Part shown: piece after piece, positions 1 to 64,000 of the stretch
Numbering within the stretch: the stretch's first letter is position 1
How the letters are laid out: the number at the start of each line of letters is the position of its first letter
Assembly: GCA_951812305.1 (NCBI GenBank)
Contig: CATOSB010000008.1
Location: 434,001-498,000, forward strand
Length of the DNA stretch: 64,000 bases
Source of the DNA: an uncultured Paracoccaceae bacterium
GTDB lineage: Bacteria > Pseudomonadota > Alphaproteobacteria > Rhodobacterales > Rhodobacteraceae
Direction of reading: 5' to 3'
Program-made: the position numbers and the translations under genes
The notes under the pieces: model-generated
Told to the model about the DNA's origin: nothing
Database searches by the model: none
What the model saw: only the letters and a program-made list of their open reading frames with translations

Positions 1-767
1 ACGAAGAGCCGGAAATCGACGTGCGCGAGATTGACAATGCCGAGGTGCGCGAAGCGCAGGTGGCACGGCTGGCGAAGATCAAGGCAAACCGGGACGCTGC
101 TGCCTGTGGCGCCGCTCTGGCGTCACTGGAACGCGGCGCGGCTGACGGCAATGGCAACCTTCTGGCGCTGGCGGTTGATGCCGCGCGCGCAAGAGCAACG
201 GTGGGAGAGATTTCGATGGCAATGGAAAAGGCATTCGGACGGCACCGCGCCGAGGTGAAAACATTGGCCGGCGTCTATGGCGCGGCCTATGAGGGCGACG
301 AGGGCTTCGCCGCGATCCAGAAGGATGTGGAAGCCTTTGCCGAGGCAGAAGGGCGGCGGCCCCGGATGCTGGTCGTGAAAATGGGCCAGGACGGGCATGA
401 TCGCGGCGCCAAGGTCATCGCGACTGCATTTGCCGATATCGGGTTCGATGTGGACGTCGGCCCGCTGTTTCAGACGCCAGAAGAGGCCGCGCAGGATGCC
501 ATCGACAATGATGTGCATGTTGTCGGGATTTCGTCGCAGGCGGCGGGGCATAAAACGCTCGCGCCAAAACTGATCGAAGCGTTGAAGGCGCAAGGAGCGG
601 GCGATATCATTGTTATTTGCGGCGGCGTCATCCCGCAGCAGGACTATGAGTTCCTGCAGAAGGCCGGGGTAAAGGCGATTTTCGGTCCCGGTACGAATAT
701 TCCTTTGGCCGCGCAGGACATTTTACGGCTGATCGGAGAGGCGCGGGTCGGGCAGGCGGCGGAATAG
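1..767 (+). CDS. mcmA: methylmalonyl-CoA mutase, C-terminal part (cut by window edge)
   Basis: The frame is open to the left edge, so only the 3' end of the gene is present. The reading frame ends with the cobalamin-binding domain of methylmalonyl-CoA mutase: the B12 signature DxHxxG is seen as DGHDRG near residue 126 of the visible part, followed by the Rossmann-like stretch ending in GGVIP and FGPGT. The enzyme interconverts methylmalonyl-CoA and succinyl-CoA in propionate and branched-chain catabolism in the cytoplasm. The track start at 21 is internal because codons upstream (EEPEID) still match the family. The MAPEG gene follows 3 bp downstream. Confidence 0.93.
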
Positions 768-770
768 TCA

Positions 771-1271
771 ATGTCTGACCGCCGCGAAATCCTGATTGGC
801 ATGGGGCTTGGCCTTGTCTGGGCCATACTTCTGGTCTGGATTGGGACGGCATTTGTCAACGTCCCGGTTTTCTCGCGTCAGTTCGTGACCCCATTCTATT
901 TCCTTGCTCCGGGTCTGGTTCTGCTGGCCATGATCGCAAGATTGGCGCAGCGACGGATGTTTGACGACACGATCCTTGATGGCGGCGAGGCTGCACCGGG
1001 ATCGGGTGCAGATATCGACCGGCGCGTATTGCAAAACACAATTGAGCAGGCGGTCCTTGCGATATGCCTCTGGCCTGCAATCTCTTTCATCGTGCTGGAG
1101 GACGGCCCGGGCATTGTGCTGACGCTGTCGATCGGATTTGCCATCGCGCGCGTCGCGTTCTGGATCGGGTATCACATCTCGCCACCACTGCGCGCCTTCG
1201 GCTTCGCTGCCACATTCTATCCGACAATTGTCGCATTGATCTGGTCAGCGCTTTGGTGGGCGACGACATGA
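771..1271 (+). CDS. MAPEG-family membrane protein
   Basis: A 166-residue protein with about four hydrophobic segments. The second half carries the family pattern: RVLQNTIEQ after the first loop, then ARVAFWIGYH and SPPLRAFGF before the last membrane segment. MAPEG proteins include glutathione-dependent membrane enzymes, but most bacterial members have no assigned substrate, so no reaction is claimed. Start ATG lies 3 bp after the mutase stop and the stop overlaps the next gene's ATG (ATGA), which suggests one transcript with the genes on either side. Confidence 0.8.
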   Translation: MSDRREILIGMGLGLVWAILLVWIGTAFVNVPVFSRQFVTPFYFLAPGLVLLAMIARLAQRRMFDDTILDGGEAAPGSGADIDRRVLQNTIEQAVLAICLWPAISFIVLEDGPGIVLTLSIGFAIARVAFWIGYHISPPLRAFGFAATFYPTIVALIWSALWWATT

Positions 1272-1891
1272 GCAGTTCTCTGGCCATTGACCATATTGTC
1301 GTATCCGCGAAAACGCTGCGGGAGGGTGTTGCATATGTGGAAGATTCGCTGAGCGTCAAGATGGCAGCTGGTGGCAAGCATGCCGCAATGTCGACCCATA
1401 ATGCGTTGTTAAATCTGGGGGATGCATATCTGGAGGTCATTGCCATAGACTCCGAAGCCCCTGACCCGGGCCGGGCACGATGGTTCGATCTGGACAATTT
1501 CAACGGCCCGCCACGTTTGACGAATTGGGTTGCACAAACCGAACATTTGGCAGATGCAATTGCCTTGGCTCCAGATGGCGTCGGCGAACCAATGGAACTG
1601 TCACGCGGGGATTTGCGCTGGAAGATCGCCATATCTGAAGACGGCACTTTGCCATTCGACGGCGCGTTTCCAGGGCTCATTGACTGGGAAGGGGCCCCGC
1701 ATCCGACCACAAGGCTGCCAAAACCCGAATGCCGGTTGGAAGTATTGCAAGTGGGCCATCCGGATTCCGCCAACCTTCACGCCGCCCTGTCCGCTTTCAG
1801 TGGCGGATTGCAGAATTGTGTGGCCGACTCGGCGACCTTTGGGTTTCGCGCCGCCATCAACACGTCTGCGGGTTTGAAAGTGCTGTCGTGA
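1268..1891 (+). CDS. VOC/glyoxalase-like domain protein
   Basis: 207 residues. The N-terminus (SLAIDHIVVSAKTLREGV) is the first beta-alpha unit of a vicinal-oxygen-chelate fold, and NALLNLGDAYLEVIAI is the matching second strand with the metal-site glutamate position. It resembles the Glyoxalase_3 type of hypothetical proteins; the substrate is unknown. I chose ATG 1268 rather than the track start 1064 because the fold begins there and because it forms an ATGA overlap with the MAPEG gene. The stop overlaps the GTG start of the next gene. Confidence 0.75.
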   Translation: MSSSLAIDHIVVSAKTLREGVAYVEDSLSVKMAAGGKHAAMSTHNALLNLGDAYLEVIAIDSEAPDPGRARWFDLDNFNGPPRLTNWVAQTEHLADAIALAPDGVGEPMELSRGDLRWKIAISEDGTLPFDGAFPGLIDWEGAPHPTTRLPKPECRLEVLQVGHPDSANLHAALSAFSGGLQNCVADSATFGFRAAINTSAGLKVLS

Positions 1892-2364
1892 TCATCAGAG
1901 CGGGCAAGACGGATGATGCAACAGCTATCGCCGCGTTTTGGCATCCGCTGATCCGCGAAACGGTCATTACATTCAGCACCACAGAGCACGCACCGGACGC
2001 GATTGCAAAAATGATCACGGATAACCCGGCATTTCTGGTGGCGGTACGCGACGGAACCGTCGTTGGTTTCGCAACTTACAAGCAATTCCGGGCTGGCAAC
2101 GGATATCGTCATTCAATGGAACATACGATCATCGTTGATCCGGTGGCACAACGCGGTGGTGTCGCGAGTGCGCTGATGGATGCGCTGGAGACCCATGCCC
2201 GCGGCGAAGGCGTTCATACGTTGATCGGCGGGGTCACAGGGACAAATACGGAAGGCATCAAGTTTCACCAGGCGCGTGGCTACAAGCTGGCAGGCGTCAT
2301 CGCGCAAACAGGGCGCAAATTCGATCGATGGCTCGATCTGCATCTGATGCAAAAGATGCTCTGA
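1888..2364 (+). CDS. GNAT N-acetyltransferase, phosphinothricin-acetyltransferase-like
   Basis: 158 residues from GTG 1888, which overlaps the stop of the VOC gene (GTGA). The fold is visible: VIIRAGKTDDATAIAAFW at the N-terminus, the acetyl-CoA loop around VDPVAQRGGVASALMDA, and the late GVTGTNTEGIKFHQARGYK segment typical of the Pat/Bar/YncA branch. Such enzymes acetylate small amines using acetyl-CoA; this one's acceptor cannot be read from sequence. The track start at 1729 runs into the upstream gene and is rejected. Likely last gene of the mutase-MAPEG-VOC-GNAT operon. Confidence 0.85.
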   Translation: MIIRAGKTDDATAIAAFWHPLIRETVITFSTTEHAPDAIAKMITDNPAFLVAVRDGTVVGFATYKQFRAGNGYRHSMEHTIIVDPVAQRGGVASALMDALETHARGEGVHTLIGGVTGTNTEGIKFHQARGYKLAGVIAQTGRKFDRWLDLHLMQKML

Positions 2365-2398
2365 TTTTCACCTGGCCAAAAATACTTCTGGTGGGGTT

Positions 2399-2420
2399 TG
2401 AGGGGGACTGTTCCCCCTCA
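2399..2420 (+). terminator. hairpin after the GNAT gene
   Basis: Inverted repeat TGAGGGGGA-CTG-TTCCCCCTCA, 35 bp after the GNAT stop. The stem is strong but there is no clean T-run, so it may be a terminator or a processing hairpin. It fits the end of the four-gene operon. Confidence 0.5.
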
Positions 2421-2519
2421 ACCGGTCGGATTGCCGCCAGAGGTTTTGCAATGCAAAATCCCGGGAGGCAATTTCGAATTCGCCCTGACATTCGCTGCCT
2501 GTCAGCATATTAGGCAAAC

Positions 2520-3200
2520 ATGTCGATCTGGTCGCGCATCGCCTCTGCCATTTCCTCGCTTGCATCGGGCGAGGGGCTTAGCGCTGTTTTCGACCAATTG
2601 CGTTCACCACCTGAACGTTCCGTTGCTTTCACAATCGCCGTCATCGCGCTGGGGGCTAAAATGGCGAAAGCCGATGGTCAGGTAACGCGCGACGAAGTGA
2701 CGGCATTTCGCGAAGTGTTCCACATCCCCGAAAACGCAGAGGCACAAGCGGCACGGGTTTTTAACCTTGCACGTCAGGATGTTGCGGGATTTGAAGACTA
2801 TGCCCACCGCATCGGGCGCATGTTCGAACCGCAGTCAAACGTCCTGACCGATCTGATGGAAGGCTTGTTCCACATCGCAATTGCCGATGGCGAATACCAC
2901 CCAAATGAAGACGACTTTCTGCAACGTGTGGCGGATATTTTCGGTATGGGCGAGCGCCCTTTTCGCCGCCTGCGCGCGCGGTTTGTCACCGACGCGCCTC
3001 CAGACCCCTATGAGGTGCTGGGCGTGACGACCGACATGGCACTGGACGACATTCGCAAGGTCTGGCGCGGCCATGTGCGCGAAAGCCACCCCGATGCGAT
3101 GATTGCGCGCGGATTGCCGGAAGAAGCGGTGAAAATGGCAGAGAAGCGGCTGATTGCGCTGAACCGGGCGTGGGAAGAAATACAAGGCATCGCGGGCTGA
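2520..3200 (+). CDS. DjlA-like protein with TerB and J domains
   Basis: 226 residues. The N-terminal two thirds form a TerB-like helical domain (GAKMAKADGQVTRDEV and HIAIADGEYHPNEDDF are the two acidic repeats), followed by a C-terminal J-domain with DPYEVLGV and the HPD tripeptide in VRESHPDAM. J-domains stimulate DnaK ATPase. Escherichia coli DjlA has an N-terminal membrane segment that is not obvious here, so this is probably a soluble co-chaperone. The stop overlaps the next start (TGATG), indicating translational coupling. Confidence 0.85.
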   Translation: MSIWSRIASAISSLASGEGLSAVFDQLRSPPERSVAFTIAVIALGAKMAKADGQVTRDEVTAFREVFHIPENAEAQAARVFNLARQDVAGFEDYAHRIGRMFEPQSNVLTDLMEGLFHIAIADGEYHPNEDDFLQRVADIFGMGERPFRRLRARFVTDAPPDPYEVLGVTTDMALDDIRKVWRGHVRESHPDAMIARGLPEEAVKMAEKRLIALNRAWEEIQGIAG

Positions 3201-4234
3201 TGCGGATTGCGACTTACAACGTGGAATGGTTTGACTCGTTGTTTGACGACGACGGCAGGCTGCGAATGGATGACGGCTGGTCGGGTCGGCGCGATGTCAC
3301 CCGCGCAGAGCAAATCGAGGCGCTGGGCACCGTGTTCTCTGCGATGGATGCTGATGCGATTATGGTGGTCGAAGCGCCGGATACGAACCGCACGCGGGAT
3401 ACGGCGACCGCGCTTGAGGAGTTTGCACGCACCTTCGATTTGCGCACGACACGCGCGCTGACCGGGTTTACCAATGGCACGCAGCAAGAACTCGCGCTGC
3501 TTTATGATCCGGCGAAAGTTGAGGCGGTACATGATCCGCGAGGCGAACAAACCGGCAAGAAAGGCGCCTGGGATGCGCCGCGCTTCGACGGGGTGCTGAA
3601 GATCGATCTTGATATCGATTCCAGCCTTGATCACGTCAAGTTTTCAAAGCCCCCGCTAGAGGTGCAGCTGCGCGACAAGGTAACGGGACGCGATATGCGC
3701 CTGATCGGCGTGCATATCAAATCCAAAGCCCCGCACGGTGCGGAAAACGAAGCCGAAGTGATGCGCATTGCCATTGAGAACCGACGCAAACAGCTGGCGC
3801 AATGCATCTGGCTGCGCCGCCGGGTTGAACAGCATTTGGAGGACGGCGACGATCTGATCGTTCTTGGGGATTTCAACGATGGCCCCGGTTTGGACGAATA
3901 TGAAAAGCTGTTCGGGCGCTCTGGCTTAGAAATCGTGTTGGGTCATGAAGGTGGGCCAAGGCTTTTTGACCCGCACGCGCATCTGGCACTGACCAAGAAA
4001 ATGGCCGCAGCACCGGTCACGGCACGGTTCTATCTGCACCGCGAAGACCGCTATCTAAGCGCTCTGCTGGATTACATCATGGTGTCGTCGAAAATCCGTT
4101 CCCTTTCGCCCAGCTGGCGAATTTGGCACCCGTTTGACGATCTGCCTTGTTACCGGATGCCCGAGTTGCGCAATGCGCTTTTGCACGCCTCCGACCACTT
4201 CCCCGTCAGCATGGATTTGCCGACGCCCTCGTAG
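3200..4234 (+). CDS. endonuclease/exonuclease/phosphatase-family protein
   Basis: 344 residues from ATG 3200, which overlaps the preceding stop. Fold motifs are visible in order: RIATYNVEWFD at the N-terminus, MVVEAP (metal-site glutamate), LIGVHIKSKAPHG, VLGDFNDGPG and the terminal SDHFPV with the catalytic histidine. No signal peptide is seen, so it is probably cytoplasmic. The family cleaves phosphodiesters or phosphomonoesters; the substrate here is unknown. The track start 3170 is inside the J-domain gene and is rejected. Confidence 0.85.
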   Translation: MRIATYNVEWFDSLFDDDGRLRMDDGWSGRRDVTRAEQIEALGTVFSAMDADAIMVVEAPDTNRTRDTATALEEFARTFDLRTTRALTGFTNGTQQELALLYDPAKVEAVHDPRGEQTGKKGAWDAPRFDGVLKIDLDIDSSLDHVKFSKPPLEVQLRDKVTGRDMRLIGVHIKSKAPHGAENEAEVMRIAIENRRKQLAQCIWLRRRVEQHLEDGDDLIVLGDFNDGPGLDEYEKLFGRSGLEIVLGHEGGPRLFDPHAHLALTKKMAAAPVTARFYLHREDRYLSALLDYIMVSSKIRSLSPSWRIWHPFDDLPCYRMPELRNALLHASDHFPVSMDLPTPS

Positions 4235-4263
4235 TGGCGCGCGTTTGTCCCTATATTGGGGGC

Positions 4264-4560
4264 ATGAGAAAACTTCTATCCATATGCCTCATCTCGTCTT
4301 CAATTGCGCTTTCGGTTCAGGCGGAAGAACAATCCGATCTGCAGGACGGCATGGATTTACTGTCGGAAGGCACGCAATTGCTGTTGCGTGGTCTTATGGG
4401 AGAAATCGAGCCCGCCCTGCGCGATCTGGAAGCGGCACTCAAAGACATGACGCTTTATCATCCGCCAGAAGTGCTGCCCAATGGCGACATCATCATTCGG
4501 CGCAAAACGCCGGATGAAATCGATGCCGAACCTTCGGAAGAGGGCGAGATCGAGCTTTAG
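4264..4560 (+). CDS. small secreted conserved-type protein
   Basis: 98 residues from ATG 4264. A signal peptide is clear (MRKLLSICLISSSIALSVQA, cleavage near AEE). The mature part is acidic and helical, with ALRDLEAALKDMTLYHPPEVLPNGDIIIRRK. I recognise the pattern from uncharacterised roseobacter periplasmic proteins but know no function. The stop overlaps that of the convergent VOC gene by a few bases. Confidence 0.7.
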   Translation: MRKLLSICLISSSIALSVQAEEQSDLQDGMDLLSEGTQLLLRGLMGEIEPALRDLEAALKDMTLYHPPEVLPNGDIIIRRKTPDEIDAEPSEEGEIEL

Positions 4561-4967
4561 GCAGGCAGTTCATCGCAGCCGACCATCCAGCGGGTGCCGA
4601 ACTTGTCGCTGAAGACGCCGAAACCTGCGCACCAGAAGGTTGGGGCCCAGGGCATACTGATTTCGCCACCGGCGGACAGTTTGTCGTAATATCCCTTGGC
4701 TTCGGCCGCGCTCGGATAGTTCAACTGGACGGAACAACCGGCCATTGCGGGCGACTCTTCGAAGATGCTGTCAGATGCCATCAGTGTCGTATCTCCGACC
4801 GAAAGTTGGCTGTGCATCACCTGTGTTTTCTGATCATCTGACGCGGCGAATTCCGCCGGCAATCCGCTGGCGTCCATGATCATTGGCTCGCCGCCAAAGA
4901 CATACGCATAAAAATCCATTGCCTCGCGGCAATTGCCGTTGAAGAAAAGATACGGGCTGACACTCAT
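4557..4967 (-). CDS. PhnB-like VOC protein
   Basis: 136 residues on the minus strand. SVSPYLFFNGNCREAMDFYAYVFGGE at the start and WAPTFWCAGFGVFSDKFGTRWMV at the end are the two halves of the PhnB/YjdN-type VOC fold. These proteins are mostly uncharacterised. The purine-rich GGAGG-type site just upstream (complement of ggcctcctt) supports ATG at 4967. It is tail-to-tail with the small secreted gene and 30 bp from an IS982 insertion on its 5' side, which may have separated it from its promoter. Confidence 0.8.
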   Translation of the reverse strand: MSVSPYLFFNGNCREAMDFYAYVFGGEPMIMDASGLPAEFAASDDQKTQVMHSQLSVGDTTLMASDSIFEESPAMAGCSVQLNYPSAAEAKGYYDKLSAGGEISMPWAPTFWCAGFGVFSDKFGTRWMVGCDELPA

Positions 4968-5532
4968 GTTGGCCTCCTTCGCTGCATTGGCATATTAACC
5001 TGAGTTCTGGATAAGCGCTATATCTGGTATTCGACCTGCCTGATTGTTTCCGGCACGGTTATGGGTCCCATTTTAACTTTGGTTTTCCCGAGCATATAGG
5101 CTGCGACACACGAGATGAGGTGTACGAATGCGTTGGCAGGCGATCTGTGTCGAGTGTGTTCCAGTCCCATGCTGGTTTTCAACTTATCGAACAGAGTTTC
5201 GATGATGAACCGCCTTCGCAACAGGATTTTGTTCAGGATTGGCAGGAGATAGTTTTTCATGTTGCGGCGAATGCCGGTGACGAGGTGGAGCCCACGCTGC
5301 CAGAGCCGTTGGAAGAGGGATTTGGAGATATAGCCCTTATCAGCAAATATTTTGCCTTCGAGGCCCGCGATCATGGCTTCAAACGGCTTTCGATCATCGA
5401 CATTACCTGCCGTGATTTTGACGGCCATGATCTCCCCCTTGTTGTTGATGATTAGATGCAGTTTGAAGCCAAAGAACCAGCCCATTGTGCTGCGACCGCG
5501 CTTTGCCAGCCCCTTGAAGACCTTGTTTCGAT

Positions 5533-7133
5533 GTAACTCCCAAGCACCCCCCACGTTTGAGTGTTATTGTCAGTTTTATGGTGAGTCGAATTTGCCATTT
5601 TGCGCGTGTTTTTTTTCTTTCTTGTCTGAATTCTGTGGCGCCGGGTTGATTTCTCTGAATCAGTGGTGGGATGGATCAGGTTGCCGCCCTTGAACAACTT
5701 CTCGCCACGGCTCTGCGTCGGATCGCTGAGCTTGAAGCTGCGTTGGCGAGCATGGCGGAAGAGATCACGGACCTGCGCCGACAGTTGGCCAAGAACAGCA
5801 GCAATAGCAGCAAGCCCCCTTCAAGTGATGGCCTGAAGAAGCCAGCCCCGCGCAGCCTGCGTGGCAAATCCGGAAAGAAAAGTGGCGGCCAAGTTGGCCA
5901 CCGGGGCGACACCCTGCGCCAGACGTCAACACCCGACTTTGTCGAACGGCATGAGGCGACGCATTGCAGCGCCTGTCAGAGCGCCCTGACGGCGGAGATG
6001 GTGAAAGGGATCGAGAAGCGTCAGGTGTTCGACTTGCCTGCGCCACGCCTGGAGGTCACCGAGCATCAGGCGGCGGTTTATTGTTGCGACCATTGTCGAG
6101 CCACGACGACGGCTGGCTTTCCCGATGGCGTGGCCGCGCATGTGCAATATGGCACGCGCATGCGGGCAGTGGCGGTCTATTGCAATGTTCAGCAGCTGAT
6201 ACCCGAGGATCGGGTCTGCCAGCTTATGCGCGACCTGTTTGGGGCCACCAGCTTGTGCGCGGCCAGCGTGACCAACTGGACGCGCGGCGCGGCAAATAAG
6301 ATGGGTGTCGTGGTTGAACACATTCTCGCCCGGCTTGCCGAAGGCGGCGTTCGGCATCTGGACGAGACCGGACTTCGTGTTGCCGGCAAGCTGCACTGGC
6401 TGCACACGATCTGCGATACCGCCTTCACCCATTACCGCATCAGCGCCAAACGCGGTGCTGTTCCAACCTTCCTGACCGGCGGGACGATCATTCATGATCA
6501 CTGGAAACCCTACTACGCCCATATGAGCGGAGTGGACGCCCACGCCCTCTGCGGGGCGCATCACTTGCGCGAACTCAAGGCCATCGAAGAGATCGAAAAA
6601 GAGCCTTGGGCGACGGAGATGAGCGCAGTGCTTCATAGCGCCAATCAGCTCAGATGCGCGGCTCAGGATCAAGGCGAGACCGAACTCCCGGAACTGGTTC
6701 GCCAGGGTATAGTCACCAGATACATGGCGATCCTCGCCAAGGGGCTCGCCTTCCACGAACGCCGGCCCCCGCTGGCCAAAAGCCCCGGCACCCGCGGCCG
6801 AAAAGCCAGGCGGCCAGGCCACAACCTGCTCCTCCGCCTGCGTGACTACCGCGATGACGTTTTGCGATTCATCGCCGACTTCGCGGTCCCATTCACAAAC
6901 AATCAGGCCGAACAGGACCTGCGCATGATGAAGCTGCGCATGAAAATCTCGGGCACCTTCCGCACCCTCGAGGGCGCGCGGGTCTTCGCCGACATCAGGT
7001 CCGTCATCTCGACGGCCAGAAAACACCGGTTCAACATCCTGGAAATCCTGACCCTGTCACCACCTCAGATCATCGCACGGCTCTGACGGAACAAAACCCC
7101 GCAACCCTATCGGACAGGGTGCTTGGGAGTTAC
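5533..7133 (+). mobile_element. IS66-family element of the single-gene (ISBst12-like) type, copy 1
   Basis: 1601 bp. Inverted ends GTAACTCCCAAGCACC match at both sides, and the 8-bp target duplication GTTTCGAT is at 5525-5532 and 7134-7141, as expected for IS66. It carries only a TnpC-type transposase and no tnpA or tnpB. Inserted in the IS982 transposase gene of copy A. Confidence 0.95.
5671..7086 (+). CDS. IS66-family (TnpC-type) transposase, copy 1
   Basis: 471 residues. Order of parts: an N-terminal coiled coil ([19 protein letters not shown]), a low-complexity linker ([10 protein letters not shown]), a zinc-ribbon-like cluster (CSAC and CCDHC), then the DDE core with aspartate in HLDETGLR, aspartate in HDHWKPY and glutamate in [11 protein letters not shown] helix of HCGAHH type ([10 protein letters not shown]) precedes the insertion domain. 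This copy has Arg in the HERRPPL stretch, as do copies 3 and 4; copies 2 and 5 have Gln. The reading frame is intact, so the element may be active. Confidence 0.93.
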   Translation: MDQVAALEQLLATALRRIAELEAALASMAEEITDLRRQLAKNSSNSSKPPSSDGLKKPAPRSLRGKSGKKSGGQVGHRGDTLRQTSTPDFVERHEATHCSACQSALTAEMVKGIEKRQVFDLPAPRLEVTEHQAAVYCCDHCRATTTAGFPDGVAAHVQYGTRMRAVAVYCNVQQLIPEDRVCQLMRDLFGATSLCAASVTNWTRGAANKMGVVVEHILARLAEGGVRHLDETGLRVAGKLHWLHTICDTAFTHYRISAKRGAVPTFLTGGTIIHDHWKPYYAHMSGVDAHALCGAHHLRELKAIEEIEKEPWATEMSAVLHSANQLRCAAQDQGETELPELVRQGIVTRYMAILAKGLAFHERRPPLAKSPGTRGRKARRPGHNLLLRLRDYRDDVLRFIADFAVPFTNNQAEQDLRMMKLRMKISGTFRTLEGARVFADIRSVISTARKHRFNILEILTLSPPQIIARL

Positions 7134-7648
7134 GTTTCGATTAATGCGGGCATTGTGGCAGACCGCGAGCTTAGTGCTGTCGGCAAAATAGACGCCGGTT
7201 TTTTCACCGCTGAAGCAGTGCAGCAGTATGCAAAACGGCACCATTAATCTTGGCATGAGGCTGACAAACCGACCATAGCTCGGGAGGTTGCCAAAGCAGT
7301 CACGGTATTTCTGCTCAACGCCATAAATCCAATAATGTTTGAAGTCCTTGAACGGCGACAAGTGAAACAAGACCATGATGAACAGGCTCTCCCCCAGGGT
7401 CAGCTTGCCGGAGCGAAGCCTCTGACGACCCGAGGGGATCAACCGGTGGCGCTCCCAGTCCTCGTAGGTTTTTGCAAAATCATCGAGACAGACAAAAAGT
7501 GCGGTGTTAGTGATCGACATGAGTGGCGGTCCATATTGTGTCGCTTTTGAACCTTGAATCATGGGGCAACGTACTTGGAAACCCCTCTCACCCCATACTA
7601 ATCACGGGGGCATTCAGGCTGGTCAACACGGGGCAAAAGGTGCGCGCC

Positions 7649-8089
7649 ATGGAGAACAACTTCCCAATCAACGAAGATCTCGCTTATGAGAAGATCCGGG
7701 ACCTCATGTTCGACATGATGGAAGAGGACCCCAACCGTTTCTACGCCCTCACGGATAAGCTCAATGAACTGGCTGCGCTCCCTAAAAGAACCATGACACT
7801 TGTGCTCGATCTGATGGCTGCCACTCCCTTTCAGGTGATCATCCCGAAACACGTACGGAAAAATGACCCTGATACATTCAAAGCGGATCACGAAACCGTT
7901 TCAAATGTTCTATTTCTTGGAGAGTTTGGCGGAATTGCCGTTGAACTGGAGCCAAATGAGGCTTTGAGAGAACCGAGGATCATTTCCATAACAATGGTGG
8001 AAATCCCTCATCGCAACCCTCTGCGAAAAAGGGTCAACGAGTATCGTAAAAAACGAATCAAAAAACTACGAAAAAATTCTGTCGAGTAG
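7649..8089 (+). CDS. IS982 passenger protein of unknown function (only intact copy)
   Basis: 146 residues from ATG 7649, preceded by AAAGG. It runs divergently from the IS982 transposase and lies inside the IS ends in all three copies, so it belongs to the element. I do not recognise the family. The N-terminal half is helical and acidic (MENNFPINEDLAYEKIRDLM, EEDPNRFYALTDKLNELA). The middle is mixed (PFQVIIPKHV, FLGEFGGIAVEL). The tail is strongly basic (RKRVNEYRKKRIKKLRK), which suggests nucleic-acid contact. No membrane segment or signal peptide is visible. A transposition regulator, target-choice factor or unrelated cargo are all possible. Confidence 0.7.
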   Translation: MENNFPINEDLAYEKIRDLMFDMMEEDPNRFYALTDKLNELAALPKRTMTLVLDLMAATPFQVIIPKHVRKNDPDTFKADHETVSNVLFLGEFGGIAVELEPNEALREPRIISITMVEIPHRNPLRKRVNEYRKKRIKKLRKNSVE

Positions 8090-8199
8090 TGCACTGGTGA
8101 CGCCAACGTCTTATCCAGAATCGGGGTATATTAGCACGGCTTGCGCGTCTGACCGACAGGAAATAGATACGCGCGAAATGGCGTGAAAGGGCGTTTGGA

Positions 8200-9297
8200 A
8201 TGGGGTTCAAAACCGGTATTGTCGGGCTTCCCAATGTGGGAAAATCAACGCTTTTCAATGCGCTGACCAGAACTGCCGCTGCACAGGCCGCAAATTTCCC
8301 GTTTTGCACTATTGAACCCAATGTTGGCGAGGTTGCCGTGCCGGATATGCGGGTGGATAAGCTGGCGGAAATCGCGAAATCGGCCAAGACAATTCCAACC
8401 CGGATGACATTTGTCGATATTGCGGGGCTGGTGAAGGGCGCGTCCAAGGGTGAAGGGCTGGGCAATCAGTTTCTGGCCAATATCCGTGAAGTCGACGCAA
8501 TTGCGCATGTGCTTCGGTGTTTTGAGGACGGCGACGTGACCCATGTGGAGGGACGCATCGATCCGGTTGCAGATGCAGAAACCATCGAAACCGAACTGAT
8601 GCTGGCCGATCTGGAATCAATCGAAAAGCGGATGCAGGGGCTGGTTCGCAAAGTGCGTGGCGGCGACAAAGAGGCGTTATTGCAGGAACGGTTATTGAAA
8701 GCGGCGCAGGCGGCGTTAGAAAATGGTCAACCCGCGCGCGTGGTTGATGTTTCGGACGAAGACGCAAAGGCTTGGGACGGCCTGCAGCTTTTGACGACCA
8801 AGCCGGTTTTGTTCGTCTGCAACGTGGCAGAGGATGAAGCAGCGCAAGGAAACGAGCACTCAGAAGCGGTCGCCAAGATGGCGGAGGAGCAGGGTGCGGC
8901 ATCGGTCGTGATATCAGCGAAGATCGAAGAGGAAATCAGCCAGCTTGATCCCGAAGAGGCAGAGATGTTCCTGTCGGAGATGGGGCTGGAAGAGCCCGGG
9001 TTGGATCGTCTGATCAAGGCAGGATACAAGCTGTTGAACTTGCAGACCTATTTTACCGCTGGCCCCAAAGAATCCCGCGCATGGACGATTGCCGAAGGCA
9101 CGCTGGCACCCCAGGCCGCAGGTGTCATCCACGGCGATTTTGAACGTGCGTTTATACGTGCGGAAACGATTGCCTACGATGATTACATCGCGCTTGGCGG
9201 AGAACAGGGCGCGAAAGACGCAGGTAAGATGCGCGCCGAAGGGAAAGGCTATATCGTCAAGGACGGTGACGTTCTGAACTTCCTTCATGGTGCGTAA
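8200..9297 (+). CDS. ychF: ribosome-associated GTPase YchF (OBG family)
   Basis: 365 residues, full length for YchF. Walker A is GLPNVGKST near residue 8. PFCTIEPN is the switch region and [21 protein letters not shown] the G3 segment with the family's hydrophobic residue replacing the usual glutamine. The coiled-coil insertion follows, and the C-terminal TGS-like domain ends with [18 protein letters not shown]. YchF binds ATP in preference to GTP in characterised members and associates with ribosomes. The gene stands alone after IS982 copy A and is followed by palindromic sequences. Confidence 0.96.
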
Positions 9298-9327
9298 GGA
9301 ATCGCCTCGTTATCGTACATGCGGGAC

Positions 9328-9395
9328 TGCGAGATCTTCTAGAAGATATCGCAGCGACGGAATTTTCTAGAAAATTCTGCATAGCCGTTCGGCTA
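9328..9395. repeat. three palindromes between ychF and fhs
   Basis: Three back-to-back inverted repeats fill the gap between the convergent genes. 9328-9353 is a 26-bp palindrome (TGCGA.ATCTTCTAGAAGAT.TCGCA, one mismatched pair). 9360-9377 is the perfect GAATTTTCTAGAAAATTC. 9382-9395 is TAGCCG-TT-CGGCTA overlapping the fhs stop. The first two share the TTCTAGAA core. They probably act as bidirectional terminators, although long T-runs are absent. Confidence 0.6.
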
Positions 9396-11060
9396 AAACA
9401 GACCCTCGATTTGTCCTTCGGCATTAATGTGGATGGCTTCCGCAGCTGGTTTTCGTGGCAGACCCGGCATAGTCATGATGTCACCACAGACCACCACGAC
9501 AAACCCGGCCCCGGCAGACAGGCGCACCTCTCTGATCGGCACGGAATGCCCGGTCGGCGCACCCCTAAGCGACGGGTCTGTTGAAAAGCTGTACTGCGTT
9601 TTTGCCATGCAGACGGGCAGGTTGCCATATCCCTGATCTTCCCAATCTTTTAACTGGTTACGGATCTTGGCATCCGCAATCACCTCGTCGGCACGATAGA
9701 TTTCCTTTGCGACGGTTTCGATCTTGGTGAACAGGCTCAGTTCATCTTTATAAAGCGGTGCGTATTTCGCTTTGCCCTCGTCGATGATTTCCACAACGCG
9801 GGTGGCCAGGTCTCTGGTGCCCTCGCTGCCCAGTTCCCAATGGCGGGCAAGCACAGCCTCGGCACCGAGCGAGGCGACGTAGTCCTTGACTGCCTGCACT
9901 TCTGCATCCGTGTCGGTCACAAAGTGGTTGATCGCGACAACGGCGGGAACGCCGAATTTCTGGATGTTCTCGATATGCCGACCAAGGTTGGCGCAACCTT
10001 CTTTGACCGCGGCGACATTTTCCGCGCCCAGATCGGCCTTGGCGACGCCGCCATTCATTTTCATCGCGCGCACGGTTGCAACGATGACGACTGCAGACGG
10101 TGACAGCCCGGCCTTGCGGCATTTGATGTTCAGGAATTTCTCGGCACCAAGATCAGCCCCAAACCCGGCTTCGGTTACCACGTAATCGGCCAGTTTCAGC
10201 GCCGTCTTTGTGGCAACGACAGAGTTGCAACCATGCGCGATGTTGGCAAATGGGCCCCCGTGGACGAATGCCGGGTTGTTTTCCAGCGTTTGCACGAGGT
10301 TGGGCTGCATCGCCTGCTGCAGCAGCACCGTCATTGCGCCGTCAGCCTTGATGTCGCGACAGAAGACGGGGGTGCGGTCGCGGCGATAGGCGACGATCAT
10401 GTCGCCAAGGCGTTTTTGCAGATCGGCCAGATCGTTGGACAGGCACAGGATCGCCATAACCTCGGAGGCAACCGTGATGTCAAACCCGCCTTCACGCGGG
10501 AAACCGTTGGCAACGCCACCAAGCGAACATGTGATCTGGCGCAGGGCGCGGTCATTCATGTCGACCACCCGGCGCCAGGCCACGCGGCGGACGTCGATTT
10601 CCTGCTCGTTGCCCCAATAGATGTGGTTGTCGATCATCGCGGCCAGCAGCGAATGCGCGCTTGTGATGGCGTGAAAATCGCCGGTGAAGTGAAGGTTCAT
10701 GTCCTCCATCGGAACGACCTGAGCGTATCCGCCACCGGCGGCGCCGCCTTTCATCCCAAAGTTGGGGCCAAGCGATGCCTCGCGAATACAGATACAGGCG
10801 TTTTTGCCGATGGCGTTGAGACCGTCGCCGAGGCCAACTGTCGTCGTTGTCTTGCCTTCACCTGCCGGGGTCGGGTTGATCGCGGTCACAAGGATCAGCT
10901 TGCCATCTTCCTTGCCCGCCTGCGCCTTGATGAAGTCAGCGCTGACCTTGGCCTTGTCGTGGCCAAACGGCAGCAGATCATCGGTCGGGATGCCAAGTTT
11001 CGCGCCGATTTCCTGAATCGGTTTCTTCTTGGCGGCGCGGGCGATTTCGATGTCTGACAT
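9393..11060 (-). CDS. fhs: formate--tetrahydrofolate ligase
   Basis: 555 residues, the usual length. The ATP-binding P-loop is [19 protein letters not shown] near residue 65, and the diagnostic [23 protein letters not shown]-type segment and [13 protein letters not shown] are present. The enzyme makes 10-formyl-tetrahydrofolate from formate, ATP and tetrahydrofolate in cytoplasmic one-carbon metabolism, which is prominent in roseobacters using methylated compounds. The 226-bp leader to the next upstream gene can form a GGCTG/CAGCC hairpin on the transcript strand. Confidence 0.97.
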
Positions 11061-11286
11061 TGGGCGATCCTTCGTAATGTATTTGGTCAGTTTCCAGGAG
11101 CGTCACTGGCTGACAATCCAGCCGGTTGAGCCCATTCTGGTGGCGCTTGTTCTCTCTTCGCGCGCAGGTCTGACGCGTTTGATACAGATACGGCCGCCAA
11201 TCAATTGCATAGTTGCGCCGTCTTCTGTCGCGTCCACGACTTTTCAACGTTTCCCGTGCCCCCATGCGCATCCGCTGATCACGTGC

Positions 11287-12735
11287 CTAGGCCGGCCAGG
11301 GCAGGGAGTATGTTTTCACATTGGTAAAGAACTTCATTGCTTCGATCACGCCTTCTTTCACCCCGTTGCCGCTGTCCTTGATGCCGCCAAAAGGTGACAT
11401 CTCGATACGGAATCCGGGTTGTTCCCAGATGTTGCATGTGCCGACGTCCAGCCCGTTGATAAACGCAATTGCTCGGTTCAGATCGTTGGTGCAGACACCG
11501 GAAGACAGGCCGAATTCGGTTGAATTCGAGATGGCCATTGTCGCCGCATCGTCATCAGATACGCGAACGATCGGGATGATCGGTCCGAATGTTTCTTCGA
11601 CGACCAATTCACAATCATGCGGCACCCGGTCGACCACAATCGGCGGTAAGAGCGCGCCGTTCCGTCCCGGATGATACAGAATCTCGGCGCCGGCCTTTTC
11701 CGCCGCGAATACCCGGTTTTCGAACCGCTCGGCCGCTTGCCCGGATATCACACATCCCAATTCTGTATTTGGATCCTTGGGGTCGCCGACTTTCAAGGCC
11801 TTGGCCCTTTCAACGACCAGCGGCACGAATGCATCCGCCACGCTTTCCTGTACCAGAATGCGTTTGATGGCGGTGCAGCGTTGGCCGGAATTGCCTGTGG
11901 CTCCGGCCACAGCAATGGCGGCGGCCCGGTCCAGATCTTCCGCGTCCAGATCATTCAGAACAATCAGGGGATCATTCCCGCCAAGTTCCAGCGCTGCGCG
12001 CTTATAGCCAGCTTTTTCAGCAATCATTTTGCCGACAGGGACCCCGCCGGTGAAGGTGATGATGTCGATATGTTCGTTCGTCACCATTTCGTCGCCGATA
12101 TCGTCAGGCCACCCGGTGACGACCTGAAACATTTCCGGCGGCAGGCCGGCCTCGTAAAGGATGTCGGCCAACGACAGTGCGGTCAGCGGCGTCAGTTCAG
12201 TGGGCTTGCACACCATGCAATTGTTGGTCGCAATGGACGGCGCGATCTTGTGACTGACCATATTGAGCGGGTGATTGAACGGCGTGATCGCCGAGATTGC
12301 CCGGACGGGTTCACGCTTGGTGAAAATCTTACGCTGTTTGCCATTCGGCGTGAGGTCACAGGAAAACACCTCTCCGTCGTCTTTCAGCGCCTCTGCGGCG
12401 GCGAACTGAAAGACGTCTTGCGCGCGCTTGGTTTCGTAGATCGAGTGCTGCAGACATATACCAAGTTCCAATGTCAGCCATTGCGCAAGGTCGTTGCTGC
12501 GCTCGCCGATGATCCGGGCTGTATTCTGAAGGATCTGGCTGCGTTCATGTCGGCTAAGGTTCGCCGTGTAATTCGCGCCGATCTCGAAGGCCCGGGCCGC
12601 ATGTTCTGCCTGTCCCGCCGGAACGGATCCGACGATTTCGCCCGTATAGGGGTAGTGCACGGGAATGACATCATCGGTAAAAACCACCTCTCCGCCGATG
12701 CGCATCCCTTCATTGCGTATCTTCATATCTGTCAT
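11287..12735 (-). CDS. NAD-dependent aldehyde dehydrogenase, phosphonoacetaldehyde dehydrogenase-like
   Basis: 482 residues from ATG 12735, with AAAGGA 11 bp upstream; the longer track start at 12819 lacks a site and family similarity. The aldehyde dehydrogenase landmarks are clear: ITPFNHPLN and [10 protein letters not shown] of the cofactor site, the glutamate in [13 protein letters not shown], and the catalytic cysteine in [11 protein letters not shown] near residue 285. The N-terminus ([12 protein letters not shown]) recalls PhnY-type phosphonoacetaldehyde dehydrogenases, but no phosphonate genes are adjacent, so the substrate is only suggested. Confidence 0.82.
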
Positions 12736-13071
12736 CGGTCGAAGAATCCTTTCCGCGCGCCATAGCAGACGGTTGAACACGCATGAAATGACGATGAACG
12801 CCGCGAATTCACGGGTCAACCCGCCAGTAGCTTGATAAAGTTAACCCCGATTCTGGATAAGACGTTGGCGTCACCAGTGCACTACTCGACAGAATTTTTT
12901 CGTAGTTTTTTGATTCGTTTTTTACGATACTCGTTGACCCTTTTTCGCAGAGGGTTGCGATGAGGGATTTCCACCATTGTTATGGAAATGATCCTCGGTT
13001 CTCTCAAAGCCTCATTTGGCTCCAGTTCAACGGCAATTCCGCCAAACTCTCCAAGAAATAGAACATTTGAA

Positions 13072-14672
13072 GTAACTCCCAAGCACCCCCCACGTTTGAG
13101 TGTTATTGTCAGTTTTATGGTGAGTCGAATTTGCCATTTTGCGCGTGTTTTTTTTCTTTCTTGTCTGAATTCTGTGGCGCCGGGTTGATTTCTCTGAATC
13201 AGTGGTGGGATGGATCAGGTTGCCGCCCTTGAACAACTTCTCGCCACGGCTCTGCGTCGGATCGCTGAGCTTGAAGCTGCGTTGGCGAGCATGGCGGAAG
13301 AGATCACGGACCTGCGCCGACAGTTGGCCAAGAACAGCAGCAATAGCAGCAAGCCCCCTTCAAGTGATGGCCTGAAGAAGCCAGCCCCGCGCAGCCTGCG
13401 TGGCAAATCCGGAAAGAAAAGTGGCGGCCAAGTTGGCCACCGGGGCGACACCCTGCGCCAGACGTCAACACCCGACTTTGTCGAACGGCATGAGGCGACG
13501 CATTGCAGCGCCTGTCAGAGCGCCCTGACGGCGGAGATGGTGAAAGGGATCGAGAAGCGTCAGGTGTTCGACTTGCCTGCGCCACGCCTGGAGGTCACCG
13601 AGCATCAGGCGGCGGTTTATTGTTGCGACCATTGTCGAGCCACGACGACGGCTGGCTTTCCCGATGGCGTGGCCGCGCATGTGCAATATGGCACGCGCAT
13701 GCGGGCAGTGGCGGTCTATTGCAATGTTCAGCAGCTGATACCCGAGGATCGGGTCTGCCAGCTTATGCGCGACCTGTTTGGGGCCACCAGCTTGTGCGCG
13801 GCCAGCGTGACCAACTGGACGCGCGGCGCGGCAAATAAGATGGGTGTCGTGGTTGAACACATTCTCGCCCGGCTTGCCGAAGGCGGCGTTCGGCATCTGG
13901 ACGAGACCGGACTTCGTGTTGCCGGCAAGCTGCACTGGCTGCACACGATCTGCGATACCGCCTTCACCCATTACCGCATCAGCGCCAAACGCGGTGCTGT
14001 TCCAACCTTCCTGACCGGCGGGACGATCATTCATGATCACTGGAAACCCTACTACGCCCATATGAGCGGAGTGGACGCCCACGCCCTCTGCGGGGCGCAT
14101 CACTTGCGCGAACTCAAGGCCATCGAAGAGATCGAAAAAGAGCCTTGGGCGACGGAGATGAGCGCAGTGCTTCATAGCGCCAATCAGCTCAGATGCGCGG
14201 CTCAGGATCAAGGCGAGACCGAACTCCCGGAACTGGTTCGCCAGGGTATAGTCACCAGATACATGGCGATCCTCGCCAAGGGGCTCGCCTTCCACGAACG
14301 CCAGCCCCCGCTGGCCAAAAGCCCCGGCACCCGCGGCCGAAAAGCCAGGCGGCCAGGCCACAACCTGCTCCTCCGCCTGCGTGACTACCGCGATGACGTT
14401 TTGCGATTCATCGCCGACTTCGCGGTCCCATTCACAAACAATCAGGCCGAACAGGACCTGCGCATGATGAAGCTGCGCATGAAAATCTCGGGCACCTTCC
14501 GCACCCTCGAGGGCGCGCGGGTCTTCGCCGACATCAGGTCCGTCATCTCGACGGCCAGAAAACACCGGTTCAACATCCTGGAAATCCTGACCCTGTCACC
14601 ACCTCAGATCATCGCACGGCTCTGACGGAACAAAACCCCGCAACCCTATCGGACAGGGTGCTTGGGAGTTAC
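13072..14672 (+). mobile_element. IS66-family single-gene element, copy 2
   Basis: 1601 bp with GTAACTCCCAAGCACC ends. The 8-bp target duplication CATTTGAA is at 13064-13071 and 14673-14680. Inserted in the passenger gene of IS982 copy B. Confidence 0.95.
13210..14625 (+). CDS. IS66-family (TnpC-type) transposase, copy 2
   Basis: 471 residues, intact and identical to copy 1 except for the HERQPPL variant (Gln for Arg) that it shares with copy 5. All three DDE residues and the zinc-ribbon cysteines are present. The shared variant suggests copies 2 and 5 are closer to each other than to copies 1, 3 and 4. Confidence 0.93.
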   Translation: MDQVAALEQLLATALRRIAELEAALASMAEEITDLRRQLAKNSSNSSKPPSSDGLKKPAPRSLRGKSGKKSGGQVGHRGDTLRQTSTPDFVERHEATHCSACQSALTAEMVKGIEKRQVFDLPAPRLEVTEHQAAVYCCDHCRATTTAGFPDGVAAHVQYGTRMRAVAVYCNVQQLIPEDRVCQLMRDLFGATSLCAASVTNWTRGAANKMGVVVEHILARLAEGGVRHLDETGLRVAGKLHWLHTICDTAFTHYRISAKRGAVPTFLTGGTIIHDHWKPYYAHMSGVDAHALCGAHHLRELKAIEEIEKEPWATEMSAVLHSANQLRCAAQDQGETELPELVRQGIVTRYMAILAKGLAFHERQPPLAKSPGTRGRKARRPGHNLLLRLRDYRDDVLRFIADFAVPFTNNQAEQDLRMMKLRMKISGTFRTLEGARVFADIRSVISTARKHRFNILEILTLSPPQIIARL

Positions 14673-15017
14673 CATTTGAAACGGTTTCGTGATCTGCTTT
14701 GAATGTATCAGGGTCATTTTTCCGTACGTGTTTCGGGATGATCACCTGAAAGGGAGTGGCAGCCATCAGATCGAGCACAAGTGTCATGGTTCTTTTAGGG
14801 AGCGCAGCCAGTTCATTGAGCTTATCCGTGAGGGCGTAGAAACGGTTGGGGTCCTCTTCCATCATGTCGAACATGAGGTCCCGGATCTTCTCATAAGCGA
14901 GATCTTCGTTGATTGGGAAGTTGTTCTCCATGGCGCGCACCTTTTGCCCCGTGTTGACCAGCCTGAATGCCCCCGTGATTAGTATGGGGTGAGAGGGGTT
15001 TCCAAGTACGTTGCCCC

Positions 15018-15953
15018 ATGATTCAAGGTTCAAAAGCGACACAATATGGACCGCCACTCATGTCGATCACTAACACCGCACTTTTTGTCTGTCTCGATGA
15101 TTTTGCAAAAACCTACGAGGACTGGGAGCGCCACCGGTTGATCCCCTCGGGTCGTCAGAGGCTTCGCGCCGGCAAGCTGACCCTGGGGGAGAGCCTGTTC
15201 ATCATGGTCTTGTTTCACTTGTCGCCGTTCAAGGACTTCAAACATTATTGGATTTATGGCGTTGAGCAGAAATACCGTGACTGCTTTGGCAACCTCCCGA
15301 GCTATGGTCGGTTTGTCAGCCTCATGCCAAGATTAATGGTGCCGTTTTGCATACTGCTGCACTGCTTCAGCGGTGAAAAAACCGGCGTCTATTTTGCCGA
15401 CAGCACTAAGCTCGCGGTCTGCCACAATGCCCGCATTAATCGAAACAAGGTCTTCAAGGGGCTGGCAAAGCGCGGTCGCAGCACAATGGGCTGGTTCTTT
15501 GGCTTCAAACTGCATCTAATCATCAACAACAAGGGGGAGATCATGGCCGTCAAAATCACGGCAGGTAATGTCGATGATCGAAAGCCGTTTGAAGCCATGA
15601 TCGCGGGCCTCGAAGGCAAAATATTTGCTGATAAGGGCTATATCTCCAAATCCCTCTTCCAACGGCTCTGGCAGCGTGGGCTCCACCTCGTCACCGGCAT
15701 TCGCCGCAACATGAAAAACTATCTCCTGCCAATCCTGAACAAAATCCTGTTGCGAAGGCGGTTCATCATCGAAACTCTGTTCGATAAGTTGAAAACCAGC
15801 ATGGGACTGGAACACACTCGACACAGATCGCCTGCCAACGCATTCGTACACCTCATCTCGTGTGTCGCAGCCTATATGCTCGGGAAAACCAAAGTTAAAA
15901 TGGGACCCATAACCGTGCCGGAAACAATCAGGCAGGTCGAATACCAGATATAG
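15018..15953 (+). CDS. IS982-family transposase, intact (copy B)
   Basis: 311 residues from ATG 15018; an internal ATG at 15060 (MSITNTAL) is an equally plausible start. Family landmarks: [12 protein letters not shown] with the first catalytic aspartate near residue 130, [14 protein letters not shown] and [26 protein letters not shown] and the glutamate in [13 protein letters not shown]. Ends in SCVAAYMLG as IS982 transposases do. It reads divergently from the passenger gene, with which it shares a short intergenic control region. Confidence 0.93.
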
Positions 15954-16054
15954 CGCTTATCCAGAACTCAGGTTAAAGTTACGTCCAGTTTGGCATTTCG
16001 GGCATTAGCGTTCGCTTTTGGCTTAGGCACAGGTTCTGAGGGAAATTCAACGGT

Positions 16055-16714
16055 ATGAACGAAACATCGGTTGACACCAAAGCGGCACAGATCGTCGAAG
16101 CCCTTGCGCCGCTGGCCGCATCGCAAAGGCGTAGTCTGGTGGCGATTGCCGGGCCACCGGCGTCCGGAAAATCCACTGTTGCCAGCGCGGCGTGGGAGTT
16201 AGCGCAGTCAAGGGGTATAAGTTGCGGTTTGGTGGCGATGGATGGGTTTCATCTGGCCAACGAAGTCCTTGACGAACGCGGGTTGCGCCCCAGAAAAGGT
16301 GCGCCGGAAACGTTTGATCTGGCAGGGTTTGACGCGCTTTTACGTCGGTTGCAGAGCGAAGATGAGGTTTTGGCCCCAATTTTCGATCGCGAACTCGATG
16401 CGGCGATCAGCAGCGCCATGGTCATCAGGGCAGACCAAAAAATCGTTTTGGTGGAAGGAAATTATCTCTTGCTGGATGAACCCGGCTGGCGGGATCTGGC
16501 GCGGCATTGGACATTGAGTTTCTTTCTGGACGTTGACGAGGCGGTGCTTGAACAACGCTCGATTGAACGCTGGCTATCTCATGGGTTTGACGCCGATCAG
16601 GCGCGCCAAAAAGCCCAAGGAAATGATCTGCCAAACGCCCGCAGGGTGATACACAACCGCGTTCCCGCAGATATGGTGATCGGGCTTACCACCCTTCAAA
16701 ATTTCCGGATCTGA
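16055..16714 (+). CDS. P-loop kinase of the uridine kinase/FrcK-like type, 3' end altered by IS4
   Basis: Walker A is IAGPPASGKST near residue 30, VAMDGFHLANEVL is the substrate-site segment and VLVEGNYLLLDEPGW the second motif of the nucleoside/fructokinase-like P-loop family (YggC-like). It phosphorylates a small sugar or nucleoside; the substrate is unassigned. The last nine codons (LTTLQNFRI) are contributed by the IS4 inverted repeat. Across the 10-bp duplication the original gene would have read ...MVIG then TGA, so the ancestral protein had 210 to 211 residues and the change is likely harmless. Confidence 0.8.
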   Translation: MNETSVDTKAAQIVEALAPLAASQRRSLVAIAGPPASGKSTVASAAWELAQSRGISCGLVAMDGFHLANEVLDERGLRPRKGAPETFDLAGFDALLRRLQSEDEVLAPIFDRELDAAISSAMVIRADQKIVLVEGNYLLLDEPGWRDLARHWTLSFFLDVDEAVLEQRSIERWLSHGFDADQARQKAQGNDLPNARRVIHNRVPADMVIGLTTLQNFRI

Positions 16715-17874
16715 TTTGACGTTTGTCTGATCTGTGTGATTCAAGGAGTCTCCACTGCTGATATTGGAGGCTGGTTTGTTGGGAAATGTTTGTTTTTCAG
16801 AGCTTTATTCGAAGGTTGAGGCGGATTTTCAGGACCGCTTGCTCGGGTATCACAAGTCGCGCCGGGAGGGATTGTGCATCATAGCAAGCGTGATTTTGAA
16901 CACGCGCAGCGTCAATCTGATGGAAAATGCGGCTGCTCTGCCCCGCGATATCGGCTCTGTGGACCACCGCTATCAATACATTTCGCGGGTTCTGGGCAAT
17001 CCTCACATCGATACTGATGAGATCATGCAGGCCTATGTTGGTGAAATTTTCCGCCGCCAGTGTGAGGCCGGAGAAACGATTGTGGTGGCCCTTGATCAAA
17101 GCAAGCTCAACGAAGGGCATGAGGTTTTGATGTTATCGGTGCGGATGCGGGATCGGGCCCTCCCGGTCGCCTGGCGTGTACGCCAGACCAAAGGGCCGAT
17201 TGGATGGCGCGTGCAACATGAGCTTTTGGAAGCAGTCCGCCCATGGCTCCCGGCGGATGCGCGTGTGTTGCTGGCGGGAGATCGGTTTTATGGAACCGCC
17301 CGATTGGTCGCATGGTGCCAGGAGGCTGGATGGGACTACCGGCTGCGCATGAAGGGAAATATCACACTGCAACATCAGGGTGGCGAGATGATGACGCGCG
17401 AAATTGCCCAACTGATGCCCGAAGGGCTTGTAAACGCTGAGCTTTACGGAACGGGCGTCTTTAGCAACATTGGAGTGCTTCACGAAGAGGGGCACAAAGA
17501 GCCTTGGATTATTGCCATGAATGCAGCACCGTCCGAGTACAAGGTGCTCGATTATGGAATGCGTTGGGGAATTGAAGCCATGTTCTCCGACTTCAAAACC
17601 CGGGGCTTTGAAATTACTCAAAGCCAGATCAAAAAGCCGGATCGATTGGCCCGCCTCATTTTGGTGCTGGCAATCGCCATGTACTGGGCTGTTTCAACCG
17701 GAGCAAACGAAGAGCACCACGTCGCAATACGCGGCGAAAAAAGGGGATTCGAAAAGCCCGAAGGTCCTTATGCTCTCTCTTCAAGACAGGCCTTCGTGCT
17801 ATCCGACGATGCCTCGCAGGTTATGCCAAAATCCCCAAGCTCTGGGATGTCTGGCTAAATTGAAGGGTGGTAAG
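16685..17874 (+). mobile_element. IS4-family element, copy 1 (intact)
   Basis: 1190 bp. Both ends read CTTACCACCCTTCAA inward. A 10-bp target duplication, GGTGATCGGG, is at 16675-16684 and 17875-17884, in the 9-12 bp range known for IS4 relatives. It sits precisely at the stop codon of the kinase gene, one base from the soxT stop, at the left border of the sox region and in the same orientation as copy 2. Confidence 0.93.
16764..17858 (+). CDS. IS4-family transposase, copy 1
   Basis: 364 residues with a TTG start in the track; a later start is possible. The catalytic aspartates are in ALDQSKLNEGHEVL and LAGDRFYGTARL. The IS4 signature YREK (Y-2-R-3-E-6-K) is seen as YGMRWGIEAMFSDFK near residue 275. 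The frame is intact, so this copy may be active. Confidence 0.9.
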   Translation: MEAGLLGNVCFSELYSKVEADFQDRLLGYHKSRREGLCIIASVILNTRSVNLMENAAALPRDIGSVDHRYQYISRVLGNPHIDTDEIMQAYVGEIFRRQCEAGETIVVALDQSKLNEGHEVLMLSVRMRDRALPVAWRVRQTKGPIGWRVQHELLEAVRPWLPADARVLLAGDRFYGTARLVAWCQEAGWDYRLRMKGNITLQHQGGEMMTREIAQLMPEGLVNAELYGTGVFSNIGVLHEEGHKEPWIIAMNAAPSEYKVLDYGMRWGIEAMFSDFKTRGFEITQSQIKKPDRLARLILVLAIAMYWAVSTGANEEHHVAIRGEKRGFEKPEGPYALSSRQAFVLSDDASQVMPKSPSSGMSG

Positions 17875-17888
17875 GGTGATCGGGTGAT

Positions 17889-18944
17889 CTATTCGCCCGG
17901 GGCAAAGCCCACGATCAACTGACGCAGACCGAACATGGCGCCGGCGAAAATCGCGATAAAGGCCAGTGGCGCGCTGTAGGCGAGGACAGAGAAGGCCGAA
18001 ATCCCCTGTCCGACGCTGCAACCGACGGCCAAAATCGCGCCCGGTCCCATTATTGCCGCGCCTAGGATCTGCCGTTTCAATTCACGTGGGTCTTCGCAGG
18101 CCTCCCAACGGAAATGACCTTTGGAAAGCGACCCCAGGAATGCGCCGATGATTACACCTACGACCGAGCCGACACTGAACGACAGCGTGTTGCCCGAGGC
18201 AGTCATCGCATAAAAGATCGTGTCGCCAATCGGGGCTGCAAAAGTGTGGGTTTCAATTGGTTCCGCCTCGAACCCTGTTGTTGCGATCCAATATGTGCCG
18301 ACCCAACCCGATACTACCGCCAATCCGACCACAATGCCCCAGATTATGTGCCCCGGAGAGCGCAACATTTCGCGGCTCGACAGGGCAAAGACAAGGATTG
18401 CCCCACCAATCAGTGCGCCGGTTGCCAGCGGCGGAAATCCCAGTGCGGTTTCCGCCAACTGGCTGAACCCTTGCGGCGTGGTCGCGCCTTCTTCGGCGGG
18501 AAATATCCAGACGCGGAAATGTGCCAGTGGGCCGGACATGACGATGTAGGCTGAAAGCCCCATAACAATGACGATCACAAAAGAACGCAGATCGCCGCCA
18601 CCAAGTCGCGCCAGCGCGCCATAACCGCAGTTTCCGGCCAAAGCCATGCCATAGCCGAACATCAACCCGCCAACGACAGTGCCCATCGGGTTCCATATAC
18701 GATCGAGATAGGCCGTTTCGCGCCCATCCAGCCCGCCGAACTGCATGGCTACATGCGCACCGATGACCGCGACGCCGATGGCAAGGCCCCACATCCGCAT
18801 TCGCCTGTCATCACTGGAATATAGAAGGTCCTCGATTGCGCCCAAGGTGCAGAACCGACCGATGCGCGCGGCCAGACCCAGAAGGACACCGCCCAAAAGC
18901 CCTATGATCGCGGCTGAATTTGCTTCTCCCAGAAAATCCAGCAT
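17889..18944 (-). CDS. soxT: YeeE/YedE-family sulfur-compound transporter
   Basis: 351 residues with about nine hydrophobic segments. The family's conserved cysteine motifs are present: GRFCTLGA, GNCGYGAL and GCSVGQGIS. Characterised relatives (TsuA/YeeE) carry thiosulfate across the inner membrane through such cysteines. Placement directly downstream of soxR on the same strand matches SoxT of Paracoccus sox clusters, so it probably moves thiosulfate or a related sulfur compound, possibly as inducer supply. Natively its stop is one base from the stop of the kinase gene; IS4 copy 1 now separates them. Confidence 0.85.
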   Translation of the reverse strand: MLDFLGEANSAAIIGLLGGVLLGLAARIGRFCTLGAIEDLLYSSDDRRMRMWGLAIGVAVIGAHVAMQFGGLDGRETAYLDRIWNPMGTVVGGLMFGYGMALAGNCGYGALARLGGGDLRSFVIVIVMGLSAYIVMSGPLAHFRVWIFPAEEGATTPQGFSQLAETALGFPPLATGALIGGAILVFALSSREMLRSPGHIIWGIVVGLAVVSGWVGTYWIATTGFEAEPIETHTFAAPIGDTIFYAMTASGNTLSFSVGSVVGVIIGAFLGSLSKGHFRWEACEDPRELKRQILGAAIMGPGAILAVGCSVGQGISAFSVLAYSAPLAFIAIFAGAMFGLRQLIVGFAPGE

Positions 18945-18973
18945 ACCGAGCCCTCCAAGTTAGCAGCGCCTGG

Positions 18974-19357
18974 TTATTCCTGCGCGTCCGGTTCGCGGCA
19001 AAACAGATCGTATACGACCTCAATAATCTGGCGCGGACGTTCATCGGTCAGGCTGTAGTAAATTGCCTTGCCGTCACGGCGTGGTTTTACCAGCCCTTCC
19101 AGCCGCAAGCGGGTCAGTTGTTGTGACACTGCCGCCTGTCGCGCCGAAAGCAAATCTTCAAGCTCTGTTACAGATTTTTCACCCGACGCAAGGTGGCACA
19201 GTATCATCAACCGCCCTTCATGGCTGATCGCTTTCAGAAAATGTGATGCGCGTTCCGCGTTTTTCACCATCTTTTCCATGTCTTCGGGGCACATATTGAC
19301 GTCGAAAACCGGCAAGCGGCTTTGCGGTGCTCCGGTGTCCTGGGGTTCTGCGCTCAT
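18974..19357 (-). CDS. soxR: ArsR-family repressor SoxR
   Basis: 127 residues from ATG 19357; the track start 19429 lies inside soxS. A winged-helix ArsR fold is clear: HFLKAISHEGRLMILCHL, SVTELEDLLSARQAAVSQQL (recognition helix), RLEGLVKPRRDGKAIYYSL. Cysteines at about residues 22, 56 and near the C-terminus (DLFCREP) are candidates for the redox or persulfide sensing proposed for SoxR. It is expected to repress the sox promoters in the absence of thiosulfate. It starts 11 bp after soxS and is followed by soxT. Confidence 0.9.
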   Translation of the reverse strand: MSAEPQDTGAPQSRLPVFDVNMCPEDMEKMVKNAERASHFLKAISHEGRLMILCHLASGEKSVTELEDLLSARQAAVSQQLTRLRLEGLVKPRRDGKAIYYSLTDERPRQIIEVVYDLFCREPDAQE

Positions 19358-19368
19358 GCTTATTTGCC

Positions 19369-19731
19369 TCAACCTGTCTCTTCGGTGTCTATACCCGATT
19401 GTTCCATCAATTGTCCAAGAAGACCCCAAAAGAAATCTTCGCCCGGGTAACCTTCGATCCGGCCGAGTTCCTGCCCGTCACGCACAAGAATGAAGGTCGG
19501 TGTAAAAACGACCCGGCGTGTAAGTTCCACTCCAACGGGCGGACTTAGGATGTCGTAACGTTGCAGCGGCGCTATGTCGCCTTCGGTCGTTTTGGGATAG
19601 ATTGGACCGATTTCCTTGTTCCAGCGTTCACACCAGACACAGCCCGGTTCTTCCGCCATCAGAAGCCGTGTCTCTGCAGGCGCCGTCATCGGTATGAGGC
19701 CGATCAAACAAATCAAAATCGCACGGAGCAC
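19369..19731 (-). CDS. soxS: periplasmic thioredoxin-like SoxS
   Basis: 120 residues from GTG 19731, chosen because AAAGGA sits six bases upstream on the minus strand; the track ATG at 19770 has no such site. A signal peptide (LRAILICLIGLIPMTAPA) precedes the redox motif CVWC at residues 31-34. In Paracoccus, SoxS reductively reactivates SoxYZ. It shares its promoter region with the divergent soxV. Confidence 0.85.
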   Translation of the reverse strand: MLRAILICLIGLIPMTAPAETRLLMAEEPGCVWCERWNKEIGPIYPKTTEGDIAPLQRYDILSPPVGVELTRRVVFTPTFILVRDGQELGRIEGYPGEDFFWGLLGQLMEQSGIDTEETG

Positions 19732-19770
19732 TTCGTTTCCTTTGATTGACGCTGGCGTTGATTCAATCAT

Positions 19771-19786
19771 AATCTAATATTTGAAT
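19771..19786. promoter_or_regulatory. candidate SoxR operator between soxS and soxV
   Basis: AATCTAATATTTGAAT, one mismatch from the ATTC-N8-GAAT pattern found exactly before soxX, soxB and the metallo-hydrolase operon. It is followed by the small inverted repeat TTGAA-TTC-TTCAA. The gap between the two divergent starts is only about 80 bp, so one site could control both. Confidence 0.55.
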
Positions 19787-19810
19787 TCTTCAAGGAAATG
19801 GAACGCACAA

Positions 19811-20551
19811 GTGTTTGATGTAACCGCAATTGGCGCGTTGGTGGCCGGTTTGATCTCGTTCCTGTCGCCCTGCATCCTGCCGATTGTTCCATTTTACCTG
19901 AGTTATCTGGCCGGGGTCGGCATGAACCAAATTACGGCGGATGCAGATATCTCCGGGCAAGTGCGAATGCGCGCCTTTCTGGCGGCGGTAATGTTTTCGC
20001 TGGGCGTCATCACGGTGTTCATGGGGCTGGGCGCCACCGCGACCGCATTCGGACAGATGGTGCGGGACTATTTCGACATCCTGCGCTGGATCGCGGCGGC
20101 AATCATCATCGCGATGGGTTTGCATTTTCTGGGCGTGATCCGGATCGGTATACTTTACCGCCAGTTCCGCGCGGATGCAGGCGGCACCAGCAATGTCAGT
20201 CTGGTTGGCGCGTTCGTCATTGGCCTCGCCTTCGCCTTCGGCTGGACGCCTTGCGTCGGGCCGGTACTGGCAGCGATCCTGTTCACCGCCGCAGGGCAGG
20301 AAACCGCAGGGCAGGGCGCTTGGCTGTTGTTCGTATACGGGCTGGGCATGACGTTGCCGTTTATTGTCGCAGCTCTGTTCATCGGCCCATTCATGCGCTG
20401 GATGTCGCGGTTCCGGCGACATCTGGGCCTGATCGAGAAATTGATGGGCGTCATGCTGATCCTGTTCGTTGTGCTGATTGCCACAAATTCCATCAACTAC
20501 ATCGCGCAATGGATGCTTGACGTATTTCCGTGGTTCACGGCCATTGGCTAA
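19811..20551 (+). CDS. soxV: CcdA-like thiol transporter SoxV
   Basis: 246 residues if GTG 19811 is the start (giving MFDVTAIGALVAG...); the track TTG at 19781 overlaps the operator. Six hydrophobic segments, with one cysteine in FLSPCILPIVPFYLSYL and the other in GWTPCVGPVLAA, the pair that relays electrons from cytoplasmic thioredoxin to periplasmic SoxW and SoxS. The TAA stop lies within the 7-bp target duplication of IS982 copy C, so the coding sequence is complete. Confidence 0.9.
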   Translation: MFDVTAIGALVAGLISFLSPCILPIVPFYLSYLAGVGMNQITADADISGQVRMRAFLAAVMFSLGVITVFMGLGATATAFGQMVRDYFDILRWIAAAIIIAMGLHFLGVIRIGILYRQFRADAGGTSNVSLVGAFVIGLAFAFGWTPCVGPVLAAILFTAAGQETAGQGAWLLFVYGLGMTLPFIVAALFIGPFMRWMSRFRRHLGLIEKLMGVMLILFVVLIATNSINYIAQWMLDVFPWFTAIG

Positions 20552-20624
20552 AGGAACCCCGATTCTGGATAAGACGTTGGCGTCACCAGTGCACTACTCG
20601 ACAGAATTTTTTCGTAGTTTTTTG

Positions 20625-22225
20625 GTAACTCCCAAGCACCCTGTCCGATAGGGTTGCGGGGTTTTGTTCCGTCAGAGCCGTGCGATGATCTGAGGTGGTG
20701 ACAGGGTCAGGATTTCCAGGATGTTGAACCGGTGTTTTCTGGCCGTCGAGATGACGGACCTGATGTCGGCGAAGACCCGCGCGCCCTCGAGGGTGCGGAA
20801 GGTGCCCGAGATTTTCATGCGCAGCTTCATCATGCGCAGGTCCTGTTCGGCCTGATTGTTTGTGAATGGGACCGCGAAGTCGGCGATGAATCGCAAAACG
20901 TCATCGCGGTAGTCACGCAGGCGGAGGAGCAGGTTGTGGCCTGGCCGCCTGGCTTTTCGGCCGCGGGTGCCGGGGCTTTTGGCCAGCGGGGGCCGGCGTT
21001 CGTGGAAGGCGAGCCCCTTGGCGAGGATCGCCATGTATCTGGTGACTATACCCTGGCGAACCAGTTCCGGGAGTTCGGTCTCGCCTTGATCCTGAGCCGC
21101 GCATCTGAGCTGATTGGCGCTATGAAGCACTGCGCTCATCTCCGTCGCCCAAGGCTCTTTTTCGATCTCTTCGATGGCCTTGAGTTCGCGCAAGTGATGC
21201 GCCCCGCAGAGGGCGTGGGCGTCCACTCCGCTCATATGGGCGTAGTAGGGTTTCCAGTGATCATGAATGATCGTCCCGCCGGTCAGGAAGGTTGGAACAG
21301 CACCGCGTTTGGCGCTGATGCGGTAATGGGTGAAGGCGGTATCGCAGATCGTGTGCAGCCAGTGCAGCTTGCCGGCAACACGAAGTCCGGTCTCGTCCAG
21401 ATGCCGAACGCCGCCTTCGGCAAGCCGGGCGAGAATGTGTTCAACCACGACACCCATCTTATTTGCCGCGCCGCGCGTCCAGTTGGTCACGCTGGCCGCG
21501 CACAAGCTGGTGGCCCCAAACAGGTCGCGCATAAGCTGGCAGACCCGATCCTCGGGTATCAGCTGCTGAACATTGCAATAGACCGCCACTGCCCGCATGC
21601 GCGTGCCATATTGCACATGCGCGGCCACGCCATCGGGAAAGCCAGCCGTCGTCGTGGCTCGACAATGGTCGCAACAATAAACCGCCGCCTGATGCTCGGT
21701 GACCTCCAGGCGTGGCGCAGGCAAGTCGAACACCTGACGCTTCTCGATCCCTTTCACCATCTCCGCCGTCAGGGCGCTCTGACAGGCGCTGCAATGCGTC
21801 GCCTCATGCCGTTCGACAAAGTCGGGTGTTGACGTCTGGCGCAGGGTGTCGCCCCGGTGGCCAACTTGGCCGCCACTTTTCTTTCCGGATTTGCCACGCA
21901 GGCTGCGCGGGGCTGGCTTCTTCAGGCCATCACTTGAAGGGGGCTTGCTGCTATTGCTGCTGTTCTTGGCCAACTGTCGGCGCAGGTCCGTGATCTCTTC
22001 CGCCATGCTCGCCAACGCAGCTTCAAGCTCAGCGATCCGACGCAGAGCCGTGGCGAGAAGTTGTTCAAGGGCGGCAACCTGATCCATCCCACCACTGATT
22101 CAGAGAAATCAACCCGGCGCCACAGAATTCAGACAAGAAAGAAAAAAAACACGCGCAAAATGGCAAATTCGACTCACCATAAAACTGACAATAACACTCA
22201 AACGTGGGGGGTGCTTGGGAGTTAC
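20625..22225 (-). mobile_element. IS66-family single-gene element, copy 3
   Basis: 1601 bp, inverted relative to copies 1 and 2. The 8-bp duplication GTTTTTTG is at 20617-20624 and 22226-22233. Inserted near the 3' end of the passenger gene of IS982 copy C. Confidence 0.95.
20672..22087 (-). CDS. IS66-family (TnpC-type) transposase, copy 3
   Basis: 471 residues, intact, with the same domain order and DDE residues as copy 1 and the Arg form of the HERRPPL stretch. Nothing in the frame suggests inactivation. Confidence 0.93.
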   Translation of the reverse strand: MDQVAALEQLLATALRRIAELEAALASMAEEITDLRRQLAKNSSNSSKPPSSDGLKKPAPRSLRGKSGKKSGGQVGHRGDTLRQTSTPDFVERHEATHCSACQSALTAEMVKGIEKRQVFDLPAPRLEVTEHQAAVYCCDHCRATTTAGFPDGVAAHVQYGTRMRAVAVYCNVQQLIPEDRVCQLMRDLFGATSLCAASVTNWTRGAANKMGVVVEHILARLAEGGVRHLDETGLRVAGKLHWLHTICDTAFTHYRISAKRGAVPTFLTGGTIIHDHWKPYYAHMSGVDAHALCGAHHLRELKAIEEIEKEPWATEMSAVLHSANQLRCAAQDQGETELPELVRQGIVTRYMAILAKGLAFHERRPPLAKSPGTRGRKARRPGHNLLLRLRDYRDDVLRFIADFAVPFTNNQAEQDLRMMKLRMKISGTFRTLEGARVFADIRSVISTARKHRFNILEILTLSPPQIIARL

Positions 22226-22729
22226 GTTTTTTGATTCGTTTTTTACGATACTCGTTGACCCTTTTTCGCAGAGGGTTGCGATGAGGGATTTCCACCATTG
22301 TTATGGAAATGATCCTCGGTTCTCTCAAAGCCTCATTTGGCTCCAGTTCAACGGCAATTCCGCCAAACTCTCCAAGAAATAGAACATTTGAAACGGTTTC
22401 GTGATCTGCTTTGAATGTATCAGGGTCATTTTTCCGTACGTGTTTCGGGATGATCACCTGAAAGGGAGTGGCAGCCATCAGATCGAGCACAAGTGTCATG
22501 GTTCTTTTAGGGAGCGCAGCCAGTTCATTGAGCTTATCCGTGAGGGCGTAGAAACGGTTGGGGTCCTCTTCCATCATGTCGAACATGAGGTCCCGGATCT
22601 TCTCATAAGCGAGATCTTCGTTGATTGGGAAGTTGTTCTCCATGGCGCGCACCTTTTGCCCCGTGTTGACCAGCCTGAATGCCCCCGTGATTAGTATGGG
22701 GTGAGAGGGGTTTCCAGGTACGTTGCCCC

Positions 22730-23665
22730 ATGATTCAAGGTTCAAAAGCGACACAATATGGACCGCCACTCATGTCGATCACTAACACCGCACTTTTTGT
22801 CTGTCTCGATGATTTTGCAAAAACCTACGAGGACTGGGAGCGCCACCGGTTGATCCCCTCGGGTCGTCAGAGGCTTCGCTCCGGCAAGCTGACCCTGGGG
22901 GAGAGCCTGTTCATCATGGTCTTGTTTCACTTGTCGCCGTTCAAGGACTTCAAACATTATTGGATTTATGGCGTTGAGCAGAAATACCGTGACTGCTTTG
23001 GCAACCTCCCGAGCTATGGTCGGTTTGTCAGCCTCATGCCAAGATTAATGGTGCCGTTTTGCATACTGCTGCACTGCTTCAGCGGTGAAAAAACCGGCGT
23101 CTATTTTGCCGACAGCACTAAGCTCGCGGTCTGCCACAATGCCCGCATTAATCGAAACAAGGTCTTCAAGGGGCTGGCAAAGCGCGGTCGCAGCACAATG
23201 GGCTGGTTCTTTGGCTTCAAACTGCATCTAATCATCAACAACAAGGGGGAGATCATGGCCGTCAAAATCACGGCAGGTAATGTCGATGATCGAAAGCCGT
23301 TTGAAGCCATGATCGCGGGCCTCGAAGGCAAAATATTTGCTGATAAGGGCTATATCTCCAAATCCCTCTTCCAACGGCTCTGGCAGCGTGGCCTCCACCT
23401 CGTCACCGGCATTCGCCGCAACATGAAAAACTATCTCCTGCCAATCCTGAACAAAATCCTGTTGCGAAGGCGGTTCATCATCGAAACTCTGTTCGATAAG
23501 TTGAAAACCAGCATGGGACTGGAACACACTCGACACAGATCGCCTGCCAACGCATTCGTACACCTCATCTCGTGTGTCGCAGCCTATATGCTCGGGAAAA
23601 CCAAAGTTAAAATGGGACCCATAACCGTGCCGGAAACAATCAGGCAGGTCGAATACCAGATATAG
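22730..23665 (+). CDS. IS982-family transposase, intact (copy C)
   Basis: 311 residues, identical to copy B apart from a Ser for Ala change in RLRSGKLTL. All catalytic landmarks listed for copy B are present. Read-through from this gene could contribute to transcription of soxW, whose ribosome-binding site begins 21 bp past the transposase stop. Confidence 0.93.
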
Positions 23666-23700
23666 CGCTTATCCAGAACTCAGGTTAAAGGAGGAGAAAT

Positions 23701-24276
23701 ATGAAACGCCTGTTTGCACTCGCCATTTCACTGCTAATCGCGACCAGCGTAACTGCCGTCGAAATCGGCGATGACGGTCTGCACAAGACGCCCTGGATGC
23801 GCGACACGTTCAAGGACCTGACAGAAGATCTGGAAGAAGCCAACGCCGAAGGCAAACGCCTGATGATCATGTTCGAACAGCGCGGATGCATCTATTGCAC
23901 CAAGATGCATGAAGAGGTGTTCCCGGATGAACGGATCACCAAATTCATCGAGGACAATTACTTCGTTGTTCAGCTCAACCTGCATGGATCGACCGAGGTC
24001 ACCGATTTTGACGGCGAAACGCTGGAAGAACGTCAGATGGCGCGGAAATGGGGCGTTCTTTTCACGCCATCAATCATGTTCATGCCAATGGACGTCGAAG
24101 ATGGTGCGACCGCTCCCCAAGTGGCAGTTGCCGTGATGCCGGGTGCGTTCGGTAAGGGCACGACGCTCGATATGCTGACATGGGTAGCCGAAGAGCGTTA
24201 TCTCGATGACGAAGAGGATTTCCAGCGGTATCACGCCCGAATGATTCAAGAGCGCAACAACGGTTCCACCGACTAA
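23701..24276 (+). CDS. soxW: periplasmic thioredoxin SoxW
   Basis: 191 residues with a signal peptide (MKRLFALAISLLIATSVTAV) and the redox motif CIYC at residues 63-66 in a thioredoxin fold of the SoxW/DUF255-like type. SoxW takes electrons from SoxV. A strong AGGAGG-type site lies just upstream and was preserved by the IS982 target duplication. The gene is now cut off from the soxV promoter region by 3.1 kb of insertion sequence, so its expression depends on IS-borne or read-through transcription. Confidence 0.9.
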   Translation: MKRLFALAISLLIATSVTAVEIGDDGLHKTPWMRDTFKDLTEDLEEANAEGKRLMIMFEQRGCIYCTKMHEEVFPDERITKFIEDNYFVVQLNLHGSTEVTDFDGETLEERQMARKWGVLFTPSIMFMPMDVEDGATAPQVAVAVMPGAFGKGTTLDMLTWVAEERYLDDEEDFQRYHARMIQERNNGSTD

Positions 24277-24295
24277 AGCCTGCGTACGTAACATT

Positions 24296-24315
24296 AAATT
24301 CAACTAGTTGAATTT
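24296..24315. promoter_or_regulatory. candidate SoxR operator upstream of soxX
   Basis: AAATTCAACTAGTTGAATTT is a perfect 20-bp palindrome in the soxW-soxX gap and contains ATTC-N8-GAAT (24298-24313). Its location corresponds to the soxW-X site bound by SoxR in other sox clusters. Confidence 0.75.
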
Positions 24316-24377
24316 GTTGTTGCGTGACGGGTTTTGTGTGCGCTAGTGTACCGAGAACAAAGATCCAGGGAGGACTC

Positions 24378-24839
24378 ATGAAAAACCATGTCTTGGGGGC
24401 AGTGGCGGCGTTGGCGGTTTCGTCAACGGCTGTGACTGCGGCGGAGGTTTCGCCAAGCGACGTTGCCTTTGACGAATACGGCGCGGTCATGGCCTCGCTA
24501 AGTGGCGCGGATGGCGATCCTGCAAATGGCGCCAAAGTTTTCGCGAACCGCAAACTCGGCAATTGTCTGGCCTGCCACGAAAATTCTGACATGAGCGAAG
24601 CGCCATTCCATGGCGAGGTTGGCCCATCGCTGGACGGCGTCGGCTCACGTTGGGAAGTTGGCGAACTGCGCGGTATCGTGACGAACTCGAAAAAGACGTT
24701 CCCGGACACCATGATGCCGGCGTTTTACATCGACGGAGGTTACGAGCGCCCGCTTGAGAAATTCGCAGGCAAGTCCATTCTTTCGGCGCAGGACGTCGAA
24801 GATGTGGTCGCCTATTTGCTGACGCTCAAAGACGAATAA
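24378..24839 (+). CDS. soxX: cytochrome c SoxX
   Basis: 153 residues from ATG 24378 with AGGGAGGA upstream; the track start 24324 is too early. A signal peptide ending near VTAAE is followed by one class-I heme site, CLACH at residues 63-67, with the distal methionine in DTMMPAFY. SoxX pairs with SoxA to form the heme enzyme that joins thiosulfate to the SoxY cysteine in the periplasm. First gene of soxXYZA, downstream of the palindromic operator. Confidence 0.95.
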   Translation: MKNHVLGAVAALAVSSTAVTAAEVSPSDVAFDEYGAVMASLSGADGDPANGAKVFANRKLGNCLACHENSDMSEAPFHGEVGPSLDGVGSRWEVGELRGIVTNSKKTFPDTMMPAFYIDGGYERPLEKFAGKSILSAQDVEDVVAYLLTLKDE

Positions 24840-24863
24840 CGCCAGGTATCCGGAGGACATGAG

Positions 24864-25274
24864 ATGACACTGACAAGAAGAGAGATGCTGGCCATCGGCG
24901 CAAGCGCGATTGCGGTTGCCACCGGTGCCCCGGCATTTGCAGTAACCGACGCGGTGATGGAATTCACCGGCGGCGCGGAAACCGGCGAGGGCGGCGTAAC
25001 GGTCACCGCGCCTGAGATCGCCGAAAACGGCAACACGGTTCCGATCACGGTTGAAGCCCCGGGCGCAGAGGCGATTGCGGTCTATGCCGATGGCAACCCG
25101 GTTCCAAATGTCGTGACGTTTAAATTTGGCGAATTGAGCCCGGCACAGGCCGCTTCAACCCGCATCCGTCTGGCCAAAAGCCAGAATGTCGTTGCCGTCG
25201 CAAAAATGGCGGACGGTTCGTACAGCATGTCTCAGGCAGCTGTGAAAGTCACAATCGGCGGCTGCGGCGGCTGA
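24864..25274 (+). CDS. soxY: sulfur carrier subunit SoxY
   Basis: 136 residues. A twin-arginine signal is present (LTRREMLAIGASAIAVATG). The protein ends in the swinging-arm motif GGCGG, whose cysteine (residue 134) carries the sulfur intermediate through the cycle. It forms a heterodimer with SoxZ, encoded 18 bp downstream. Confidence 0.97.
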   Translation: MTLTRREMLAIGASAIAVATGAPAFAVTDAVMEFTGGAETGEGGVTVTAPEIAENGNTVPITVEAPGAEAIAVYADGNPVPNVVTFKFGELSPAQAASTRIRLAKSQNVVAVAKMADGSYSMSQAAVKVTIGGCGG

Positions 25275-25292
25275 AGCAGGGGAGAGAAAGAC

Positions 25293-25622
25293 ATGGCATC
25301 CGGAGTAAAACCCCGCGTCAAGGTACCGAAATCAGCAAGCGCTGGCGATACGATCACGATCAAGACGCTGATCAGCCACAAAATGGAATCGGGCCAACGC
25401 AAGGACGGCGACGGCAACACAATCCCCCGTTCGATAATCAATCGCTTCACTGCCGACTTTAACGGCAAGAACGTGATTGATGTCGCATTGGAACCGGCGA
25501 TTTCGACCAATCCGTACTTCCAGTTCGACGCGACCGTGCCCGAAGCAGGAGAGTTCCATTTCACCTGGTATGACGACGACGGCGACGTCTATGAGACAAA
25601 GAAATCCGTCAAAGTCGGCTAA
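25293..25622 (+). CDS. soxZ: SoxZ, partner of SoxY
   Basis: 109 residues, no signal peptide, which is normal because SoxZ is exported with SoxY through the Tat pathway. The immunoglobulin-like fold is recognisable from PRVKVPKSASAGDTITIKTLISHKMESG and the late FHFTWYDDDGDVYETKKSV. GGGGAGAG precedes the start. Confidence 0.97.
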   Translation: MASGVKPRVKVPKSASAGDTITIKTLISHKMESGQRKDGDGNTIPRSIINRFTADFNGKNVIDVALEPAISTNPYFQFDATVPEAGEFHFTWYDDDGDVYETKKSVKVG

Positions 25623-25647
25623 GCCGCGTGACAGGGAGGAAAAATAT

Positions 25648-26478
25648 ATGAATAAGATGCTCTCAGCCGTTGCTGCGCTGGCCCTTGTGGCCGGATCCGC
25701 GACGGCGGGCGAGGACGCGATACTGTCGATTGATGGTGAGAACTTTGTCACCCAAATCGCCGCGCCATCGCATATGGAAAATGTCGATACGATCTTTTCC
25801 GGCTGGGTGTTCCGAACGGACGAAACCCAGGAATTGCAAACAGATGACTTCGATAATCCGGCTTTCGTCTTCGTCGATCAGGCGATTGATCAGTGGGACA
25901 CGGTTGAAGGTTCCGAAGGCAAATCCTGCTCGGATTGCCACAGCGACGTTGCAGATTTTGTGGGCCTGAAGGCCACATTGCCGCGCGTCGAAAATGGCGA
26001 GTTGGTGACGCTGACCAATCTGGTCAATGAGTGTGTGACTGAGCGGATGGGATCCAAAGAGTGGAAATACTCCGGCGGCAAGATGTCGGCGATGACGGCG
26101 CTTATTGCGCACCAGTCCCGTGGTATGCCGGTGAATGTCAGCATCGACGGCGATGCGGCGTCTCACTGGGAACTTGGTAAAGAGATTTACTACACTCGTG
26201 TCGGTCAGTTGCAGATGGCCTGCGCTAACTGCCATGAGGACAATTTTGGCAACATGATCCGCGCCGACCACCTGAGCCAGGGCCAGACCAACGGCTTTCC
26301 GCTTTATCGTTTGAAGAACGCCAAGATCAACACGACGCATGGGCGTTTCAAGGGATGCATGAGCAACATCCGCGCCACGCCTTACAAAGAAGGCTCGCCG
26401 GAATTCAAAGCGCTGGAACTTTACGTCGCATCGCGTGGCAATGGGTTGAGCGTAGAGACGCCCGCAGTCCGCAACTAA
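25648..26478 (+). CDS. soxA: diheme cytochrome c SoxA
   Basis: 276 residues from ATG 25648 with AGGGAGGA upstream; the track start 25477 lies in soxZ. After a signal peptide (ending SATAGED) come two heme sites, CSDCH at 94-98 and CANCH at 192-196. The conserved active-site cysteine of the catalytic heme is C237 in FKGCMSNIRATPY. It forms SoxXA with SoxX. A terminator follows directly. Confidence 0.96.
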   Translation: MNKMLSAVAALALVAGSATAGEDAILSIDGENFVTQIAAPSHMENVDTIFSGWVFRTDETQELQTDDFDNPAFVFVDQAIDQWDTVEGSEGKSCSDCHSDVADFVGLKATLPRVENGELVTLTNLVNECVTERMGSKEWKYSGGKMSAMTALIAHQSRGMPVNVSIDGDAASHWELGKEIYYTRVGQLQMACANCHEDNFGNMIRADHLSQGQTNGFPLYRLKNAKINTTHGRFKGCMSNIRATPYKEGSPEFKALELYVASRGNGLSVETPAVRN

Positions 26479-26489
26479 AGAGTTCGTAT

Positions 26490-26524
26490 AAGGCCCTGCA
26501 ACTCGCTGCGGGGCCTTTTCTTTT
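26490..26524 (+). terminator. rho-independent terminator after soxA
   Basis: The stem AAGGCCC(T)GC / GC(G)GGGCCTT is followed by TTCTTTTC. It lies 12 bp after the soxA stop and before the soxB operator, dividing the structural genes into soxXYZA and soxBCDE units. Confidence 0.8.
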
Positions 26525-26531
26525 CATATGA

Positions 26532-26547
26532 ATTCAAATATGCGAAT
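26532..26547. promoter_or_regulatory. candidate SoxR operator upstream of soxB
   Basis: ATTCAAATATGCGAAT matches ATTC-N8-GAAT exactly. It lies 20 bp before the soxB ATG, between two copies of TATGAATTCA, so the whole stretch may contain overlapping half sites. Confidence 0.65.
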
Positions 26548-26567
26548 ATGAATTCAGGAGACGCAAA

Positions 26568-28265
26568 ATGATCTCGCGCAGAGACTTTATGCAAGTCGGG
26601 ATGGCTGCCGCTGCGGTCGTTGGTGGCTCCGGCTTTGGGAATTGGGCGCGATTGGCGGCACAGCAATCGCTGACGCAGGATCAGCTGCTGGAATTTGACA
26701 CGTTCGGCAATGTCTCTCTGATCCACGTAACAGACATCCATGCGCAGATGAAACCGATCTACTTTCGGGAACCTTCGGTCAATATCGGAGTTGGCGGCAA
26801 CGCCGGCGCAGTTCCCCATCTGACCGGTGCGGATTTTCGCAAGTTATACGGCATCGCGGATGGCTCACCCTCACACTACGCGCTGTCGTCGGGCGATTTC
26901 ACGGCACTCGCGCAAGGCTATGGCCGCGTCGGCGGGCTGGACCGCATGGCGACCGTTATCAACGCGATCCGTGCCGACCGGCCCGATGCGATCCTGCTGG
27001 ATGGTGGCGATACATGGCATGGGTCTTACACGACCTATCACACGGCCGGGCAGGACATGGTCAACGTGATGAATGCGCTAAAGCCCGATGCGATGACATT
27101 CCACTGGGAATTCACACTTGGCTCTGACCGGGTGCATGAAATCCTCGAAGATCTTCCCTTCGCGGCGCTCGGTCAGAACATTTTTGACGTTGAGTGGGAT
27201 GAACCGGCGGAACTTTTCCCGCCCTACACGTTCTTCGAACGCGGCGGCACCAAGATCGCGGTGATCGGGCAGGCCTTCCCCTATATGCCGATTGCCAATC
27301 CCGGGTGGATGTTCCCGGAATACTCTTTCGGTCTGCGGCAGGAAAACCTGCAGGCGATGGTCGATGAGGTGAAAGGCGAGGGCGCGGAATGCGTCGTGCT
27401 TCTGAGCCACAACGGTTTTGACGTCGACAAGAAAATGGCGAGCGTCGTCAGTGGAATCGATGTGATCCTGTCGGGCCACACCCACGATGCCCTTCCTGAA
27501 CCTGTTTTGGTGGGGCAAACCATCATCCTGCCCTCCGGTTCGAATGGAAAATTCGTCACTCGCGTCGACCTTGATATCCGCGATGGGCGGATGATGGGAT
27601 ATAAGACCAAACTGATCCCGATCTTCTCTGACGTGATCGAACCGGATGCTAAGGTGGCTGCAATTATCGATGCTGAGCGGGCGCCTTACGAGGCGGCGAT
27701 GTCAGAGGTGATCGGCAAAACCGACAGCCTGCTGTACCGGCGCGGCAATTTCAACGGAACTTGGGACGATCTGATCTGCGATGCGCTTCTGTCGGAGCGC
27801 GATGCCGAGATTGCCCTGTCGCCCGGCGTCCGCTGGGGGCCATCGATCCTGCCCGATCAGGATATTACCCGCGAGGACATCTTTGGCGTTACATCCATGA
27901 CCTATCCCAACGCCTATCGCACGGAATTTACCGGCGAATTCCTGCATGTCGTGCTGGAAGACGTCGCCGACAACATCTTCAACCCCGACCCGTTTTTCCA
28001 ACAGGGTGGCGACATGGTGCGCACTGGCGGGCTTGGCTACACCATCGACGTGTCTAAGCCGCAAGGCGAACGGATCAGCGATATGACGCTGCTTGCAACA
28101 GGCGAGAAAATCGATCCGGCAAAGAACTACGTCGTGGCCGGGTGGGCCAGTGTGAACGAGGGAACCGAAGGCCCCCCGATCTGGGACGTGGTGGAAGGCC
28201 ATATCAGGAAACAGGGCACCGTGACGGTGCAACCCAACACCAGCGTTGAAGTTACAGGCATTTGA
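26568..28265 (+). CDS. soxB: thiosulfohydrolase SoxB
   Basis: 565 residues. Tat signal SRRDFMQVGMAAAAVVGG. The dimanganese 5'-nucleotidase-like core is visible: HVTDIHAQMKP, LLDGGDTWHGS, LLSHNGFDVDKK and SGHTHDALPEP. SoxB releases sulfate from SoxYZ-bound sulfane sulfonate in the periplasm. The start has CAGGAGAC upstream. First gene of the second sox transcription unit. Confidence 0.97.
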   Translation: MISRRDFMQVGMAAAAVVGGSGFGNWARLAAQQSLTQDQLLEFDTFGNVSLIHVTDIHAQMKPIYFREPSVNIGVGGNAGAVPHLTGADFRKLYGIADGSPSHYALSSGDFTALAQGYGRVGGLDRMATVINAIRADRPDAILLDGGDTWHGSYTTYHTAGQDMVNVMNALKPDAMTFHWEFTLGSDRVHEILEDLPFAALGQNIFDVEWDEPAELFPPYTFFERGGTKIAVIGQAFPYMPIANPGWMFPEYSFGLRQENLQAMVDEVKGEGAECVVLLSHNGFDVDKKMASVVSGIDVILSGHTHDALPEPVLVGQTIILPSGSNGKFVTRVDLDIRDGRMMGYKTKLIPIFSDVIEPDAKVAAIIDAERAPYEAAMSEVIGKTDSLLYRRGNFNGTWDDLICDALLSERDAEIALSPGVRWGPSILPDQDITREDIFGVTSMTYPNAYRTEFTGEFLHVVLEDVADNIFNPDPFFQQGGDMVRTGGLGYTIDVSKPQGERISDMTLLATGEKIDPAKNYVVAGWASVNEGTEGPPIWDVVEGHIRKQGTVTVQPNTSVEVTGI

Positions 28266-28282
28266 CCAAGGAGACAAAGGGC

Positions 28283-29551
28283 ATGGATGGCATGTTCAGG
28301 GAAACCTCGCGCAGGGCCTTTCTGCGCGGCAGTGCGGCGGCAGCAGCGGGCGCGACGGTTGGCGGCGCAGCTGCGGCAGCAACGCCAGACCCACTGATCA
28401 CCGAAGTTCAGGATTGGGCTTCTTTTACCGGTACCGGCGTCGACGAAGTGCCGTACGGGATGCCGATCCACTTTGAAAAAGATGTCATCCGCCGGAATGT
28501 CGAGTGGCTGACCGCCTCGCCGATATCTTCAATCAATTTCACCCCCATTCATGCGCTGGACGGAACGATCACACCGCAGGGATGTGCGTTTGAGCGCCAC
28601 CATTCCGGGGCGATAGAATTGAGCAAGCCGGATTACCGCCTGATGATCAATGGCCTGGTCGAACGCCCATTGGTGTTCACTTACGACGATCTGGAACGGT
28701 TCCCGCGCGAAAACCATGTCTATTTCTGCGAATGCGCGGCCAATACCGGCATGGAATGGGCCGGCGCACAGCTTAACGGTGTTCAGTACACCCACGGCAT
28801 GATCCACAACATGGAATATACCGGCATCCCGCTGCGGTTATTACTTGCCGAAGCCGGGGCACAGATGGACGAGAATTTATGGGTGTATGTAGAGGGTGCA
28901 GACGCGTCCTCCAACGGGCGTTCGATCCCGATGGCGAAAGCGCTCGACGATGTGCTCGTTGCCTTCAAGGCAAACGGCGAGGCCTTGCGTTTAGAGCACG
29001 GGTACCCGGTGCGCCTCGTCGTTCCCGGCTGGGAAGGCAACATGTGGGTGAAATGGCTGCGTCGGATCGAAGTGACCGACGCGGCGGTCGAAAGCCGCGA
29101 GGAAACGTCGAAATATACCGACGTGCTTGAAGACGGAACCGCGCGGAAATGGACCTGGGTGATGGATGCCAAGTCGGTCATCACGTCCCCAAGCCCGCAA
29201 TCGCCCATCACGCATGGCGCGGGACCGCTCGTGATTTCCGGCCTTGCATGGTCAGGGCATGGCAAGATCACACGGGTGGATGTGTCAAAGGACGGCGGCG
29301 TAACGTGGGAAACTGCGCGGCTTGGCAAGCAGGGCGACACCAAAGCACTGACCAGATTCTATCTGGATACCAACTGGGATGGGTCGGAAATGCTGCTGCA
29401 AGCCCGGGCGATGGACGAAACGGGTTATATCCAGCCAACCAAAGAACAGCTGCGCGAATTGCGCGGCGAAAACTCGGTCTATCACAACAATTGCATTCAG
29501 ACCTGGTGGGTCGATGAAAGCGGAAAGGCGGAAAATGTCGAAATCTCCTAA
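28283..29551 (+). CDS. soxC: sulfane dehydrogenase molybdenum subunit SoxC
   Basis: 422 residues from ATG 28283, with AAGGAG upstream; the TTG at 28262 in the track overlaps soxB. Tat signal SRRAFLRGSAAAAAG. The sulfite-oxidase-like molybdopterin domain has its Mo-ligand cysteine in YFCECAANTGMEW, followed by the C-terminal dimerisation domain (GLAWSGHGKITRVDVSKDGG). With SoxD it oxidises the outer sulfur atom on SoxY, which implies complete thiosulfate oxidation to sulfate. It overlaps soxD by 17 bp. Confidence 0.96.
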   Translation: MDGMFRETSRRAFLRGSAAAAAGATVGGAAAAATPDPLITEVQDWASFTGTGVDEVPYGMPIHFEKDVIRRNVEWLTASPISSINFTPIHALDGTITPQGCAFERHHSGAIELSKPDYRLMINGLVERPLVFTYDDLERFPRENHVYFCECAANTGMEWAGAQLNGVQYTHGMIHNMEYTGIPLRLLLAEAGAQMDENLWVYVEGADASSNGRSIPMAKALDDVLVAFKANGEALRLEHGYPVRLVVPGWEGNMWVKWLRRIEVTDAAVESREETSKYTDVLEDGTARKWTWVMDAKSVITSPSPQSPITHGAGPLVISGLAWSGHGKITRVDVSKDGGVTWETARLGKQGDTKALTRFYLDTNWDGSEMLLQARAMDETGYIQPTKEQLRELRGENSVYHNNCIQTWWVDESGKAENVEIS

Positions 29552-30767
29552 CATCTTCATGCCCGCCATCGGGGTTACCGGCATCGTTTTGGGCGCCGCT
29601 TACGGGCTTTCGACCCGCACTTATCAGGCGCAGGAGGCGGAAGCGGCACAGGCCGCCGCCTCCGCCGCCGAAGCGCGCGCGCAAGCCACCGCTGATGATG
29701 TTGTGTCACTGGAAGAGCGCATCATCGCCATTCAGGCAGAGGCGAAAGAAGCGGTTCGGCTGGCGGCAGCATCCAGCAGCGGCTCTTTAACCGAACCGGC
29801 ACCGGGAAGTGTGGTAACTTTCGGCCTTGGTCGTGCGGCGATGCCCGAAGAGATTACCGCATGGGACGTCGATGTTCTTCCGGATGGTCGCGGGCTGCCC
29901 GACGGAAGTGGCAGCGTGCTTGATGGCGAAGAAGTTTTTGCGGAACATTGCGGGTCTTGCCACGGCGATTTTGCCGAAGGCGTCGACAACTGGCCGGTTC
30001 TTGCGGGCGGCTTCAATACCCTTGCCGATGTCGATCCGGTCAAAACCGTCGGGTCGTATTGGCCTCATCTTTCCACAGTTTGGGATTACGTCCATCGCTC
30101 GATGCCTTTTGGCGGCGCGCAAACGCTTTCAGACGATGATGTCTATGCGATTGTGGCATATATCCTTTATTCCAATGACGTGGTGGACGAGGAATTCGTG
30201 CTAACCCGCGAAAATTTCACCGAAATCAAGCTGCACAACGCCGGTGGTTTCATAACTGACGACCGTGCGGCGACGGAATACCCGATTTGGTCCGGCGAGC
30301 CTTGCATGGAAAATTGCAGGGACAGTGTCGAGATCACGATGCGCGCCACTGACCTGAATGTCACACCGGTGGATGAAATGGCCGAGGATCAAGCCAGCGC
30401 AGAGATGGCGCCATCCGACGATGCGGGGGCGGCTGAAGGTCCTGATCCGCAACTGATTGCGGCAGGTGAGAAGATTTTCAAGAAATGTAAAGCATGTCAC
30501 CAGATCGGTGATAACGCCAAGAACCGTTCCGGTCCCCAACTAAACGCCGTTATGGGGCGCGCGATCGGCACAGTGGACGGGTTCAAATATTCCAATGTTT
30601 TCAAGGCGGCAGCGGATGCAGGCGAAGTGTGGGATGCAACGAACCTGACTGCGTTCCTGACCAAGCCGAAAGACGCAATGGCGGGCACCAAAATGAACTT
30701 TAAGGGTCTGTCAAAACCAGAAGACATCAACGCTATTCTCGCCTATCTTGCCGCAGCGGGAGGCTAG
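29535..30767 (+). CDS. soxD: diheme cytochrome c SoxD
   Basis: 410 residues from ATG 29535, inside the end of soxC. An N-terminal hydrophobic segment (IFMPAIGVTGIVLGAAYGL) is followed by an alanine-rich coiled coil (EAAQAAASAAEARAQATA). Then come two cytochrome domains with heme sites CGSCH and CKACH; the second has distal methionine in GTKMNFKG. It is the electron acceptor subunit of SoxCD. Confidence 0.95.
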   Translation: MSKSPNIFMPAIGVTGIVLGAAYGLSTRTYQAQEAEAAQAAASAAEARAQATADDVVSLEERIIAIQAEAKEAVRLAAASSSGSLTEPAPGSVVTFGLGRAAMPEEITAWDVDVLPDGRGLPDGSGSVLDGEEVFAEHCGSCHGDFAEGVDNWPVLAGGFNTLADVDPVKTVGSYWPHLSTVWDYVHRSMPFGGAQTLSDDDVYAIVAYILYSNDVVDEEFVLTRENFTEIKLHNAGGFITDDRAATEYPIWSGEPCMENCRDSVEITMRATDLNVTPVDEMAEDQASAEMAPSDDAGAAEGPDPQLIAAGEKIFKKCKACHQIGDNAKNRSGPQLNAVMGRAIGTVDGFKYSNVFKAAADAGEVWDATNLTAFLTKPKDAMAGTKMNFKGLSKPEDINAILAYLAAAGG

Positions 30768-30771
30768 GAAC

Positions 30772-31449
30772 GTGTTCAAAGTCATGATTGGCGCTGCGGT
30801 CTTAGGGCTGTGCTCTGGCATGGCGTTTGCGCTAGAGGCGGGCGACCCCGAACGCGGTGCGAAGCTGTTCAAGAAATGCGTCTCATGCCATCAGGTCGGA
30901 CCCAAAGCCAAAAGCCGGACAGGCCCGGTACTGAACGAGATTGTCGGCAGGGCGGCAGCCTCGGTTGAGGATTTTCGCCGCTATTCCAAGCCGATGAAGG
31001 CGCTGGGCGACACCGGCCATGTCTGGACGCCCGAAGAGCTGGATGCATTCCTTGAGGAACCCCGCAAATACCTGCCCAAGACGCGGATGACATTTCGCGG
31101 CATGTCCAAACCGCAGGATCGGGTCGATGTCATCGCCTATCTGGTCAGTCTCAGCCCGGAAGACGCAACGGTTGAGGGTTTCACTGTCGCCCCGGAAATT
31201 CTGGCGATTGAGGGCGATCCCGAATATGGCGAATACCTGTCCAGCGAGTGCGTCACCTGCCACAAGGCTGATGGCGCCGATGACGGTATTCCGTCCATTA
31301 CCGGCTGGGAAACGGAACTGTTCGCAACCGCCATGCACGCCTATCGAGAAAAGAACCGCGAACATCCGGTTATGAACATGATTTCGGCGCGCCTATCGGA
31401 TGAGGAAATCGCCGGATTGGCCGCCTATTTCAACGGTTTGGGCAACTGA
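30772..31449 (+). CDS. soxE: diheme cytochrome c SoxE
   Basis: 225 residues from GTG 30772 with AGGA close upstream; ATG 30784 is the alternative. A signal sequence (VLGLCSGMAFALEAG) precedes two heme sites, CVSCH near residue 37 and CVTCH near 160; the first domain resembles the C-terminal domain of SoxD. In Paracoccus SoxE is a diheme cytochrome paired with the flavoprotein SoxF. No soxF follows here: the next gene is convergent. Confidence 0.85.
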   Translation: MFKVMIGAAVLGLCSGMAFALEAGDPERGAKLFKKCVSCHQVGPKAKSRTGPVLNEIVGRAAASVEDFRRYSKPMKALGDTGHVWTPEELDAFLEEPRKYLPKTRMTFRGMSKPQDRVDVIAYLVSLSPEDATVEGFTVAPEILAIEGDPEYGEYLSSECVTCHKADGADDGIPSITGWETELFATAMHAYREKNREHPVMNMISARLSDEEIAGLAAYFNGLGN

Positions 31450-31467
31450 CCGGTTGAGAAGCCGGTC
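31448..31467 (+). terminator. hairpin at the soxE stop
   Basis: GACCGG-N8-CCGGTC begins at the soxE stop codon in the 92-bp gap between soxE and the convergent metallo-hydrolase gene. There is no T-run, so termination is only probable. Confidence 0.45.
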
Positions 31468-31541
31468 GGATATCTCAGCAAAAGCAGTCTCTTACGAACT
31501 TTCACTCATGATTCTCAACGCGCAGCACTGCAAGCGCCGAG

Positions 31542-32483
31542 TTACTCGAACTCCATCTCGGCATAGACATAGCCCGCGTTGCGCGTCGCCAATTCCTCGT
31601 AGGTATCGAGATGGGCATAGGGCGACTGATCAACATAATAAGCATCGTCAAGCGAGCCACCGTCATCCAGATGCGCACGGATTTTCGCGCGCAGATAGAT
31701 CAGATAGTCGCGCGTATACCGGCGCACCTGCGCCATGTTGGTCGGGTGGCCGTGGCCCGGGATTACATAGGTTGCGCCAAGCGCCTCGAACTCTGTGTCC
31801 CATGTTTCCAGCCAGTCATAGGTGATCGTATCGGGAAAGATCGGTAACATGCGTTCGTGAAATGCCATGTCGCCCGCGATGACCAGGCTTTGTTCCGGCA
31901 ACCAAACTTGTGTGTCACCCGGGCTGTGCGCTGGGCCGAGATGCAGGACCTCAATCGTGAAATCGCCCATTTCGATGACGCGCTTATCTTCGAATGTCTC
32001 GGTCGGTCCGGCGAGAGACGTGCCTTCCGCCTTGTCGCGATTGTATCGTTGCATGCCCTCCAAAATCTGCGGGCCACGATCTTCGAATTCATGTGCCGCA
32101 TCGACATGGGCAAGGATCGGAACGCCTTGCTCGGCCCAGTATGAATTGCCCAGCATCGCGTGGCCCTGACCGTTTTCGTCGATGACGAGTTTCACCGGCT
32201 GGTCCGTGATCTCCATGATTTCCTGATGCAGCGCCTTGGCCAGAATATAAGCCGCGCCGCCATTGATCACGATGACTCCGTCGCCTGTGATGATGAAGCT
32301 TAAGTTGTTGTTATGGCCAGAGTTTTCATAGGTTGGCGGGGCAGTGGCCCCGATAGCGGACCAGACATGCGGGATAACTTCGACCGGCTTTTGGTAAAGC
32401 GGCGAACCGGGATACTGATCCGCGATGTCCTGTTCCGCGAAAGCTGGCGCTGCCAGTGCCAGAAACGCCAATATCAAGCGCAT
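31542..32483 (-). CDS. secreted metallo-beta-lactamase-fold protein, SoxH-like
   Basis: 313 residues with a signal peptide (MRLILAFLALAAPAFA). The MBL fold is recognisable from GHNNNLSFIITGDGVIVINGG, HSPGDTQVWLPEQSLVIAGD and VIPGHGHPT. The first metal motif HxHxDH is replaced by NGQGHAM, so only part of the usual zinc site remains. MBL-fold genes called soxH occur downstream of sox genes in Paracoccus with no settled role. It starts 3 bp after the stop of the companion MBL gene (TAAAACATG) and is translationally coupled to it. Confidence 0.75.
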   Translation of the reverse strand: MRLILAFLALAAPAFAEQDIADQYPGSPLYQKPVEVIPHVWSAIGATAPPTYENSGHNNNLSFIITGDGVIVINGGAAYILAKALHQEIMEITDQPVKLVIDENGQGHAMLGNSYWAEQGVPILAHVDAAHEFEDRGPQILEGMQRYNRDKAEGTSLAGPTETFEDKRVIEMGDFTIEVLHLGPAHSPGDTQVWLPEQSLVIAGDMAFHERMLPIFPDTITYDWLETWDTEFEALGATYVIPGHGHPTNMAQVRRYTRDYLIYLRAKIRAHLDDGGSLDDAYYVDQSPYAHLDTYEELATRNAGYVYAEMEFE

Positions 32484-32486
32484 GTT

Positions 32487-33395
32487 TTATCCCTCCAAAA
32501 CAAAGCGGTATCCATCGCCATCGGCTTCGGCACGCCCAATCCCACCTTTCGGCAAATGAAATCCCACGATCCGCATCTTTTCGTTGGTGATCCGGTCAAA
32601 CAGCATCGTTCGCGTTTTTGCCGCCGCGGTCGCATCCTGATCCGACCCGCTTTCCCAATCCGGGCGGGCAAAGGCGACGTGATGATTGCCAATTGCATCC
32701 CCCAGCACCAGTGCGCTTTCGCTGCCGTTTCGGATTTCAAAACTCATATGGCCGGGCGTGTGGCCATAGCTCGCGACCGCCGCGATACCGGGAAGGATTT
32801 CGTCGCCATCATCAAACAGCGTTACGGTATCCTCGATGGCCTCCATCCGCCGCTTCGCGCCAACAGCAAAGGCTGCGCGGGCGTCACCGATCATGTTAAC
32901 GGTCTCGGGGTTCCACCAGTAATCCCACTCGTCGCGGCCCATGAAATACGCGGCTTCGTAGAATAGGGGGTCGTCGAAATCGTCGAGCAATCCCCAAATG
33001 TGATCGGGGTGGGCATGGGTAAACACGACATGCGTGATGTCCTCGGGTGCCAGATCAACGGCCGCCATACTGTCGGCGATCATCCCCGCGCTTGCCATGA
33101 AATCCGCGCCTGATCCGACATCGAACAACACCGTACTGGTCCCATCGCGATAAAGTGCCAGATTACATTCCGGCAAAAGCCGTTCAGAGGACACGCCATA
33201 TTCATCAAGTATGGGATGCAATTCATCCTTCGGCATCGGCGCGAAGATGAAATCACCCGGCAAAACCAGACTGCCATCGCTGACAGTCGTTAGTGTTGCT
33301 GTGCCAAGGTTGATCTCGGCGAGGGCAGGGGCCGCAATCGGGGAAAGCGCCGCGGCTGAGGCTCCTGTTACAAATGAACGTCGGTTCAGTTTCAT
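32487..33395 (-). CDS. Tat-exported metallo-beta-lactamase-fold hydrolase
   Basis: 302 residues from ATG 33395. Tat signal LNRRSFVTGASAAAL. It has a complete MBL metal site: THAHPDHIWG, the histidine in ASYGHTPGHMSF, the aspartate in LVLGDAIGNHH and a late histidine in RIVGFHLP. A periplasmic thioesterase, sulfur dioxygenase or other hydrolase is possible; substrate unknown. First gene of a two-gene operon whose start is preceded by an exact ATTC-N8-GAAT site, so it is probably part of the SoxR regulon. Confidence 0.8.
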   Translation of the reverse strand: MKLNRRSFVTGASAAALSPIAAPALAEINLGTATLTTVSDGSLVLPGDFIFAPMPKDELHPILDEYGVSSERLLPECNLALYRDGTSTVLFDVGSGADFMASAGMIADSMAAVDLAPEDITHVVFTHAHPDHIWGLLDDFDDPLFYEAAYFMGRDEWDYWWNPETVNMIGDARAAFAVGAKRRMEAIEDTVTLFDDGDEILPGIAAVASYGHTPGHMSFEIRNGSESALVLGDAIGNHHVAFARPDWESGSDQDATAAAKTRTMLFDRITNEKMRIVGFHLPKGGIGRAEADGDGYRFVLEG

Positions 33396-33410
33396 CGTGA
33401 CCTCATACAA

Positions 33411-33426
33411 ATTCTATTATTCGAAT
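33411..33426. promoter_or_regulatory. candidate SoxR operator upstream of the MBL operon
   Basis: ATTCTATTATTCGAAT matches ATTC-N8-GAAT exactly, 15 bp upstream of the ATG of the leftward MBL gene. A second inverted repeat, TTTCGTC-AATTA-GACGAAA (33457-33475), lies further out and may be a separate site. Confidence 0.65.
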
Positions 33427-33592
33427 ATGATGGGAGAGTCGTCGCGCCGCAACTAGTTTCGTCAATTAGACGAAATCAGGCATCATGACGTTCAACGAGA
33501 AACTATTGCGTCGCTACGTCCGTTTGCTCAAAATCAATGATTATCAATGCAATAGGAAGGATGTTATCCGCCGCATCGCCTCAATCAAATGT

Positions 33593-34402
33593 CTACCGCG
33601 ATACCCGGTGGATCGCATCCGGGCGAGACATCAAATCCGGCAACAGATCGAGGCCCAGTCCGGCGCCATCCGGAACTGAGATCATGCCGTTCTTCAACGG
33701 TGGAAGGTGGTCGACGAAGTCCTGGTGCCAAGCGTAATAGAACCCTCGGGCGATTTCCTGTTCTCTGACATTGGGAAGGGAAAGCGCGAGATGCGTCGAA
33801 ACCGCCAAAGTTACGGGGCCAGAGCAATCATGAAAAGCAATAGGCCGGGAACGTGCTTCGGCCAAGGCCGCCACCTTTTGGGCCGCCGTAACTCCCCCGC
33901 CCCAGGTGATATCCATAATCGGCGTGCCAATATTGCCGGAATTGATAAGCGCATCGAATTGACCAAGACTGGCAAGCGTTTCGCCACCGGCCAGCGGGGC
34001 ATTGGTGAAGCTTCCCAGTTCCGCAATTTCGCAGGGACGGTCCATCCAAACCGGGTCCTCGATCCAATCGATGTCGATCGGCTCCAGCGCCGCGGCGATC
34101 TTCTTGGCGGCGTTCAGACTCCAAAGTCCGTGTAGTTCGGCCTTCAGTCGCATTTTATCCCCGTGCGCCGCGCGAATGCGTTCAAAGGGCTCAATTCCCT
34201 TTTTCAGATCGGCGGGCGAGATATCGATGCCATCCGATGCACCCGCTGCCAGGTCAAATGGCCAGATTTTCATGGAAAAGATGCCCATTTCCATCAGCGA
34301 CGCGGCAAGATCTTCCGGGTAGTTCAGAAAAGCCTCCAGATCCTCGTACACCGTACCCGCGCCCGCATCTGACACTTCACCGAAATTGTCCGGTCGAACG
34401 GC
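33593..34402 (-). pseudogene. enolase-superfamily (mandelate racemase type) enzyme, 5' end lost
   Basis: About 269 C-terminal codons remain, cut by IS4 copy 2 at 34402. The barrel motifs are readable: MKIWPFD, LKAELHGLWSLNAAKKI (first metal ligand), DWIEDPVW, PLAGGETLASLGQFDAL, MDITWGGGVT and AFHDCSGPV. The N-terminal capping domain is missing and no remainder is seen elsewhere in the window. Such enzymes dehydrate or racemise sugar acids; the substrate is unknown. Translation entering from the IS end would yield only a partial protein. Confidence 0.8.
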
Positions 34403-35500
34403 CTTACCACCCTTCAAAATTTCCGGATCTGATTTGACGTTTGTCTGATCTGTGTGATTCAAGGAGTCTCCACTGCTGATATTGGAGGCTGGTTTGTTGG
34501 GAAATGTTTGTTTTTCAGAGCTTTATTCGAAGGTTGAGGCGGATTTTCAGGACCGCTTGCTCGGGTATCACAAGTCGCGCCGGGAGGGATTGTGCATCAT
34601 AGCAAGCGTGATTTTGAACACGCGCAGCGTCAATCTGATGGAAAATGCGGCTGCTCTGCCCCGCGATATCGGCTCTGTGGACCACCGCTATCAATACATT
34701 TCGCGGGTTCTGGGCAATCCTCACATCGATACTGATGAGATCATGCAGGCCTATGTTGGTGAAATTTTCCGCCGCCAGTGTGAGGCCGGAGAAACGATTG
34801 TGGTGGCCCTTGATCAAAGCAAGCTCAACGAAGGGCATGAGGTTTTGATGTTATCGGTGCGGATGCGGGATCGGGCCCTCCCGGTCGCCTGGCGTGTACG
34901 CCAGACCAAAGGGCCGATTGGATGGCGCGTGCAACATGAGCTTTTGGAAGCAGTCCGCCCATGGCTCCCGGCGGATGCGCGTGTGTTGCTGGCGGGAGAT
35001 CGGTTTTATGGAACCGCCCGATTGGTCGCATGGTGCCAGGAGGCTGGATGGGACTACCGGCTGCGCATGAAGGGAAATATCACACTGCAACATCAGGGTG
35101 GCGAGATGATGACGCGCGAAATTGCCCAACTGATGCCCGAAGGGCTTGTAAACGCTGAGCTTTACGGAACGGGCGTCTTTAGCAACATTGGAGTGCTTCA
35201 CGAGGAGGGGCACAAAGAGCCTTGGATTATTGCCATGAATGCAGCACCGTCCGAGTACAAGGTGCTCGATTATGGAATGCGTTGGGGAATTGAAGCCATG
35301 TTCTCCGACTTCAAAACCCGGGGCTTTGAAATTACTCAAAGCCAGATCAAAAAGCCGGATCGATTGGCCCGCCTCATTTTGGTGCTGGCAATCGCCATGT
35401 ACTGGGCTGTTTCAACCGGAGCAAACGAAGAGCACCACGTCGCAATACGCGGCGAAAAAAGGGGATTCGAAAAGCCCGAAGGTCCTTATGCTCTCTCTTC

Positions 35501-37101
35501 GTAACTCCCAAGCACCCTGTCCGATAGGGTTGCGGGGTTTTGTTCCGTCAGAGCCGTGCGATGATCTGAGGTGGTGACAGGGTCAGGATTTCCAGGATGT
35601 TGAACCGGTGTTTTCTGGCCGTCGAGATGACGGACCTGATGTCGGCGAAGACCCGCGCGCCCTCGAGGGTGCGGAAGGTGCCCGAGATTTTCATGCGCAG
35701 CTTCATCATGCGCAGGTCCTGTTCGGCCTGATTGTTTGTGAATGGGACCGCGAAGTCGGCGATGAATCGCAAAACGTCATCGCGGTAGTCACGCAGGCGG
35801 AGGAGCAGGTTGTGGCCTGGCCGCCTGGCTTTTCGGCCGCGGGTGCCGGGGCTTTTGGCCAGCGGGGGCCGGCGTTCGTGGAAGGCGAGCCCCTTGGCGA
35901 GGATCGCCATGTATCTGGTGACTATACCCTGGCGAACCAGTTCCGGGAGTTCGGTCTCGCCTTGATCCTGAGCCGCGCATCTGAGCTGATTGGCGCTATG
36001 AAGCACTGCGCTCATCTCCGTCGCCCAAGGCTCTTTTTCGATCTCTTCGATGGCCTTGAGTTCGCGCAAGTGATGCGCCCCGCAGAGGGCGTGGGCGTCC
36101 ACTCCGCTCATATGGGCGTAGTAGGGTTTCCAGTGATCATGAATGATCGTCCCGCCGGTCAGGAAGGTTGGAACAGCACCGCGTTTGGCGCTGATGCGGT
36201 AATGGGTGAAGGCGGTATCGCAGATCGTGTGCAGCCAGTGCAGCTTGCCGGCAACACGAAGTCCGGTCTCGTCCAGATGCCGAACGCCGCCTTCGGCAAG
36301 CCGGGCGAGAATGTGTTCAACCACGACACCCATCTTATTTGCCGCGCCGCGCGTCCAGTTGGTCACGCTGGCCGCGCACAAGCTGGTGGCCCCAAACAGG
36401 TCGCGCATAAGCTGGCAGACCCGATCCTCGGGTATCAGCTGCTGAACATTGCAATAGACCGCCACTGCCCGCATGCGCGTGCCATATTGCACATGCGCGG
36501 CCACGCCATCGGGAAAGCCAGCCGTCGTCGTGGCTCGACAATGGTCGCAACAATAAACCGCCGCCTGATGCTCGGTGACCTCCAGGCGTGGCGCAGGCAA
36601 GTCGAACACCTGACGCTTCTCGATCCCTTTCACCATCTCCGCCGTCAGGGCGCTCTGACAGGCGCTGCAATGCGTCGCCTCATGCCGTTCGACAAAGTCG
36701 GGTGTTGACGTCTGGCGCAGGGTGTCGCCCCGGTGGCCAACTTGGCCGCCACTTTTCTTTCCGGATTTGCCACGCAGGCTGCGCGGGGCTGGCTTCTTCA
36801 GGCCATCACTTGAAGGGGGCTTGCTGCTATTGCTGCTGTTCTTGGCCAACTGTCGGCGCAGGTCCGTGATCTCTTCCGCCATGCTCGCCAACGCAGCTTC
36901 AAGCTCAGCGATCCGACGCAGAGCCGTGGCGAGAAGTTGTTCAAGGGCGGCAACCTGATCCATCCCACCACTGATTCAGAGAAATCAACCCGGCGCCACA
37001 GAATTCAGACAAGAAAGAAAAAAAACACGCGCAAAATGGCAAATTCGACTCACCATAAAACTGACAATAACACTCAAACGTGGGGGGTGCTTGGGAGTTA
37101 C
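35501..37101 (-). mobile_element. IS66-family single-gene element, copy 4
   Basis: 1601 bp. The 8-bp duplication CTCTCTTC is at 35493-35500 and 37102-37109. Inserted in the 3' part of the IS4 transposase gene of copy 2. Confidence 0.95.
35548..36963 (-). CDS. IS66-family (TnpC-type) transposase, copy 4
   Basis: 471 residues, intact, with the Arg form of the HERRPPL stretch as in copies 1 and 3. Domain order and catalytic residues as described for copy 1. Confidence 0.93.
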
Positions 37102-37201
37102 CTCTCTTCAAGACAGGCCTTCGTGCTATCCGACGATGCCTCGCAGGTTATGCCAAAATCCCCAAGCTCTGGGATGTCTGGCTAAATTGAAGGGTGGTAA
37201 G

Positions 37202-39688
37202 GTTCCTTCAGTGAAGATCATGGAGCGGCTTGCGCGCGCGGCCCGTCGGGATTTCCGCGAGGGGTATTTGACGAAGGTGGCATCGCGGTTATCGACCGAG
37301 AGGGTTACGCAGTTAGAATGGACGCTGTCTGAGCCCTTGGCGACAACGGGGTTTCAGCGTCTGAAGGATGATGTCGGTGCTGCAACGCTAGACAGCGTAC
37401 TGCTGACGGCGCAAAAGGTGTCCTTTGTCGCGGCGCTCAATCTTCCATTGGATATTCTTGGTGATGTCGAACGCGGTTGGGTGATGCGTATTGCATGTCA
37501 GGTAGAAGGCGAAACCGCCTCGGAAATGCGTCGCCATGCGCCCGAGAAGCGCTTCGGGCTTCTTGCGGTCTACCTGATGCATCGCCGCTCTCAGCTGATT
37601 GACGGCCTCATTGACCTGCTTTTGGAGGTGGTTCATCGCCTGGGAACACGGTCACGCCGAAAGGTCATTCAGGGCATCGCGGCAGATATAGGCGCGGTTC
37701 ATGGCAAGGAGCGTTTGCTTGTCGAGATTGCCATGGCCGCGCTGGATCATCCCGAGGGTCGGATTGAAGACGTTATCTTCCCTATCGCTGGGGCGGCTAA
37801 ACTCCGGGCAGTCATTGACGAACATCGCGCCAAGGGTACCTTGGACACGCGCATCCAACAGACCATGCGCAACTCATATGCCAGCCACTACCGCCGCATG
37901 CTGCCACCGTTGCTCCGGGCTTTGCGATTTCGCTCGAACAATGCAATGTGGCATCCGATATTGACCGCCTTGGTTCTGATTGTCCGGTTTGCGGAAGCCG
38001 GTCGCCGGGTTGTTTCTGAAAATGATATTCCAGCAGGGATCATTCCCGGAAAATGGCGCAGCGCAGTCATTGATGAGAATGGTCGGGTCAATGTTGTGTC
38101 CTTCGAGCTCTGTGTGCTGACACAGCTTCGCGAACGCATCCGCGCCAAAGAGATATGGATCGAAGGTGCGGACCGCTACCGCAACCCGGATGATGACCTG
38201 CCGGGAGATTTCGACACGCGTCGAGATTCCTACTACGCTGATCTGGGGCTATCGCAGGATGCAAGAGGCTTTGTCGCGGGCGTGAAAGCCGAGCTGGAGA
38301 AGGAACTGCGGCTGTTGAACGCCACCTTGCCTGACAATGATAAGGTGCGCTTGCGGCGGGGTGGGGAGAACCGGATTTCCATTACGCCCTTTGCGCCAGC
38401 CCCAGAGCCGCCTGGTTTGGCCACGCTGAAAAGCGAGGTTGCCCGGGCGTGGCCGATGACCGGGCTTTTGGATGTTCTCAAAGAAACAGCACTCGATACT
38501 GGGTTTTTGAGCGGCTTTCAGACCTCGGCCAGTCGGGAGGCTCTGCCGCCTGCCGTGCGAGATCAACGCCTGTTGCTCTGCCTTTACGGCTTGGGAACCA
38601 ACGCGGGCCTGAAACGCGTGGCCGCTGGTTCACCCGATGTCAGTTATGACGAACTTCTGCACATTCGCAGACGGTATATTGACCCGGCTTCCTTAAAGGC
38701 GGCTTGCGCGCAGGTTGCCAATGCAACGCTTGCAATTCGCGAACCGGAAATCTGGGGCACGCCGGGCACAACATGTGCTGGGGATTCCACCAAGTTCGGG
38801 GCCTGGGATCGCAATCTGATGACGGAGTGGCATGCGCGCTATGGCGGGCGCGGCGTCATGATTTATTGGCATGTAGAGCGTCAGGCGACCTGCATTTATT
38901 CTCAGCTGAAGCGTTGTTCGTCCTCTGAGGTAGCCGCAATGATTGAGGGTGTCTTACGGCATTGCACGGACATGGAAATCCAACGGCAGTATGTGGACAG
39001 CCACGGCCAAAGCGCAGTTGGCTTTGCTTTCTGCCATCTTCTGGGCTTTGAGCTTGCGCCGCGCCTCAAGGCAATTGCGCGGCAGAAACTCGCCCTCCCT
39101 AGTGCGGGTATGCGAGGGCAACTGCCCAATCTCCTTCCGATCCTGTCGGGCGTGGTCGATTGGGGCGAGATCGAACGCCAGTATGACGAGATGGTCAAAT
39201 ACGCAGCGGCCATGCAGCACGGGACGGCTGATCCCGAGGCCATCCTTCGCCGGTTCGCCCGATCCGATGTGATGCACCCCACCTACAAGGCGCTGGCGGA
39301 GCTTGGTCGCGCCATAAAGACGATTTTTCTGTGCCGCTATCTGCGCTCAGAGGCCTTCCGTCGGGAAATTCATGAGGGATTGAACGTCGTCGAGAACTGG
39401 AACAGCGCCAACAGCTTCGTGTTCTTTGGCAAGGGCGGTGAAATTGCCACCAATCGTGTGCGGGATCAGGAGACCGCTGCTCACGCGTTGCACTTGCTAC
39501 AATCGTCACTGGTCTACGTGAACACGCGGATGGTGCAGTCCGTCCTGCGCAACCCCGATGTGGCCGCCCGCTTGTCCCCTGAGGATTATCGCGGCCTGTC
39601 CCCGCTCATCTACCTACACATCAACCCTTATGGCCGCTTCGAGGTCGATCTGGATAAGCGGATCGATTTCGGGCTCTTGGCCGCGTAA
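37202..39688 (+). pseudogene. Tn3-family transposase, N-terminus lost at IS4 junction
   Basis: About 828 codons of a protein normally near 980-1000 residues. The catalytic core is complete: aspartate in [14 protein letters not shown], aspartate in [10 protein letters not shown], glutamate in [14 protein letters not shown]. The N-terminal DNA-binding region of about 150 residues is missing, so it should not recognise transposon ends. A fragment encoding the first 104 residues of a Tn3 transposase occurs at 51012-51324, although not necessarily from the same gene. The right end of this transposon is at 39951-39988. Confidence 0.9.
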
Positions 39689-39950
39689 TTGGAGTCCGTA
39701 TGTCCTCTCAACTACTCGCAGAATGTATGGAGCAATTCGGTCTCCATGGTTTTGAACCGGAATTCCAATCGTATTTTTTGCGGCTAAAATCCCGCTTGCT
39801 CTCCAGGGGGTCGAGTGAGGCTGAGTGCAGAAAACCACGTTAAGAAATTTAAAATCATTTGAAAACAATGAATTAAGAGGCTTGCAAATGCGCACAAAAT
39901 TCGCAGAAAGCACAGCTATAAAAATCATTTGATTACAACGGGTTACTTTT

Positions 39951-39988
39951 CTTAGAGGGGTATTTTGCACTGAGCCCTAATGGACCCC
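39951..39988 (-). repeat. 38-bp terminal inverted repeat of a Tn3-family transposon
   Basis: Read inward on the minus strand it starts GGGGTCCATTAGGG and ends CTCTAAG, exactly 38 bp, the canonical GGGG...TAAG form of Tn3 ends. It lies 262 bp past the truncated transposase gene. The intervening 262 bp has no gene; it contains a direct repeat AAAATCATTTGA (near 39850 and 39920). Confidence 0.85.
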
Positions 39989-40004
39989 ATATACAACCTC
40001 AAAT

Positions 40005-41604
40005 GTAACTCCCAAGCACCCCCCACGTTTGAGTGTTATTGTCAGTTTTATGGTGAGTCGAATTTGCCATTTTGCGCGTGTTTTTTTCTTTCTTGTCTGA
40101 ATTCTGTGGCGCCGGGTTGATTTCTCTGAATCAGTGGTGGGATGGATCAGGTTGCCGCCCTTGAACAACTTCTCGCCACGGCTCTGCGTCGGATCGCTGA
40201 GCTTGAAGCTGCGTTGGCGAGCATGGCGGAAGAGATCACGGACCTGCGCCGACAGTTGGCCAAGAACAGCAGCAATAGCAGCAAGCCCCCTTCAAGTGAT
40301 GGCCTGAAGAAGCCAGCCCCGCGCAGCCTGCGTGGCAAATCCGGAAAGAAAAGTGGCGGCCAAGTTGGCCACCGGGGCGACACCCTGCGCCAGACGTCAA
40401 CACCCGACTTTGTCGAACGGCATGAGGCGACGCATTGCAGCGCCTGTCAGAGCGCCCTGACGGCGGAGATGGTGAAAGGGATCGAGAAGCGTCAGGTGTT
40501 CGACTTGCCTGCGCCACGCCTGGAGGTCACCGAGCATCAGGCGGCGGTTTATTGTTGCGACCATTGTCGAGCCACGACGACGGCTGGCTTTCCCGATGGC
40601 GTGGCCGCGCATGTGCAATATGGCACGCGCATGCGGGCAGTGGCGGTCTATTGCAATGTTCAGCAGCTGATACCCGAGGATCGGGTCTGCCAGCTTATGC
40701 GCGACCTGTTTGGGGCCACCAGCTTGTGCGCGGCCAGCGTGACCAACTGGACGCGCGGCGCGGCAAATAAGATGGGTGTCGTGGTTGAACACATTCTCGC
40801 CCGGCTTGCCGAAGGCGGCGTTCGGCATCTGGACGAGACCGGACTTCGTGTTGCCGGCAAGCTGCACTGGCTGCACACGATCTGCGATACCGCCTTCACC
40901 CATTACCGCATCAGCGCCAAACGCGGTGCTGTTCCAACCTTCCTGACCGGCGGGACGATCATTCATGATCACTGGAAACCCTACTACGCCCATATGAGCG
41001 GAGTGGACGCCCACGCCCTCTGCGGGGCGCATCACTTGCGCGAACTCAAGGCCATCGAAGAGATCGAAAAAGAGCCTTGGGCGACGGAGATGAGCGCAGT
41101 GCTTCATAGCGCCAATCAGCTCAGATGCGCGGCTCAGGATCAAGGCGAGACCGAACTCCCGGAACTGGTTCGCCAGGGTATAGTCACCAGATACATGGCG
41201 ATCCTCGCCAAGGGGCTCGCCTTCCACGAACGCCAGCCCCCGCTGGCCAAAAGCCCCGGCACCCGCGGCCGAAAAGCCAGGCGGCCAGGCCACAACCTGC
41301 TCCTCCGCCTGCGTGACTACCGCGATGACGTTTTGCGATTCATCGCCGACTTCGCGGTCCCATTCACAAACAATCAGGCCGAACAGGACCTGCGCATGAT
41401 GAAGCTGCGCATGAAAATCTCGGGCACCTTCCGCACCCTCGAGGGCGCGCGGGTCTTCGCCGACATCAGGTCCGTCATCTCGACGGCCAGAAAACACCGG
41501 TTCAACATCCTGGAAATCCTGACCCTGTCACCACCTCAGATCATCGCACGGCTCTGACGGAACAAAACCCCGCAACCCTATCGGACAGGGTGCTTGGGAG
41601 TTAC
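40005..41604 (+). mobile_element. IS66-family single-gene element, copy 5
   Basis: 1600 bp, one T shorter than the other copies in the poly-T of the leader. The 8-bp duplication CCTCAAAT is at 39997-40004 and 41605-41612. Inserted in the repC-like remnant between the Tn3 end and the C-terminal coding part. Confidence 0.95.
40142..41557 (+). CDS. IS66-family (TnpC-type) transposase, copy 5
   Basis: 471 residues, intact, sharing the Gln form (HERQPPL) with copy 2. Domain order and catalytic residues as in copy 1. Confidence 0.93.
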   Translation: MDQVAALEQLLATALRRIAELEAALASMAEEITDLRRQLAKNSSNSSKPPSSDGLKKPAPRSLRGKSGKKSGGQVGHRGDTLRQTSTPDFVERHEATHCSACQSALTAEMVKGIEKRQVFDLPAPRLEVTEHQAAVYCCDHCRATTTAGFPDGVAAHVQYGTRMRAVAVYCNVQQLIPEDRVCQLMRDLFGATSLCAASVTNWTRGAANKMGVVVEHILARLAEGGVRHLDETGLRVAGKLHWLHTICDTAFTHYRISAKRGAVPTFLTGGTIIHDHWKPYYAHMSGVDAHALCGAHHLRELKAIEEIEKEPWATEMSAVLHSANQLRCAAQDQGETELPELVRQGIVTRYMAILAKGLAFHERQPPLAKSPGTRGRKARRPGHNLLLRLRDYRDDVLRFIADFAVPFTNNQAEQDLRMMKLRMKISGTFRTLEGARVFADIRSVISTARKHRFNILEILTLSPPQIIARL

Positions 41605-42144
41605 CCTCAAATAAACTTAAATGAATCCTGTAACGCGGATAAACCCGCGTCAATGCGGACGCCAGCTTACGCCGGCGGCTGGAATTTAGGGAGATCACCC
41701 TCATTCGAGGGTGATCAAGAAGGCCTTGAAAACAAGGCTGGCGGCGGGGACGGTCCTGTCAACCCCGAATTCATGGCATGGCTCACACCGGAGAAGCTGC
41801 GTGAGATGGCGTCCGATGACGCCGTGCTCTATCTCGATGCGCTGGAGGACTGGCGCGAGGCCATCCCCTTCATCCTGCGGGAACGCGGCATCAATGTCTC
41901 CGCATGGCTCGATGCATGTGACGTCATGGGCGAGGACATCGCCTTCCTCGCTCTCCTCGTCATCGATCGCAACAGGTACCATCCCACAGCACCCATCCAA
42001 AACCCCGGTGGTGCCATGCGCGCCTTTACCCAAAGGGCCAAAGACGGAAAACTCAATCTGGCTTTCGCAATCCTCAGCATCATCGAACGCGGAAGACAGG
42101 GACGACAGCCAAAAGGCGATACAGCCGAAAGAACCCTCTCGTGA
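41605..42144 (+). pseudogene. RepC-like plasmid replication initiator, C-terminal fragment
   Basis: The frame reads PEFMAWLTPEKLREMASDD, then WLDACDVMGEDIAFLALLVIDRNR and PIQNPGGAMRAFTQRAKDGKLNL, the C-terminal pattern of repABC-type RepC proteins (PIRNPGGYLR... in typical members). The 5' part was removed by the Tn3/IS66 insertions, so replication function is unlikely. No repA or repB is in the window. The codons between the IS end and PEF include a hairpin-rich stretch (see 41693). The call rests on family memory of the NPGG region. Confidence 0.65.
41693..41716. repeat. perfect inverted repeat inside the repC-like remnant
   Basis: GATCACCCTC-ATTC-GAGGGTGATC, a 10-bp perfect stem with a 4-base loop. 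A second weaker repeat, CCAGC...GCTGG, lies about 30 bp upstream. It could be a replication or copy-control element, or simply part of the coding linker. Confidence 0.55.
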
Positions 42145-42193
42145 AGGCGAAAGGAAAGGAGGTGGCAGGGCGTGCCGCGCACCGGAGGCCGTC

Positions 42194-43147
42194 ATGGTCC
42201 GGGCGACTACATTCAACGATATCCTGCGCGCAATCGGTATCCGTCCGGAGACGACAAAGCTCTACCGGCATGCCGGTGAGGAGGGGCGGGCCGAATGGGC
42301 AAAGGGCCGGGCCCGGTTCCTGAGCTACGTAACCTACCAGAACGCCGCCGCGCGGATATTCACCGACCGGGTCACCCATTGTGCGCATTTCCTGGCGGAA
42401 CAGGGCGCTTCGGGACCTGTCGGGTTGTTCATCGGGGTCAGTGCGGTCATGGGGCCGACCCGCCGCTTCGACGAGGCCAATCCCGTGGAAGGATATATCC
42501 CCGGGTCAGCTTATCCGAAAGCCTCGTCCGACGAGGGGCGGGTCGCAACACCGCTGCGATGGGTTAAGGCGGAGGGGCTCCAGGCCCTTGTCGGGTATAC
42601 CCGCATCGACTGGGGGCCGGGGGCCCGCGCCAAGGCGCAATGGGCCCATCGCCACGACAAGGCGGTGCTCTCCGGTTGCCCCTCCGCCGGGGCCGGACAG
42701 TCTCTGCCAGCAGCCCCGGCAAACGATGCGCTTGGATACGAGACCCGGCTGGCCCGGATCCATCGGGTCATCGAGAGGCGCGGTGTGGATGCGGACCGCA
42801 TCAAGGCCATGCGCGGGCTGGTCTGTGAAGGATGCGGGCTCGATGCCGTAGCCGCGTTCGGCAGACCCCATGCCCGCAGGGTGATCGAAGCGCATCACCT
42901 GACGCCGATGGGAGATATTGCGCCGGGCGACTGGCGAAAAACCCGCGTGGCCGACTTCCGGGTGTTGTGCGCCACCTGCCACAGGCTGATACACGGGCTT
43001 GAGCGCCCCGACGATATGGACGGCTTGCGGAAGATCGTGAACCGCGTGGCCGAACTGAAAAAACGACTGACCCCTGGACCGGCACGTCGCCCGGCGCAGG
43101 CGACAGAACAGGCCACGTTTCTTAGAAGCCTTCATGGCTGGCTCTAA
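42194..43147 (+). CDS. HNH endonuclease family protein
   Basis: 317 residues from ATG 42194. The HNH domain is C-terminal: a zinc pair GLVCEGCGLD, the catalytic core VIEAHHLTPMGD and VLCATCHRLIHG around residues 215-280. The N-terminal part starts with FNDILRAIGIRPETTKLYRHAG, a short domain that recurs as a separate fragment at 44160-44279. The middle (VGLFIGVSAVMGPTRRF) is unassigned. The long track start (41711) overlaps repC and is rejected. The target is unknown; a defence or homing role is possible. It converges on vapC with a 4-bp overlap. Confidence 0.78.
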   Translation: MVRATTFNDILRAIGIRPETTKLYRHAGEEGRAEWAKGRARFLSYVTYQNAAARIFTDRVTHCAHFLAEQGASGPVGLFIGVSAVMGPTRRFDEANPVEGYIPGSAYPKASSDEGRVATPLRWVKAEGLQALVGYTRIDWGPGARAKAQWAHRHDKAVLSGCPSAGAGQSLPAAPANDALGYETRLARIHRVIERRGVDADRIKAMRGLVCEGCGLDAVAAFGRPHARRVIEAHHLTPMGDIAPGDWRKTRVADFRVLCATCHRLIHGLERPDDMDGLRKIVNRVAELKKRLTPGPARRPAQATEQATFLRSLHGWL

Positions 43148-43563
43148 GCCAAATCCGTTTCGGAAAAATCGTTACCTTTATAGATGAGCTTTACCCTGTA
43201 AGCCTTCGCACAGGCGTAGGTGAAACAATCCCCGAAGTTTAGACCGGCGGCATGGCCGACGGTCTTGCCGTATTTGGCGGCGGCGCGAACCGCTCCGTCG
43301 CCAATGCTACTAGTAATGTGCATATCCTTTGCCCCAACCTCTTTCGCGAAAGCTGAAACCAGTGCAGCGCAATCCGCAACCAGATCGGGGGAAGGCTTCT
43401 TGTCTTTCCCCGAGCGCTGGCGCGCAAGACTGACTGAGGCTTCAAAGCGGGACAACGGCGACGTATAGAGTTGGTCTGCCACATCTTCGATGCGGCGGGC
43501 CAGATCTTCATAGCCAGCCTCGCGATTGAGAACTGCGAAAATTGCAGATGCGTCAATGAACAT
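43144..43563 (-). CDS. vapC: PIN-domain toxin VapC
   Basis: 139 residues from ATG 43563. PIN-domain acidic residues are at FIDASAIFAVLNRE (D and E), SRFEASVSL, and FGDCFTYACAKAYRVKLIYKGNDF (two aspartates). VapC toxins are Mg-dependent RNases acting on tRNA or rRNA. The start overlaps the stop of vapB (TAATG), giving coupled translation. Confidence 0.88.
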   Translation of the reverse strand: MFIDASAIFAVLNREAGYEDLARRIEDVADQLYTSPLSRFEASVSLARQRSGKDKKPSPDLVADCAALVSAFAKEVGAKDMHITSSIGDGAVRAAAKYGKTVGHAAGLNFGDCFTYACAKAYRVKLIYKGNDFSETDLA

Positions 43564-43808
43564 TAGGCGTCTTCCCACATTTCATCAGTGAACTTCCTCA
43601 TGTCGAAATCAGGGTCCGTCGGACCCAGATCATCGGCGCGTTTAAGGATCGGCTCGAGGCGCTCCAAAAGCGGTTTCTGGTTGGAAACGGCTTCAAACTG
43701 GGCCATAAGAGCCATACGGACCGCGTCCGTTTTGGATTTAGCGCCTATCAGCTTCATGAAGCGAACGGCAAGGTCGTCAACTTGGTCGTCTCGGATATAG
43801 AGTGGCAT
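43563..43808 (-). CDS. vapB: VapB-type antitoxin
   Basis: 81 residues from ATG 43808, with AGGAGA upstream; the track start at 44060 is spurious. PLYIRDDQVDDLAVRFMKLIGAKSKTDAVRMAL is the ribbon-helix-helix or transcription-factor-type N-terminus of Rv0623-like VapB proteins, and the acidic tail (PDFDMRKFTDEMWEDA) would bind VapC. It probably represses its own promoter. Confidence 0.88.
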   Translation of the reverse strand: MPLYIRDDQVDDLAVRFMKLIGAKSKTDAVRMALMAQFEAVSNQKPLLERLEPILKRADDLGPTDPDFDMRKFTDEMWEDA

Positions 43809-43908
43809 AGCGGTTCTCCTGTTACCCATGTGTATATCCAAAAACGAATATTCAAGCAATGCACTTATGGATATTGAGCAAGAAAAGAAGCATCGCCAAA
43901 GCCGTGGA

Positions 43909-43989
43909 CTGACATTCGAACTCCGCACACCCCATGGCCGGATGATGACAACCCTGCTCGCTGGCATCGCCCAGTTCGAACGCGACCTG
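43909..43989 (+). pseudogene. serine recombinase remnant
   Basis: About 27 codons, LTFELRTPHGRMMTTLLAGIAQFERDL, match the middle of the resolvase at 51357-52136 (MTFELDTPHGRMMATMLAGIAQFERDM). Sequence on both sides is unrelated, so this is a fossil from an earlier transposon. Confidence 0.75.
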
Positions 43990-44159
43990 GGGTCCCTCGA
44001 CGTGCAAAGGCAGGGGCTGCGCGCCGTCGCCGCAGACCCGCTCCTTCCCCTCGCCAGCAACCATCGCCTACGAGGCCCAAAAGACCGGACTCATCGAGTG
44101 CGACGATCACGCCTGCAAATGGGTGCTCGCCGACAAGGGAAGGCGTCAGGGGTCCGGTG

Positions 44160-44279
44160 ATGAGGCTCAATGACAATGACATCCTGCGCACCGCCGGGGT
44201 CGACCCGGAAACCACAAAGCTCTATCGCCATACCGGTGACCGGGCACAAGCGGAATTGGCAAAGGGGGAGATACCGTAA
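44160..44279 (+). pseudogene. 39-codon fragment paralogous to the HNH protein N-terminus
   Basis: Reads MRLNDNDILRTAGVDPETT then KLYRHTGDRAQAELAKGEIP and a stop. It parallels the N-terminus of the HNH protein (FNDILRAIGIRPETTKLYRHAG). Too short for the ORF track. It is probably the remnant of a second gene of the same family rather than a functional peptide, but it does have an ATG and a stop. Confidence 0.6.
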
Positions 44280-44515
44280 TGATGGTGGATGGCACCACCT
44301 GAAGGCATCACAATGTCCTGAGCGGACCCGGCGCCCCCCTATTCCTTGGAGAGAGTTCCCCTATCAAAGGATGACCGTATCGCTGAAGAACTCGATCAAT
44401 GATGTCTTGGAAGCAAGTAAGTGACGAATTTCTTGGTAACCGGTGCGAGCGCCCCATGGTATCGGCTTGCGGTTTGATGTGAGATTCTGGCCTCCAATGA
44501 TCTGGAGGTGATTTG

Positions 44516-44872
44516 ATGTTGGATGATGGGGCGGAGGTTTCGCGTCGCAGGCCTGTACTACGGACGGCTGCGGAGCGCGCGGCGATTGTGGCGGAGACGT
44601 ATGCGCCAGGCGCGACGGTTGCGGGTGTGGCTCGCAAACACGGTATGTCGGCGACGCGGTTATCGACATGGCGCACGACGGCCCGGCGCAAGGTCGCGCG
44701 TGACGAGGGTCAGACGTCTGGTTTTGCAGAGATCGCAGTGCTTGCGACACCACCGCCTTCGCCCTTTGACGGTATTGAGATCATCGCGGGATCTGTCTCT
44801 ATCCGGTTGCCCAAAAGCACGGCATCAAAACGGATCAAGGATGTTGCGCGGCACCTGGCGCGACAGGGATGA
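44516..44872 (+). CDS. tnpA: IS66 TnpA
   Basis: 118 residues from ATG 44516 with GGAGG upstream. The helix-turn-helix region RAAIVAETYAPGATVAGVARKHGMSATRLSTWR is typical of IS66 OrfA, and the tail (IRLPKSTASKRIKDVARHL) is basic. It overlaps tnpB by 4 bp. Confidence 0.88.
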   Translation: MLDDGAEVSRRRPVLRTAAERAAIVAETYAPGATVAGVARKHGMSATRLSTWRTTARRKVARDEGQTSGFAEIAVLATPPPSPFDGIEIIAGSVSIRLPKSTASKRIKDVARHLARQG

Positions 44873-45222
44873 TTGTTCCGTCTCAATCGGTGCGGGTTGT
44901 GATTGCGACCAGGCCGGTGGATTTCAGGAAGGGCCATGACGGGCTGGCGGCGGTTGCTGAACGCGATCCGGGCCTTGATCCGCACTCGGGCGTAATCATC
45001 GTGTTCCGCGCCAAACGTGGAGATCGCATCAAGGTTCTGCTTTGGGATGGGTCCGGTCTGGTGATGACGTACAAGCGGCTGGAACAGGGCAAGTTCGCCT
45101 GGCCCAGGGTCCATGATGGCGTGATGCGGCTGTCCAAGGCGCAATTTGAGACTCTGTTTGAGGGTCTGGACTGGCGACGGGTGACGGCGCGGCGGACACG
45201 TCGACCGGGTGCGGCAGAGTGA
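44869..45222 (+). CDS. tnpB: IS66 TnpB (Orf2-like)
   Basis: 117 residues. RVVIATRPVDFRKGHDGLAAV and the VFRAKRGDRIKVLLWDGSGLVMTYKRLEQGKFAWP stretch define the IS66 Orf2 family. Its biochemical role in transposition is not established. Confidence 0.93.
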   Translation: MIVPSQSVRVVIATRPVDFRKGHDGLAAVAERDPGLDPHSGVIIVFRAKRGDRIKVLLWDGSGLVMTYKRLEQGKFAWPRVHDGVMRLSKAQFETLFEGLDWRRVTARRTRRPGAAE

Positions 45223-45277
45223 CTCTCAGCCTTATGTACAGGGTGTAAATCGTGGCCTGATCTGCTAAGAACACGCC

Positions 45278-46914
45278 ATGCCTGACGTTATTAAATCCCT
45301 TGATCTGGATGCCCTTCCCGCCGAGGTGCGGGCGGTTGTTTTGGCGGCACGGAAAGAGGCGTTTGGCGTGAGCCTGTTGAACAGCACCCTGACGTCGCGC
45401 AATTGCGCACTCGAAGAAAGCAACGCCGCTCTCGCCACGCAGAACGCGGAACTTGAGGCGATCAACGCGCGTCTGGAGCATTTTGTCAAAGAACTGCACC
45501 AGCTGGTCTATGGCAAACGCTCCGAGAAGCTCAGCCCGGATGAACGGCAACTGGCTTTTGAAGATCTGGAGGTCGCGACAGCGGAGGCCGAGGCGCAGTC
45601 AGAAACAATCGAGATGACCAAACCGCGCAAGAAGCGCAAACCTGCGCAGCGCAACCTTGGGAACCTGCCGGATCATCTGGAACGTATCGAACAGGTGATC
45701 GAGCCTGACAGCACTACATGCCCCTGCGGCTGTGGTGAGATGGTCAGGATCGGCGAAGATCGCACCGAACGACTGGATATTGTTCCGGCCCAGGCGCGGG
45801 TGATCGTGACCATCCGGCCCAAATACGCCTGTCCGAACAAGGACGCTGGCGTGACCCAGGCACCTGCACCGGTGTATCTGATCGAGGGTGGCCTGCCTAC
45901 CGAGGGGACATTGGCGCAGGTGGCGGTCTCCAAGTACGCCGATCACTGCCCCTTGTTCCGGCAGGCGCAGATTTATGCCCGATCCGGCCTTGATCTGCAC
46001 CGCTCCACCCTTGCGGGCTGGATGGGCCGGATATCCTTCCATCTTGCTCCCGTGGTGGATCATCTGTTCAAAGATCTCAAATCTTCCAGCAAGCTCTTTG
46101 CAGACGAAACGCGCTGTCCGGTGCTCGATCCGGGGCGCGGCAGAACCAAGACCGGGTATCTCTGGGCCATTGCCCGCGATGAGCGGCCCTTCGGGGGCAC
46201 CGGCCCACCGGGTGTTGTGTTCTGTTACGCCGATGGGCGTGGCGGCAAACACGCAACGGAGTTCCTGACCGGCTTCAGCGGTACGCTGCAGGTGGATGGC
46301 TATACGGGTTATAATGCCCTGACCAAACCGGGCCGTAACTCAGGATCCGTCAAACTGGCCTATTGCTGGGCTCATGCGCGGCGCAAGCTCAAGGAAGTGC
46401 ATGACCGCGATGGCTCGCCCATTGCGGGGGATGGGCTCAGGCGGATTGCCGAGTTCTACAAGATCGAGGCTGAGATCAGAGGAAAACCCGCCGCCGAGCG
46501 CAAAGCTGTTCGCCAGGAAAAGACCAAGCCGCTGATCGAGGCATTCGAGATCTGGCTCAAAACCGTCCGCTCCCGCATCTCGGCCAAATCACGCCTCGGC
46601 TATAAGCTCTCCTACATCGCCAAACACATGGACGGACTGAAGCTCTTTCTCGATGACGGCGCTATCGAGATGGACAGCAACGTGGTCGAGCGGTCCATCC
46701 GCCCGATTGCCCTCATCGTAAGAACGCGCTCTTTGCGGGCCATGACGAAGGTGGCAGAAACTGGGGGCGTATCGCCTCCCTGATCGAAACCTGTAAGCTT
46801 AACGACGTCGAACCCTATGCCTATCTCAAGGCAACCCTCGAAGCCATCGCTGCCGGCCATCCAGCATCTCGTATCGACGAACTGATGCCCTGGAGCTTTG
46901 ACAGGGCGCGGTGA
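45278..46914 (+). pseudogene. tnpC: IS66 TnpC transposase with single-base frameshift
   Basis: The open frame gives 501 residues and holds the leucine-zipper-like N-terminus, the CPCGCGEM zinc motif, and the DDE residues (FADETRCPVL, QVDGYTGYNAL, MDSNVVERSIRP). Just after IRPIAL the frame shifts near 46715. Inserting one base restores NRKNALFAGHDEGGRNWGRIASLIETCKLNDVEPY and the normal end at 46914. About 65 C-terminal residues are thus lost or replaced. A sequencing error is the alternative. Confidence 0.85.
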
Positions 46915-47031
46915 CACCGCTTACATTTCTTGTGGTCGGAGGTTACTTCTTCCGCCTATCGCGATTGTGCCGATGGCTTCGTAGGTATTCCAAACGTCCA
47001 ACAAGAGATGATAGAGAGCAGTTAGCAGACT

Positions 47032-48372
47032 ATGTCACCCGCAACGGATATCGATCTGGACACCCCAGGTCTTGCATTCTCGAAGCTACTGAGACTTGCG
47101 AAGCCAAAGAGGATCAAGGCCCTTCTTCCGGTCGAAATGCTCGAAATCATGGATGGTTTGGAGCCAGAATTCAGCAGCTCCGACAAACTGACAGAGCTGG
47201 CAGTTAGTATGTTGGATCCGGCTGACGCGCTTCAGGATGATGTGTTGCGCTCCGAGGTGATTGCATTGATGCCGCTCATGAAAGTGCGCGAGCTGTGCAC
47301 CAAACTGGGTGCTTCAGCAGGACGAAACCCTTTCGATGATGCCTTGAAGCTCGCCTCATACGAAGAGCACCTCCCGGCCCTGCTTTCCTTTTTTGGTGTT
47401 GTCGACGACCCAACCGCCCCGGCTACGCAACTGCCAGGCAATGATCGCGCCCTCGTTGGCTACGGGCTTTTTGATCATCAAAGGTTGGCTGCAAGGCGAA
47501 CCGAACTGATGCTCGCCAAAGGCCCACACCGAGGTGTCCTGCATATGCCGACGGGCGCGGGAAAGACCAGGACTGCAATGCATCTCGTGGCGTCCCATCT
47601 TGGCGCCAATGAGCCAACATTGGTCGTGTGGCTCGCTCAGAACACTGAGCTTCTCGATCAAGCGGCTGATGAATTCCAGAAATCGTGGCGCTTCCTTGGC
47701 AACAGGGACGCCGGAGTTTGGCGGCTTTGGGGTTCCAAACGCTTCGATTTCGCAAGCGCCAAGGACGGGCTAGTCGTTGCTGGTCTTGGAAAGATGGCCG
47801 CATTGGAGAAAAATGCGGTGAAAGATCTGCTCTCCTTGGCTGATCGGGCGTCGCTTGTGGTCATTGACGAAGCTCACCAGGCGATAGCTCCCACATATCG
47901 TTCCGTTCTAGATGCGCTGGCAACAAAGCGGGCGTCGACGCGGCTGCTCGGCCTTACGGCCACTCCTGGGCGGACCTGGGATGATTTGAGTAAGGACGAA
48001 GAGCTTTCCGAGTTCTTCGGTCGTGAAAAAGTGATGCTTGAGATAGAAGGCCACCCTGATCCGGTTACCTACCTGATGGAAGAAGGTTATCTCGCGCGCC
48101 CCCACTTCCGGACGCTAAATGTCCAGGCTGGGCTCGATTTATCTCAAGAGGACATGGCGGGGTTGTCACAAATGATCGATGTGCCAGGCGACGTATTAGA
48201 GCGTCTGGGCCAAAGTACGCAAAGGAACCTGAAGATCATCTCTGAGTGCGAGGATCTCGTATCGACCCACCGCCGCATGATCGTCTTCGCCCCGTCAGTA
48301 GCCAACGCAAGAATGCTTGCAGCCATCATGGTGGCGCGCGGCACAGAGGCGCTTGTTGTAACAGGCGAATCC
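47032..48372 (+). pseudogene. SF2 DEAD/DEAH-box helicase, C-terminus cut by IS21
   Basis: 447 native codons remain, then the frame runs 15 codons into IS21. An unassigned N-terminal region of about 150 residues is followed by helicase domain 1: FDHQRLAA (Q-like), MPTGAGKTRTA (Walker A), VVWLAQNTELLDQA, VVIDEAHQA (DEAH), LGLTATPGR (motif III). Helicase domain 2 begins at RRMIVFAPSVANARM and is truncated after VVTGES, before motif VI. Such helicases occur in defence and restriction-like loci; the partner genes cannot be seen because the IS21 right flank is different DNA. Confidence 0.85.
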
Positions 48373-48418
48373 TGCAGCGCGACAATCAAGATGAGAATCC
48401 AGCGTCAATCAGGATGAG

Positions 48419-48481
48419 AACGCGGGAGTTGGACCTCGTAGGGAGGGCGTAGCCCGACTGGAGAGGTCCAACTCCCGCGTT
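48419..48481. repeat. 19-bp perfect inverted repeat in the IS21 leader
   Basis: AACGCGGGAGTTGGACCTC at 48419-48437 is exactly complementary to GAGGTCCAACTCCCGCGTT at 48463-48481, with a 25-base loop. It lies between the IS21 left end and istA and ends in TTTT. It could block transcription entering the element from outside. Confidence 0.85.
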
Positions 48482-48528
48482 TTGCCCCAATTGGGCGGGT
48501 CTGACGGTCGTGGCCGGCTCGGATATGA

Positions 48529-50882
<2,354 letters not shown>

Positions 50883-51011
50883 CGCGCCGCGACAATCAAA
50901 AACAACAAAACCCTTGATCGCGGACAAAAAGCCCGCCACCATCACAAACGTCGCGACCAAGGATTCTCATCCTGATTGACGCGCACTTCTCATCTTGATT
51001 GTCGCGCTGCA

Positions 51012-51324
51012 CGAGGTGTTCTCGACGGGTTTTTTTGCGGGCCGCATAGCACAGCAGATTCTCCACCTTTAGCCCCAGCTGAGCTGCGATGAAACGGGAG
51101 ACGGCTTCCGGGATCACCTCGCCCGGCTTCAATAGCCGACCAGGATAGCGCAGGACGCAAAGCTGAAGCGCAAAGCCGATCTGGTTCTCCGGCCGCCTGC
51201 GCGTCCGGATGTGCTCGATATCATCATCCGCCAAGGTGTAGTGCTGTAGCAGGGCAGGTTCGCCCGTGGGCAGGTCGAAGAGAGCGGTCCGCTGACGATG
51301 CGTCAGAACATTGCGTCTTGGCAT
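51012..51324 (-). pseudogene. Tn3-family transposase, N-terminal fragment
   Basis: About 104 codons from ATG 51324 (PRRNVLTHRQRTALFDLP, HYTLADDDIEHIRTRRRPENQIGFALQLCVLRYPGR) up to the IS21 end at 51011. This is the DUF4158-type N-terminal domain of Tn3 transposases. The resolvase pseudogene starts divergently 33 bp away, the usual Tn3 arrangement. It covers the part missing from the Tn3 transposase at 37202. Confidence 0.85.
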
Positions 51325-51356
51325 GAAATTTGTCCTTTTGAAGGAGTGTCTGTTCA

Positions 51357-52136
51357 GTGCAAAATCCACGTCAACAAAATCAACGAGTTGCAGGACGAAA
51401 ATCCAGGGCGGTTCAATTGGGACAACGCGCCGCCATCTATGCCAGAGTGTCCACTTCGGACCAATCCTGTGATCGGCAGGTCGCGGATCTAAAGCGTTTC
51501 GCGATTAAGCTGAGACACAGCTTGATTGTGAAACGCATGCAAAATCAGTATGTTGCGGGCGTTTTAACATAATATTGTGATTCAACATCATGTCAAAACG
51601 CTTTAACCGCTTTTGCAAAGCGCAGCGATTACGATGTTATCGATATCTTCCGAGAAACAGCCTCAGGCTCCAAAGTGAGCCGAGCGGCGCGCAACCGGAT
51701 CATGAAGCTTGCACAGGCCCATCAGATTGATGCCATTCTCGTCACGGAACTGTCCAGATGGGGTCGTTCAACACAAGACTTGCTGGGAACACTGGATCAA
51801 CTGGCCGGCTGGAAGGTGCCGGTGGTTGCGATGAGCGGTATGACCTTCGAACTCGACACGCCGCACGGGCGCATGATGGCGACGATGCTGGCCGGGATCG
51901 CCCAATTCGAGCGCGACATGCTAAGCGAGCGTGTCAAGTCCGGGCTGGCCGCAGCCCGCGCCCGAGGCAAAAAGCTCGGTCGTCAGCCAGGTCAAAGACC
52001 GGTATCAGACACGCTCGCTCCGAAGGTCATTCGGGCTGTCAGCGAAGGTCGTAGTTATCGCTGGATAGCCCGAGACCTCGGGATCAGCAAAAATACCGTC
52101 CTCAACATCATGAAAAGACACCGGGAGAATCCTTAG
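51357..52136 (+). pseudogene. serine resolvase interrupted by a 112-bp palindromic element
   Basis: The N-terminal part (RAAIYARVSTSDQSCDRQVADL, with the catalytic serine) runs to 51491. The C-terminal part resumes at 51606 with TAFAKRSDYDVIDIF..., and includes LVTELSRWGRSTQDLLGTL, the E helix and the C-terminal helix-turn-helix RSYRWIARDLGISKNTVLNIM. Excising the insert and one TA restores one continuous frame (..ADLTAFAKRSDYD..). The insert adds 114 bp but brings in-frame stops. Confidence 0.85.
51492..51603. mobile_element. 112-bp MITE-like element in the resolvase gene
   Basis: Terminal inverted repeats AAGCGTTT...AAACGCTT, flanked by TA on both sides (51490-51491 and 51604-51605), consistent with IS630/Tc1-type target duplication. 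The interior is self-complementary: GCGTTTCGCGATTAAGCT pairs with AGCTTGATTGTGAAACGC at 15 of 18 positions. It has no coding capacity. The IS630 element in the window has different ends (CCAAGGGT), so it is not the obvious parent. Confidence 0.7.
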
Positions 52137-52167
52137 CCCGATTCCGCCCCCTCCGGTAATCGACCCC

Positions 52168-52593
52168 ATGAAGGACGTCGCTGCCAAGCGGCGCAGGTTC
52201 GGTTATCGGCGGATCGGCGTGATGCTGGAGCGCAAGGGGATGATCCTGCCCCGCGTCGATGCAGAGGCAATGTGCCTGCACCTTCAAGAAATCGCCAAAA
52301 CGGTTGCGACAGGCGCACATGCGCTCCTGATCATGGATGGTGCGGGATGGCATCAGGCCAAAGCACTCGAAGTGCCTGAAAGCATCACACTCCTGAAGCT
52401 TCCAGCCTACGCGCCAGAACTCAACCCGATGGAAAATGTCTGGGCCTACCTGCGGGCAAACAAACTCGCCATTACGGTCTTCGATAGCCACGAGGATATT
52501 CTCGACAAGTGCCAAGACGCATGGAACTTCTTCGAAAACGATCCCGAGCGCATATCATCAATAACAAGCCGCGACTGGGCAACGGTCAAGTGA
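52168..52593 (+). pseudogene. chimeric frame: IS3 OrfB fragment fused to IS630 transposase C-terminus
   Basis: 141 codons. The first 26 (AAKRRRFGYRRIGVMLERKGM) belong to an IS3-family OrfB. From LPRVDAEAM on the frame is an IS630 DDE domain: LIMDGAGWHQAK, LKLPAYAPELNPMENVWAYLR, SITSRDWATVK. The joint is near 52243. Both parts are incomplete, so this is a fossil junction rather than a working transposase. Confidence 0.75.
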
Positions 52594-52615
52594 TCAAGCC
52601 GCTGGTATCAGAGGG

Positions 52616-52927
52616 CTGATCGGAGGCAAGGCTCGGGAACAGACGTTCCTCGACAATTGGCCCGATGTGTTGCGATGCACCGCAACGATGCTCTCCGGCA
52701 AGGTGGCGCCGAGCCAGATGCTGAAGCAATTGTCGGCCCGTCCGCGCCAGCATGATCTTGCCATTGCTCTTCGGGAAATCGGACGGATCGAACGGACGCT
52801 GTTCATGATCGAGTGGGCGTTGAGTATCGACATGCAGCGTCGGGCCAATATCGGGCTCAACAAGGGTGAATCGCACCACGCTCTGAAAAACGCATTACGG
52901 ATCGGTCGTCAGGGCGAGATGAGGTAG
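52616..52927 (+). pseudogene. Tn3-family transposase, C-terminal-region fragment
   Basis: The frame reads LIGGKAREQTFLDNWPDVLR, RPRQHDLAIALREIGRIERTLFMIEW and RANIGLNKGESHHALKNALRIGRQGEMR, the end of the DDE domain of Tn3 transposases up to the LNKGE(A/S) motif. It lacks the first catalytic residues and the last ~60 residues. A further Tn3 remnant, not the same as the copies at 37202 or 56171. Confidence 0.75.
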
Positions 52928-52929
52928 GG

Positions 52930-53145
52930 CTATTCGGCGGGTGCGTCCGCCAGGTCGAGGCGTCGCTCGATGCGATCTAAGCGGCGTTCCATCCGGTCCA
53001 GTCGGAGAGCATGGGCCGCGATGGTTTGCGACATTCCCGCTATCTCCGTTCGCATAATGCGCACTTCGTCTTCGATGTTAGTCAACCGCCCTTGAATGGC
53101 TTTCAGGTGCTCAAGCAGTAGTTCGTTTGTGACGGTATTAGGCAT
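52930..53145 (-). CDS. small coiled-coil protein
   Basis: 71 residues, strongly heptad-like (LLEHLKAIQGRLTNIEDEVRIMRTEI, then LRLDRMERRLDRIERRLDL). The ATG overlaps the end of the 51-residue gene by 8 bp, so the two are probably one operon with the YefM-like gene. Function not known; the pattern is common near plasmid toxin-antitoxin loci. Confidence 0.65.
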   Translation of the reverse strand: MPNTVTNELLLEHLKAIQGRLTNIEDEVRIMRTEIAGMSQTIAAHALRLDRMERRLDRIERRLDLADAPAE

Positions 53146-53293
53146 CGGTTGAAATCTCCTCGTAAGCCGCTTGGGCCATGTCGGCCTCGCGGCGGGGGTA
53201 TGTCCTGCCGCCTGCCTCGAAGGTGCGGCCCAAGTGATCGGCCCAGTTGTCGCGCTCTGCGTTCGTCAGCCCGTGCCACCACGTGACCGCCAT
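53138..53293 (-). CDS. 51-residue protein between YefM-like gene and coiled-coil gene
   Basis: Not in the ORF track. From ATG 53293 it reads MAVTWWHGLTNAERDNWADHL and ends YEEISTDA. It begins 2 bp after the antitoxin stop (TAAAAATG) and its end overlaps the next ATG, so it is tightly embedded. It is not a recognisable ParE, RelE or Txe toxin. The W-W-H-G-L-T start and acidic tail suggest a soluble protein. It may be the functional partner of the antitoxin or an accessory gene. Confidence 0.6.
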   Translation of the reverse strand: MAVTWWHGLTNAERDNWADHLGRTFEAGGRTYPRREADMAQAAYEEISTDA

Positions 53294-53295
53294 TT

Positions 53296-53493
53296 TTACC
53301 GCAAGCGGGATGCGTTTTTTGGTGTGGACAAGAGGTGCAACGTCTCGTTGACGGCGTTCCAGGTTTCCAGGGACACAACCACGACGGACTCGCCTTTCTT
53401 GCGCGTCACGACAACTTCCTGCTTGTCATGGGTCGCCCTGTCCATGACGCCCTTCAGCTGAGCGCGTGCGTTTGAGTAGGTCATAACATCCAT
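53296..53493 (-). CDS. YefM/Phd-family antitoxin
   Basis: 65 residues: MDVMTYSNARAQLKGVMDRA, EVVVTRKKGESVVVVSLETWNAVNETLHLLSTPKNASRLR. These are the N-terminal DNA-binding fold and start of the toxin-binding arm of YefM/Phd antitoxins. It is somewhat short compared with the usual 75-90 residues, so the toxin-binding tail may be truncated. No RelE/YoeB toxin follows. Confidence 0.82.
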   Translation of the reverse strand: MDVMTYSNARAQLKGVMDRATHDKQEVVVTRKKGESVVVVSLETWNAVNETLHLLSTPKNASRLR

Positions 53494-53517
53494 GTCAACT
53501 CCTGTGATGCAAGGTTT

Positions 53518-54786
53518 TCAAAAGCGCCGCTCCAATCCGAGAGCCACGGAATGGGTCCGCCAGGAAAACGCCTTGATGTCCGATTTCACCTGGCTGGCCG
53601 ACAGTGTGGCATAAGGTGTAAAGCCATTGCCCAGAACAAGGCGGCTGGTCTCGATTGTCAGGGACACGCCCGTACCGGTTTCATCCGCCGCCGCAGGACC
53701 GGACTTGTCTACCTTCTTGTGCTCAAAGTAGAGACTGGGCCGCAGGGTGATCCCTCTTCCCACACCAAAGGTTCCAGAGGCCGTCAACCGCGCCAGGCGG
53801 TGATTATCGGCGAGCGAGATTGCTGCCTCTCGGTCCACAAGCGACAGGGACAGGCCCAGCGAAGCTCTGGGGGTGAGCGACCATGTGCCACTGAGGCCCA
53901 GGGTTGCAACATGACCGTCCCGGCCGTCTGACCGCAGGTGGTCGATATCCTGCCAGCCGACCCGGATCGCATAGGCCGCGCCCTGACGTGAGCGTATTCT
54001 TGCTTCAGCCTGAAAGCCCAGACGATCTTCCGTTGCTGTCCCGGCCAGAAACTGTCGGGAAACGGAGGGCGAAAACGACAGGGTGGCACGTGGCCATACA
54101 AAGCGGATACCCGCTTCCCCCCTCACCGTCAGGTCATCAAACCGGGAGCCGGGACCTTCTTCGCCCGACAGGGAGAAACCGCCAAAACCCAGTGCCTGAA
54201 CATTCGAGCCGGACAGTCCCGGAAAACCCTGCTTTACAACCCCGCCCAGCCTGTATCGCAAGCCCAGGGCCGTTTCGCCGTCACGGCCGTTAAGTGTGAA
54301 CGGCAACCCGTTCACCATAATTGTATCGCTTTCGTAGCGGCGGGTATTCCCCAGTCGAACAAGGGCAAAATCCACATCCCAATCGACGCCCCGGCGCGCG
54401 TCAATAGCCCGCAAAAAGCCCAGCACATTGTCCCGAACCGGCTCAGGTAATCTTCCCGAAAGCACCGACAGGAATTCACTCCGTGCCTTGCCCCATTGTT
54501 CGGAAAGAAACCAGGCGCGGGCCAATTCAAGCCGCACCCGGTCAAGGTTGGGGTCCCGGGCCAGAATATCCGAAAAGACCTTCGCCGCCTCCCGTGGACG
54601 ATCAGCCGCCACAAGCGACAGCCCAAGCCGGAACCGATGCTCGGTATTCACCTCATGCTGTTCCGGCACCGGAGGCGTGGTTTGGGCTGTTGCGCCGGGC
54701 ACGAAACACCCGGCGCCAATCACCCACAGCGCTGCACAGAATATCCAACTGTGACGACGCCGGTCACGGAACAGCGAAAAGATCAC
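53518..54786 (-). CDS. Slam-type outer-membrane surface lipoprotein translocon
   Basis: 422 residues. A signal peptide (WIFCAALWVIGAGCFVPGATAQ) is followed by a TPR-like N-terminal domain (HRFRLGLSLVAADRPREAAKVFSDILARDPNLDRVRLELARAWF) and a C-terminal beta-barrel of alternating strands ending in LGLERRF. This is the layout of surface lipoprotein assembly modifiers (DUF560), which move lipoproteins to the outer leaflet. The start overlaps the stop of the upstream lipoprotein gene (ATGA), which is probably its substrate. Confidence 0.82.
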   Translation of the reverse strand: MIFSLFRDRRRHSWIFCAALWVIGAGCFVPGATAQTTPPVPEQHEVNTEHRFRLGLSLVAADRPREAAKVFSDILARDPNLDRVRLELARAWFLSEQWGKARSEFLSVLSGRLPEPVRDNVLGFLRAIDARRGVDWDVDFALVRLGNTRRYESDTIMVNGLPFTLNGRDGETALGLRYRLGGVVKQGFPGLSGSNVQALGFGGFSLSGEEGPGSRFDDLTVRGEAGIRFVWPRATLSFSPSVSRQFLAGTATEDRLGFQAEARIRSRQGAAYAIRVGWQDIDHLRSDGRDGHVATLGLSGTWSLTPRASLGLSLSLVDREAAISLADNHRLARLTASGTFGVGRGITLRPSLYFEHKKVDKSGPAAADETGTGVSLTIETSRLVLGNGFTPYATLSASQVKSDIKAFSWRTHSVALGLERRF

Positions 54787-55685
54787 TCTGTAATCCTGGC
54801 GCCATAAGCACCGACGATACCGTCTTTATCGAACACACCGGCAGTTTCCTCATGGTTAGGCCCGGCAAAATCACCGCTGATCCCATCGGCCCCATAGCGA
54901 CCGTCTTCCTCAACCGGTACATCTTCAAAAAAGACCCTAGGCGTCTCGTAATCCTTCTCGCGGGTAAGATCCTTGATATCGCTGAAAGTGACATCCAAAT
55001 TTGTATTACTTAAATCGTAGACCAACAGCGCATCCCCTTGCAGGATGTTGCCACGATACGTTCCTTCTCGGGGTGTACCGACCATCAGGCCTTTCCAGGT
55101 TGCATCAGCACTCGGGCGGGTTCCCGTGCGCGTACCACCAGCCCAGCCTAATCTGCCATAAAAGCTGAACTCATCTGGCTCATCAATGATGGTGTACTTT
55201 GTCACCCCAAACGCGGCATACTCCATCCATGCGCCATACGTGCGCAAACTATACTCAAGATTAGTGGATAACCACGTTTCTTCAAGGATCGTGATGCCAT
55301 TTTTTGTGAGAATGGCGCGGAATTGATCCAAATCAACGGTCTCATCATCGTCAATAATGGGCTGGATAGTATCGGAATAAGTATGCGTGAATTTGAGGTT
55401 GGGATTTTCATTGATGAATGTACATTCGTTGGCCGTGCATACACTTGAAAATTCAAAATTAACCCTCTCACCGTTAAGCAAACCTTCGCCATAAAATATA
55501 GTGTGCCGGCCCCAATCCGCCGGAGTCTGCAGCCCCCGTGTAACCGTTTCTGCCGGCTTGCTTCCGCCGGTCAGTTCTTGTGCCTTTTCTGCGTTAATGC
55601 GATCACTGCTACTACCACAGGCTGACAATCCCAGTACCGCAACCATATAGGGGGCCGTTATTGTAAACTGAGCCAAACGGTTCAT
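54783..55685 (-). CDS. TbpB-like surface lipoprotein, probable Slam substrate
   Basis: 300 residues with a lipobox LSAC near residue 23 (VLGLSACGSSSD). The C-terminus GDFAGPNHEETAGVFDKDGIVGAYGAR is the last hairpin of the TbpB/fHbp-type barrel that Slam proteins recognise. The central part is acidic and unassigned. It is likely displayed on the cell surface and binds a host- or environment-derived ligand. Base composition is lower in GC than neighbours, suggesting transfer. No TonB-dependent receptor is adjacent. Confidence 0.8.
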   Translation of the reverse strand: MNRLAQFTITAPYMVAVLGLSACGSSSDRINAEKAQELTGGSKPAETVTRGLQTPADWGRHTIFYGEGLLNGERVNFEFSSVCTANECTFINENPNLKFTHTYSDTIQPIIDDDETVDLDQFRAILTKNGITILEETWLSTNLEYSLRTYGAWMEYAAFGVTKYTIIDEPDEFSFYGRLGWAGGTRTGTRPSADATWKGLMVGTPREGTYRGNILQGDALLVYDLSNTNLDVTFSDIKDLTREKDYETPRVFFEDVPVEEDGRYGADGISGDFAGPNHEETAGVFDKDGIVGAYGARITE

Positions 55686-55758
55686 CTAATATCTCCCTGG
55701 TTCCTAGCGTCACGGGCCGCGTCAGCGAGCTATGCCCGAAAGTTGGTGATGGCCCTCG

Positions 55759-56121
55759 TCAGGCGGCTATTTGAACTTGCTTTATACCGTCTTTGAACGC
55801 AACCCCCTGAATGACTTCGGGTAGACGGTTCGGTCCGGAGATCTTCCGCCACTTTTTCTTCGCTGACATCATCAGCCTGAAGACCATTGCGAGGGCAGTT
55901 TTGCGGTTCAGGCAGCCTTTGGTTTTCCTGGTACGGTTGCGCACCGTGGCAAAGACGCTTTCGATGGGGTTCGTGGTCCTGATGTGCTTCCAGTGTTCGG
56001 CTGGGAAGTCGTAGAAGGCGAGCAGTTCGTCACGGTCTTTGACCAGCTTGCCAACGGCCGTCTCGTATTTCACGCCGTAAGTTTCGACGAAGAGGTCGAA
56101 GGCGGCATTCGCCTCCTTCTT
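55759..56121 (-). pseudogene. IS256-family transposase, C-terminal fragment
   Basis: About 120 codons: FPAEHWKHIRTTNPIESVFATVRNRTRKTKGCLNRKTALAMVFRLM contains the TTNPIES motif with the catalytic glutamate. The 5' part is cut by the left end of the Tn3 element at 56122. No matching N-terminal half is present at the other side of the Tn3. Confidence 0.88.
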
Positions 56122-56170
56122 GGGCTGTACGCATGAATGGAACGGTGGGGGGTCATAAGGCTTTGCAAAA

Positions 56171-59100
56171 TTACCATTCGGAATTAGCTTGTCGGAGAGG
56201 ACGCAGTTCCCCGGCGGCGATGTTTTCCGGCAGGGTGAATGCGTGTCTGCCGAGGAAATTGATATGTTTGTGTGTGAGCGGCGATATTCGAGCAACGTCG
56301 GCGGGGTCACTTGCCTGATCTTCTGCTTCGAGTTGGTCGAGCACAGTCTGCATGTAGGTTGCATTCCAATAAGCGATGGCGTTGAGGGTGAATCCGAGCG
56401 CTCCGAGTTGTTCCTCTTGGCCTTGCCGATAAGGTTTGCGGATTTCGCCACGTTCACCGTGACAAACGCGACGTGCGAGACCATGGCGAAGTTCCTGTCG
56501 GTTGAGTTGGATCAAGATGCGCCGCCGCTTTTTCTCATCGTTAATGAAGCTGAGGACGTGCAGGGATTTTATGATCTTACCCAGTTCTCCAAGAGCCTTG
56601 GCGAGTGCGGTAGCGCGCTCACGCACCTGCAGCGTGCGCATGACTGCACCGGCATGGATGTATCCAAGCTTCAGCGATCCGGCCAAGCGCAGCAAATCCT
56701 CCCAGTTCTCAATGATCACCCGGATATTGACCCTGTTACGGGCAAGCGGATCAAGTGGGCCATAGTCGGCTTTCGGATTGATGCGCCAAAGTCGGGTTTG
56801 ACCAATATCGGCGAGGCGCGGGCTGAACTGATAGCCGAGCAACCAAAAGAGTCCGAAGACGATATCGGAATAGGCTGCAGTGTCGGTCATGATTTCCACG
56901 GGATCAAGGTCGGTTTCCTGTTCGAGCAGAAGCGCGAGGATGAACATGCTGTCGCGCAAGGTTCCGGGCACAACGAGGGCATTGAGACCGGTGAACTGAT
57001 CGGAGACCAAGTTGTAGAGCGTGATGCCTCGCCCGGTCTGAAAATACTTCGGGTTTGGCCCGGCATGGATGACGGTTGGCGGAGCGGAGAACCTCACACC
57101 ATCGGCGGAGGCGACATCACCGGCTCCCCAATGATGAACGATTGGCAATTCATTATGAGCGGCGACAAGACGCGCGGTGGCCGCGGTGATTGTTTCAGCT
57201 CGAATGAAGTTCTGGCTGACCCAGGAAAGCCGGTCGCGCTTGAGTGGCTCAAGGGTTGGCTGTGCGATCGGTTCGAAACCAATATTGCAGGCTTCAGCAA
57301 GCAGCACGGCGCACAGGCTGGTCTGGAACCCACCGACCCGCGCCTGTCGTTCCGTGACATGGGTAAAATCCTCTGCAAATCCGGTGCGGGTGGCAACCTC
57401 CAGGAGCACGTCCGAGAGATCGACTTTGGGAAGTCTTTTCCGCATGGAGGATTTCAGTGCCCTCAGGCTGTCTGGCTCTTCGATACGATCAAGTGGCGAA
57501 ACGGCGAGGCGGGCTTTCCCACCTGTAATTTCAATCCTTGCCGCTGGATTGGTGTCGAAATTCTTTGCAGTTCGGCGGTAAGCCTGATCGAGTTGACCAG
57601 CGAGCGTAGCCAGTTCGGCTTGTCCGTCAGGAGAGCGTTCAAGGGCGCGGCATACGGTTGGCTTCGCTGCACGCCAGGCTTCGCCACTCAACAAGCCCCT
57701 CCGGGGGTCATCGAACCGCACACCACCACGCACGAAAATATCGCGGGTTTTGAGAGCGTTTTGCCAAGCCTCGCACGCCGCAAAAACGAAAGCCTTGTTG
57801 TCTTTGACATTCCCCTCGCTATCAAGAGCGTATTTGCACCACCCCCCACGCAGGATGTCAGTCGGCGCATCACGCATATTGGCCTTTCCCCAATTCTCAA
57901 GGCCACGAAGATAGTCGAGCACCTCTTTGACAGGTTGACCCTTGGGCGAAGCGTCAAACGTGATGCGCATAAGGAGGTTACGAAAAAGAGCCTGCGTTGT
58001 GCGCCATTTTGCAAGCAATTCCTCCAGCGGTTTATCTTCGGGTGGTTGGGCCAGAGCGTCGATGCGGTCGGCGGCCTCAGTGAGGGCTCCGAAATTCAAG
58101 TCGGCATAGAGGGCATTGCGCCAGGCTGGGAAAGTAAGGTCTGTGTTGTCATCATCGGTCATAACGCGCCGTGCAAGATCGCGCAGCGTGAGGGCAGCAG
58201 CGTCCAGATCTCCCAGGTTGCGCATCCTTTTTCGCTTACTTGTAGCCTTGGCGTTTCGGAAAATATCCGCCATCAAAGCGTCAAACAGCTCCACCGCGTC
58301 GTCAATGGCAACTGCTTCCAGCGTGTGAAACAAGGCAGCAACAATTGCGGTGCGACGCGGCTCCCTAGCGGCAGCAATAGCAGATGGCCGCATCGTTCTG
58401 GCCACCTTTGCCAGGCGCTGGACGAGCGCATTCGGAACTGTTGCTGGCGGTGGCAGCGCCAACTCGTAAGCGCGAATGGCATCAATGCGATCAAAGTGGC
58501 GTATCAACTCTATCATAGCCCGTTTTGTCGGTGCCGCGCGCAAGGCATCAAGCGTGCGAAACGATCCACCTTCCCCGTCGAGCAGGACGCTAATCTTTCT
58601 ACGCTGTTCGTCCGACAACACATCAGACAAGTTTTGCCACAGCCGCCGATGCGCACGATCACGAATGCGGGCAACGAGGCGTTCCAGGGTGCTGATCCCA
58701 GGCAGCAGAATCTTGTTTGCCAACATCCACGCTGTGGCCCGATCAATCAGCAGGCTCGGTCGATCATCACCAGACCAGCACAGCGCATTAAGCCAACGCG
58801 TCAGGCGAAACCGGGCGCAAGCATCATCGGCCAGCTCTCGAAACCCATAGGTCTTTCGAATGATCGCAGCATGGTGCTTTTTTGGCCGGCCAGTTCTGTA
58901 TGCAGCCAGAGAAGGTGCCGTGGTCAGGTCGAGCTGCGCAGCAAGTGCGTCGACCACGATGTCGGGAACCTCGTCGAACCTACTCGGAAGGACGCCAAGA
59001 AAACGAACGGTTCCAAGCTGAAGGGCGAAGCCCAGACGATTGTGGGCGCCGCGCAAGCGAGCGATGATTTCGCGGTCGGCCGCATCAAGGTGAAAATGCC

Positions 59101-59182
59101 GCGCAATCTGGTCTCGGCTGGGCGATCCATCGTAGCGCCCGTATCGCTCCCGTTGCGCATCACTGAGAAACCGGGTGGGCAT
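56171..59182 (-). CDS. tnpA: Tn3-family transposase TnpA
   Basis: 1003 residues, full length. N-terminal DNA-binding domain (MPTRFLSDAQRERYGRYDG; HNRLGFALQLGTVRFLGV), long helical middle, then the DDE core with aspartate in DVASADGVRFSA, aspartate in IMTDTAAYSDIVFG and glutamate late in RGEIRKPYRQGQEEQLGAL. HKHINFLGRHAF near the end is the family's terminal helix. The 1042-residue antisense frame is a shadow. Confidence 0.94.
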   Translation of the reverse strand: MPTRFLSDAQRERYGRYDGSPSRDQIARHFHLDAADREIIARLRGAHNRLGFALQLGTVRFLGVLPSRFDEVPDIVVDALAAQLDLTTAPSLAAYRTGRPKKHHAAIIRKTYGFRELADDACARFRLTRWLNALCWSGDDRPSLLIDRATAWMLANKILLPGISTLERLVARIRDRAHRRLWQNLSDVLSDEQRRKISVLLDGEGGSFRTLDALRAAPTKRAMIELIRHFDRIDAIRAYELALPPPATVPNALVQRLAKVARTMRPSAIAAAREPRRTAIVAALFHTLEAVAIDDAVELFDALMADIFRNAKATSKRKRMRNLGDLDAAALTLRDLARRVMTDDDNTDLTFPAWRNALYADLNFGALTEAADRIDALAQPPEDKPLEELLAKWRTTQALFRNLLMRITFDASPKGQPVKEVLDYLRGLENWGKANMRDAPTDILRGGWCKYALDSEGNVKDNKAFVFAACEAWQNALKTRDIFVRGGVRFDDPRRGLLSGEAWRAAKPTVCRALERSPDGQAELATLAGQLDQAYRRTAKNFDTNPAARIEITGGKARLAVSPLDRIEEPDSLRALKSSMRKRLPKVDLSDVLLEVATRTGFAEDFTHVTERQARVGGFQTSLCAVLLAEACNIGFEPIAQPTLEPLKRDRLSWVSQNFIRAETITAATARLVAAHNELPIVHHWGAGDVASADGVRFSAPPTVIHAGPNPKYFQTGRGITLYNLVSDQFTGLNALVVPGTLRDSMFILALLLEQETDLDPVEIMTDTAAYSDIVFGLFWLLGYQFSPRLADIGQTRLWRINPKADYGPLDPLARNRVNIRVIIENWEDLLRLAGSLKLGYIHAGAVMRTLQVRERATALAKALGELGKIIKSLHVLSFINDEKKRRRILIQLNRQELRHGLARRVCHGERGEIRKPYRQGQEEQLGALGFTLNAIAYWNATYMQTVLDQLEAEDQASDPADVARISPLTHKHINFLGRHAFTLPENIAAGELRPLRQANSEW

Positions 59183-59313
59183 GCTGTGCGAAACTCACAA
59201 CATTTGCGACGCAGATCGGTCGCTCTGATTCCAAAGGAAAAATCCCTCGCAAAACATATGCGCGAAACAAATCACTTTTGCAATAAGAATCGCACATCAA
59301 GGGAGATGGCCAA
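59183..59313. other. probable res/promoter region between tnpA and tnpR
   Basis: 131 bp between the divergent Tn3 genes. By family precedent it should hold the resolvase binding subsites and both promoters. I can see AT-rich stretches (AAAACATATGCGCGAAACAAATC) but cannot assign the individual subsites by eye. Confidence 0.5.
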
Positions 59314-59874
59314 ATGAAAATTGGCTACGCGAGGGTTTCAACAAAGGATCAGACGCTCGAAATCCAGAGAGACAGGCTCACCAAAGCTGGCTGTGAGTTC
59401 TTCTTCGAAGAGAAGGTCTCTGGTGCGGCCAAAAAACGCCCTGAACTCGAAAAGCTTCTGAGCCAACTGCGCAAAGAGGATGTGGTGGTCGTTACCAAGC
59501 TGGACCGGTTGGCGCGGTCGACAGCCGAACTCCTTCGCATTGCAGAGGCGTTGAACGATAAAAACGCAGGATTACAATCCCTTGACGAGCCTTGGGCAGA
59601 TACCACCAGCCCTACAGGTAAGATGATCATGACCGTCTTTGGGGGTATTGCCGAGTTCGAACGATCGCTGATCCTAACCAGAACACAGGAAGGTCGCGAA
59701 GCCGCTCAGGCCCGGGGCGTCGCCTTCGGTCGCCCCTCAAAGTTACGACAGGATCAAAAGGAAGTCGCCCGAGATCTAGTCAAGAGCGGCCAATCAATCG
59801 CCTCCGTCGCCAGAACCTTCAACGTCCACCCCGCGACCATCTATCGGTGCCTGGACGAAAAACCGGCCTTATGA
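59314..59874 (+). CDS. tnpR: Tn3 resolvase TnpR (serine recombinase)
   Basis: 186 residues. IGYARVSTKDQTLEIQ contains the catalytic serine (residue 9), with VVVTKLDRLARSTAELLRI, the E-helix FGGIAEFERSLILTRTQEG and the C-terminal helix-turn-helix SIASVARTFNVHPATIYRCL. It resolves transposition cointegrates at res. GGGAGATGG precedes the start. The last codons overlap the right inverted repeat. A second, damaged copy is at 61730-62196. Confidence 0.94.
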   Translation: MKIGYARVSTKDQTLEIQRDRLTKAGCEFFFEEKVSGAAKKRPELEKLLSQLRKEDVVVVTKLDRLARSTAELLRIAEALNDKNAGLQSLDEPWADTTSPTGKMIMTVFGGIAEFERSLILTRTQEGREAAQARGVAFGRPSKLRQDQKEVARDLVKSGQSIASVARTFNVHPATIYRCLDEKPAL

Positions 59875-59905
59875 CCCCCCACCGTTCCATTCATGCGTAC
59901 AGCCC

Positions 59906-60525
59906 ATCACTGGGTGTTTATGAGCGAACACGCCGTCGTACATGAGGTTCACCTCAGCCGGGCCGCCCAGGTCGTGCGCGATGTCATGGGCGGGCATCGC
60001 CCGAAGATATGGCTTTCCGATGGGTATTCGGCACAGCAAAACCATGGGCAGCAGCATCAGACCTGCCTGGCCCACCTGGCGCGTGACATCGCTTATGGGG
60101 TTGACGCCAGTCAGGACCGGCTTCCGTTTCAGCTGAAGCTCTGGATGGACCGGGTGTTCGCGCTGGCACATGACGTTACGAGCTATGCCGCCAGCACGAT
60201 CAAGCGCAAGAAACGCGAGTTGGAGCGCAATCTGGCAGAGCTTCTCAGCGCCCCGTCAAACTGCCTATTTGCCGAGGACTTGCGGGGCAAATTGGCACGA
60301 GCCAGCCCAAAGATGCTCACGTTCCTGGACTTTCCCGGCGAGGTCGAGGTCACCAACAACGGTTGCGAGCGCGCTTTGCGCCCTTCGGTGACACAGCGCA
60401 AAGTCACCAACGGCTTCCGGTCAATGTGGGCCGCGAGAGGTGACTGCATGGTCAGAACCGTCGCCGATACAGCCAAAATACGCGGTCAAACCCCCTGGGA
60501 AACCATCAACCTCACCCTCGCTTGA
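59906..60525 (+). pseudogene. IS66-family TnpC transposase, C-terminal fragment
   Basis: About 205 codons beginning directly at the Tn3 end with HHWVFMSEHAVVHEVHLSRA. RPKIWLSDGYSAQQNH, CLAHLARDIAYG and the glutamate in NNGCERALRPSVTQRKVTNGFRS are the last third of an IS66 DDE domain, of a different subgroup from the other two IS66 types here. The right end of this element can be followed through the IS630 insertion to ...GTAATTAC at 61729. Confidence 0.88.
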
Positions 60526-60550
60526 AATCTGCGGTAAACAGGGGGTGATA

Positions 60551-61716
60551 CCAAGGGTTATTCAATCTGACCGACTTTCGCCCAGTTGCGGCTTGCGATG
60601 GATGTGATGGTTTGCGGTCTTGCGATGAGGTTGTTCCAGGCCTCGCACCCCGCGTCGAGAATCGCGTCATATGTGTCGAACGTCCGGTTTGCGAGCCATG
60701 TCTGGCGGAGATATTGCCAAATGTTTTCGGTTGGATTCAGCTCTGGTGATTTGGGCGGCAGAAACATGAGCGACAGGTTTTGCGGGATTTCCAGAGCGGA
60801 TGTCGTGTGCCAGCCGGCTTGGTCCATGAGGATGACGGCGTGGGCGCCATCGGAGACAATTTTGCTGATTTCTTCCAGGTGGCGCTGCATCGCATAGGTG
60901 TCGGCTGCTGGCATCATGATCGCCGCGCCGGTGCCGCGTTCGGGGCAGATGGCGCCAAAAAGATACGCATTTTGGTAACGCTGATCGGCGGGCTGGCGGG
61001 GCCGTGTGCCCTTGCGTGCCCACTGGCGGACGCGGGTGTTCTTCTGACCGAGACGCATCTCGTCCTGGAACCAGATTTCGACGGGTTTGTCCGGCGGCAC
61101 CCCCTGAAGCGTCTCCTTCAGATTGTCGCCGAAGTTTTTTTGAAATCCTCAATGACCTGCACGTCCTGCCCCGGGTGCTGAGGGCGTGCGCTGATGTGGG
61201 AAAAGCCCAGATTGTGCAGAATCTGCCCCACATGGCGCTCGTGATAGTCGACGCCAAAACGCGCCTTGATCACATTCTTCAAATCGACCCGCCGCCAGCG
61301 GACGACACCGTCCTTTTCAGGATCAGGACCGGTCTCGACAAGAGCCGCCAGTTCATCCAGTTGCGCATTGTCAAGGCGGGATCGCGAGCCTCCTCGCTGC
61401 CGATCCAGCAGCCCCGCTGGACCATCAGCGTTGAAACGGAGCACCCAGTCCCTGAGCGTTTGCCGGTCCATCCCGCCAATGCGGGCCGCAGCCCCACGCG
61501 ACATGCCATCGGCGATAGCGGCAAGCGACAAAAGCCGTCGGCTCTGCCGGGCATCAGAACTCTCTGCGGCAAGCTTGCGCAGATCATTGGCGGTAAAATC
61601 GGCTCGCATCGGTATCCTGGCTGGCATCGGTGGTCTCCTTTGCCAATCTTGAATCACCTCAGCACCTCAGGCGGTACCCAAAATCCATAGCTGAGTCATT
61701 TTGAAGCACCCTTGGT
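60551..61716 (-). mobile_element. IS630-family element
   Basis: 1166 bp with ends CCAAGGGT..TTCAA at both sides and TA duplicated at 60549-60550 and 61717-61718, the target rule of IS630. It sits in the last ~12 bp of an IS66 element end. Removing it restores GGGGGTGATATGAGTAATTAC, a plausible IS66 terminus. Confidence 0.92.
60558..61657 (-). CDS. IS630-family transposase made by -1 frameshifting
   Basis: Two frames. The upstream one (61118-61657) holds the helix-turn-helix domain (RRLLSLAAIADGMSRGAAARIGGMDRQTLRDWVLRF). The downstream one (60558-61100) holds the DDE core: aspartate in IWFQDEMRLGQKN, aspartate in VILMDQAGWH, glutamate in LPPKSPELNPTENIWQYLR. At VIEDFKK the mRNA has seven A residues followed by C. 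A -1 slip there gives FKKNFGDNLKETLQ and joins the frames, as known for this family. Confidence 0.88.
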
Positions 61717-61729
61717 ATGAGTAATTACG

Positions 61730-62196
61730 TTTCAACAAAGGATCAGACGCTCGAAATCCAGAGAGACAGGCTCACCAAAGCTGGCTGTGAGTTCTTCTTC
61801 GAAGAGAAGGTCTCTGGTGCGGCCAAAAAACGCCCTGAACTCGAAAAGCTTCTGAGCCAACTGCGCAAAGAGGATGTGGTGGTCGTTACCAAGCTGGACC
61901 GGTTGGCGCGGTCGACAGCCGAACTCCTTCGCATTGCAGAGGCGTTGAACGATAAAAACGCAGGATTACAATCCCTTGACGAGCCTTGGGCAGATACCAC
62001 CAGCCCTACAGGTAAGATGATCATGACCGTCTTTGGGGGTATTGCCGAGTTCGAACGATCGCTGATCCTAACCAGAACACAGGAAGGTCGCGAAGCCGCT
62101 CAGGCCCGGGGCGTCGCCTTCGGTCGCCCCTCAAAGTTACGACAGGATCAAAAGGAAGTCGCCCGAGATCTAGTCAAGAGCGGCCAATCAAATTAG
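61730..62196 (+). pseudogene. duplicate Tn3 resolvase gene lacking both ends
   Basis: Identical to tnpR at 59335 onward from GTTTCAAC through GCGGCCAATCAA, about 460 bp, then diverges. The first eight residues (including the conserved Tyr and Arg before the catalytic Ser) are replaced by MSNY from the IS66 end, and the C-terminal helix-turn-helix is missing. It should be inactive. Confidence 0.9.
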
Positions 62197-62604
62197 TTGA
62201 CCGTATCCTAGCTTTTCTTGCACATGCATGAACTACCGGTTGCCTCGCCTCGCCGTTCCATCAAATTTCTCGCTCATTCAGCATCTGTGACGCTGCCAGC
62301 GCGCGCATCCTCGTATCTCAGCGCTCCTATCGAGCTCACGGGCTACGCGTTCGCCTGACATTTACGTATCGACAACAGTCGCAAGACATTCTCGGCTGAA
62401 GTCATAATCACGTTCAGGATGCGGAACCGACGAACGCAAGACAGGTTGTCAGATACGAAATCTAGTTTCGAGCGCTGATTCCGCCCCTTTTGGGATCCCT
62501 ATCGGTGTTCCGGTGCCCACTGCGCGTTTACGACCGCCCCGATTACCGACTGTTGATACTTCTTCAGGGTAGACCCGATGACCTGCGCCCCGAGGCTCCC
62601 TCAT
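62197..62604. other. 408-bp stretch without a recognisable gene
   Basis: No frame gives a recognisable product; track ORFs here are short and shadow-like. GATTCCGCCCC near 62479 also occurs near 52139 beside another IS3 fragment, so part of the stretch may be IS3-end DNA. I see no tRNA or repeat array. Confidence 0.5.
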
Positions 62605-62766
62605 TCATAACGAGAGTCTGCAGGTTTGGTTTTCATATTCGTCGTCGTTGTTTTGGGCAAGCGCGCCGGGCGCGGAGCCCTCAAATTGCTCAAGCGTCCG
62701 GCGCGCCTCTGCGGGCGTTTTATTTCCGAGCGATGAGTGCGGCCTGACATTGTTGTACAACAGAAC
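62605..62766 (-). pseudogene. IS3-family OrfB transposase, last ~53 codons
   Basis: Reads LLYNNVRPHSSLGNKTPAEARR and ends ENQTCRLSL before TGA. The YNNVRPHSSLG motif with downstream TPAE is the C-terminus of IS3-family (IS407-like) integrase-type transposases. Not in the ORF track as such. The upstream part is replaced by the recombinase-locus gene on the other strand. Confidence 0.88.
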
Positions 62767-63290
62767 GCCAGAACACCCACGTTACCGACCTGCGCGAGGT
62801 TCATTATCGATGGCACCCCTGGTTTGGCCGGTCGGTTTATGTCCATGAGGTGATCGATAAATCCGGCGAAGCCGTGTTTCGGTGCAATCTCACCGGCCGC
62901 CGGTCGGACCGGCTTCTGGAAGTCCCTATATGGATGTTTGACCGGGCCTCATGTGCGGCCTGTCGTCGGGTCGATACGGCGCATGTGGACCTGGGCGCTC
63001 TGAAGGCTCTTGCGGGGCTTGTTTGCGATATCGACTATGAGTCGTTCAATAAACCCGACTCCCCATCCCGCGTTGACGCAGCATTGGACTCTGAACACGA
63101 GAATCGGAGGTTGGCCAATGCCGCGCAAAATGACGACGACGCAACTCGAACTGTTCCCGGACGCTCGGTCCGCGACCGCGACGCAGACTCCGCTTTGGCA
63201 GAGCCTCCCCGACGACACGCGGCAAACGCTGACACGGTTGATGGCACGCCTGATGGCGGAATATGCAGGCGCGGCAGACGGGGAGAATGA
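62767..63290 (+). pseudogene. 5'-truncated DUF5372-like gene of a serine-recombinase locus
   Basis: The open frame begins within the IS3 junction and reads THVTDLREVHYRWHPWFGRSVYVHEVIDKSG, then RCNLTGRRSDRLLEVPIWMFDRASCAACRRV. The HP(W/L)xGR core resembles small proteins encoded just upstream of recombinases. The natural start is missing. The last ~58 codons overlap the next gene out of frame and may be read-through after loss of the original stop. The track offers GTG 62850 as start. Confidence 0.5.
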
Positions 63291-63303
63291 TCATGAAGCA
63301 TGA
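63118..63303 (+). CDS. small protein upstream of serine recombinase
   Basis: 61 residues from ATG 63118 with GGAGG 8 bp upstream; the track start 63010 is too early. Reads [20 protein letters not shown] then [27 protein letters not shown]. Helical, no known domain. It overlaps the recombinase start by 11 bp, implying coupling. Confidence 0.65.
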
Positions 63304-64000
63304 GAAGATTGGCCCGCAGCATCTGGAGCGCAAGGCGATCCTTTACGTCCGTCAGTCATCGGCCCACCAGGTCCTGCACAACCGGGAAAGCAGCACCCTG
63401 CAATATGCCATGCGGGAGCGGCTGTCGGATTTGGGTTGGAGCCGGATCGAGACCGTGGATGACGATCTCGGCCGTTCTGCGGCGGGTGGTGTTGCGCGAG
63501 AAGGCTTTGACCGGATGATCGCGGATGTTTGTTTGGGCAAGGCCGGCGCCGTCGCGGCGCGCGAGGTGTCCCGCTTTGCGCGCAACAGCAGGGATTGGCA
63601 GCACCTCGTAGAGATGTGTCGCGTCGTCGACACAGTACTGATCGACCAGGAAACGGTTTATGCACCGCGCGATGGCAATGACCGGCTGCTTTTGGGCCTG
63701 AAGGGCAGCTTGAACGAATACGAACTCGATCTTCTCAGACAACGATCTCTCGCCGCGCGCCACGAGAAAGCACGGCGCGGCGAACTTGTCGTCGCTGCCC
63801 CAGTCGGATTCGTAAAAGCTGGGGACCGGCTTGAGAAGGACCCGGACCGCCGCGTGCAAGAGGCCATATCCCTGGTTTTCGACAAGGTCGCCGAGCTGGG
63901 GAGCGCGCGGCAGGCCCTCATGTGGTTTCTCGAACATGACCTTGAATTGCCCAGTTTGCGCAAACAGGGTGAAGTGCTCTGGCGGCGGCCGACATATGCC
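63293..64000 (+). CDS. large serine recombinase, N-terminal part (runs off window)
   Basis: Absent from the ORF track because it has no stop inside the window. From ATG 63293, 236 codons are open: [20 protein letters not shown] holds the catalytic serine, followed by [40 protein letters not shown] (E-helix) and the start of the recombinase domain ([24 protein letters not shown]). Large serine recombinases integrate or move elements. It is likely the third gene of a three-gene unit with the two preceding frames. Confidence 0.88.

Follow-up and report, generated by a model that had tools for sequence, protein, structure and literature searches.

A small protein family carried by IS982 and ISAzo13 elements and adjoining cas6 in cyanobacterial type I-D CRISPR-Cas loci

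The IS982 elements of the window

The window, that is, the whole stretch of 64,000 nucleotides that was analysed (C8:434001-498000), belongs to a 7.18-Mb genome in 39 contigs from an uncultured Paracoccaceae bacterium, and contains three insertion sequences (IS) of the IS982 family at 4998..8127, 12844..15973 and 20556..23685. An earlier note on this DNA had placed them at these coordinates with ACC ends, and the target duplications of 6-8 bp that it described proved exact; they read ATATTA, TAAAGTTA and TAAAGGA, respectively. IS982 elements are usually about 1 kb long and carry one gene, neither of which is obligatory, and they generate target duplications of approximately 6-9 bp. The elements studied here have imperfect terminal repeats that start with ACC, and their transposase is of the IS982 type (DDE_Tnp_1_3, E 1.1e-70 in Pfam for the intact gene of copy 2), being 41-52% identical to proteins annotated as IS982 and to an unannotated gene of Ca. 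Megaera. They differ from the usual size and gene count in that the unit comprises 1521 bp and two divergent genes separated by 86 bp, one for the transposase and another that will be referred to as the passenger.

Each copy in the window is the 1521-bp unit grown to 3130 bp by an element of the IS66 family. In copy 1 (ends ACCTGAGTTCTGGATAAG and ACCCCGATTCTGGATAAG), whose ATATTA duplication was read directly at 4992..4997 and 8128..8133, the insertion splits the transposase gene; the C-terminal part lies at 5018..5532 (minus strand, assigned through the Pfam match of the intact copy-2 gene), and the N-terminal part at 7134..7562 (minus strand), with a likely start, MSITN, about 45 bp inside. 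The nested IS66 element (5533..7133, plus strand) has 1601 bp, is flanked by the 8-bp sequence GTTTCGAT and carries its own transposase ORF at 5671-7086. A head-to-head intergenic stretch (7563..7648) separates the split gene from the passenger gene (7649..8089, plus strand), which encodes 146 amino acids and is the only intact one among the three copies. In copy 2, IS66 interrupts the passenger after approximately codon 86; codons 1-86 are located at 14673..14931 (minus strand), the remainder is found beyond IS66 within 12844-13071, and the transposase gene (15018..15953, plus strand; 311 amino acids) is intact. In copy 3 the insertion is at about codon 141, the last passenger codons are replaced by read-through into IS66 (22226..22643, minus strand), and the transposase gene is again intact (22730..23665, plus strand). 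A whole passenger is thus present only in copy 1 and a whole transposase only in copies 2 and 3, and of the earlier statement that each of the three elements encloses the two genes, the outline stands and the coding state does not. Taken as a whole, the earlier observation is real and sharply bounded, was partly misdescribed, and is partly confirmed; its connections extend further than had then been supposed.

Copies in the genome

The passenger had been described as copied at least three times, which was right as to its being multiplied and greatly understated the number: a search of the genome gives 128 matches when the passenger is the query and 150 with the transposase, almost all of them 98-100% identical. 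More than 100 match sites were extracted and 96 spans were rebuilt, a few of which are chains of adjacent copies; in 64 of these 96, perfect target duplications of 6-8 bp lie outside both genes, and therefore both genes are enclosed by the true ends of the IS. An IS end situated between the two genes, which the earlier note had raised against its own proposal, is not what these spans reveal; the passenger genuinely belongs to the mobile unit, along with which it was multiplied many times. The length of 1521 bp, proposed for the element once IS66 is removed, is exactly that of 56 copies in other parts of the genome that carry no insertion and vary at only 14 positions. Given that the copies are nearly identical, the burst that produced them is recent. 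The variable sites among the 56 copies comprise three synonymous and two non-synonymous changes in the passenger, and two and four, respectively, in the transposase; the copies are too young for this comparison to be informative, as it rests on five variable codon sites in the passenger.

Together, IS982, the nested IS66 and other IS insertions account for a massive burst of recent date at about 100 sites of the genome; at least five distinct insertion points of IS66 were found within IS982 copies, as well as 1.2-1.3-kb insertions of other elements. A putative divergent relative of the passenger at C3:114366, with 68% identity, proved to be a copy of IS982 that contains an IS66 insertion.

IS66 is located at passenger codon 141 in 11 elements, 8 of them with distinct or clear duplications, and at codon 86 in three elements, the duplications of which all differ (TAAAGTTA, TGGTTA and TTTTTA). 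The simplest reading is that these interrupted elements moved as units; repeated insertion of IS66 at one site of IS982 is less likely. Since elements with a broken passenger occupy several sites, each with its own duplication, the passenger is, on this reading, dispensable in cis. It could be supplied in trans, given that around ninety whole copies are present in the cell. The idea that the passenger helps transposition, suggested in the earlier note, finds no support as regards an action in cis, in view of the three sites and three duplications of the codon-86 elements, and may be right as regards an action in trans.

The passenger belongs to an unnamed protein family

By sequence comparison, the passenger is a member of an unnamed family of proteins of 110-150 amino acids and not an orphan. 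The family core can be represented as Y.G[DE].GGI.C ... S[IL]T ... Y[QR]..R; the passenger retains the core residues G91, G94, G95, I96, S113, T115, Y132 and R136, and deviates from it with a valine at the usual C98 and a methionine at the usual histidine. One relative with 30% identity was identified within the same taxonomic family, and further ones among plasmid records. A profile built from four sequences (the passenger and three relatives) recovered full-length relatives with E values of 1e-29 to 1e-35. A scan of 85,462 species genomes with a four-member alignment, which misses relatives devoid of its two motifs, brought in 18 more loci, whose products are at most 33% identical to the passenger.

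Curated collections are silent about the family, as had been anticipated: nothing usable was obtained for the passenger in Pfam, NCBIfam, PHROGs or PADLOC, and no match was found in PADLOC for the passenger and six relatives, in Pfam for 18 family members, or in PDB by sequence profile for the passenger. Annotated phage records contain no relatives of the passenger, and viral scans that used a cyanobacterial alignment and the passenger itself as queries gave none. In the open-access papers that were searched for passenger genes of IS982 or ISAzo13, no description of the passenger gene was found; the family may have been described elsewhere.

Relatives in ISAzo13 elements and other settings

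IS elements that carry passenger genes are already known. In rhizobia and other α-proteobacteria, the family rides as a second gene in elements of the ISAzo13 family. In Rhizobium, Microvirga, a Roseinatronobacter MAG and a viral contig, the gene is directly downstream of an ISAzo13-family transposase gene and overlaps it. Rhizobium ruizarguesonis has three copies on three plasmids, in unrelated surroundings, and the only stretch common to them is a 1.79-kb segment with both genes; one of these copies is a 1784-bp unit between TAA duplications. This element, from strain TP23, resembles ours in that a relative of the passenger, 29.5% identical to it, lies inside the ends, and differs in having an unrelated transposase; moreover, its passenger relative is on the same strand as the transposase gene, downstream and overlapping, whereas the IS982 passenger is divergent.

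The presence of the family within two unrelated IS families would fit a transposition helper that binds the transposase, the transposon end or the target DNA, and raises the efficiency of insertion in trans for every copy. In ISAzo13 the start of the gene overlaps the transposase stop, which suggests coupled translation; furthermore, IS982 elements whose transposase is split by IS66 at the same place occupy different sites, and therefore the factors involved probably act in trans. However, the nearest relative of our IS982 element does without a passenger, the elements cut at codon 86 settled at three sites with different duplications, and a helper would leave the CRISPR loci described below unexplained; we consider this role unlikely.

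Other relatives were found in various contexts. In Novosphingobium and Sphingobium, relatives lie directly after genes that, on inspection of their sequences, are putatively AbiEi/AbiEii-like (L064 3076-4330 and L066 88-1024). Four IMG/VR contigs (L057, L058, L060 and L225) carry relatives, and in three of these contigs the relative and phage tail-like genes are in convergent orientation. Relatives that stand as lone genes occur in Microcystis, Chloroflexota and others.

The family in cyanobacterial type I-D CRISPR-Cas loci

A profile search of 291 cyanobacterial genomes detected the family in 26. Cas10d/Csc3 is present in 20 of these 26 and in 63 of the 265 others (Fisher p 1e-7, shared ancestry ignored). 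In 17 of the 20 neighbourhoods that were inspected, the family gene adjoins cas6 on the opposite strand, mostly between cas5d and cas6, and in 14 of those 17, cas10d, cas7 and cas5 can be recognised on its other side. The family gene and cas6 are arranged head-to-head with a gap of 14-104 bp in 14 of the 17 CRISPR loci. Many type I-D CRISPR-Cas loci of cyanobacteria incorporate this gene. An example is WP_015081719.1 of Anabaena sp. 90, annotated as a hypothetical protein, which shares the family core and the head-to-head layout with the IS982 passenger, and differs from it in having cas6 instead of the transposase gene as neighbour and an extra C-terminal tail. In three Pseudanabaena-like loci (L208, L209 and L210), cas6-cas4-cas1-cas2 adjoin the family gene and cas10d was not recognised; these loci could represent variants of type I-D in which the effector half differs.

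As far as a limited search extends, two reviews on type I-D systems (PMC10212523, PMC12669027) mention a WYL or Csa3 regulator and not this gene.

The association with type I-D loci would also be expected if the protein were a modulator or inhibitor of CRISPR or of another defence system that mobile elements acquired as cargo, for the benefit of the host or of the element. The candidate AbiE-like neighbours in the two sphingomonads and the relatives in viral contigs point in the same direction. However, the Csc3 model, which matched 83 of the 291 cyanobacteria, gave no match in this genome and none in its controls (a search without a positive control), PADLOC gave none either, and in the tree described below the versions from cyanobacteria are in a different clade from those of mobile elements. 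A role as defence cargo appears improbable to us.

Origin of the two-gene IS982 element

The nearest relative that could be defined from end to end is located in plasmid NZ_CP104167.1 of Ca. Megaera polyxenophila, and its transposase has 51.6% identity. Its terminal repeats are near-identical to those of our element; in contrast, it has 1002 bp and one gene, as compared with 1521 bp and the extra divergent gene. In the gene table of the plasmid, no gene is entered at this place (L257 2378-3379). Given that the nearest relative is a one-gene element with near-identical ends, the passenger is a late addition to IS982: the element gained approximately 0.5 kb with the passenger between the transposase start and one end, and the resulting 1521-bp unit then reached a copy number of roughly one hundred here. 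A survey of 199 genomes of the same taxonomic family revealed, outside this genome, only IS982 pieces that were weak or broken.

When this genome was searched for an ancestral chromosomal gene with a distant relative as query, only IS982 copies were retrieved. The earlier note had named a wide occurrence of the passenger outside IS982 ends as an argument against its proposal; this applies in part, since distant relatives (~20-33% identity) do exist outside IS982, although in this genome the gene is confined to IS982 copies. In a tree of 41 family members, the passenger is placed on a long branch among the alphaproteobacterial mobile-element versions (support 0.97), and the versions from cyanobacteria and Chloroflexota group in a separate clade. 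From this placement in a sequence tree, the source of the IS982 passenger was probably the alphaproteobacterial pool rather than a CRISPR locus.

A gene that became enclosed by IS982 ends on one occasion, was amplified in a single young burst and has no role of its own would also give near-identical copies, a burst so recent that selection cannot be read from it, and no close relative of the passenger in the 85,462 other species genomes; the elements with a broken passenger spread as well. Nevertheless, the open reading frame and the core residues of the family have been retained, and the family has also been acquired by a second IS family and by CRISPR loci, unlike what would be expected of a random passenger. 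We give little credence to a neutral hitch-hiker.

Predicted structure and possible role

AlphaFold2 models of the passenger and of a Rhizobium relative of 113 amino acids (pLDDT of 80.6 and 84.3, respectively) show a predicted fold that comprises a helix and an SH3-like barrel and ends in a long basic helix at the C-terminus, in agreement with the basic tail noticed earlier; the passenger has extra N-terminal helices. No Foldseek match was obtained below E 0.001. The best one was CcbP of Anabaena (3urg, 2p0p; E 0.01, TM 0.44-0.47 over the predicted core), and the next ones were further small barrels, including Tudor and chromo domains and PsaE. The likeness of the modelled passenger to CcbP is at fold level and unproved, and has no counterpart in Pfam or in PDB sequence profiles. 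CcbP is a calcium-binding protein and not a regulator.

Beyond family membership and layout, which were observed, we infer a function. It is a real possibility, which we put forward tentatively, that this small protein regulates the divergent gene through nucleic-acid binding. It would bind nucleic acid or a partner bound to it, and would damp or time the expression of its divergent neighbour from the intergenic region that the two share; its target would be the transposase in IS982, and the cas6-cas4-cas1-cas2 half-operon in type I-D loci. In IS982 it would then work as a copy-number governor acting in trans. This reading is based on the head-to-head arrangement with the transposase gene (86 bp) and with cas6 (the 14 loci with gaps of 14-104 bp), and on the SH3-like fold class and the basic tail, which suit nucleic-acid binding. 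Against it are the same-strand downstream layout in ISAzo13 and the relatives that are lone genes; the intergenic stretch 7563..7648, in which consensus and repeat scans detected no consensus promoter, terminator, repeat or clear operator; the calcium-binding nature of CcbP, the best fold match; and the hundred or so copies of the element, which would be unexpected under strong self-restraint.

A broader proposal, which seems to us conceivable and rather doubtful, is that this SH3-like family is a control or accessory module shared by IS982, ISAzo13 and type I-D loci and works in the same way in all of them. These results place one family in two unrelated IS families and at a fixed position in type I-D loci, and it is this last setting that makes it interesting; if the proposal is true, a common small protein would tie mobile elements to a defence system. 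The idea lends itself to a pair of tests, one on the gene beside cas6 in a cyanobacterium, and the other on the gene beside the transposase in a transposition assay.

Two further copies of the passenger (C2:1248945-1249382 and C35:26886-27323) lie within open frames of 863 codons, and are possibly in-frame fusions between IS982 and host genes.
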